From an uncultured Verrucomicrobiota bacterium (GTDB lineage: Bacteria; Verrucomicrobiota; Verrucomicrobiia; Limisphaerales; AAA164-E04), in NCBI GenBank assembly GCA_913061285.1, contig CAJXVR010000023.1, forward strand, positions 1 through 39,747: a stretch of 39,747 nucleotides of DNA, given 5' to 3'. This document shows, piece after piece, positions 1 through 39,747 of this stretch. A program made the position numbers and the translations under genes. The notes under the pieces were generated by a model, which saw only the letters and a program-made list of their open reading frames with translations, was not told the DNA's origin and made no database searches. Position 1 is the first letter of the stretch; each line of letters starts with the position of its first letter.

Positions 1-45
1 ACACTAGATCGCTCGTCGGCAGCGTCAGATGTGTATAAGAGACAG
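1..45 (+). other. Illumina Nextera adapter (non-biological)
   Basis: Bases 13-45 match the Nextera read-1 transposase adapter, including the 19-bp Tn5 mosaic end at 27-45. Bases 5-12 match the i5 index N501 (TAGATCGC) and 1-4 are the tail of the P5 primer. This is untrimmed library sequence retained by the assembler. Any reading frame running through it, including one starting at 31, is an artefact. Confidence 0.97.
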
Positions 46-536
46 CCATCCAAATCACCCACTCCAAGGGCTCGGGCTTGTGCCGCGGCTAAGGATTGTG
101 TCCCGAAGTCCAGAGCCCCTGCCCCGTCGTTAATCAATACGGCTGCAGGGCTTTCACCGCCAAAGCCCAGAAATAAGTCCAAGGCCTCGGAACGATCAAA
201 ATCGGCGACCTCAAACGTGGTTACGGGTCCAGCTGTCACCTCGCTCTCGCTCAGAATTTGGCCTTCAGCATCTACCCGAATAACCGACAACTCACCGTCC
301 TTTCGGAGCAAAATCACCTCAGGCACAGAATCTTGATCCATATCAACCAACTGAACCCGGGAAGCAGGCAAACCTGACTTCACAAGGCGCGGCGACAAGG
401 ACTGCGCCCTCGAAGACAACGACAACGAGCCACACAGAGCCGCGCCGATCGCCATACAAGCCGCTAGACGAGCAACTCCTGCCCTACAACCGCCAAACAA
501 CCCCATTCCAAACATGCGAATCTCAAACGTTCTCAT
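46..536 (-). CDS. Secreted FG-GAP/VCBS-repeat protein, N-terminal part only
   Basis: The gene runs off the left end of the biological sequence, so only about 163 N-terminal residues are present. From the ATG at 536 there is a basic N-region and a hydrophobic stretch (VARLAACMAIGAALCGSL) followed by SSRAQ, a plausible signal peptide. Then come FG-GAP/VCBS-type blades: VDMDQDSVPEVILLRKDG, VADFDRSEALDLFLGFGG and GVGDLDG, i.e. calcium-loop-like Asp-rich turns preceding beta strands. Such proteins are extracellular beta-propellers, often adhesive or ligand-binding; no catalytic residues are seen. The in-frame codons just before the start read ATG AGT TGA, so translation cannot begin further upstream in this frame. 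An internal ATG at 515 would still leave a signal peptide. No function beyond a secreted propeller can be stated. Confidence 0.75.
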
Positions 537-660
537 TCAACTCATCCGTAACCTTTCAGCTGCCATGAGACTCCGAACCACGCGCCTACAAGCCGATCCG
601 CAGGCAATTTTCTACAAGACAACTGCTGTCATTCGTTTCCTAAGACGTTTTTGAAGAAAT

Positions 661-694
661 CTTGCTGTTTTTTTGATTTTTTTTAAGCAGCAAG
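661..694. repeat. Inverted repeat around a T/A tract
   Basis: CTTGCTG at 661-667 is the exact reverse complement of CAGCAAG at 688-694; the 20-nt interior is almost pure T on the plus strand. It lies about 125 bp upstream of the FG-GAP start. It might be an operator or an A-rich upstream promoter element for that gene; the sequence alone does not decide. Confidence 0.3.
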
Positions 695-839
695 ACTGGA
701 CGCTGGCAACGGCGGCTACCCAACTCCAGATGGTGAGAACTAGCCCCCTGGAATAGGACCAGCTAAGTCGTCGTTTCAGGGAGGGCCAGTGAACATTCTA
801 TGTCGGATGGGGGGAATTGCGGGCTCGTTCAAGTCCCCG

Positions 840-863
840 CCGCTGCTGTCTGCCCAGCAGCGG
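840..863. repeat. Perfect 9-bp hairpin downstream of the radical SAM operon
   Basis: CCGCTGCTG (840-848) pairs perfectly with CAGCAGCGG (855-863) across a 6-nt loop. It is GC-rich and stable in either strand and lies about 150 nt past the radical SAM stop. No T-run follows on either strand, so it is not a classical intrinsic terminator, though it could protect or define the 3' end of the operon transcript. Confidence 0.4.
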
Positions 864-1011
864 ACTGCCAAGATCCTCACGGATATACCTACCATCTAAG
901 CCCATGGATGTCCCCATAAGACGATTCAACGACAGTGGAATCTGCTCACGTCACACACGGGTAGTGAACGCAGAAGGAATTTCCCGTCGTCGCTTGCGAA
1001 TTGTCGCTAGA

Positions 1012-2964
1012 CTATGCGTCGTCGCCGATCTGAGTCTTCATCCAGCCAGCTGTATTGACCCCTTTCGCTTCGGGCAAAGGAAGAGCGACAACTTCTCCTT
1101 CATCCTCAAAGTAGAGGCCGAGCTCATCCAGACGAGCTAGCGCGTCGTCGATCGCCTCGGGGGATTGCTCCTGAAACTCAGTCCGCACACGCTCGAGACT
1201 GACCGGCTTATCCATCGCATCGAGAAGATCGGCCTCCAACCCGCTCAGCTCGTGGATTACCGTATCGCCATAGCGTCCATCTTGGATACTCGATCGGTTC
1301 GTACTCCTTCGGATCAAATCAGCGGTCTGCTGTTCATCCATCCGAGTCCAGGCCTGAAGTTCAGCGGCAAGTTTACGATGCAGCGAGCGCAAGGTTTCTG
1401 GCACCTGATGAACACGCGAAAAGTAATAGGCATAGTCGCCCGTCGAGAACCCACTGGCAGCTCTGTAGCCCTCAGATAGAAGAATATCATAGCGAGGTTC
1501 AGGATCTGATTCGGGCAACCCCCAGCGTTCCGGAGCGACCTGAAGCGGTGCGCCGCGAGTGATTTGAACCGGAATCTTACTCATCGGAGAATCCAAGTGA
1601 CGCAAACGCGGGACCATGCGCAGCATTCTACGATAGGCTTCGATCCCCTCTCCAGGAAAGGAGTGAAGCAAGTTATAAAAGACCTTAATGCCGACGGCCC
1701 GGCCAACCCGCATTAGATAAACGCAACGGGCTGCCCTGACACCCTTGTCCATCAAGCGCAGGATCTCAGATGAAAAACTCTCGATTCCCGGCTGAACGTC
1801 GACGAAGCCTGCATCCGCCAAGAGCTGCATGTTTTCCTCCTGCACATTCGCTTTAATCTCGCATGCTAGGCTATAGTCGCGGTTCGAAAGGGCGGGAATC
1901 AAGGTGCTGTAATAGGAGTGCGGCAGAATATAATCGGCAAAGCGGAAGCGTTTCTCCCCCCAGCGTTCAGCGAGTACGTCGAGCTGTTCTAGCGCTCGCT
2001 CGGGCGATTTCTGACGGTAGGCCAAATCGGCGTCATGAATTCCACAAAAGATACAGTGTTTCTTCGCCCCCCACCAGCAGCCCCGGGAATTCTCGACCGG
2101 CATCCCGAAGGTCGAGATATCGAGTTTATGGTCCTGTGACAAACGTTTTAAGTCATCAAACCAGTTGCTATAGTCAGGAATCGGAATCTCGTCCATTTTC
2201 CAACGTTGCGCGGGCTTCGTTCTTTGAGGCGCTCCATGAGGACCTCTAATCACCAGGCCAGGGACATCTTCGAGCGGAATCTGGCCTGCCGAAGCGCGTG
2301 CCAGCCCTTCGATCACCGGCTCACCTTCGTCAATGCAAACCGCATCGACCCACGGGAAAGCCCGAATCAACATCTCGGCGGTCGGACTCCTGACTGAGTA
2401 TCCACCGAGGGCCACAAGCCTCTCCGGCGATCGAGCCTTCAATGCCTTACCCAGCGCGATAGACGCGAATGTCTGATCGAAAACACAGGTCATCCCGTAC
2501 AAGGTGAAGGGTTCCGCCGCGAGCCGATCGGCGGTTTCTTCCAGCCAAGCTGGAATGGTTTCGTCTCGCAGCTTATCGATCCCAGCGGTCACCGCATCGA
2601 GATCCTCAACGTCACCATTGTTAAAGGTCGGAGACCACCAAAGCTCAGCAATCGTTTCTGTCACCAACTGGCGCCGCCGTCCGACGGGCTGAACATCCAG
2701 ACTACCGGTGAAGACGTAGTCATTGAGCGCCCAAATCTGAGCGAGTCCCACATAGGTTCCCTCACGAAGAAAGCGCAGCATCTCAAGGTTGGTATGCTCA
2801 ACCCGGCAATGAATCCCTTCAGCCGCTAGAACCGATTTCAGGATTGCAAGTCCAAGGTTCGGTTGAGTGATATTGGTCCAAGGCAATGAGCCCAGCCAAA
2901 CAGACGGTTCGCGCTTCGCCGCCACTGAGGCCTCAGGCCTTTGGTACTGAACGTCGCAGACCAT
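1012..2964 (-). CDS. RiPP maturation radical SAM C-methyltransferase-like enzyme
   Basis: A 650-aa radical SAM protein resembling the RiPP-maturation family TIGR03975 ('bacteriocin maturation radical SAM protein 1'), whose cobalamin-dependent members methylate unactivated carbons in peptide precursors. The N-terminal half (about 21-245) has a B12-binding-like Rossmann layout starting WLGSLPWTNITQPNLGLAIL. The cluster motif RGCWWGAKKHCIFCG has cysteines 296, 304 and 307 (CX7CX2C, the family form rather than CX3CX2C). PGIESFSSEILRLMDKGV (392-409) and FYNLLHSFPGE (429-439) fit the SAM barrel. Residues about 570-628 look like a small winged-helix domain that could bind a leader peptide. Length is usual for the family. 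The ATG overlaps the stop of the upstream gene by one base (TAATG), so the two are translationally coupled. No transporter, protease or classic small precursor gene lies nearby. Family assignment is strong; methylation activity is inferred. Confidence 0.85.
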   Translation of the reverse strand: MVCDVQYQRPEASVAAKREPSVWLGSLPWTNITQPNLGLAILKSVLAAEGIHCRVEHTNLEMLRFLREGTYVGLAQIWALNDYVFTGSLDVQPVGRRRQLVTETIAELWWSPTFNNGDVEDLDAVTAGIDKLRDETIPAWLEETADRLAAEPFTLYGMTCVFDQTFASIALGKALKARSPERLVALGGYSVRSPTAEMLIRAFPWVDAVCIDEGEPVIEGLARASAGQIPLEDVPGLVIRGPHGAPQRTKPAQRWKMDEIPIPDYSNWFDDLKRLSQDHKLDISTFGMPVENSRGCWWGAKKHCIFCGIHDADLAYRQKSPERALEQLDVLAERWGEKRFRFADYILPHSYYSTLIPALSNRDYSLACEIKANVQEENMQLLADAGFVDVQPGIESFSSEILRLMDKGVRAARCVYLMRVGRAVGIKVFYNLLHSFPGEGIEAYRRMLRMVPRLRHLDSPMSKIPVQITRGAPLQVAPERWGLPESDPEPRYDILLSEGYRAASGFSTGDYAYYFSRVHQVPETLRSLHRKLAAELQAWTRMDEQQTADLIRRSTNRSSIQDGRYGDTVIHELSGLEADLLDAMDKPVSLERVRTEFQEQSPEAIDDALARLDELGLYFEDEGEVVALPLPEAKGVNTAGWMKTQIGDDA

Positions 2965-3824
2965 TAGAATTTCTCCAATCCAGATCGATCTGTGACAGTT
3001 CGCAATCCTTCAAAACTGGCTTTCGTAGCCGTAACCACTAGTCCCACTACGATTGAATCCACCACCACTATCACTGTGATCCCCACCGCAATCGACACAG
3101 GCTCGGCAAATTGTCCACCACCCAACCCAGTGGAAGCCCCCTTCAGGATACGGTCGAATGCGGCGTCGCTCAGCTTGATATCGAGCGCCGCGGAAACCGA
3201 CGCCGGCTTGGCAAGGAACGAATCGGTGAATCGCCCATCTTCAAGAACACGATGCATGTAGTGCACCACTTCGCGTTGCACCGGATCGGTGATCCGATCG
3301 ATTCGCGAGGGAGCGAGGGAACGGAGCGTATTGATCCCTTCCTCATCCAAGTCGACATCCAGCTTATCAGCAATCTCGCGGGGATCCTCGAAGAGCTCCA
3401 ATACATTAACCTCCTGCTCGATCGCCCTACTAAGGAGCCGAACGGAAGTGCTATCAAGAACGCCAGAGGCTTTGAGTTCCTCAGGCGTGGGAAGCACATC
3501 AGGCTCAGGAGGCAAAGGAATTGGGGGTTTACCATCGGAACCACACGTGAAGCCTCCCTCTGGATCCGTATAAACCACCCCGCCATCGCCGTCGAGCGGA
3601 CCTAACGCCTGCTCAATCCGCTCGGTCAGCTGGGCCGCCAGTTCCGCAGCGGATTTCCTTAAGGCATCACTCTCTGCCCCTTTAGTCACTGAGATGACGG
3701 CTGTCAGGCGGTTAAGAGCATCGGCGAGATTTCGTGTTGCCAGATCGAGCGCCGGAATCCGGCGGGTACGTGATTTGTCGATCAGCAAAAATGGACCGTT
3801 AGCTGAGAAGATGAGTTTGCGCAT
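2964..3824 (-). CDS. 286-aa protein of unknown family, candidate radical SAM substrate or partner
   Basis: I do not recognise this family. The start at 3824 is chosen because GAAAGGA stands 6-7 bases before the ATG; an upstream in-frame ATG at 3914 lacks such a site. Visible parts: residues 26-75 form an amphipathic helix (LATRNLADALNRL...); 76-116 is Gly/Asp/Pro-rich with the only cysteine (C94); 142-170 and 200-228 are two copies of a motif P-x2-[IV]-x3-L-D-[VI]-x-L preceded by a Phe, similar in style to RiPP leader motifs; GGG at 235-237; then 243-266, where 14 of 24 residues are Val or Ile; then a polar tail of 20 residues. There is no N-terminal signal peptide. It is the first gene of a two-gene operon and its stop overlaps the radical SAM start, which argues for a stoichiometric or substrate relation. 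Alternatively it is simply a C-terminally membrane-anchored accessory protein. Confidence 0.75.
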   Translation of the reverse strand: MRKLIFSANGPFLLIDKSRTRRIPALDLATRNLADALNRLTAVISVTKGAESDALRKSAAELAAQLTERIEQALGPLDGDGGVVYTDPEGGFTCGSDGKPPIPLPPEPDVLPTPEELKASGVLDSTSVRLLSRAIEQEVNVLELFEDPREIADKLDVDLDEEGINTLRSLAPSRIDRITDPVQREVVHYMHRVLEDGRFTDSFLAKPASVSAALDIKLSDAAFDRILKGASTGLGGGQFAEPVSIAVGITVIVVVDSIVVGLVVTATKASFEGLRTVTDRSGLEKF

Positions 3825-4645
3825 TGTTTGTCCTTTCGATGTTGGGAGTTGGCAACGAGAATGCGGCACTCCGGGACCAGAGATTCGCATTGCGATAGAC
3901 CAAGCAAACGTCAAATTGGCAAGCCTCAGAATTGATCGGCATCGTCACTCCCCATTCCCCAGGGACGCCCCCGGAGACAAGCGGGCCCAATTTGTCCGAT
4001 TTCACGATTCGCTGTTCAATGGGGTGTTTTAAGAAATCCTTCATCTCAAGCGAATCGATTGGTACTGAACCCCTTTTATGACCTTAGACAGTGTCAATCA
4101 ACCCCCATCGATCAACGCATCCTATTTGGAGGCAGCGATGACGGCTTAGGGGTCCACTTATCTTTCTTTATCAAGAGAAGTATCGAAGCATTGCTTACTC
4201 AAAAAAGAATCAATCGATCAACCGGAAGACGCCAATACCGGATTCCAAAAATCATAGAACCCAGGGATCAGTCGAAGCGACGGTCGCAATTTAGAAGAAA
4301 CCAGCCAATCAATGGAGCGCCGCGTTCCTCTGAGAGATTGCTTCTTTAGCCGGATAGGCCAATTGGACGACTCGGTTCTTCAACGTTTCCAGCAGAATAA
4401 ATACCCGGTGACGATTTGTCGTCCCAGAACGAGCGAAGCTCCCAGAGCCCCATCGGACCATGAATCCCAATTATGCAAGGGAGGTAACTGCATCCTCTTT
4501 GCCTACTCGAAAGCCTCTTGGCTGGAACGGCTCGCAGTACGCTCGGTCCGACTCGGATCGACTCGGATCGACTCGGATCGACTCCCTCATCATTCGGATT
4601 GTTCACTGGTCTCCATACGAATCCACTCATTTCGTTGAGCAACCC
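3825..4645. other. Long intergenic stretch upstream of the radical SAM cassette
   Basis: About 820 bp without a credible gene; short open frames on both strands have shuffled, Arg/Ser-rich compositions and no ribosome-binding sites. It should contain the promoter of the leftward 286-aa gene; TTGACG near 3918-3923 (minus strand) is a possible -35 but I see no good -10 at the right spacing. It also contains the decamer tandem repeat at 4541-4590. I searched it for a small RiPP precursor ORF and found none. Confidence 0.5.
4541..4590. repeat. 10-bp tandem repeat
   Basis: Three perfect copies of ACTCGGATCG (4551-4580), preceded by a degenerate copy (GCTCGGTCCG, 4541-4550) and followed by a partial one beginning ACTC (4581-4584). 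The 10-bp period is close to one helical turn, so the copies face the same side of the DNA. It lies 60 bp beyond the terminator of the kinase-FHA operon. It may be replication slippage or a multi-site protein target. Confidence 0.8.
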
Positions 4646-4668
4646 AAAACGCATCGCTTGAGCGATGC
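4646..4668 (-). terminator. Intrinsic terminator of the kinase-FHA operon
   Basis: On the minus strand GCATCGC (4668-4662) and GCGATGC (4657-4651) form a perfect 7-bp stem with a 4-base loop (TCAA), followed by G and TTTT (4649-4646). It begins 30 bases after the FHA stop codon, the expected place for a Rho-independent terminator. Confidence 0.72.
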
Positions 4669-4697
4669 TCGAAGGTGCCCTACGGTTTCATCGCATT

Positions 4698-5315
4698 CTA
4701 GAGTTTCGAAAGAATCCAGCCGAAGGCAATGAAAAGGAAGATTCCGAGACCGGCATAAATCCATCGCCTCACACCTGGTGTGACGTTGACCGGATTGCGG
4801 AGCTCCTGATCGTTGGCGGGGTACGAATGACTCGTCTCTTCGATCGACGCGGGCGGGGCTACCTCGGTCGTGGGATTGGATACGATCGCGGAGGTACTAA
4901 TGGCAGGTTCGATCACAAAAGATTTGTTTGAAGCTGAGCCCTCCTGCAAGCACGGGCTTTGTTCGTTTTCGTAGCGCCGCAATTCATCCATCGCTGAGAT
5001 CGCAGTCGCCTCGTCGTTCATCGGACGAGAAAGATCGAGTCGTGCCTCGATTTGGCCGAAGCGGATAATGTCTCCGTGTCTGACTCCCTTCTGCGCACGG
5101 ACACGAACCCCATTGACAAAGACACCGTTGCGGGAACCGCGTTCCCGGACGATGATTTCTGATCCAGCCACAAGGAGTTCGCAATGCTCCCCAGAAACTG
5201 ATCGATGCCGGATCACTATCCGGTTCTTGCGAGAACGCCCCACACTGTATTTGCCGTCCGCTAATTCACAAAAGGGCTCTGCAACATTCGATAAAATAAA
5301 CCCAAGTCCTGGCAT
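4698..5315 (-). CDS. FHA-domain protein with C-terminal membrane anchor
   Basis: A 205-aa forkhead-associated protein, predicted to bind phosphothreonine peptides. The FHA core spans about 18-95 with the expected residues: G26-R27 in YSVGRS, S41 and H44 in SVSGEHCEL, S61-R62-N63-G64, and N68-G69. Residues 96-180 are polar and probably unstructured; 183-202 (RRWIYAGLGIFLFIAFGWIL) is a single transmembrane segment at the extreme C-terminus, so the FHA domain should face the cytoplasm as a tail-anchored protein. The start at 5315 has AGGAG nine bases upstream; the open frame continues further upstream but that part overlaps the kinase gene and is not family-like. It follows the kinase gene by 22 bp and ends at a terminator, so it is probably the kinase's membrane partner or substrate reader. 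Confidence 0.85.
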   Translation of the reverse strand: MPGLGFILSNVAEPFCELADGKYSVGRSRKNRIVIRHRSVSGEHCELLVAGSEIIVRERGSRNGVFVNGVRVRAQKGVRHGDIIRFGQIEARLDLSRPMNDEATAISAMDELRRYENEQSPCLQEGSASNKSFVIEPAISTSAIVSNPTTEVAPPASIEETSHSYPANDQELRNPVNVTPGVRRWIYAGLGIFLFIAFGWILSKL

Positions 5316-5337
5316 CCGGAATTCTCCTGATTCGCGA

Positions 5338-8238
5338 TTAAAGATTCGTTGGATCAGACTTTGGGAGATTGATCCCTGCCGCCTGACACGCTTCCTCCGC
5401 TTCACGGCGAAAGGAATCGGCGAAATAGGTATTGGGCCAATCTCGACCTCGATCCCGGCCAGAGCGGTCCTTAAAAAACAACGTCTGCGCCCCTCGTCCC
5501 CGAACGATGTTTCGTCGAGCCTCTTCTCCACGTCCTAATTTCGCGTAGATCAAAGCACCTAAGAAAGAACTTTTTGCCTGACTCATCGGCTTCATATCAC
5601 TGGTTAGCCGAATCCGATTGTGCTCAGACAAAGCAAGATCCTGATCCAGAATTGCCAACGCGTCAGCGTATCGATGTTCACGAAAAGCGAGCTCTGCCTT
5701 CAATCTGGACAAAAAATCCTTACTCCAATCCGTTGCCCTAGACACGCGTTCGACCAGCACTCGGCACACCGCTAAGGTCGATTCATCGGCAGGGCGACAT
5801 AGCAAGCCCCTCACAAGACCATAGGCAATGGCCCCGTCAGCCGTCGAAGCTGCCGCGGTGAAGCTTCTCCAGCAGAGCCAATCATAGGTATCATCATCTC
5901 CGGTTGCGGCTGCAAGAGAGATTGCGCCGTACCATGCTGTCCTGAGTTCCGTCACCGGATTGGCGAGGAGCGCAACAAAGATCGCTAATGCCTCGCTGCC
6001 CCTGCCAGATCTCGCCAGCACTTCACCAAGCATCACCTCTAATTCAAGCAAGTCAGTTTCTAGACTAGCACCAGCTGCCAGCTGCTGTCGCTGCCCCTCT
6101 AGCATCTCAGTCGCCTCCGCGTGGCGGTCTTGCAGACAAAGAACGTCCATCAATGATCGGACACGATCTTTGTAGGCTATCCGTTCCATCAGATTCGGAT
6201 CAGGGGGCAAGTCAAGGTTTTCACGAAGAACCTTCTCGGCGCGATTCCATTTTCCTTGAGCGGCAAGAACGTCAGCATAGTGCCTAGGAGTCCTAAGGGT
6301 TTGGGGCGTTTTGATCGCACAATTCGGAAGCAACTCGTAGGCCGCGCCGAGAGCCGTTTCCGCTTCCGCTAACATACTGGCAAGCTGGTACCACCGTCCT
6401 TGACTATAACGACAACTGAGTCCCCACACCGGAAGCGGTGGTGTTCGTTCCATGAATTCAGAAAACAAGGCATCCATCTCTTTCATCGCCTGAGGCACAC
6501 CTTGCGGGCGCTCAAGCGTTACCATGAGGCGGGCATTGGATACTTGAAACCTCAGTTCATCTCGTGACACTTCGAGTTGACCGTCAGAAACCGCCGGGAG
6601 AAGACGGTCAATCGATTCGGCCTGTTCGTGAGCCTCGACAAAATCACCAAAATGGAAGAGGAGCTGCCAGATCAATCTCGAGCGCAAATTAATCTCTGCT
6701 GCTGGAGAATCGCTCAACGAATTCGTCGCCAAATCGTCTACGGCGTCAACCAACTCGCGCGCGCCTCGATTATTCCCCTGGCGCATCAAAGTCGGCACAG
6801 CATCCGACAACAGTCTATCAATGACGGCCGTCATCGTGTCTGCGCGCACCGATTGATCTAATTCTCGCTGCTGCGCGACGGCCTCCCCCTCCAAGGCGGC
6901 GTTCTTCTGCGTCAACACGAGAGCCACTGCCCCCGCCCCGACAACCAGGGCCATCGCGATGCCCAGAGAAGCGAACGAGGCAACCTTGTTCCGGCGTACC
7001 AATTTTTGAAAGCGATAGATAGCGCTTGGTGGCCGTGCAACAACAGGTTCGTTGGTCAAGAATCTCGTCAAATCTGCTGCCAGACCATTTGCCGTGTCAT
7101 AGCGTCGCCCCCGCTCCTTCTCCAAACACTTCATCACGATCCAATCGAGATCGGTCTCAATGCTTGCCGGAAGATTTTGAACGAATGATTTTGAAGCAGC
7201 AGCAGCGGGCCCCTTGCTCGCCATTGTCTGACTCAAGCGAGTGCTGGGACGAACAGGCTCTTGTTCACGGATAATCTTTCGCATCTCATCAATACCAGAC
7301 TGCATCAACTCCTTCGTCTCAAAAGGCGTACTCCCGGCGAGTAGTTCGTAGAGCAACACGCCCAGACTATAAATATCTGACCGAGTATCAATATCGAGTC
7401 CACTCATCTCCGCTTGCTCAGGACTCATATACGCAGGCGTGCCAATGAATTGGCTGTATTGCGTGTAGACCGTTCGCTCCGTCAACTCCTGTTGCGTCGC
7501 CTTCGCGATCCCGAAATCAATCACTTTGGGAACGGGCACCCCATCATGCAAGGTCACCATCACATTCGACGGCTTGATATCCCGATGAATAATCCCTTTT
7601 TGATGCGCATGCTGGATCGCTTGCGAGACCTTAATAAACAGCTCCAACCGATCCGTTACCGCCAATTTTTCCTTCTCACAATACTTGGTGATTGGAATCC
7701 CCTTCACTAACTCCATCACGAAAAACGGTCGCCCCGTATCGGTGGCTCCCGCATCAAGCACCTTGGCGATATTCGGATGATCCATTAGAGCGAGGGCCTG
7801 ACGTTCAACCTCAAACCGAGCAACCACCTGCTTGGTATCCATGCCCAGTTTGATGATTTTTAGCGCTACCCGACGTTTCACCGGCTCCCTTTGATCCGCC
7901 GCCCAGACCACGCCAAAGCCCCCTTCTCCCAATTTTTCGAGTAATTTATAGCGGCCTATGACAGTCCCTGCTCCTTCGCTCACCGGCATCTCAAAATCGA
8001 GCGTCGCCGAATCAATGGTTTCCTTAGGAAGAAAATGCTCTCGAGACTCGCTCGCAATGAGAAGATCTTCAACCCGCCTACGCAGGTTCACGTCATTACC
8101 ACAAGCCCCAGCAAGAAAGGCAGCCCGTTCCTCGGGCTCAAACTGGAGGGCTCGATCGAATAGTTCTTCGATTCTCTGCGTCTCGGGATTCATAGCGGCA
8201 ATCGTCTCATCAGTAACAGTGGCGCTTTTTAACTTCAA
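5338..8238 (-). CDS. Transmembrane Ser/Thr protein kinase with C-terminal TPR-like solenoid
   Basis: A Hanks-type kinase of the PVC-bacterial layout, 966 aa from the TTG at 8238. Residues about 16-90 are the short helical region typical of these kinases (RIEELFDRALQFEPEERAAFL). The catalytic domain (about 97-395) shows the Gly loop GEGGFG (104-109), K127 in VALK, E145, HRD 218-220 with catalytic D220 in HRDIKPSN, DFG 241-243 and SPEQ of the activation segment. One transmembrane helix lies at 420-442. The rest, about 445-966, is an alpha-solenoid with TPR-like pairs and should lie outside the cytoplasm, probably as a sensor. TTG is preferred because AGGTGA stands six bases upstream; ATG at 8193 (MNPETQRIEEL) matches the usual N-terminus but has a poor ribosome site. 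Upstream gene of a two-gene operon with the FHA protein. Confidence 0.9.
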   Translation of the reverse strand: MKLKSATVTDETIAAMNPETQRIEELFDRALQFEPEERAAFLAGACGNDVNLRRRVEDLLIASESREHFLPKETIDSATLDFEMPVSEGAGTVIGRYKLLEKLGEGGFGVVWAADQREPVKRRVALKIIKLGMDTKQVVARFEVERQALALMDHPNIAKVLDAGATDTGRPFFVMELVKGIPITKYCEKEKLAVTDRLELFIKVSQAIQHAHQKGIIHRDIKPSNVMVTLHDGVPVPKVIDFGIAKATQQELTERTVYTQYSQFIGTPAYMSPEQAEMSGLDIDTRSDIYSLGVLLYELLAGSTPFETKELMQSGIDEMRKIIREQEPVRPSTRLSQTMASKGPAAAASKSFVQNLPASIETDLDWIVMKCLEKERGRRYDTANGLAADLTRFLTNEPVVARPPSAIYRFQKLVRRNKVASFASLGIAMALVVGAGAVALVLTQKNAALEGEAVAQQRELDQSVRADTMTAVIDRLLSDAVPTLMRQGNNRGARELVDAVDDLATNSLSDSPAAEINLRSRLIWQLLFHFGDFVEAHEQAESIDRLLPAVSDGQLEVSRDELRFQVSNARLMVTLERPQGVPQAMKEMDALFSEFMERTPPLPVWGLSCRYSQGRWYQLASMLAEAETALGAAYELLPNCAIKTPQTLRTPRHYADVLAAQGKWNRAEKVLRENLDLPPDPNLMERIAYKDRVRSLMDVLCLQDRHAEATEMLEGQRQQLAAGASLETDLLELEVMLGEVLARSGRGSEALAIFVALLANPVTELRTAWYGAISLAAATGDDDTYDWLCWRSFTAAASTADGAIAYGLVRGLLCRPADESTLAVCRVLVERVSRATDWSKDFLSRLKAELAFREHRYADALAILDQDLALSEHNRIRLTSDMKPMSQAKSSFLGALIYAKLGRGEEARRNIVRGRGAQTLFFKDRSGRDRGRDWPNTYFADSFRREAEEACQAAGINLPKSDPTNL

Positions 8239-8255
8239 GAGGGCTCACCTGCTGA

Positions 8256-8621
8256 CAACTTTGGCAATCTAATCCACCATCCAAGGTAATAAAGGACGTT
8301 GGAAAGTGTATCAAACTGGCCGAGGGTCTATTCGTTTCGAGGTCCCAAGTCAATGTATCATCGGGATTCAAAATACCATCAACGCATAGCACTAGCTTTG
8401 GAGTCACCGCGAAGGTCGAATATTACGGGAGTCAGCACCCTGAATTTCGAACTAACGAAATTCAAACGCCCACAGACGAACAAGAGTTTTGTTTCAATGT
8501 CGTCGTTGATCGCCCCCGAAATTTCCACAGTTTGGATGGCACAGTCCAAGTGTTATGCGATAAGGATTTCCAATCGCCAACGATCACTCTTGAAAGCGAT
8601 TCGAGCCCAACACATCGTTGA
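8256..8621 (+). pseudogene. Possible gene remnant: start-less open frame
   Basis: The frame with codons beginning at 8256 stays open for 121 codons to the TGA at 8619 but has no ATG or GTG near its beginning and no TTG until late. Its translation is balanced and beta-rich (for example FGVTAKVEYYGSQHPEFRT, EFCFNVVVDRPRNFHSLDG, TITLESDSSPTHR), more protein-like than the overlapping frame that leads into the NTF2-like gene. It could be a decapitated gene fragment. It could also be chance: about 120 open codons is unusual but not impossible. No family recognised. The stretch also has to hold the promoters of the leftward kinase and the rightward NTF2-like gene. Confidence 0.3.
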
Positions 8622-8706
8622 ACATCTCGGCGTTTCAAGCCCGACTGATCTAGAACCCGCTTTAGATCAATTTGATTTACCGACAGAGACCGGTAGATTC
8701 GAGCTT

Positions 8707-9147
8707 GTGAACAAGCAAGAAACGCCGGTCGAAACATTCGCAACATTCCGCGACCAATTATCTCTCGCCAGCACGAATCGACTGGCAGATCTCTACGATC
8801 CAATAATCGAATTCAAGGACCCTATCAATCACGCCACCGGTCACGATCAACTGAAGAGAGTCTTTGACGGTCTTTTTAAACAACTCAAGAATATCCAATT
8901 CACAATCACTGCTGTCAGCGATGAAGTAGGATCGAGCTTCGTTCGTTGGCAAATGGACTACCAGTTTCGACGAAGGCTTCGCTCAATCGAGGGCGTCTCC
9001 TATGTCACATTCAACAACCAGGGTCTTGTAACACAACAAACTGACTACTGGGACGCTTCCTTTCCTATTTACGGCGAGTTCCCCCTCTTAGGCTTAGCGA
9101 TGAAAGGCGTGCGATCCGTCGTTGCCGTCAAACATCCGAAACCCTAG
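8707..9147 (+). CDS. NTF2/SnoaL-like protein, copy 1
   Basis: A cytoplasmic 146-aa protein of the NTF2-like (SnoaL) fold, with no signal peptide. The pattern LADLYDPIIEFKDPINHATG ... VRWQMDYQFRR ... IEGVSYVTFNNQGLVTQQTDYWDAS ... FPLLG is that of the small 'nuclear transport factor 2 family' proteins, whose cone-shaped pocket binds hydrophobic ligands; no reaction can be named. About two thirds of residues match copy 2 at 17686-18162. The start is uncertain. The frame is open back to 8299 (TTG), but similarity to copy 2 begins only near 8650; GTG at 8707 aligns with an ATG at 17731 in copy 2 and is used here. Transcribed away from the kinase operon. Confidence 0.7.
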   Translation: MNKQETPVETFATFRDQLSLASTNRLADLYDPIIEFKDPINHATGHDQLKRVFDGLFKQLKNIQFTITAVSDEVGSSFVRWQMDYQFRRRLRSIEGVSYVTFNNQGLVTQQTDYWDASFPIYGEFPLLGLAMKGVRSVVAVKHPKP

Positions 9148-9859
9148 TCGCTTCGATTTTCTCATTCCCATCTCAATCAACTCGAGGACCATCTTCCACG
9201 CCCCCCCACCTGTTTGAGATGTCCTGCCTCCAAGGCGAATCGGAACCCTAGAGACATCACTCTGAGCAAGCATTTAAAAACTGGTCTCATTCCCTCCAAG
9301 CAGGCACTGATTTCACATTCCGACTCACTTTTGCCCCAAAGGGTTCGATGCCCGATACTTGATCTTGGCCGATCCGAATTAAAGGACCTCCTGCCATTTC
9401 CGAGAAAACTACTAAGATCAAGAATGAACAGTTCAAGATTTCATTCGGATCGTCACAACTGATTCACCGGATGGAAACAGATCCTTCGAAAAAGAAAGAC
9501 AGAAACCTCAATTGCTCAATGATCTCAGACTCCGGATCCCAGAATGACATTCGCAATTCGAAAATCGAAAATCGAATTTAAGACATTGATTTTCCACCCC
9601 ACATAGGTGCTGTCTAAATCGCTACCCGAGACGTCCGTGATGTCAAATTGAAATCCACGCCCCCTCTTAAGACGCCTTACTACTCTTTACGATTATAGCA
9701 TCTCTACCAAACACTAAAAACCCTTGGCAATCTCGGCAATCCACAATGCTAGTGCTAGATCGAGCAAAAAAAGCAAAGAATCAGAGTGTATTCCTTGGTT
9801 AGATAGATTTTGAGAGTAGACACAAATCTACCAGAGCAAGGTAACATTAGGAAGGAAAC
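9148..9859. other. 712-bp intergenic region before the giant secreted protein
   Basis: No credible gene on either strand. It ends in the strong ribosome-binding site of the 2241-aa gene. A 7-bp inverted repeat, AATTCGA (9555-9561) and TCGAATT (9572-9578), encloses two direct GAAAATC copies and could be an operator. The stretch just before the giant gene is A/T-rich, as expected for a promoter, but no clear -35/-10 pair is visible. Confidence 0.5.
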
Positions 9860-12800
9860 GTGAGGGCCTATTACAAATCCGTATTCATACTCATTTCAAT
9901 ACTAAGTCTCAGTTCCGTGACTGCCTACGGCGACCGGGAGTTAGCCGCCATCTACGTCGCCGAGATTAACAATGCCATCAAGGCAGCGGAAGAAGCGGTT
10001 ATTGATCAAGATATCAATGAGGCAAAATCCAAACTGGCTGATGCTGTTGACGCGCTCAAAAAACACATCGGATTAGCCCAATTCATTCGTGAAACAAAAC
10101 TCCAATATCCCGATTGGACGATCCCAGAAATTGATCCTTATCCGAATGGCTTCAACACCGGTCTTTATCAGGCGAATCTGATCGAACTGGACGGACAAAT
10201 TGCAAACATTAATGAAAACCTAGGCTTCGCAATCGAAAAACTGCAGCTTGGGAAGTTGGAGCTAGCCATATCCATCACAGCGACAGCCGTTGTTAGCTTT
10301 ACGGATTACTACAACATGGCCAGTGCCTCAGGCGCCTGGGATTGGGCGGGAATGTTTATTGAGTCTGGCGGAGGCAACCCATTGCGGGACGCAATCGAGT
10401 CGGCAAAAGAGAGAGCCGCTGATATTCAAGCAGGGTTTGATCGAAAAAAGAACCTACAAGCCGCAAAACACGAATTACAAACGCTCCACGACCAGCTCCA
10501 AACACTACGTCAACGGGCCTCAAGATCACGGGATATTGTTCATCAGATCAAATCAGAAATATCGCTCGTTAGAGAATGGCTGACCTATCGTCGACTAACT
10601 TATAAGCAACTCTCAGAGGTTGTTATTCCGCCACCAGAACCTCCGCCAGCCTGGAGCGCAACCCCATTCATAAACGCGATTAAAAAGGTTGTTGCCGGGC
10701 TAAATGGAGGAACCATGGAATGGGCTCCAGCAATGGATCTCGCAGCACAAATCAATGCGAATGCCAGTGCCACCTATCCGAACGACGATCCCCTAGAATT
10801 CGCCCGTTTTGAAGATGCCTATGCTGTCTATGAAACATTAGAGACACGACGACTAGCCGATCTAGACGAATTAAATGGTAGGAAGGCAGCCCTTCAGACT
10901 GTGATTAATGAGATGGCAACGGGACTTTCGGCACTGGTGATTCCCCCAAACACACTGACAGAAACGCTGCAATCCGCTACCGGATCAGTGCCATTGGAAG
11001 AGGCCCGCCGCTGTCGCTATGACCTTCCCTGGCAATCTCGTATCCAGGTAGACTACAGTAATCCACAGAGCGGATTTGACGGATATGTTTATCCGGGACG
11101 ATTAAACGGATCATTCTCTAGAGCGCGGCCGCGACTTGAGGAGGGTATTGAGGGCGTCACGGAGTACTATCGTTCCCTTTGGGAAGATGGGGCTAAGTTG
11201 TATGCCGACGCATCACGAGCTGCGCAGGCAAACCGAAGTCATGCAGAGTGGCTCGAAACACCCTACAAACGAGGGGCGCAATCGTACGCTGTTTCAGTTC
11301 TAACGGAAGAATCGTTTAGAGCCTGCGGTGACAACCTTGAAGCCTTCAGGGCCGAAGCAGATGTCTTTGCCTCAATTCTCGCAGACCTGGCCAACGATAC
11401 AACGGCTCTGGGTGCCGGAGTTGAAGATGTTAAAGCTAAGGCCGCTGCGATGCAGTCCTGGCTAGCGGCCCATCCAGTGACACTGCCCCCGGGTGAGTTT
11501 GCCGGGATGGCATTCACCTCATTTACTGGCGAGCCCGTGTTCTGGACTCATTTTGACCGCATCTACTTGGATGTCACAGATATCTTTGAAGCGGCCCCGC
11601 TAGCCGCACAAGTCGCCACTGCAAAAGCCGGCGATCTCGCCGATCAATGCTGGCTCGCCGAAGAGCTAATCGAAGAGGACTTGGCATTCAACCAAAACTT
11701 GAGCATCGCCAGTTCGAAATGGTCTCATTTGGCAGAACGGATGCTTGCATTCCGTGGAGATTCGTCGGGACCTGGGAATAACAACGGCAACCCCGGGGTA
11801 TTGTATGACGTACTGGCTTTGATCGAAACAGATCTCAGGGCCATCATGGAACCCGAGAGCTATGGAATTCTTATCGACGGCGCACGTCTCACATTTCCAG
11901 AACTGGTCGCCGACATGAACGATTTAATGACCTATGTCAATTCGGTATCCGGATGGCTTCCAGAATTCAGTGCCTTGGTGTTGGAAAGTCGTGAGCTTAC
12001 AGATCTACTCTTAACGGCACAAGACGTCCCCTACTTTCAGTTCCTAGAATCGTACGAAGGTTATGAATCAGCCCCGGAAAAAGGACACTTAGTCTTCGAG
12101 CAGCATAGAGATCTCGTAAACAAACTGGTTGGAGCCCGTTGGTATCAGAAACGTCGAGAACTGGGTGAAGAATACGGGTTTCTGAACCCTGAAGAGATTT
12201 CAAGTGGTTTGCCAAGTTTGCAGTCCTGGCTCAATTCACAAGGGGTCCTGATTCAAGCGTCCGGCGAGACAGATCCTTACGCCAATTATACCGTGCGACC
12301 GAGTCTCATTGGAAACCTCAATCCTGGTGTCTGGGCAGGGAATGTCGTGGAAGTAATTGTAGAGGATAGCAGCGGACTGCCAGCAGAAGGCGTCGTGGTC
12401 ATCTGTAGTTACATGACGCTAAATCAACCAGGAATGAGTGATGCCCAAGGACGATGCCGGTTTGCTTTGTCAGGGCATCTGATTTCCGGAAGTCTGAACC
12501 TTGATTTCAAGCTGGGCGAACGACTGGTTTTGAGTTCCACCGCGATAGTCGAGGCGGATTCGGATGGAGATGGAATCGGTGACGGGCTTGAAACGTCTCT
12601 AGGCCTTGACCCGGGATATAGCTGGGATGGAAGCTTCGACACGGATGAAGATGGAATACCAGACCGGGATGAGATGGCAATCGGACTGAACCCGAATCAA
12701 CTCGATTCAGACGGAGACGGAACAGACGACGGAACAGAGATTTCTCTTGGCACAGATCCCTTGACTCCGAATAGACCTCAATTGTCAACAGAGTCGCTCA

Positions 12801-15800
12801 AATTCCCTGGCTATCTGAACATCCCCCTCGATTGGATAGATCTGGATCCAATTGAACTGCCTTGGAACAATTCCAGTGGCTATGTTCTAAATAAAACCTC
12901 ACTCCTAGGGAAATTGTGGATCTTCGCCAGGGAGTTTGATAGCAATCAATCATCGATTAAGCCTGAAGAAAAATGCGGATGGTCAGTAGACGGAAAAAAC
13001 TGGACCTTTCAAGATCTCAATATTTCAGGAAACGAGTTTATCGGCGCACAGTTTCACCACTGGCTCGGAGGAATGAGCTTCGTCACACCCCTTGGAATCG
13101 TGTGGAGTTCAACGAATGGCTACGACTGGCAGATGGTATCAGAGAATGCCCCATGGGTAAGCAATGGTAATCCCCGAAACGGATTTAAGACCCTGGTCAA
13201 GGATGGCACACTCTATCTATTGGGAGGCACTTCGTTGGGAGAATACCAATTGGATCTTTGGTCATGCCGTGATGGCATGACCTGGACGCGCCTAACGGAC
13301 GACCTTTCATTCCTCGAAAACCGTGCAGGGTTCGCATTTTTCGAACTGAATGATGCCTTGGCAATTGCGTGTGGCTTTGATGCGACAAAGGGAATCTCAG
13401 ACTGGAGTGCGGGCTATGATGAAATCATGATCAGCACCGATGGCGGTGCCGAGTGGTCAGTTGGAGAGAACTTACCCAGTAAGAGTGGACTCGGGCCGTA
13501 CGTCGATCTGAACTATCACCGGATTGCTGGCCGTGATTATTTTTTTCTAAAACAAAGCCTGACAAGTTTTCACGGCTTGCGATGGCGTCTCTTCGAATAC
13601 AATTCGGATTCTCCCATTGGTTCATATCCATGGTCTTCATTTCCAGGGTATACCATTGAAGGAGGACTCAAGTTCATGGGAGAATTGTTCTCGATCAGCG
13701 CTTCAGGCAACGTGGCATATTCGGGCAATCGGCTGCGATTTGAGTCGGGCTTCGGTGATGGAATCCCTGGTTTCGCCCAAGTAAGGCATTTCGCTGCAGG
13801 CAGTGATTTCTGCCTGGCAATTGCTAGCGACAATACGCTCTGGTCCTGGGGAGACAATGGAAACGGGCAGTTGGGACAAGGCGATACGACCCCCCGCTCT
13901 CTCCCAACCCAGATCGGAGCGGAAGAAAACTGGAAAGCGGTTGCCATTGGGCCTTGGAACGCAGCAGCCCTCAATGCGAACGGCGACCTTTTTACCTGGG
14001 GCAATAACTCTTGGGGCGCCTTGGGTCTGGGCGAGGTCACCCAAACAAACACCCCCACACTGATCGAGCCGGCAGGAGGCTGGCAGAGGTTTGCCATGGG
14101 GCAGTATCATATGATAGCCCAACAGAAAGACGGATCCCTTTGGATTTGGGGGCAAAACTTCAACAATGCCCTCGGGCTTGGAAGTGATTACTTAGACACA
14201 AAGTATATGACGCCTCAATCCCTGCTCCTGACGGGACATGAATCCCTGGCTATTGACCAACTAGCGGCAGGCGGACAATTTTCCATGGTGTCGGGCACCG
14301 ATACCAATAATAACGAAATCAACCTCTATTGGGGCAACAGCACGCCTTTGAATGCCCTCCGGCCAGAGATCAATGACTGGATTGCTGCAACTCTTGGCAA
14401 CGAACTAGAACGCCTTTTTCTCAAGAGTGATGGATCTCTCCACTACCTAGGGCGAGGTGATTTTATCCCGCAGCAACATTTATCTGAATTCGATCGATGG
14501 ATTGCCATAACCGGCACGCGTCACCACGGAGCCGCAATTCGAACCGATAATACCTTGTGGACGTGGGCGAATTCGAAAGAGGAGCCGGAACAGATCGGAA
14601 GCGACCGAGATTGGATTGCTGTCAACAAAGATGCTAACTCAAGATTTCTGATTGCCCAAAAGGCTGATGGCTCGCTGTGGACCTATGGTGGTGGGTCCTA
14701 CAATCTAGGAAACGGAACGGAAGGCATTCGTCAGCAATCCGAAATCACACCAGTCAATCCGTTTGGATCAGACGCATTAGTTGACACAGACAATGATGGA
14801 CTTCCTGACTGGTACGAATCCCGGTATGAATTCCTGAATCCAGAAAAGAGAGATTCAGAGGAAGACATGGACCGAGACAGTTTGACAACCACTGAGGAGT
14901 ATCGAATCGGAACCAACCCCGGATCAAGAGACACCGATGGGGATGGTCTTCCAGATGGCTATGAGCATCGGTTTGACCATGATCCACTCGAGGCCCCTTC
15001 CCCTTCAGCGGGATCGGTAAGCAAGCAAGCCTCATGGAGTGCTACCGGAGATATTTGGAACCATGAGGTAATGTATCATGACGGTAGGAATCTCTATGTA
15101 GTGGCAAATTACCTTCGCATCCTAGACACTTCGGATCCAACAGACCTGACCGAACTTGGCTCATGGAACGGCGAGGTGGACAATGGTTCCGTTTCTGGAA
15201 CCGTGCATCCCTCGGGAATCATTCGTAAGGACGACTATCTCTACGTGGGCCACAGTGGCGGCCTCACGGTTCTCGACCTGACCGACATTTCGAATCCAGC
15301 CATTGCAGAGGACAAAGGAATCGCGGGTAAGGATTTCGGGCAAATGATATTGATCGAAGAGAATCCCTGGACCACAGACACTGCATTCCTTTTTGTTGAT
15401 GACGGACCACATGGGTGGAGAAACGAAATTAACGTCTACGAGATCAATGTCGACGGAACCCTCGTTCATCTTAGCACCTTGCCAACCGGACAGTTCCCCG
15501 GTCAGTTCGCTTCTTCAGACACACGGCTGGTTTGCGGTCGGGAAACGGGCGGATGTGTGTTGTGGGATATCAGTTGGCTCACGCACCCCCAAACATCCGC
15601 CTTCTGGAACGACAGCAGTTTCACCGTGGGGTCCTTCCAGTTTGTTGGCGATCGTATTAGCGCGCTTGGAACGCGGAACGAACAGCCAGTTTGGGTTCTG
15701 CTAGAGAAAATTGGAAATCAATTGATTCCCGTGGAAGAACGCGACCTTTCGGCAGATTGGTCTCTGATCGGCAGTGCGGTGCAGAACGATTCCTGGTGGA

Positions 15801-16585
15801 TCGCTTCCACTGAAGGGAGCATTCCGGATGTGGCGGGATTCATGCCCCTTCAAGTGACGCAGCAAGAAAATCCTCAACAACTTCCATCGTGGACAACAAG
15901 CAATCAATGGCAATCTCCCAAGATGGCCCTGGAGGGCGATCTACTTTTCGTTGGCGTCCAGACGGGAGTCCATGTATTTGAACTCAAGAGCGAAGATTCC
16001 GAAGGCGACGGACTCATAGATGACTGGGAACTCCAGTACTGGGACAACCTCCTGGTCACAGGAGGAAATGAGGATCTAGACAACGACGGACTAAGCAATC
16101 TGTTAGAACAGCTCATCGGAACTTCACCGCTCATTGCTGACACGGATTCGGATGGAAGATTGGATGGTGATGAAGTGAATGCAGCCATGAATCCACTTCA
16201 AGGCTCCCTGGTTGAAATAGACACGGACGGAGACGGACTCACCGATGTTGAAGAGGAGGCCTTGGGGACGAACCCACTGAAAGCCGATACCGATGATGAC
16301 GGCATGCATGATGCGGATGAAGTGACAGCCGGCACAGACCCAACGGATGCCTCAAGTCTATTTACCATCAAGTTACTGAAGAATGGAACAAATAGTAACC
16401 TCACCTGGCATGGAGAGAGAGGACGATACTATCAATTGGAGTACAGTGACGACCCGAGTCGAGAATGGATTCCTATAGGAGACGTGATCATTGGCAAAGA
16501 TGCAAATGAGCTTATTCAAGATGCCGTAGTAAACACGAAACGATTCTACCGCCTGCGAGTGAGACAAGAAGGCGATGCCTTTTAG
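9860..16585 (+). CDS. Giant secreted mosaic protein with TSP3, RCC1-like and propeller repeats
   Basis: 2241 aa, starting with GTG preceded by AGGAAGGAAAC, the strongest ribosome site in the window. Signal peptide at 1-24 (SVFILISILSLSSVTAYG). Order of parts by eye: long helical region (25 to about 815); an Ig-like or CNA-B-like strand domain (about 820-880); thrombospondin type-3 calcium repeats DSDGDGIGDGLE and relatives (about 897-972); a sialidase/kelch-like propeller with repeated W-S-x-D-G-x-x-W motifs (about 980-1295); RCC1-like repeats such as LWSWGDNGNGQLGQGD (about 1299-1629); more TSP3 repeats (about 1638-1712); an LVIVD-type propeller (about 1720-2045); a third TSP3 block (about 2047-2164); and a small C-terminal beta domain (GERGRYYQLEYSDDP...FYRLRV) also seen at the end of the HAF protein at 31083. 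It is monocistronic. Probably a cell-surface or extracellular adhesion/matrix protein; no catalytic site recognised. Confidence 0.9.
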   Translation: MRAYYKSVFILISILSLSSVTAYGDRELAAIYVAEINNAIKAAEEAVIDQDINEAKSKLADAVDALKKHIGLAQFIRETKLQYPDWTIPEIDPYPNGFNTGLYQANLIELDGQIANINENLGFAIEKLQLGKLELAISITATAVVSFTDYYNMASASGAWDWAGMFIESGGGNPLRDAIESAKERAADIQAGFDRKKNLQAAKHELQTLHDQLQTLRQRASRSRDIVHQIKSEISLVREWLTYRRLTYKQLSEVVIPPPEPPPAWSATPFINAIKKVVAGLNGGTMEWAPAMDLAAQINANASATYPNDDPLEFARFEDAYAVYETLETRRLADLDELNGRKAALQTVINEMATGLSALVIPPNTLTETLQSATGSVPLEEARRCRYDLPWQSRIQVDYSNPQSGFDGYVYPGRLNGSFSRARPRLEEGIEGVTEYYRSLWEDGAKLYADASRAAQANRSHAEWLETPYKRGAQSYAVSVLTEESFRACGDNLEAFRAEADVFASILADLANDTTALGAGVEDVKAKAAAMQSWLAAHPVTLPPGEFAGMAFTSFTGEPVFWTHFDRIYLDVTDIFEAAPLAAQVATAKAGDLADQCWLAEELIEEDLAFNQNLSIASSKWSHLAERMLAFRGDSSGPGNNNGNPGVLYDVLALIETDLRAIMEPESYGILIDGARLTFPELVADMNDLMTYVNSVSGWLPEFSALVLESRELTDLLLTAQDVPYFQFLESYEGYESAPEKGHLVFEQHRDLVNKLVGARWYQKRRELGEEYGFLNPEEISSGLPSLQSWLNSQGVLIQASGETDPYANYTVRPSLIGNLNPGVWAGNVVEVIVEDSSGLPAEGVVVICSYMTLNQPGMSDAQGRCRFALSGHLISGSLNLDFKLGERLVLSSTAIVEADSDGDGIGDGLETSLGLDPGYSWDGSFDTDEDGIPDRDEMAIGLNPNQLDSDGDGTDDGTEISLGTDPLTPNRPQLSTESLKFPGYLNIPLDWIDLDPIELPWNNSSGYVLNKTSLLGKLWIFAREFDSNQSSIKPEEKCGWSVDGKNWTFQDLNISGNEFIGAQFHHWLGGMSFVTPLGIVWSSTNGYDWQMVSENAPWVSNGNPRNGFKTLVKDGTLYLLGGTSLGEYQLDLWSCRDGMTWTRLTDDLSFLENRAGFAFFELNDALAIACGFDATKGISDWSAGYDEIMISTDGGAEWSVGENLPSKSGLGPYVDLNYHRIAGRDYFFLKQSLTSFHGLRWRLFEYNSDSPIGSYPWSSFPGYTIEGGLKFMGELFSISASGNVAYSGNRLRFESGFGDGIPGFAQVRHFAAGSDFCLAIASDNTLWSWGDNGNGQLGQGDTTPRSLPTQIGAEENWKAVAIGPWNAAALNANGDLFTWGNNSWGALGLGEVTQTNTPTLIEPAGGWQRFAMGQYHMIAQQKDGSLWIWGQNFNNALGLGSDYLDTKYMTPQSLLLTGHESLAIDQLAAGGQFSMVSGTDTNNNEINLYWGNSTPLNALRPEINDWIAATLGNELERLFLKSDGSLHYLGRGDFIPQQHLSEFDRWIAITGTRHHGAAIRTDNTLWTWANSKEEPEQIGSDRDWIAVNKDANSRFLIAQKADGSLWTYGGGSYNLGNGTEGIRQQSEITPVNPFGSDALVDTDNDGLPDWYESRYEFLNPEKRDSEEDMDRDSLTTTEEYRIGTNPGSRDTDGDGLPDGYEHRFDHDPLEAPSPSAGSVSKQASWSATGDIWNHEVMYHDGRNLYVVANYLRILDTSDPTDLTELGSWNGEVDNGSVSGTVHPSGIIRKDDYLYVGHSGGLTVLDLTDISNPAIAEDKGIAGKDFGQMILIEENPWTTDTAFLFVDDGPHGWRNEINVYEINVDGTLVHLSTLPTGQFPGQFASSDTRLVCGRETGGCVLWDISWLTHPQTSAFWNDSSFTVGSFQFVGDRISALGTRNEQPVWVLLEKIGNQLIPVEERDLSADWSLIGSAVQNDSWWIASTEGSIPDVAGFMPLQVTQQENPQQLPSWTTSNQWQSPKMALEGDLLFVGVQTGVHVFELKSEDSEGDGLIDDWELQYWDNLLVTGGNEDLDNDGLSNLLEQLIGTSPLIADTDSDGRLDGDEVNAAMNPLQGSLVEIDTDGDGLTDVEEEALGTNPLKADTDDDGMHDADEVTAGTDPTDASSLFTIKLLKNGTNSNLTWHGERGRYYQLEYSDDPSREWIPIGDVIIGKDANELIQDAVVNTKRFYRLRVRQEGDAF

Positions 16586-16812
16586 CAGAGCTTGACTATG
16601 CCCCTAGGAATTGGAGCCCCTGGAAAGCGAATTCAATGATGTGCCATCTCACCTGAAAATTGCCAATGCGGCATCTGCAGGCAGAGAAAATCTGCCCGAT
16701 TTATCGCTTTGCAGAAAACCCGAACCCAGAGCCGGCTCACCGGTCACACCCTCAGACTCGACGAAGCTTTCCGCCGAGACCTCAAATGCAAGACCGGTCG
16801 CCGACGGCCACG

Positions 16813-17186
16813 CTAACGGGTCCAGGCCTTAAGAGTGACCTGGACATTGCTTGAAACTTCAACAGACAGCTCTACCTCGGCGGGATTGCTTGTGGGATTG
16901 TCAATCTCGGCTTGAAACTCGGTTGGATCACCGCGGGCAGGCGTCCCGAGCACGGAAACCGGGACCACACCGCCAAAATTCGCCGCACGCAATAGGTTTA
17001 GAGCCTGTCCCTCCTTCACCCACAACCCCGCCTTTAAAGTTGATCAAGAAAAGATCATTATCCCCATAGCGCCTTGAGCATGCCCCGTGTATTGGCCAAT
17101 ACTCTCCCTCTTCAATGCCGTGATCGTGGAGGATGAGCATCCAATTTACTTGAACCGAAAGAGGAATCGGCCTGTTATTGACACTT
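16813..17186 (-). pseudogene. Remnant of a small gene with one-base frameshift
   Basis: Two minus-strand frames join into one protein-like reading if a single G is removed from the G4 run at 17029-17026. The first part includes LHDHGIEEGEYWPIHG and DNDLFLINFKGG; the second continues LWVKEGQALNLLRAANFGG, VVPVSVLGTPARGDPTEF and EIDNPTSNPAEVELSVEV. The insert turns GGCGGG into GGCGGGG, a common site for slippage or for assembly error. The intact product would be about 124 aa but has no obvious start codon with a ribosome site, so it looks like a decayed gene. I do not recognise the family. 16586-16812, between it and the giant gene, shows nothing. Confidence 0.38.
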
Positions 17187-17190
17187 AGTC

Positions 17191-17655
17191 ATGAAACTCT
17201 CTCTCTACTTAGTCGTCGCCCTGTTCGTTCCAGTGTCGCTCCTCGCAGACAATCCGTCCCTAGTGGATAAAGAACTCGGCGCCCTCAAAGGAACCTGGAA
17301 GGCCATCGCCATGGAGGCCGGAGGACAGGCGCTCCCCAAAGCAAGCATCCCAGATTTCACTTTCATCGTGACCGTCAGCGGCAAAGCCACGAGCAAATCG
17401 CCTTTTGGGAACTATCAAGCCACGATCAGTGTCGATTCGCAAAAAAATCCTAAGACGATCGACAACCTCCACGAAACCGGAAGTCAACAGGGTTCGAAAC
17501 AGTTCGGAATCTACCGCCTGAAAGATGATCTGTGGACGGTATGCATGACGCCTCCAGGAGCCGCCGACAAGGATCGACCCAAGGACTTCAATACCAAAGG
17601 CACCGCCAATGCCGTTATCGTCTTCAAGCGACACGAGGAGAATCAAGCTCCCTAG
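17191..17655 (+). CDS. Secreted TIGR03067-domain protein
   Basis: A 154-aa exported protein. Residues 1-19 (MKLSLYLVVALFVPVSLLA) are a signal peptide. The mature part fits the lipocalin-like TIGR03067 domain common in Planctomycetes and Verrucomicrobia: LKGTWKAIAMEAGGQALP, SVDSQKNPKTIDNL, FGIYRLKDDLWTVCM, DRPKDFNT and VIVFKR occur in family order. Function is unknown across the family. No Shine-Dalgarno site precedes the ATG; TTATTGAC ends eight bases before it. The NTF2-like gene begins 30 bp downstream on the same strand, so the two probably share a transcript. Confidence 0.8.
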   Translation: MKLSLYLVVALFVPVSLLADNPSLVDKELGALKGTWKAIAMEAGGQALPKASIPDFTFIVTVSGKATSKSPFGNYQATISVDSQKNPKTIDNLHETGSQQGSKQFGIYRLKDDLWTVCMTPPGAADKDRPKDFNTKGTANAVIVFKRHEENQAP

Positions 17656-17685
17656 AGCAGGAATCACAAGCCCAAGACGCCGTCG

Positions 17686-18162
17686 ATGGCTCGATTTGAT
17701 TTCTCTAGAGAGACCGGTAGGTTCGGTCTTATGGAAAAGAAAGAATCGCCAATCCAAAAATTCGCAGCGTTCCTGGAACAATTCTCCCTAGACAGTACGG
17801 AGCTCCTGCAGGATTTTTACGATACGACGATCGAGTTCAAAGATCCAATCAATCAAGCGGGCGATCTCGAAGAACTGAAGAGAGTCTTTGCCGATCTCTT
17901 CAAGCAACTAAACGATGTTCAATTCACCATCACCGCCCTCAGTGAGAACGGCAGTGGGGGCTTCGTGCGCTGGCAGATGGACTACCGCTTTCGAAGGAGA
18001 CTTCGCACCATCGAAGGCGTCTCCTATGTCACCTTCAACGCCCACGGCCTTGTCACCAAACAGACGGACTACTGGGATGCTTCTTTTCCAATTTACGGCG
18101 AATTCCCCCTTCTCGGAGCCGCCATCCGTTACATCGTTTCCGTCAAGCACCCCAAAGCCTAA
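17686..18162 (+). CDS. NTF2/SnoaL-like protein, copy 2
   Basis: 158 aa from the ATG at 17686, or 143 aa from the ATG at 17731, which aligns with the chosen GTG start of copy 1. Same fold and motifs as copy 1: DFYDTTIEFKDPINQAG, VRWQMDYRFRRRLRTIEG, TDYWDASFPIYGEFPLLG and a VKHPKA end. The nucleotide match between copies extends upstream of the inner start (GAGACCGGTAG, then TTCG), so either that stretch encodes the N-terminus in both or a shared regulatory/leader segment was duplicated. Cytoplasmic; ligand unknown. It follows the TIGR03067 gene and converges on another small secreted-protein gene 20 bp away. Confidence 0.8.
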   Translation: MARFDFSRETGRFGLMEKKESPIQKFAAFLEQFSLDSTELLQDFYDTTIEFKDPINQAGDLEELKRVFADLFKQLNDVQFTITALSENGSGGFVRWQMDYRFRRRLRTIEGVSYVTFNAHGLVTKQTDYWDASFPIYGEFPLLGAAIRYIVSVKHPKA

Positions 18163-18182
18163 CGGATTCTCTTATCTAATCG

Positions 18183-18677
18183 CTATTTGACCAATTCAAG
18201 AACCATATTCCGGTATCGTTTCCCGGCCGGCGCTTTGAATTCCTTGGGAGCGCTTTCCCCTGGCATCGCATAAATTAGCTTCATAGTATCGCCCGATCGA
18301 GAAACCAATCCAAAATGAGGCGTATCGTCCGCACCAAACGGACTACTCGCAATCGAAAGCACGACCGAATGCGGGCGCTTGCTTGAATCAGTCTTGTAAT
18401 TCATTACGAAGGAGAATTCGCCTTCTCCCAAGTACAGCTTCGATTTATCAAATCTCACCGCAGCCATTGTAATCTCACTTCCCGTCTTCTTCTCTCCATC
18501 AGACTCCATCGAAATAATCTTCCATTTCCCTGTCAGGTCCGGACTAGCCTCCAACCCAGCAGTCTCGCCTGTTTTCCCTTCGTCGCCAAACATCCCCGAC
18601 GGTGATGAAAGAAACGCAAGCAATGCAAGCGAGAGAGAAGTCAAGCCAACACGATTCAACACAGTAGAGTTATTCAT
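18183..18677 (-). CDS. Small secreted protein, TIGR03067/lipocalin-like
   Basis: 164 aa from the ATG at 18677; an in-frame ATG at 18695 would add six residues (MLCCSN). The shorter form begins with a good signal peptide (VLNRVGLTSLSLALLAFLSS). The mature domain starts LTGKWKIISMESDGEKK, matching the 'GTWK' opening of TIGR03067 proteins, and continues with alternating strands to MVLELVK; the family-typical DPTKKP motif is replaced by DSSKRPHSV. Probably a divergent relative of the protein at 17191. It is divergent from the S41 peptidase gene and convergent with the NTF2-like gene. No ribosome site is obvious at either start. Confidence 0.65.
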   Translation of the reverse strand: MNNSTVLNRVGLTSLSLALLAFLSSPSGMFGDEGKTGETAGLEASPDLTGKWKIISMESDGEKKTGSEITMAAVRFDKSKLYLGEGEFSFVMNYKTDSSKRPHSVVLSIASSPFGADDTPHFGLVSRSGDTMKLIYAMPGESAPKEFKAPAGKRYRNMVLELVK

Positions 18678-18769
18678 ATTCGAGCAGCATAGCACAGATT
18701 AACACGACCGCATCTTTTCAGGCAAAAAACTCACCCTAACGTCGAGCATACTCGGGAGGGGAAAAGAAA

Positions 18770-18820
18770 ATGAAACAAAACCCGGTCTATTCCGTGAATG
18801 ACTCTGCGTCTCTATCATGA
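18770..18820 (+). CDS. 16-residue leader ORF coupled to the S41 peptidase
   Basis: ATG at 18770 opens a 16-codon frame (MKQNPVYSVNDSASLS) ending in TGA at 18818-18820. It has a much better ribosome site (GGGAGGGG, eight bases upstream) than the peptidase itself, and its stop overlaps the peptidase start as ATGA. This geometry is typical of translational coupling: ribosomes load on the strong site and reinitiate at the peptidase ATG. The peptide has no run of one amino acid, so classical attenuation is unlikely. Confidence 0.5.
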   Translation: MKQNPVYSVNDSASLS

Positions 18821-20313
18821 ATATACCGCTGTTCAAACCGTTCGCGACTCAGAGCCAAAAGGCTCGAACAATTCGCCAATCAAGATTGATTCTGCTAGTC
18901 CTGTGCACCTTGACCAGCCTCGTTCGAGGCAAGCTAGCCGCAGCAACCAGCGATTCCCCCTTACTCTCAGCAAGCGATATCAACGCCGACTTCCAGCACC
19001 TCGCGGAACAACTCTCCGAAATCCATCCAAATCTCTATATCCATCGCACCCCAATCGAAGAAACCAGACTGAGGACCTCCATCGAATCCCAGTTAAACCG
19101 CCCGATGGATGCCGTCGACTTCTATCAATTGGTTGCTGAGTACACCACTTTCTTTCAAGATGGGCATACCTTCCCATCGATGGACTTTGCGACCCGTTCG
19201 TATCGAGCGTCCCTGGAGAACAACAACACGGTCCTACCGATTGATGTCGACCTCGACAGGCGCGGCTTCTATATCAAGAATATTTATGAAACCGATTCTC
19301 ACCCAGGAATCGGCGCTCGCCTTCTTTCCGTGAATGGGCATAGCTCTCGAGAAATCATCAGTGCCTTTCAAACCTATTACGCGAAACCAGCTTCATTATT
19401 TGACAACGCCCATGCTCGTCTCTTTAAGGAATATTACTGGCTAGCCTTCGGAAGTTCAACGCACTGGCAACTCCGTTTTCAGCATGAGGGCCGCGAAGTC
19501 AATGAAACGACCCTAGAAGGCATCTCAATGGATACCTTCCAGCAGCGCAAAATGTCCCAACAGAGTGAAAAGAACGTGGCGAATCAAGCCATGTTTCGAT
19601 TCCATTACCTCGACAACACGCCCTCGATTGCTGTTATCACCATCGACGCGATGGGAAACTTTGACCTCTTTGAGCGCTTCTTGAGAGCGCGGTTCAAAGA
19701 AATTGAGCAACGAGGAATCAAGCATCTCGTCATTGATATTCGGGAAAACGGCGGAGGATCCTCTCGCCTCGGTGACGAGCTTTTTGCCTACCTTCACAGC
19801 GATCCGTACAACGAAGGATCAATGCAGGTCAAAATCAGCCGAGCCGTTCAGGACTGGTATCGTTCGAAACGACAAGGGCATCCCCTCTTCGATTTCGTCA
19901 CCCAGCAGCAGCTCGGCACCCTCGCACGATTCCCCCTCCCGCCAGCAATACCACGGAAGACAGATCATCCATTTGAGGGGCAATGCTACCTTCTTATTGG
20001 TCCCAAGACCTATTCAAGTGGACACATGCTGGCAGGTTTGATCAAGTGCCACGCTGCAGGCATCGTGATTGGACAGGAAACGGGACAGGCAACCAAGACT
20101 CCGGGTGATGCCTTCAGTTTCTTGCTGCCCAAGTCTCAGATCGGAATCAGTGTGTCCTACAAGCTCTTCGAAGGTCCCTGCGAGCCGAGCACGACACGTG
20201 GATTCACGCCCCATCATCACGTCACTTACAGTACGGCTGACCGTAGCAAGCAAATCGACAAGGAAATGGATCTAGTACGTCAACTAGCCGGCCAACAAAT
20301 CCAAATCGACTGA
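18817..20313 (+). CDS. S41-family (tail-specific type) peptidase, exported
   Basis: 498 aa. A hydrophobic segment at about 23-37 (RLILLVLCTLTSLVRG) marks it as exported or membrane-anchored. Residues 52-120 form the N-terminal helical part (LAEQLSEIHPNLYIH, FQDGHTFP). The S41 core has IAVITIDAMGNF, LVIDIRENGGGSSRLG (304-319) and GPKTYSSGHMLAGL (395-408), where Ser400 or Ser401 should be the nucleophile, followed by GIVIGQETGQATKTPGD. A short PDZ-like segment (ARLLSVNGHSS) precedes the core. It likely hydrolyses peptides or proteins in the periplasm; the natural substrate is unknown. Its ATG overlaps the stop of a 16-codon ORF by four bases. The region 20314-20414 separates it from the AraC gene, so the two need not be co-transcribed. 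Confidence 0.87.
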   Translation: MNIPLFKPFATQSQKARTIRQSRLILLVLCTLTSLVRGKLAAATSDSPLLSASDINADFQHLAEQLSEIHPNLYIHRTPIEETRLRTSIESQLNRPMDAVDFYQLVAEYTTFFQDGHTFPSMDFATRSYRASLENNNTVLPIDVDLDRRGFYIKNIYETDSHPGIGARLLSVNGHSSREIISAFQTYYAKPASLFDNAHARLFKEYYWLAFGSSTHWQLRFQHEGREVNETTLEGISMDTFQQRKMSQQSEKNVANQAMFRFHYLDNTPSIAVITIDAMGNFDLFERFLRARFKEIEQRGIKHLVIDIRENGGGSSRLGDELFAYLHSDPYNEGSMQVKISRAVQDWYRSKRQGHPLFDFVTQQQLGTLARFPLPPAIPRKTDHPFEGQCYLLIGPKTYSSGHMLAGLIKCHAAGIVIGQETGQATKTPGDAFSFLLPKSQIGISVSYKLFEGPCEPSTTRGFTPHHHVTYSTADRSKQIDKEMDLVRQLAGQQIQID

Positions 20314-20342
20314 GTCACGCCCCCCTGCCTTCAATCCTACTG

Positions 20343-20358
20343 ATGCCGATTATTGACT
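20343..20358 (+). promoter_or_regulatory. Shared 16-bp motif upstream of the AraC gene
   Basis: ATGCCGATTATTGACT lies 57 bp before the AraC start. The same 16-mer with a single difference (ATGCCAATTATTGACT) occurs at 26408-26423 in the eda/histidine-kinase intergenic region. A CCT lies six to eight bases further upstream in both. It could be an operator for the AraC protein, giving autoregulation, and contains a TTGACT that might serve as a -35 element. Confidence 0.4.
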
Positions 20359-20414
20359 CAAGGGCGAGTACCCTTCAGATTCATCTCCGGACTTATAGCA
20401 AATCCGCCCCGTAG

Positions 20415-21278
20415 ATGGCTCAACAACCTGATTACTTTTCCAACCAAGTCACGGACGCACGTCGATGGTTTCTCGCACTCCCAAAGCCAAAGGACAAAGG
20501 ACTGATTACAGTCAGCGTCGGCTGCGAGCGCTGCGAGCCCGACTATATCGTCCGTCGTAGCACATTCGAATTCGAAGCAATCGAATTCGTTGCCCAGGGC
20601 GAAGGAACCTTATTCCTCAACGGAACCCGCCACACCCTTCAACCCGGATCAGTTTTCTCCTACCGTCAAGATGTCCCCCACAGAATCGAGAACACGGGCC
20701 GAAGTCCGATGCTTAAGTATTTTCTGGATTGTGGCGGTCAACTTGCCAGGGAAAAATTTGACGAGAGTACGGTTGGAGGCGGCCGCATCATCCAAATTGG
20801 CTCTGTCGCTGAACTCGTCGAACTATTCGAACTCCTCATTACCAACGCGATGAGTGAAACAGATTATAGCGGCTCCATTTGTTCGGCGCTAGTCGAGACG
20901 CTGCTCTTGAAAATTTCTGAAAAAACAATCCACGGAGGTGCGGCCAACACTCGAGCGTGGGCGACCTACGAACGGATCCGTCGGCATATTCAAGAAAATT
21001 TCATCCGATTGAGAACTATGACGGAAGTATCAGAAGAGATTGGTATTGATCCAGCCTATCTCTCTCGGGTCTTCCGACGCTTCCATCACAGCAGTCCCTA
21101 CAAGTTCCTCATTCGACTTAAGATGAGTCACGCCGCCGCACTCCTACTTTCACCCGATAGCCTCGTCAAAGACGTCGCGGCAGAACTTCAATTCGAGGAC
21201 CCCTTCCATTTTTCCCGATCTTTCAAGTCGGTATACGGTATCTCCCCAGAACAATTCACTCGTCGGCAGCAACCGTAG
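20415..21278 (+). CDS. AraC-family regulator with cupin sensor domain
   Basis: 287 aa. The N-terminal half (about 35-110) is a cupin: FEAIEFVAQGEGTLFLNG, LQPGSVFSYRQDVPHRIENTG. The C-terminal 100 residues hold two helix-turn-helix motifs of the AraC type: MTEVSEEIGIDPAYLSRVF and VKDVAAELQFEDPFHFSRSF with the signature YGISPEQF. It therefore binds DNA and probably senses a sugar or sugar acid. Its stop lies 3 bp from the stop of uxaA on the other strand, and a 16-bp motif is shared between its upstream region and that of eda, so it is the likely regulator of the hexuronate operon. No strong ribosome site precedes the ATG. Confidence 0.88.
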   Translation: MAQQPDYFSNQVTDARRWFLALPKPKDKGLITVSVGCERCEPDYIVRRSTFEFEAIEFVAQGEGTLFLNGTRHTLQPGSVFSYRQDVPHRIENTGRSPMLKYFLDCGGQLAREKFDESTVGGGRIIQIGSVAELVELFELLITNAMSETDYSGSICSALVETLLLKISEKTIHGGAANTRAWATYERIRRHIQENFIRLRTMTEVSEEIGIDPAYLSRVFRRFHHSSPYKFLIRLKMSHAAALLLSPDSLVKDVAAELQFEDPFHFSRSFKSVYGISPEQFTRRQQP

Positions 21279-21281
21279 CTC

Positions 21282-23948
21282 CTAAATCACATGGGCACGC
21301 GCTCCACGAGGGATCTGGCACCCCACGTGAGCGTTGGTATTCTGACGGGGAACCCAATCGCCAGAAAGCACATTGTGAAGGGCCTCACTCAACAAACTTG
21401 CCCAATTAGACTCCGGTTCTCCCGAAAGGCTGAGATCAAAATCTGGGGATCGACTGCGATCGGTAATATTCAGCGTCGGTACAAGCATATTCGCTGGAGC
21501 GGCACGATCAGAGGAAACGTGGAATATCACATCCACAACAGCCCCCAAACCGGTGATCATTTCCATTTGATTCCTTGAAAGCGATTCCATCACGTGCAGG
21601 CCAGGCTTTTCGGGGCGTTGAGCAAAACAGAGCGTCGCGTCGCTTGTCGTCGCCAAGCGCTCCGAGAGTCCTTTCGACTGACTCAAAACCACCGTTCCCT
21701 CTTGCTCCAAAAGGGATGAAGCGAGCTCACCAAGAGCCGCTACGAGCGAGGGTGCGATTTCCCCGCTAAGGGCAATCCCGAGGCGAGGACACGCAGATGA
21801 GCCAGATGAAACGTCGTCAGTCAGTCGACCATCAAACCAATCCTCTATGGCAGCAATCGTGCCTTCCGTCCCTCCGGCGTCCTGAATCGTAAGCCAACCA
21901 AACTGATTCGGATCGGTCGAATCGCAACGCTCGGAAGCAGAAATTTCAGGAAAGCCAATTTCCCCCCCCGTCATCGCTGCCTTGATGAAGCTCGGAGAGA
22001 CCATTTCACAACCCAACGAGAGAAACAAGCACGCCGCTACCTGAGAATGCCTCGAATAGCTCAGCATGAAATTCAACACCTCGGCACCGGTAGTCACGCC
22101 ACACCCCTCCGTGTTGGGAAGAACAACAAACCGGCTCACCCGTCCCCTAACAATAGGTTGCCCCGAATTCAACCGAGCAGCCGCCTGTTCTGCAGTAGCC
22201 ACGGAGCACCCGACCGTAGGTAGAATTAGGCCAACAGGTTGAATCCCGCACCGATAACGTTGCGGATTCGACCACTGAAAGCGAGCCTGCAGTGCGACAG
22301 GCAATCCCGACAAACGCGAAGGCACCGATTCGGCTTCGGAATCCGGGGCCTCATGGAAGAAGCGACGTCGCCACAAGAGGTCGATATTCTGCCGGCGCTG
22401 CTCTCCTTTCGTTCGCTCTCCCGAAGCGATCTTTACAATCTGATTGAGACTCTCCTTGGTCAAGTCAGCCATCGACTGCCCGTCAAGATACTGTCCTGCA
22501 TTAAGATCGATATCGCCCGCCATCATTTTATAACGATCGGTCGTATTGACGATCTTGACTGTCGGAACAATCGATGAATTAGTGGGACTGCCTCGCCCGG
22601 TCACAAAGAGGATAACGTTGCATCCAGAGGCCGCCTGACCGGTGTAGCTTGCGATGTCTCCTCCCATTCCATCCATAAAATGGAATCCCTGAGCCTTCAT
22701 TCGAGCCCCATACTCAATCACCTGTTCGATGGGAATGTCAGGATCACGTTTCACGGCAGCACCCAACGACTTAAGCGTGATATTATAAAGGCCTCCTAGC
22801 AGATTTCCCTCAGAAGGATTCTTGTCCACTTTTCCACCGTGCCACCCCAACTGCTGCTTGAACCGTTCAAGCATCGAAAGAAACTCTGTCGCAATCTCCG
22901 ATGAGGCAATGGACGAAAGCGTGTAATCTTCAGCCCCCGAAAGTTCGGGGGTTTCAGTTAGGTTTGCAGCACCCCCATGACAAATCACCTCCCGTGCAAT
23001 CGCCCCCGACAGAACGTTTCCGCTGATACCCGAAAACGCATCAGAGGCGCCGCACTGCAATCCAATCCGAAGTGAGCCAAGAGGCTGCGGCGTTCGCCGA
23101 TCTTGGTTCAGTCGTTCTACCAATTCAAGGACCAAGGCCGACGCCTCCTCGAGATCTCGTTCCACAGAATCTGACGCACTCATGAAGCGTTGACGTTCAG
23201 CAGGAATCCCTGAGCCGGCCATTCCTGAGCATAGCTCTGCATTGCTCAATTCCGCAGTCCTTCCACTATCGATCGCCACAAAACCTCCGACGTTAGGATT
23301 TGCCACCAAACCGGCGAGCGTGCGGATGGTTCGATTTCGTTCCACGCTCTCATCCTCTTCTCCCTCGGTATGCCGAATTCCTACGATGGAATCCACATTC
23401 TCCCACTCAGCACATCGATCTCGAAAGAGCGCCTCCAATCGTTTGACCAAGACGGAAGTCCCTGCCGAGGTACTCAGAATCACCAGATGATTACGCGTCC
23501 CAGTGCCGCGCTCCCCACGCTCAAACCCTGGGAAGCTAGGAGAATTCGAGTAACGAAAAACCTCCGCCGGTGGCCGCCAGGCTGCCTCATCAAATCTGAA
23601 TTCAGGAATCTCATCATCAAAGTTTGGTTCCCCAGGAATTCGAAGTGAGGTGTAGCGAAGGCCCTCTTGAATCGAGAGACGGAACAGCACCTTACGATTA
23701 CACAGATACTCTCCCGCTCTAATGTTGCGCATAGCCCTCCCAAAGGGATAATTCCACGAGGTTATCAAATCTCCCTTTTCGATATCGACGGGAGCGAAGC
23801 GATGTCCAACGAGCACATCGTGCTCAAGCTGAATCGACGTGTCCTCGTGTCTCATCAAGACACCTTTCTTCAGGTCTCGCAGAGCAATGACGGCATTGTC
23901 ATTCGGCGATGGAAAGCGAGCAATCTCGCTCATTGAAAGCGGCATCAT
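21282..23948 (-). CDS. uxaA: Double-length altronate dehydratase (UxaA family) with two modules
   Basis: 888 aa, against about 500 for usual UxaA, which dehydrates altronate to 2-keto-3-deoxygluconate. Residues 12-90 are the SAF domain ([32 protein letters not shown]). Module 1 (about 140-515) keeps the C-terminal catalytic part: [17 protein letters not shown] (295-311), [48 protein letters not shown] and [12 protein letters not shown]; but its preceding domain has lost the family cysteine motifs. Module 2 (about 565-865) repeats the family pattern: PTVGCSVAT (C581), NTEGCGVTT (C616), SLGCEMVSP (C647) and [11 protein letters not shown] are present while the Cys-Gly-x-Ser-Asp motif is gone. 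The two modules together supply one full motif set. Start overlaps the uxaB stop by ATGA. The gene symbol reflects family and operon context. Confidence 0.85.
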
Positions 23949-25441
23949 CCTCGTTGAACCGGAGTCGCAGAGGTCGACTGAAGATTCTTGAGAGCGACGG
24001 GCATCCCGTCATCAAGAATTTGCCGCATATGATTCACAACAGCATCTCGCAATCCGGAAATGTTGTTCAAATCCTGTTTCCAAAGGGGTTCATAAGCCAG
24101 CACCTTACTCACAAGACGCGGCAACGCCCCGACGGTTCCATCGTAAGCTCGCCAGGCATCTGCGTAGAGCGCAACTATGTCTGGACTATCCGAGCACTCA
24201 AATCTCTCCCCGCCTCGCTCTCCTCGATAAAAGATCATCATCGCGGCTAACGAGAAGGACAGACGCCTGGAAACCTGCCCTTGATTCGCCTGCCCATCGA
24301 GCAGACTTGGCAACACGCGCGTTTCCCATTTGCTCATCGAGTTGAGCGAGATAGCCCGCCATTCGTGCCGAATATAGGGGTTATAGAATCGCTCAAGGAT
24401 TTTTTGTGAAAAGTCATGAAGGAAACCTTGGTCCCCCGGAATATTCGGAACGATCTCCTCCGCTACCATGTCGCGCATGAAGGAGCCAACCGTCTCGTCC
24501 TCAATAGATTCTCGAACTGTTTCGAACCCACAAAGATACGCGACAGCCATCGAACCCGTGTGAGCTCCGTTGAGAATACGCACCTTTTGATCTCGTATCT
24601 CACGCTGCGTTGCCTCGTCAACGAAACGGACATTCAATCCAGCACTCGCAGCGGGGAATTCTCCCTCTACCCATTCAGGCGCCTTAATCACCCAGTTGTG
24701 ATAATACTCGCCGACAACGATCAATTGGTCTTCATAACCCAAACGTTCGTGATGCTCCGCGATATTATCGCGAGGGAATCCCGGTACAATCCGATCAACA
24801 AGTGTTGAGCAAAAAGCACAGCAATGTTCAACCCAATTGACAAACGCTCTCCCTAGATTCCACGACTCAGCATGACGCAATACATACTCCCTAAGCTTGT
24901 CCCCATTGTTCTCGATCAACTCGCAAGCAATGACAATTAAGCCCTTATCCGGAGCCCCTTTGAAAGTCCGAAAACGATGATATAGCAAGGCGGTCATCTT
25001 TCCCGGAAACGAAGGCTGAGGTTCCATATCTAGCGTCTCACCCTCCGCCCACTGAATACCAGCTTCGGTCGTGTTCGAGATCACAAAACGCAAGTCTGCA
25101 TTCTCGATCAGCGTCCGATAGGCATCAAAGTCCACATAGGGATTGATACAGCGGGATACACACTCAATGAGTTCGGTCTCTCGCACAGGAGTCCCCTCAT
25201 TCATCCCCTCAAGTACAAGATGGTAGAGTCCATCCTGCTGGTTAATAAGATCCCCAAGACCTTGAGCGATCGGTTGAACAATCACCACCGAGGCGTCAAA
25301 ATCGAGGCGCTCGTTCATGCGTTGAATCATCCAATCAACAAAGGCACGAAGGAAATTACCTTCGCCAAACTGCAAGATTCGTTCGGGACGTTTGGTTGTA
25401 TTCGCTACGGTCTCTCGGTTTAGTTTTTTCATCTTCTTCAT
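23945..25441 (-). CDS. uxaB: Tagaturonate reductase
   Basis: 498 aa of the mannitol dehydrogenase superfamily; reduces D-tagaturonate to D-altronate with NADH in the cytoplasm. The N-terminus [27 protein letters not shown] carries the nucleotide-binding [10 protein letters not shown] (25-34) characteristic of UxaB. K286, N291 and H294 in KVRILNGAH fit the catalytic Lys-x4-Asn-x2-His of the superfamily; [20 protein letters not shown] fits the C-terminal domain. Start at 25441 ([10 protein letters not shown]) matches the family N-terminus; ATG at 25432 is an alternative, and the frame is open back to 25558 but that extension is not conserved-looking. Middle gene of eda-uxaB-uxaA: 165 bp after eda and overlapping uxaA by four bases. 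Confidence 0.93.
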
Positions 25442-25606
25442 ACAGCGAAGCGAGTTCTTATTAGACTCGACTTCTGAAAATTCGTCCCCCAAACAGGGCT
25501 GGTTCAATATAGAACGTATCTTGTAACTCAGGCCCTCGGGATACCAGCGACACCTCAATGTTCAGTAGGGCCGCTCAACCAGTCGTGAAGCCCGTCGCAG
25601 GAGAGA

Positions 25607-26266
25607 CTAGCGATCTAGCCGAGTTCTGTTCCCCCCGCTGAGCGATGCTTGGCAAGAAACCAATCCTACCGCCTCGACGACAAGACGCTCAATTTCCTGA
25701 AAGTCGCCAGCATGCAGCAACTCAGGCCTCACCATCCAGCTCCCGCCGCAGGCCGCGACACAGGGAAGTGAGGTATAGTCTAAAAGGTTCTTCGCAGTGA
25801 TGCCTCCGGTCGGTATGAAACGCAGTTCCCCGTATGGGGCACTAAACGCTTTCAATGTCGTCACACCACCAATGGCTTCAGCTGGAAAGAACTTCACAAG
25901 CTCCAACCCAAACTCGAGCGCCAGTTCCAAGTCTGTGGGACTCGACGTTCCAGGGAACACTGGAATGTCATTCTCCAGGCACCAAGCAACCGTTCTTGGA
26001 TTAAAGCCTGGGGTGACGACAAACGTAGCCCCGGCATCAATTGCCGCCTTGGCCTGGTCGGGATTGTGAACCGTCCCCACACCCAGTAGCAGATTTTCTC
26101 GTCTCGCCATCCGCTTGATCACTCCTAGCGCGGCTTCGGTACGCAGGGTCACTTCCGCACAAGGCAATCCACCGCCACAAAGGGCATCCGCCAAGGGACC
26201 CGCATGTTCAACCGAATCAACGGCCAAAACCGGGATAATCTTTAGAGTTTCAATTCGCTCAATCAT
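25607..26266 (-). CDS. eda: KDPG/KHG aldolase
   Basis: 219 aa; cleaves 2-keto-3-deoxy-6-phosphogluconate to pyruvate and glyceraldehyde 3-phosphate, the last step of the uronate pathway. The Schiff-base lysine K125 lies in VKFFPAE, and the catalytic glutamate E38 in AEVTLRT. Other family motifs: GVGTV (62-66), TPGFNP (85-90), FPGTSSPTDLELAL, PTGGI (152-156) and GGSWM. Length is normal. It is the first gene of the leftward operon; the 236 bp in front are shared with the rightward histidine kinase. The kinase (KdgK) needed between UxaA and Eda is not in this window. Confidence 0.95.
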   Translation of the reverse strand: MIERIETLKIIPVLAVDSVEHAGPLADALCGGGLPCAEVTLRTEAALGVIKRMARRENLLLGVGTVHNPDQAKAAIDAGATFVVTPGFNPRTVAWCLENDIPVFPGTSSPTDLELALEFGLELVKFFPAEAIGGVTTLKAFSAPYGELRFIPTGGITAKNLLDYTSLPCVAACGGSWMVRPELLHAGDFQEIERLVVEAVGLVSCQASLSGGNRTRLDR

Positions 26267-26407
26267 TCAGAACAAAGGGGGACTGAAAACTTCCATCAAC
26301 AATTGGAGCCTCCATGAATTCCGCTGGACAATGGAACACAGTCCCGTCCCTCGCTCTATCGTAGAGGAAATTCTCAAAAAATAGGAATGGGTAGACTTGA
26401 CCTTTGA

Positions 26408-26423
26408 ATGCCAATTATTGACT
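26408..26423 (+). promoter_or_regulatory. Shared 16-bp motif between eda and the histidine kinase
   Basis: ATGCCAATTATTGACT, one base different from the copy at 20343-20358 upstream of the AraC gene. It lies 142 bp before the eda start (leftward) and 80 bp before the kinase start (rightward). A common regulator, most simply the AraC protein, would link the hexuronate operon and the two-component gene. A shorter match, GCC-N2-TTATTGAC, also sits directly before the gene at 17191. Confidence 0.4.
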
Positions 26424-26502
26424 TTTATGCTCCTATCCACGATTTCACGAGAATGAACCCGTGTTTGCGAAATCAATCGATACGGGATAGTCTTTTCATT
26501 CC

Positions 26503-29382
26503 TTGAAGGCACCGTTCTACAACCCGTTTCAAAGCAAAAGAATTGTCGCGATCTTGCTTCTTGCCGTCGTGACGTTCCTCGCATGGCGATCGATGGCGGT
26601 GCCCGAGGTCGACAAATCCCAGGTTTACCAAATTGGCTACGGCAATGACGTTCCCTTCCATTTCAAAGAAGATGACGGGGAACCAGCGGGCTTGGCCTAC
26701 GATTTAGTCAAAGAAGGAGCTCTACGGGCAGGCATCAAGCTCGAATGGGTTGAAGCCGAGAAATTCGATCAAAAGACGATGGATTTCTGGGTCCTGATGA
26801 CGATTAAGCCTGATCGCATGGACTCGATCTATTTCACGGCTCCCTTCCTACAAACACGGACCTGCTTCCTCGTCCAAGAGAACAGCCCCTTCCGTAAGCC
26901 GTCAGACTTTGCCAGCGCCCACATTAGCCATGCCAACTATGGCGTGCACACCGAAAACCTCGCTCTCTACCTCCCGGAGAGCGAAACGACCCCTACCGAG
27001 AATAGTCGAGACGCGGTGCTGAAGATGCTCGATGGGGATTCAGATGCCGCTTACCTCGACCAATATGCCGCTCTACGAGCGGTTCTCGAGGGCCAGCTCT
27101 CGACTTCCGTCCGTGTGATCGACTCCCAATACCGCCCCTTAGAAATGGCTCTTGCCTCGACCTTTACGGCCTCTGCAGTTGCTGATCAGATCCGAGAAGG
27201 AATGACGTCTCTCGGAAGAGATGGAAGCATCAATGAGGTCACAAGTCGCTGGGATCTATTTCCCAATTTGACCGACAATCTCGTGGGAGGACTGGTTGCC
27301 GCAGAACGGAGAATTCGAATACTGGCGTTCACACTCGTTATCATCGGACTCGCCTTGGCGCTTTCACTTTGGCTTGCCGTCAGGCTTCGCCGTCAAACCG
27401 TTCGTCTCAAGACCGCCGAGCAGTCGCTCCGGCAAAGTGCTAAGCAATACCGTAACATCGTCGAAAACACCTATGATCTCGTCTATACCGTTGACAAACA
27501 GGGTGTCATCAAATTCCTCGGACCTCAAGCAGCACGCTATGGGATCGATCCAGAAAAAGCGGTCTCAAAGAACATGTTGGAGTTTGTATTACCAGAGGAT
27601 AGAGAGAGAGTCGCCGCAGAACTCGAGGAGACGGTCGTCACTGGCAACGAGCACACAACCGAATTGAGAATTCCCGGCACGGGTGATTCTCCTGTTTGGC
27701 TCGAAGAACGAGGCAGTCTGGTCAGGGACAGCCACGGAACCATCGTTGAGATCACAGGCGCCCTTCGCGATATCACCGACCGCAAGCGCACCGAGGAAGC
27801 GCTCACTGCTAGCGAAGCGAAGTACCGAACCTTCTTCGAAAACTCGTGTGACCCCATGCTGATTCTCAATGATGGAGCCTTTGTGGATTGCAATTTCGCC
27901 ACCCTGTCCATCCTCGGACATCAAAACAAAAACGACATCATAGGGACCTCCCCGGCAGATCTTTCCCCTAACCAACAACCCGACGGGGCCACGTCAGAGG
28001 AGAAGATTAAGCAGCTTATAGAAAGCTCCTACTCCATTGGAAGTCAGCGATTCGAATGGGAATATAAGACCAAGGACGGCAGCCAGATTCCCGTGGAAGT
28101 ATCGATGACAGCGTTACCCTCACAAGGCAAACAAGTATTTCTCTGCGTGTGGCGGGATATTTCGGATCGCAAGCAAGCCGAGGTCGAACAGAGAAACTTG
28201 GAACGACAGCTACGTCACTCACAAAAGATGGAGGCGATCGGCTTGCTTGCCGGCGGGATCGCCCATGATTTCAACAACATCCTTGCGGCGATGACGATGA
28301 ATCTGGACCTACTAAAAGAAGAACCCGGACTCAATCGAACGCTTAGCAAAGGGCTCACAGACCTCACCCTTGCTTGCAGCCGTGCCGCCGATCTTACGAG
28401 GCAACTTCTCACCTTCAGCCGACGATCCGTTCTTGAGGTTAAGTCAGTGGACCTCGCTGAGGTCGTGAACAACACGCTCGACTTGATTAAACGCCTCTTA
28501 GGGGAGGACATCACAATCGAGTTCCAAAGCGAGCTTCCCTCCCTGCCATCTATCGAGGCCGATACGGGAGCTCTCGAACAAATCCTAATGAACCTCTGTG
28601 TCAACGCCCGAGACGCCATGCCGAACGGAGGAAACATCACGATAAAGACAGACCTGGCTCAGCGCGATCACAGGCATCTCCAAGCGGCCCCGGAAAGGAA
28701 GGGAGGCGCCTATGTTCGATTGACCTTCACCGACACGGGCTGCGGTATGGATCCCACGACCCTCAAACAGATCTTTGATCCATTTTTCACCACAAAAGAC
28801 GTTGGGAAAGGAACCGGCCTCGGACTGGCCAGCGTCCAAGGATCCATCGCCCAACACGGTGGTTGGATCGACGTCACGAGCAGCGTCGGGAAGGGAACAA
28901 GTTTCGAGCTCTACTTTCCCACCTCAACGAAGCTCGCTAAGAAAAACAAGACAATTCAAAAAGCCAATGCTAGGAAAGGAAGTGAGACGATTCTCATCGT
29001 GGAAGACGAGCCAAGTGTTCGGAGTGTTCTCCGGCGAGCGCTAACGAGACTAGGATACCAGATCCTCGAGGCCAGCTGCGGCCAAGACGCCATTGAGCAC
29101 TGGAAGGAGCACAATTCGGCGATCAAACTACTTTTAACCGACGTCGTCCTCCCCGGTGGCATGACCGGATTACAGCTGGCCAAAACACTAAGAAGAGACA
29201 CCCCGCATTTGAGGGTGATTATATCGAGCGGTTACAACAACGAATCGGCTAGCCTCAGTTCGGATCATGACCTTCAAATGGGCTATCTTCCCAAACCTTA
29301 CACCATTAGCGACCTGGCAAGAATCGTCCGCGAGAATTTAGACAGACCTTTAACGGAATCCCCCCCTCACGTTAGAGACTAA
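26503..29382 (+). CDS. Hybrid sensor histidine kinase with periplasmic solute-binding domain
   Basis: 959 aa from TTG at 26503; an in-frame TAG at 26488 leaves no earlier start, and the next ATG would cut the membrane helix. Order: membrane anchor/signal (13-32); SBP_bac_3-like periplasmic domain (about 40-255: VYQIGYGNDVPFHFKEDDGEP, SIYFTAPFLQTRTCFLV); second transmembrane helix (about 271-294); PAS (about 312-430) and PAS (about 437-560); HisKA with H588 in GGIAHDFNN; HATPase with the N-box around N697/N701 and the G boxes DTGCGMD and GTGLGLASV; linker; receiver domain (about 827-945) with phosphoacceptor D880 and K931. It should sense a small solute outside and pass phosphate from H588 to D880. 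No output domain follows, so a separate partner is needed. The next gene begins 14 bp downstream. Confidence 0.93.
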   Translation: MKAPFYNPFQSKRIVAILLLAVVTFLAWRSMAVPEVDKSQVYQIGYGNDVPFHFKEDDGEPAGLAYDLVKEGALRAGIKLEWVEAEKFDQKTMDFWVLMTIKPDRMDSIYFTAPFLQTRTCFLVQENSPFRKPSDFASAHISHANYGVHTENLALYLPESETTPTENSRDAVLKMLDGDSDAAYLDQYAALRAVLEGQLSTSVRVIDSQYRPLEMALASTFTASAVADQIREGMTSLGRDGSINEVTSRWDLFPNLTDNLVGGLVAAERRIRILAFTLVIIGLALALSLWLAVRLRRQTVRLKTAEQSLRQSAKQYRNIVENTYDLVYTVDKQGVIKFLGPQAARYGIDPEKAVSKNMLEFVLPEDRERVAAELEETVVTGNEHTTELRIPGTGDSPVWLEERGSLVRDSHGTIVEITGALRDITDRKRTEEALTASEAKYRTFFENSCDPMLILNDGAFVDCNFATLSILGHQNKNDIIGTSPADLSPNQQPDGATSEEKIKQLIESSYSIGSQRFEWEYKTKDGSQIPVEVSMTALPSQGKQVFLCVWRDISDRKQAEVEQRNLERQLRHSQKMEAIGLLAGGIAHDFNNILAAMTMNLDLLKEEPGLNRTLSKGLTDLTLACSRAADLTRQLLTFSRRSVLEVKSVDLAEVVNNTLDLIKRLLGEDITIEFQSELPSLPSIEADTGALEQILMNLCVNARDAMPNGGNITIKTDLAQRDHRHLQAAPERKGGAYVRLTFTDTGCGMDPTTLKQIFDPFFTTKDVGKGTGLGLASVQGSIAQHGGWIDVTSSVGKGTSFELYFPTSTKLAKKNKTIQKANARKGSETILIVEDEPSVRSVLRRALTRLGYQILEASCGQDAIEHWKEHNSAIKLLLTDVVLPGGMTGLQLAKTLRRDTPHLRVIISSGYNNESASLSSDHDLQMGYLPKPYTISDLARIVRENLDRPLTESPPHVRD

Positions 29383-29396
29383 GAGATCCAACCGGC

Positions 29397-30815
29397 ATGA
29401 CTATTTCGCAAAACCATCGACATCTGGGCGGCACGCTCACCTTCCTTTGCTTCACCTCTCTCCACCTACTCCAGAGCCAAGGAATCCAACCGTGGAAAGA
29501 GAACCCATCCTACTGGAGTTTCCGCGGAGAGCCCGTCCTCCTTGTTGGAGGCAGCGACGACGACAACCTCTTTCAGTGGCCCGCCGATCAACTCATCCCC
29601 CAATTAGATCAACTTGCCAATGCCGGAGGTAATGTGATCCGCAACACAATGAGCGACCGGCAGGATAAAGGTTTTGAGGTATATCCCTTCCTGCGCCTTG
29701 CGGATGGACGCTACGACCTAAATCAATGGAATCCCGTCTATTGGGATCGCTTCGAGCGGATGTTAAGGGAAACGGCAAAAAGAAACATTATCGTTCAGAT
29801 TGAGATCTGGGATCGTTTCGACTACACGGACAACCGGGACCGCAATCACTGGCAACGACACCCCTACCATCCCAACAACAACATCAACTACACGTTAAAG
29901 GAATCGGGTTTCGCAGCTCGTTACCCGGATCATCCCGGAGCCAACAAGCAAGCATTCTTCTACACAAGCCCAAAGCAGCGAAACAACCAGGTCGTCCTCT
30001 CTTATCAAGAAGCCTTTGTCGATAAACTCCTTGGTCACTCACTCAACTACGAACACGTCCTCTACTGCATCGATAATGAAACCAAGGCAGAACCAGCCTG
30101 GGGCGAATACTGGGCTCGAAGAATCAAGGAAAGAGCCCGGAAGGAAGGAAAGACGATCTATGTGACAGAGATGTGGGATGCTTGGGATCTCACGTCGGCA
30201 GAGCATCGTCAAACCTTCGATAGGCCTGAACTCTACGACTTTGTTGACGTCTCGCAAAACAACCACAATTCAGGCCAAAAGCACTGGGACAATTTTCTTC
30301 ACGTCAAAAACTATCTCTCGTCGAAGCCCCGGCCCATGAACACCACCAAGACCTATGGTGCCACCGGGAACAAGTTTGGGCACACGGACCAAGATGCCAT
30401 CGAACGATTTTGGCGGCACCTGATCGCTGGCGCCGCCTCGGCCCGTTTCCACCGACCTGACTCCGGGATCGGTCTTAACCCAAAAGCCAAAGCATGCTTG
30501 TCAGCAGTGAGATTAGTGGAGCGATCCTTACGCTTCTGGGATCTTAAACCCGTGATGAATCGCATCGAAACAATCCAGGGATCACAAGCCTACCTTGCCG
30601 AATCCAGCGAGCAGGCACTGCTATGCTTTCTTCCTCTAGGGACCGAGAGCATCACCATAAACGCGACCGGCTACGAAGGCTCAGTCACGATCACCTGGAT
30701 TCGACTCGAGGACGGACCAATCCGGATGAAAATGCAAGTCAAAGCAAGCAAGTCGCTAAGTTTCAGAGTCCCGCACACGGCCAACTGGCTCGCCATTGTC
30801 CGTTCAGAAAACTAA
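29397..30815 (+). CDS. Secreted glycoside hydrolase-like TIM-barrel protein
   Basis: 472 aa. A hydrophobic stretch (about 11-27) suggests export. The main domain (about 30-380) reads like a clan-A type (beta/alpha)8 barrel: NPSYWSFRGEPVLLVGGSDDDNLFQ opening, ANAGGNVIRNTMSDR, AKRNIIVQIEIWDRFDY, HVLYCIDNETKAEPAWGEYW with an Asn-Glu pair (N227-E228) at the place of the acid/base residue, IYVTEMWDAWD (E258) and LIAGAASARFHRPD. The last 85 residues form a small beta-domain resembling the collagen-binding-like domain that follows DUF4038-type barrels. I cannot assign a CAZy family or substrate. It starts 14 bp after the histidine kinase, implying co-transcription. Confidence 0.65.
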   Translation: MTISQNHRHLGGTLTFLCFTSLHLLQSQGIQPWKENPSYWSFRGEPVLLVGGSDDDNLFQWPADQLIPQLDQLANAGGNVIRNTMSDRQDKGFEVYPFLRLADGRYDLNQWNPVYWDRFERMLRETAKRNIIVQIEIWDRFDYTDNRDRNHWQRHPYHPNNNINYTLKESGFAARYPDHPGANKQAFFYTSPKQRNNQVVLSYQEAFVDKLLGHSLNYEHVLYCIDNETKAEPAWGEYWARRIKERARKEGKTIYVTEMWDAWDLTSAEHRQTFDRPELYDFVDVSQNNHNSGQKHWDNFLHVKNYLSSKPRPMNTTKTYGATGNKFGHTDQDAIERFWRHLIAGAASARFHRPDSGIGLNPKAKACLSAVRLVERSLRFWDLKPVMNRIETIQGSQAYLAESSEQALLCFLPLGTESITINATGYEGSVTITWIRLEDGPIRMKMQVKASKSLSFRVPHTANWLAIVRSEN

Positions 30816-30833
30816 TACTGCGAGTTCGGTTAG

Positions 30834-30853
30834 AGCGCTAAGGGCCTTACGCT
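30834..30853. repeat. Hairpin after the TIM-barrel gene
   Basis: AGCGCTAAGG pairs with CCTTACGCT with one bulged base, 19 nt after the stop codon. No T-run follows, so it is at best a weak or Rho-assisted transcript end or a stabilising 3' structure. The rest of 30816-31082 shows no gene. Confidence 0.35.
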
Positions 30854-31082
30854 ACGAAGGGCGGAGCGAGTGCGACTCATAGGAATCGGATTCTTAGTGT
30901 AATAAGAGAGGGAAAATACAGCAGTCTGAGGAACCGGCACCACAGCCCTCGTTCCGTGTTCTCCAATCCAGATCAAATCACCGCTCTTGGTTAGGCTCAA
31001 GCGCCCGTTGATTACAACACCACTCTTTTTGTTTGGCGTCTCTCAATGAAATGATATCACTACAAGGGATTATTTTAATTCG

Positions 31083-32393
31083 ATGAAAACATTCCTCGCA
31101 ATTGGTCTCATGTGCATTTCGGCTCCGAGGGCTTTGAGTGCCTACGAATACCATCTGACCGATCTTGGTTTGCCGCCGGGATTCGTCCTCGCGAAGGCAA
31201 GCGCCATCAACAATCAACAACAAATCGTTGGGAGAGTCGAGGATGCCAAGCAACTCACCCACGCATTCATTTGGGAGAATGGTTCGATGCGCCTACTAGA
31301 CATGCCCGAGAACAGCCTGAGCGTGGCTTCCGATATCAATGAGTTCGGAGAAATCGTTGGAACCATGCTGAGCAACGGCCAACGGCACGCTTTTATCTCG
31401 CGCAACGACGCTCCCCTGCGAATCGGCCTGATCGATGAGTTCCCACACCTCGGAGGAAAACACAATTTCGTCCCCGGCGTGAGCATCGACAATCAATCAC
31501 GTGTCGCCTTCCGGATCTATGCGGACGACGAACACCAAGGATCCGTCCTTTGGAATGAAAGGACTCCAATTCACTTCGGCCTCCTCGCGGCAGGGGCCAC
31601 GTGTCATGCTTCGACCATAAACAATCAAGGACACATCGGTGGCCAGCTCTTTCAACGCGATGGGAGGTCGAGTGCCTTTCTTTGGCACGACGGCATAATC
31701 ACGGACCTTGGCACACTGGGTGGCACCCGAGCAGGCATCACAGGACTCAACGACATGGGAGTTGCCATTGGATGGTCTACCATAAATGCAAATGACCTTT
31801 CTCAAGCCCACGCCTTTATTCAAATTGACGGGGAAATGCACGATCTCGGCACGCTTCACGGCGAACACACGCGAGCCTATGATATCAACAATGCCAACCA
31901 GATCGTGGGGTTTTCAAAAAACGCTCAAAAGCGTTGGTCGGCCTTTGTTTGGGAAAACTATGAATTGACGGACCTCAATTCAGAAATCGACCCTAGCCTG
32001 GGCTACCGTTTGATCAGCAGCAATGGCATCAATGATCGCGGCGATATTATCGCCGTTAGTATCCGGGACAATGAGAGTCGGGCCTGTCTTTTGTCCCCCA
32101 AACAACCAAACGCAATCTCCAGCAAGCAAGGCAGCATTCATTCAGATTCTGAAAACGACGTAAGCACAATCACACCAAGACTGACGAGATTCGAACATTC
32201 AACGGCAAACGACGCTTTTCGGATCGAATTCCAAGGATCCCCAGACGGCGTCTATCTCATCGAAGCCTCAACCGACCTCATCAACTGGCGACCGATTGGA
32301 ACAGCCAACAACAACCAAGGACATCTCTCATTAATCGATCCAGTACCAGGCGCAACTCAGCTCAGATTCTACCGGGCAATTCAAACCGACTGA
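31083..32393 (+). CDS. Secreted HAF-repeat protein
   Basis: 436 aa with a signal peptide (TFLAIGLMCISAPRALSA). The body consists of about six HAF-type repeats, each with His-Ala-Phe, a strand ending in ENG or DG, then 'DLGTLGG' and 'A..IN..G.IVG' parts: THAFIWENGSMRLLDM, SSAFLWHDGIITDLGTLGG, AHAFIQIDGEMHDLGTL, AYDINNANQIVGFS. These build an extracellular beta-propeller of unknown function. Residues about 370-436 form the small beta-domain (GVYLIEASTDLINWRPIG...LRFYRAIQTD) shared with the giant protein at 9860; it is frequent at C-termini of verrucomicrobial secreted proteins. AAGGGA lies 13 bases before the ATG. Same strand as its neighbours but separated by 267 and 126 bp. Confidence 0.85.
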   Translation: MKTFLAIGLMCISAPRALSAYEYHLTDLGLPPGFVLAKASAINNQQQIVGRVEDAKQLTHAFIWENGSMRLLDMPENSLSVASDINEFGEIVGTMLSNGQRHAFISRNDAPLRIGLIDEFPHLGGKHNFVPGVSIDNQSRVAFRIYADDEHQGSVLWNERTPIHFGLLAAGATCHASTINNQGHIGGQLFQRDGRSSAFLWHDGIITDLGTLGGTRAGITGLNDMGVAIGWSTINANDLSQAHAFIQIDGEMHDLGTLHGEHTRAYDINNANQIVGFSKNAQKRWSAFVWENYELTDLNSEIDPSLGYRLISSNGINDRGDIIAVSIRDNESRACLLSPKQPNAISSKQGSIHSDSENDVSTITPRLTRFEHSTANDAFRIEFQGSPDGVYLIEASTDLINWRPIGTANNNQGHLSLIDPVPGATQLRFYRAIQTD

Positions 32394-32425
32394 TCAATAA
32401 ACAGGCAGAGTGATTCTGAAAAAAC

Positions 32426-32441
32426 AAGCCTCCGGCCTTTT
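32426..32441 (+). terminator. Weak terminator-like hairpin after the HAF gene
   Basis: AAGCC and GGCCTT can form a 5-bp stem with one bulge around a 3-base loop, preceded by an A-run and followed by TTTT within the end of the stem, 33 nt after the stop. The stem is short, so this is tentative. Confidence 0.22.
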
Positions 32442-32519
32442 GACCTCCGGGACATTTTCTGTTCTGCTCACTTACAACACGCAAGCAACGACCCCGCAGA
32501 CAACCGTCAATCACAATCA

Positions 32520-34007
32520 ATGAACCTCCCTTTCCTTCACCATCCCCTCTTCGCCTTCACAGGCCTCCTGTTGGCGCTGACGTCCCTTCTGAGCAACGCG
32601 GACAGCTCAAAACCAAATATCGTCTACCTTATCTGCGATGACCTCGGCTACGGAGAGATCCAAACGCTCGCCCCGAAAACGTCGAAGATCCCAACACCAG
32701 GGGCTGACCAACTGGCCGCCGAGGGAATGGTATTTACGGATGCCCACAGCGGTTCCGCCGTTTGCACGCCAACGCGCTACGGAATCATGACTGGCCGCTA
32801 TAGCTGGCGTACGACGCTCCAGAAGGGAGTGGTCACCGGTTTCGCCCCAAGCCTCATCGCAGCCAATCGCCCGACGGTCGCCAATTTTCTCAAGAGCCAA
32901 GGCTACGACACAGCCATCGTAGGAAAATGGCATTTAAACTTTGAATACCTCGATCCTAAGACGAAGGCTCCCCTTCATAAAAAGGATCATAAATTGCCTC
33001 CGATTGGAGCCCTCATCCCAGACGGTCCCCTCACTCGTGGTTTCGATTATTTTCATGGCTTTCATCACGCCCGAAACATGAAGGCCGTCATTGAGAACAA
33101 TCGGGTCATCGAACACGATGATGAGATAAAGATGTTGCCCCGACTCACACAAAAAGCTGTTGAGTATATCGATGCCCGCGCAGAAACAAACAAGCCCTTC
33201 TTTCTCTACCTCCCCCTAGGATCTCCCCACAACCCCATCCTCCCAAGCCCCGAGTGGCAAGGCAGAAGCGGTCTGAGCCCACATGCGGATTTTGTGATGC
33301 AAACCGATCATGTGATGGTGGAAGTATCAAACGCACTCGAACGTCAGGGGCTCACTGAAGAAACATTAGTCATTTTCACCAGCGACAATGGCACCTCAAA
33401 GGCGGCCAATATCAAGCAACTCGAGGCCCAAGGACATTTCCCTTCCGCCCACCTACGTGGATCAAAGGCCGACCTCTGGGATGGCGGTCACCGCATTCCA
33501 TTTATCGTTCGTTGGCCTGGCAAGGTGAAACCCGGAACCCACTCAGATCAACTCATCTGTTTAACCGATCTATTCGCAACGACCGCAGACATTCTCGGAA
33601 CAGCCTTACCTATGGAAACTGGCGAGGACAGCGTTAGTTTTCTGCCCGCGCTACAGGAGCAACAAATCGTTTCAACGCGGCACGGGATCATTCACCATTC
33701 GAGCACCGGACACTTCGCCTACCGCCATGAGCAATGGAAACTTTTGCTCGCACGAGGCTCTGGCGGTTGGTCCTCGCCAAAAGAGAACCAAGTCGAATCC
33801 GGCACGGCTGAAGCCCAACTCTACAACATGAAAATTGATCCCGGCGAAACGACCAATCTCTATCAACAGCGCCCAAAGATTGCTCAGCGTCTCCTCCGAC
33901 TCATGACTGCTGATATCACCGCCGGCCGAAGCACTCAAGGAACCCTATCCACAAATGATGTGGCGAATATCGTGCTTTGGAAAAGCGGGCACGGGCCAGC
34001 CAAATAG
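32520..34007 (+). CDS. Secreted formylglycine-dependent sulfatase (family S1)
   Basis: 495 aa; hydrolyses sulfate esters, probably on a polysaccharide. Signal peptide at 1-27. Catalytic C82 lies in the motif CTPTR (82-86), converted to formylglycine in type I sulfatases, followed by YGIMTGRYSWR. Calcium ligands D40 and D41 (NIVYLICDDLGYGE) and D289-N290 (FTSDNGT) are present, as are K136 and H138 (VGKWHLN), H237 (GSPHNP) and K316 (LRGSKADLWDGG). Length and motifs are complete. The final part holds LYNMKIDPGETTNLYQQRP, the usual 'DP.E..NL' signature. A sulfatase-maturing enzyme is not in the window. Context with uronate catabolism suggests a sulfated uronate-containing glycan; that is inference. 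Confidence 0.93.
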   Translation: MNLPFLHHPLFAFTGLLLALTSLLSNADSSKPNIVYLICDDLGYGEIQTLAPKTSKIPTPGADQLAAEGMVFTDAHSGSAVCTPTRYGIMTGRYSWRTTLQKGVVTGFAPSLIAANRPTVANFLKSQGYDTAIVGKWHLNFEYLDPKTKAPLHKKDHKLPPIGALIPDGPLTRGFDYFHGFHHARNMKAVIENNRVIEHDDEIKMLPRLTQKAVEYIDARAETNKPFFLYLPLGSPHNPILPSPEWQGRSGLSPHADFVMQTDHVMVEVSNALERQGLTEETLVIFTSDNGTSKAANIKQLEAQGHFPSAHLRGSKADLWDGGHRIPFIVRWPGKVKPGTHSDQLICLTDLFATTADILGTALPMETGEDSVSFLPALQEQQIVSTRHGIIHHSSTGHFAYRHEQWKLLLARGSGGWSSPKENQVESGTAEAQLYNMKIDPGETTNLYQQRPKIAQRLLRLMTADITAGRSTQGTLSTNDVANIVLWKSGHGPAK

Positions 34008-34059
34008 AGTCACGCTCTCGGAGAACAAGACAAGTCAGTTTTCAAGGAGGGTCTCCTGA

Positions 34060-34881
34060 CTATTTACCCGGAACGGCATCTGGCGTTTCGAGCCGATGCA
34101 TCTCCGCAACAGGTAATTGAATTCCTCCATCGATCTGCAAAGAGCTTCCCGTAACATAGTCGCTCGCCGGATCGCACATAAAAACAACGCCACGGGCAAT
34201 TTCTTCAGGATTGCCAAGTCGTCTCCAAGGAAGCTTTGATCCGAGATCTTGAATTTTGTCCTCTTCAAAGAATTTTCGTTCCCCGGGCGTATCGATCCAT
34301 CCTGGCTGAACCATGTTCACCCTAATCCGTTTTGAACAAAGCTCGGTTGCCGCTGTTCGAGCCATCTGATCGATGGCGGCCTTTGACATGTTATAGGCCA
34401 TCGCTCCAGGGACCGGCCACCAACTGTGCGGCGAACTAATGATGACGATACTCCCCCGTGTCTTCGATGCGATCATACGACGACTGGCAGCTCTCAGCAG
34501 ATAAAACGCCCCCCACATAGTGATTTGAACCGTCCGCTCAAAGCCACTCATATCGGCCTCGTAAAAGAGCTCACGATCACTGTTAGCCGCGTTGGACACC
34601 GCGATATCGAGTCCACCAAAATCCTCTTCGGTTTCAGCGACTATCCGCTCCACTTCACTCTGGACTCCCACATCAGCCTGAGCCAAACGAGCCCGCACCC
34701 CAAATTCCCGGCATGCTTCGGCAACCCCTTCCGCCTCGGCCTCTGAACCACGATAGTTGATGGCAACATCAGCTCCAGACTTTGCCATTCCCAGCGCAAT
34801 GGACGCGCCGATCCCCTTACTAGCTCCGGTAACGATCGCTTTTTGGCCAGCGAGCGGTCATGTGTTCTTAGATTCGTTCAT
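34060..34881 (-). pseudogene. Short-chain dehydrogenase with in-frame stop at codon 8
   Basis: From ATG at 34881 the frame reads MNESKNT, then TGA (34860-34858), then PLAGQKAIVTGASKGIG and the rest of a full SDR. The nucleotide-binding motif TGASKGIG lies between the stop and the next ATG (34788), and no ATG, GTG or TTG occurs between them, so a product starting at 34788 would lack the first strand and the cofactor loop. Everything else is intact: NAANSDR, SSPHSWWPVPGAMAYNMSKAA with catalytic Tyr163 and Lys167 (counted from 34881), and the C-terminal SLQIDGG. The lesion is a single codon (for example TTA or TCA to TGA), so it is a very recent pseudogene or a base error. Substrate unknown; glucose-1-dehydrogenase-like SDRs are closest by motif. 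Convergent with the sulfatase gene. Confidence 0.75.
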
Positions 34882-35027
34882 AGCTCTGTTAATCGCATCC
34901 TTCGAAAAAAGACTCTTATAGCGAGCAAGCCACTATTGTAAAGCCGATGACGCGAGATTGTTGCTCGGAAAGACGGATTCTTTTGAAAGATTTCTTTTCG
35001 TCGTTCAATCTCTAGAAAACGAACGCT

Positions 35028-35636
35028 ATGGAATCTAAAACCCCAGTCCCGGATCCTGAGAACTATTTTCGTCAAGCGGCAGCACTGCTCGCTGAATCCA
35101 GCAATTCAATCGCAAATCAATGCTGCAAAGAAATCCATGACACTCATACCGTCATCTTAGATTTGGGAGCGATCATCTATGAATTCACGGCCTTTCTTGG
35201 ATCGATTCTCCTCCATGAAGCCCACTCAAAACATGGCCAGGGATCTGCAAGTGATATCCATCAGACCTACCAATCCCTCAAAGACAGCCTCACTATGCTT
35301 GCCACGAAGGAGCCCTCACTATCGACCTATTCCCTGCTCTTCGATGACCAACAGTTCCACCAACTCCTAGCCTGCTATTATAATGGCAAGCTTGCGGGAT
35401 TTAACTTCCCTCCTGAAGCGATCGAAAAAACCTCAACCCGCTCCGGTCTCGAAGCCCCCACCGATGCAGGGATTGAGACGATCTTTTTTGCCCTCCTCAC
35501 AAGACTCTTCCAAGTCACAGAGGTTACTGAGATCAAAGACAGCGAAGAAGTTGAGAACGCCACCAAGCAACTCACGCGCCTTGCCGAAACCGGCATCGCA
35601 GCCTTCGCCTTTCAGCTTCAAGGCCTCGGATCATGA
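35028..35636 (+). CDS. Conserved-looking helical protein of unknown function
   Basis: 202 aa, no signal peptide, no membrane segment and no motif I recognise. The sequence is mostly alpha-helical by composition (NYFRQAAALLAESSNSIANQCCKEIHD; DAGIETIFFALLTRLFQVTEV; ATKQLTRLAETGIAAFAFQLQG) with two Cys in tandem (C33-C34). It is probably cytoplasmic. Frame, composition and a clear termination followed by a hairpin-rich region support a real gene. It is transcribed away from the broken SDR and toward the collagen-like gene. Confidence 0.7.
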   Translation: MESKTPVPDPENYFRQAAALLAESSNSIANQCCKEIHDTHTVILDLGAIIYEFTAFLGSILLHEAHSKHGQGSASDIHQTYQSLKDSLTMLATKEPSLSTYSLLFDDQQFHQLLACYYNGKLAGFNFPPEAIEKTSTRSGLEAPTDAGIETIFFALLTRLFQVTEVTEIKDSEEVENATKQLTRLAETGIAAFAFQLQGLGS

Positions 35637-35672
35637 CGACGAAACAAAGTCGACTCGAAACTAAAAGAGGAA

Positions 35673-35706
35673 CGCGACAGCCCACCGATTTCGGCGAACT
35701 GTCGCG
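35673..35706. repeat. Nested inverted repeats in the convergent gap
   Basis: CGCGACAG (35673-35680) is the exact reverse complement of CTGTCGCG (35699-35706), and the 18-nt interior holds a second perfect hairpin, CCGA-TT-TCGG (35685-35694). The nested structure sits between the convergent 35028 and 35757 genes and probably helps end transcription from either side. Confidence 0.45.
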
Positions 35707-35721
35707 AGCGATGTTAGAGCA

Positions 35722-35741
35722 GCGCTATAAGCGCGCCTTTT
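35722..35741 (+). terminator. Terminator-like hairpin after the helical protein gene
   Basis: GCGCT (35722-35726) and AGCGC (35730-35734) form a 5-bp stem with a 3-base loop (ATA), followed by GCC and TTTT. Short but GC-rich and in the right place, about 86 nt after the stop and just before the converging gene's stop. Confidence 0.4.
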
Positions 35742-35756
35742 GACTTCGGACGACGG

Positions 35757-37814
35757 TTAGCGCCCTTCCTCAAGGCTCTTGATTCGGTCATTCACTGTGG
35801 CATTCACCTGCCTCAGTTCTTTGACCGCCTCAATCAACAAGGGTGTCAAACTCTGATAATAGACCCCCTTCATTCCCTCTTGATCCGTGAAGACCAATTC
35901 CGGCACGACCGCTTCGACTTCCTGCGCCAGCAATCCCAACTGCCGTCCGGCAGGGAAGCTTTGAGCAGGAAACTCCTCTCGTTTCCAATCGTAAGATACT
36001 CCGCTGAGCTGGGATACCGTATCCAAAGCATTGAATAAGGGGCGAACATCTTCTTTCCAACGAGCATCGCTAGGACTGATAAGCGTGCCCCGAATCCGAC
36101 CATTGACATCAAGTTCATAGCCGGGCGTTGCTGTGCCCACACCCACTCGTCCGCTATTAACAAACAGGGTCGTATCTCGCTCCGGCAAGGCGATGTAAAT
36201 TCCAAAAACAAGATCTCGACGACTCCCGTTAAAGGCCCTCCCGCGTGAGTAGGGATCATTTGTCGAGTGTCTCAACCAAGGCGTATCAACTCTTGGGACG
36301 ATGATTTCGTAGGTATAGGTTTCACCCGCAATCACCGGCATTCCTGAATTGAGTTCGAAATCCTGCCCCCATGTGGGGCGGAATTCTACGGACTGGTTCC
36401 GACGCAGTGTCCCCCCGGTCCCCTGTCCCTCATAGATCTTGAACCCCACCAACACAGTCTTGCTGGCTAGCGGTGAGCGAGCGCCCAATGAAACTCGCTT
36501 TAGAACGCCATCGCTCGTTGGTTTGAAGGACTGCCACACAGTCAGAATACTTAGATCCGTAACCCCTCCATTGAAATCGGCCTGAGCCTGATTGATTACT
36601 GGAGTACCGAACACCCCGGTTTCGACTTCTAGAGCAGCGGAAGGTTCTGATGTGCCAATACCTAGTCCTCCATCTGTATAGAATGCATTTGAGCCATCCA
36701 ACCCAAAGGGAGACGTCCCAGCAGGCCCTGTGGGCCCGATCTTTCCTTCAGCACCCTGAAGTCCCTGTGGACCTTGAGGCCCCATCGGGCCTGCGACTCC
36801 AGGTGCTCCAGGCAGGCCATTAACTCCAGGAAAGCCTTGAACCCCTTGTTCACCTTGCGAGCCTTGCGGACCTTGGGCGCCGACGTCTCCGGTGAGTCCT
36901 TGTTCACCTTGTGGGCCTTGAGGTCCCTGTTCGCCTTGGATCCCTTGCTCGCCTTGCGGGCCTTGGACGCCAACATCTCCGGTGAGGCCTTGTTCACCTT
37001 GCGAGCCTTGAGGCCCCTGTTCCCCTTGAATCCCTCGCTCGCCTTGCGGACCTTGGGCACCAACATCTCCGGTGAGGCCTTGTTCACCTTGTGGGCCTTG
37101 AGACCCCTGTTCGCCTTGGATCCCTTGTGGGCCTTGGGCACCAACATCTCCGGTGAAGCCTTGTTCGCCTTGAATCCCTTGCTCGCCTTGTGGGCCTTGG
37201 GCACCAACGTCTCCAGTCAGTCCTTGTTCACCTTGCACTCCTTGCGCCCCCTTTTCGCCTTGAATCCCTTGTTCGCCTTGGGAGCCTTGGGCACCAACAT
37301 CTCCGGTGAGTCCTTGCTCACCCTGTGGGCCTTGAAGTCCCTGTTCGCCTTGAGGGCCTTGGGCGCCAACATCTCCAGTCGACCCCAAGGTGACTACGAA
37401 GGAATCCGATCTCCCCTTCTCTTTTCCAGTCACTGAGAGGAGAAAATTGCCAGGAAACTCCTCGATGATCACCGGAAAATCGACCAGCAGTTGTTCTGCT
37501 TCTTTATCAAAATAGAGGACCTCTAGTTGAAGAAGTTGTCCGCCAGGAAAAAATATCGATACGGCAAAATCCTTCATTTCTGTCTTCTTGTTCTTAACAA
37601 GATTCAGTCCACTAACGACGGCTATTTGCCGTCCCATGTCGTCTGTAGCGAGCTCGAAACTCGTCACTACTAGAGGACCGCCCGTTTTCTTACCACTGCC
37701 GCCCACCTCGTCGCTGGCACCACTCTTATCATTCTTAGCTGCGGCAAGTTCGGTTGCTGAGCCAATGCTCAAAGAGGCAGCCACAAGGATGCCGAGTATC
37801 AGACCGTTTTTCAT
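35757..37814 (-). CDS. Secreted collagen-like protein with S74 self-cleaving chaperone domain
   Basis: 685 aa from ATG at 37814 (MKNGLILGILVAASLSIGSA, a signal peptide); ATGs at 37829 and 37844 would add 5 or 10 residues. About 46-143 form an IPT/Ig-like beta domain. Residues 144-368 are 75 uninterrupted Gly-X-Y triplets, mostly GPQ-GEQ-GLT-GDV-GAQ, low in proline. After GTSPFG come a 'GGLGIGTSEPSAALEVE' strand repeat, a beta domain, a second 'GRVGVGTATPGYELDVNG' repeat and a peptidase S74 (endosialidase-type intramolecular chaperone) domain. The latter has the Ser-Lys pair in SDARWKED (S582, K587) and a C-terminal coiled tail (LIEAVKELRQVNATVNDRIKSLEE). In phage tail fibres this domain drives trimerisation and then cuts itself off; here it should trimerise a collagen-like stalk. 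Divergent from the ECF sigma gene. Confidence 0.9.
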   Translation of the reverse strand: MKNGLILGILVAASLSIGSATELAAAKNDKSGASDEVGGSGKKTGGPLVVTSFELATDDMGRQIAVVSGLNLVKNKKTEMKDFAVSIFFPGGQLLQLEVLYFDKEAEQLLVDFPVIIEEFPGNFLLSVTGKEKGRSDSFVVTLGSTGDVGAQGPQGEQGLQGPQGEQGLTGDVGAQGSQGEQGIQGEKGAQGVQGEQGLTGDVGAQGPQGEQGIQGEQGFTGDVGAQGPQGIQGEQGSQGPQGEQGLTGDVGAQGPQGERGIQGEQGPQGSQGEQGLTGDVGVQGPQGEQGIQGEQGPQGPQGEQGLTGDVGAQGPQGSQGEQGVQGFPGVNGLPGAPGVAGPMGPQGPQGLQGAEGKIGPTGPAGTSPFGLDGSNAFYTDGGLGIGTSEPSAALEVETGVFGTPVINQAQADFNGGVTDLSILTVWQSFKPTSDGVLKRVSLGARSPLASKTVLVGFKIYEGQGTGGTLRRNQSVEFRPTWGQDFELNSGMPVIAGETYTYEIIVPRVDTPWLRHSTNDPYSRGRAFNGSRRDLVFGIYIALPERDTTLFVNSGRVGVGTATPGYELDVNGRIRGTLISPSDARWKEDVRPLFNALDTVSQLSGVSYDWKREEFPAQSFPAGRQLGLLAQEVEAVVPELVFTDQEGMKGVYYQSLTPLLIEAVKELRQVNATVNDRIKSLEEGR
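36711..37385 (-). repeat. Gly-X-Y coding repeat array
   Basis: 675 bp encode 75 triplets. Seven segments begin GDVGAQG or GDVGVQG; the first six are 24, 30, 21, 27, 30 and 30 residues long, always a multiple of three, so unit gain and loss has preserved the collagen phase. The DNA is strongly repetitive, which also makes a long spurious open frame on the plus strand and a risk of misassembly. Confidence 0.9.
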
Positions 37815-38093
37815 TCTTTCTATTCTCATAGGGACATCATGCACTTAAGGATATTGTTTCACCGGCCCATAGGCCGTCTCCCTATTCTGAAACGTGTTTT
37901 CGAAAAGGTTCCGCGGCGAATCGATTTTTTCTTATTCTTTTCGGTTCGCCTTAAGCGAGAGCAGGAAAAGCGACCTATTCCAGCGCGATCATGTCGCTAT
38001 TTTGTGCCTTTTCAGTCGTCATGAGAGCGTCTAAGGTCGCTTTATACGGCTCCTTCAAGATTCAAGACACGACTTCTTGGGAACACCGAGATA

Positions 38094-38837
38094 ATGGATA
38101 AAGCGAGAAATGAAGTCAGGGACGGTGGGGTTGGATTTCAGACAACCCACTGGAGTCTCGTGATGCAGGCCCGTGCCAAGGGGTCGTCCGATGCAGGAGC
38201 GGCTCTCGAGACACTTTGCCGCACCTACTGGCGCCCTATTTTTCATTTTATCCGCGCTCGTGGCTATCAAAGCGACGAAGCGCAGGATCTTACTCAGGAA
38301 TTCTTTTATACCGTCATCGATAAGGGTTACTTTGATCAAGCGGACGAGAATCGGGGCCGCTTTCGCACCTTTCTCAAGACAGCCATCAAGAATTTCCTCG
38401 CCAATCAGTGGAAAAAATCAAAGCGTCAAAAACGAGGCGGAGAGATTGATTTTTGCTCCTTCGACGAGTTTGAGGAAGATCGCTTTCAAGCCAGCAACTC
38501 CGCTGACGCTTCCCCGGATAAGGCCTACGACCAGCAATGGGCGCGAACAACCTTTGAATCAACCCTTGATCGGGTCCGCGAAGAAATGGCCGAGCGAGGG
38601 CATCTAGAACGATTTGAGATCTATAAGCCCCATCTCATGCCACGGGCAAGCGGATCCTCCTACGCTGAAGCAGCCGCATCGGTCAATATGACGGAGCAAG
38701 CCTTCAAATCAGGGATCCGCCGTTTTCGAGAGCGTGTCCGAATGTTCTTTCTGCAAGCAGTCGCCGACACAGTTTCGTCCCCCCAAGATGCCGAGTCAGA
38801 GGCTCGTGAACTAATGAAAGCAATGACTCAGGTTTAA
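38094..38837 (+). CDS. ECF-type RNA polymerase sigma factor (PVC group)
   Basis: 247 aa. The start FQTTHWSLVMQARA is the hallmark N-terminus of the long ECF sigma factors of Planctomycetes and Verrucomicrobia. Region 2 (about 35-110) holds LCRTYWRPIFHFIRARGYQSDEAQDLTQEFF and RGRFRTFLKTAIKNFLANQWKK; region 4 (about 175-220) holds the helix-turn-helix SYAEAAASVNMTEQAFKSGIRRFRERVR. A charged linker joins them. It directs RNA polymerase to a small regulon; these often act with Ser/Thr kinases, and such a kinase lies at 5338. No anti-sigma gene is adjacent. Its stop is 14 bp from that of the converging TPR gene. Confidence 0.9.
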   Translation: MDKARNEVRDGGVGFQTTHWSLVMQARAKGSSDAGAALETLCRTYWRPIFHFIRARGYQSDEAQDLTQEFFYTVIDKGYFDQADENRGRFRTFLKTAIKNFLANQWKKSKRQKRGGEIDFCSFDEFEEDRFQASNSADASPDKAYDQQWARTTFESTLDRVREEMAERGHLERFEIYKPHLMPRASGSSYAEAAASVNMTEQAFKSGIRRFRERVRMFFLQAVADTVSSPQDAESEARELMKAMTQV

Positions 38838-38851
38838 CGGCTCCAGACGGC

Positions 38852-39714
38852 TTATTCGCCGAAGGCCCCCAGGCTCTGGAGTGCTTGAATTGCACTGGGA
38901 TATCGAGGGTCAATCTCTAGGGCGCTCTTCAGGGCACCAATCCCTGGCTCTTTGTCTCCTAGGGCAATCAAGGACAATCCAAGTTTGGTCAGAGTCGCGG
39001 CATTTTTGGCCCCAAGCGAAATTGCCTTTTGATAGGATGCCACGGCAGCCCGGTGGTCTTTTTGAAGAGCCTGGAGATTGCCTAATCCATAGTGAGGATA
39101 TGGCATTCGCGGATCGAGCGCCATAACCGTGCGATAACCGGCTTCCGACTCCTCAAGGCGCCCCCTGGCTCCATAGGCTTTCGCCAAATTGAGCTGCCCG
39201 ATCACCGACTTCGGATTGAGCTCAACTCCCTTCTCCATGTGCTGAATTGCCTCATCGTATTGCCTCATCGAAGCCAACACAGATCCAAGGCTAAGATAGG
39301 CCTCATGATACTCCGGGTTGATGCTAATCACTCGCTTCAATCGAGCGATGGCACTTTCCACCTCTCCTCGCATTTGCTCAATGGTAGCAAGGTTAATCAA
39401 TGCCGTTGCATGATTCGGATCAATACTAATCGCCTTCTCGAAGAGTGCTTCGGCCTCATCTACTCGTTTTTGATTGAGGAAGATCGCCCCAAGTCCTGTC
39501 AAGGCGCGCCCATATTCTGGATCAATACGAACGGCATTCTGATAGAATTCAATCGCCTGTTCCAACTGGCCCTGTTGGGCGGCAGATTTCGCCTGATTGT
39601 AGAACTCACGAGCCGTTCGCAATCCTTCTTCCGGCCGAATCAATTCATAAATGCGCTGGGATTCTTCAGGAAATCCGTTGATGCCAAAGAGCGTGGCGTA
39701 ATCACCCAAATAGG
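38852..39714 (-). CDS. Tetratricopeptide-repeat protein, C-terminal part
   Basis: The frame is open to the adapter junction at 39714, so the N-terminus is missing; the TTG at 39709 is not a believable start. The visible 287 residues hold about seven TPR units in register: AAQQGQLEQAIEFYQNAVRIDPEYGRAL, LNQKRVDEAEALFEKAISIDPNHATAL, MRGEVESAIARLKRVISINPEYHEAY and so on, ending SLGAFGE. TPRs bind partner proteins; no enzyme domain is seen. The first part (FPEESQRIYELIRPEEGLRTA) is not TPR and may be the end of another domain. Converges with the ECF sigma gene. Confidence 0.85.
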
Positions 39715-39747
39715 CTGTCTCTTATACACATCTGACGCTGCCGACGA
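39715..39747 (-). other. Illumina Nextera adapter (non-biological)
   Basis: Exact reverse complement of bases 13-45: Tn5 mosaic end at 39715-39733 followed by the rest of the read-1 adapter. Same artefact as at the left end; the true sequence stops at 39714. Confidence 0.97.

Follow-up and report, generated by a model that had tools for sequence, protein, structure and literature searches.

The DNA analysed here (the window) is a 39,747-nucleotide contig of an uncultured Verrucomicrobiota bacterium, and close to one of its ends a gene for a putative radical SAM C-methyltransferase directly follows a gene for a partner protein of 286 aa (Table 1). The positions of both reading frames, the TAATG overlap between them and the radical SAM motif GCWWGAKKHCIFCG, as given in the original prediction, were all re-found in the sequence. 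At the junction, TTGGAGAAATTCTAATGGTC, the TAA stop of the partner overlaps the ATG start of the enzyme, so the two genes are a translationally coupled pair, as had been claimed. The enzyme start is provided with GGAG as a ribosome site, and the partner ATG has a ribosome-site-like GAAAGGA upstream. Codon usage is normal and similar in the two genes; the partner, at 0.203 bits per codon vs 0.17–0.19 in neighbouring genes, is equally gene-like, and the other forward frames over it have negative codon-usage scores.

Table 1. Coordinates of the features at the locus (window numbering).
Feature	Position	Strand	Remarks
FG-GAP gene, next downstream of the enzyme	3-536	-	Cut off at contig end
Radical SAM C-methyltransferase gene (TIGR03975)	1012..2964	-	650 aa, Cx7Cx2C
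TAATG stop/start overlap coupling both genes	2962..2966	-	Sequence
Orphan partner gene, candidate oversized precursor/substrate	2964/2967..3824	-	286 aa
Val/Ile-rich C-terminal segment, candidate core	3021..3098	-	Residues 243-268; 14/25 V or I
Candidate docking domain, weak Os1348/NHLP-clan (NF038399) match	3291..3437	-	Residues about 130-178, below cut-off
Terminator-like hairpin upstream, between the pair and the FHA gene	4651..4668	-	Not above chance number in region

The absence of a short precursor gene beside the pair, also part of the original prediction, was borne out, in that the flanks 537-1011 and 3825-4700 contain no plausible one and no precursor-like ORF of at least 20 aa. Neither a protease nor a transporter is visible. 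The operon is directed towards the contig end, where only about 1 kb of sequence is left and the FG-GAP gene is truncated, so that the lack of further genes on that side holds only for this short stretch. Moreover, an Illumina Nextera transposase adapter is present at both contig ends (window 1-45, where it is found at base 13, and 39715-39747), and the ORFs at 3-536 (minus strand) and 39092-39745 (plus strand) run into it and therefore both carry artefactual residues (CLLYTSDAAD). On the upstream side, an attempted empty-site comparison gave only distant FHA-domain matches to the FHA protein in genomes of the same family. The gap upstream of the pair also contains TCGGATCGAC three times in tandem (window about 4550-4585).

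The enzyme and its family in the phylum

The enzyme matches TIGR03975, the family of RiPP maturation radical SAM C-methyltransferases, with 449.7 bits (cut-off 281.85, E 1.6e-134) over positions 2-606 of 606 and, judged by this profile, is a member of that family, in agreement with the original prediction. In the alignment, GCWWGAKKHCIFCG is the Cx7Cx2C iron-sulfur cluster motif, with all cluster-binding cysteines kept, and the Pfam radical SAM domain is above its cut-off. The predicted B12-like domain is present as a B12-binding-like domain, whose Pfam match is weak (21.2 bits, cut-off 32.1) and is weak in the relatives too. The Cx7Cx2C motif is also carried by PoyC, which methylates Ile and Val in polytheonamide (PMC11285071). 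The window enzyme shares with the TIGR03975 enzymes PoyB and PoyC of polytheonamide a full-length HMM match, a B12-binding-like domain, this motif and a similar length, and it has a Val/Ile-rich candidate substrate beside it.

In contrast, the enzyme has FCGIHD and GGYSVRS where its TIGR03975 relatives have FCGLNG and GGANCEG, and its identity to all relatives found is 24–30%. Among 74 near-invariant family columns, which were defined from 15 relatives bearing CWWG, it keeps 55 and deviates at 19, whereas the relatives, tested likewise by leaving each out in turn, deviate at 0–10. It is situated on the longest branch of a tree of 22 sequences, which does not settle its place, and by these comparisons it is the most divergent among the 22 sampled relatives; with 19 of 74 near-invariant positions changed, its chemistry may differ from that of the family. 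In addition, the winged-helix-like region of the TIGR03975 family aligns with the C-terminal 80 residues of the enzyme (domain about residues 570-635), an alignment that is PqqD-like by eye and for which Pfam gives no match. C-terminally fused RREs in proteusins have been reported by RRE-Finder (PMC7470986).

TIGR03975 is found above cut-off in 4 of 320 genomes of the order and 12 of 388 of the phylum. NHLP precursors are present in seven of the 388 phylum genomes, five of which also have TIGR03975 (p 2e-7), and in four of these five the two share a contig and are only a few kb apart; thus, NHLP-type precursors mostly accompany TIGR03975 in this phylum. In the family of the window genome, G008 (L069, G008:C144) carries a proteusin cluster with TIGR03975, two PoyD-type epimerases and a 224-aa precursor made of two tandem NHLP leaders and a Val-rich core. 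In the same order, G057 (L070:1957-2877, G057:C78) encodes a 306-aa precursor-like protein without a Pfam family, in which a repeated ACGAAACGA-type Cys/Ala-rich tail comes after LSDEMLEQVAGG, and which is accompanied by a radical SAM enzyme, TIGR03975 and a C39-ABC (peptidase-ABC) exporter. Since precursors of 224 and 306 aa thus stand beside TIGR03975 in the same order, the size of the partner is not the anomaly, and the original view that a precursor so large would be exceptional is not supported.

Proteusin clusters such as that of G008 and the polytheonamide-like one of G865 resemble the window pair in combining TIGR03975 with a long structured precursor that has a Val-rich end. The pair, with its precursor candidate of 286 aa, differs from them in lacking a PoyD epimerase, an above-cut-off NHLP leader and an AVAGG-type junction. 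The G865 cluster (L057, G865:C6:224000-240000), from the same phylum, has three TIGR03975 enzymes and two NHLP precursors, the core of one of which is TITVVGVGIAAVTVNTGANVNQTANGNINVNANVNVQVNMSVQTTTTSTN; a DUF4135 (LanM-type dehydratase) protein and one more radical SAM-like protein are also encoded there. As a separate observation, five loci of Colwellia/Thalassotalea (L002, L004, L006, L009, L010) share a recurrent cassette of TIGR03975, a 57–64-aa peptide and a haem-oxygenase-like iron enzyme (Haem_oxygenas_2 in L002), with a papain-like protease, recognised by eye, at most of them; the L002 peptide is aroma-sacti-like.

The partner protein and its Val/Ile-rich tail

Searches of 58 close relatives, 384 class genomes and 388 phylum genomes, and of IMG/VR viral contigs and plasmids, gave no convincing relative of the partner, and a search of its own genome at E <= 0.001 gave no match beyond the partner itself; by sequence similarity it is an orphan within the genomes, viral contigs and plasmids searched. 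A single class-level match, to a RecG fragment, was unconvincing. Three phylum-level matches concern residues 182-239 (window about 3108-3281, minus strand), which weakly resemble the second ATPase region of ClpC/ClpB (LEDGRFTDS ... KGASTGLGGG); the pairwise p of about 2e-6 is near chance given the searches made, so that kinship was set aside as probably a chance result of searching about 388 genomes, and a PDB search with the partner gave no Clp match. Comparison with profiles of defence-system and phage families gave nothing of note. Structure predictions for the full partner and for residues 118-230 were of low confidence, and Foldseek returned nothing below E 2.

The best curated-family match of the partner is the Os1348 NHLP-clan domain (NF038399) at residues 141-178 (E 1.5e-4), with 21.8 bits (23.4 for the fragment) against a curated cut-off of 40, which is short of membership. 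In a genome-wide Os1348 search, the partner ranks second, behind an M3-type peptidase fragment, and because that fragment scores as well, the match is a hint rather than membership. The likeness to the Os1348 family (Pseudomonas sp. Os17) is confined to one short, helical part of the partner. Os1348 itself has 85 aa and is encoded beside a GNAT, a putative peptidase and a SagB-like dehydrogenase, with no radical SAM enzyme (PMC7726476). A search with TIGR03793 (NHLP leader) gave no match to the partner, in which a nitrile-hydratase-like leader is only weakly hinted at.

A proposed leader/core junction, LSDAAFDRILKG, fits a pattern drawn up post hoc. It is not supported by a matrix built from genuine junctions (LSDxELxxVAGG type), on which the partner scores 2.65, a value reached by 2038 of 3000 shuffles, vs 24–37 for the training junctions. 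A tandem NHLP-like repeat in residues 128-230 is attractive by eye and not significant (p 0.08–0.12). The own genome, a MAG about 89% complete, contains no TIGR04517 (PoyD-type epimerase) match at E up to 1 and no convincingly scoring NHLP precursor; a PoyD-type epimerase is not needed by all proteusins. As two defining proteusin features, the NHLP leader and the junction, were looked for and not found, the partner is not established as a proteusin precursor, and it may work like one.

The tail itself, VSIAVGITVIVVVDSIVVGLVVTAT (residues 243-267), tops 763 ORFs, namely those of the window and of all fetched loci, in Val plus Ile content over 25 residues, and, as in a proteusin core, its composition is rich in residues that such enzymes modify. 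The runners-up, at 12 of 25, are the NHLP cores of G008 and G646 beside TIGR03975 and one membrane-protein-like N-terminus, and the near-identical G636-type cores come after at 11 of 25; three of the four rows after the tail are filled by two genuine NHLP precursor cores adjoining TIGR03975 enzymes, which come from same-family and same-phylum genomes. For Val alone, the tail is second of the 763 ORFs, with only the G008 core higher. The local alignment between the tail and the G008 core is better than 99.6% of shuffles; five cores were compared with the tail and that of G008 did best, so the value becomes about 0.02 after correction. The partner is the best substrate candidate, since its tail, rich in Val and Ile, is similar to the genuine cores on which C-methyltransferases act; this is in line with the role of natural substrate or essential partner originally assigned to it.

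Possible roles of the pair

The reading we favour, with about even confidence, is that the pair is a two-gene proteusin-like cassette, in which the partner is an oversized precursor whose tail is C-methylated by the enzyme. The helical first 230 or so residues of the partner would act as a leader/docking protein and the Val/Ile-rich segment from about residue 233 as the substrate. The enzyme would bind the leader, possibly via its C-terminal winged-helix-like domain, and methylate unactivated carbons of Val and Ile in the tail, as PoyC does, with SAM as the methyl source and methylcobalamin as the carrier, after which the leader would be cut off. In this cassette reading, the pairing of the genes, the family of the enzyme, the translational coupling and the composition of the tail are directly observed; we infer the partner as the substrate, the methylation of its tail, the later removal of its leader and the binding of that leader by the last domain of the enzyme. 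The TIGR03975 score, the PoyC-type motif, the coupling, the tail, the co-occurrence of NHLP and TIGR03975, the weak Os1348 match and the lack of a flanking precursor count for it. The sub-cut-off level of the Os1348 match, the failed junction matrix, the absence of PoyD and NHLP from the genome and of a protease or transporter, the non-significant repeats, the poor structure model, the 19 deviations of the enzyme and the membrane-segment-like tail count against it.

Other roles of the partner have to be weighed. Mmp10, which acts on methyl-coenzyme M reductase, is a case of in-place protein modification, and it is conceivable, although unlikely, that the partner is likewise a whole membrane-anchored protein that is C-methylated in place, at its hydrophobic tail or another site, and never cleaved. 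In its hydropathy (2.71 over 19 residues) the tail resembles a membrane segment, the partner is large, and neither a protease nor an exporter nor a clear cleavage site is seen; however, the hydropathy of the G008 proteusin core is the same (2.66), so this signal does not discriminate a core from a membrane segment, the tail contains a single Leu, lacks Phe and carries an Asp in its middle, and TIGR03975 is a RiPP family. There is a comparably small chance that the partner is a scaffold, docking or immunity protein and that the true precursor is encoded elsewhere or past the contig end, which is consistent with the short downstream sequence, with several other TIGR03975 loci of the phylum (L063-L066) that likewise have no adjacent precursor, and with the weak, helical-domain nature of the resemblances of the partner. 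Such a role would leave the Val/Ile-rich tail unexplained, and the own genome, as far as the MAG covers it, offers no convincing NHLP precursor.

The pair might also be a decaying remnant of a RiPP cluster, with a drifted enzyme and a degenerate or chimeric partner gene, which we regard as quite improbable. The long branch and the 19 deviating conserved sites of the enzyme, the orphan status of the partner and the sporadic occurrence of the family in the order would agree with decay, whereas the retention of all cluster-binding cysteines, the two open frames, the normal and similar codon usage and the intact ribosome sites argue against it.

Within the cassette reading, a further and more tentative step, rather doubtful at present, is that a divergent TIGR03975 enzyme and a protein-sized orphan precursor with a methylated tail represent a new branch of C-methylated RiPPs, NHLP-leaderless and epimerase-free, in the form of a two-gene cassette. 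If the enzyme does act on the partner, standard leader-based genome mining would overlook some substrates of C-methylating radical SAM enzymes, and the pair would be an unusually simple enzyme/substrate combination for methylating unactivated Val/Ile carbons, as well as a means of testing which features the C-terminal domain of TIGR03975 recognises without an NHLP leader.

Elsewhere in the window, hexuronate catabolism genes (altronate dehydratase-like, tagaturonate reductase-like and KDPG-aldolase-like), assigned by eye from the translations, occupy 21282-26266 on the minus strand and adjoin an AraC-type regulator. Moreover, two SnoaL-like paralogues, similar in sequence, are located about 9 kb apart at 8299-9147 and 17686-18162.
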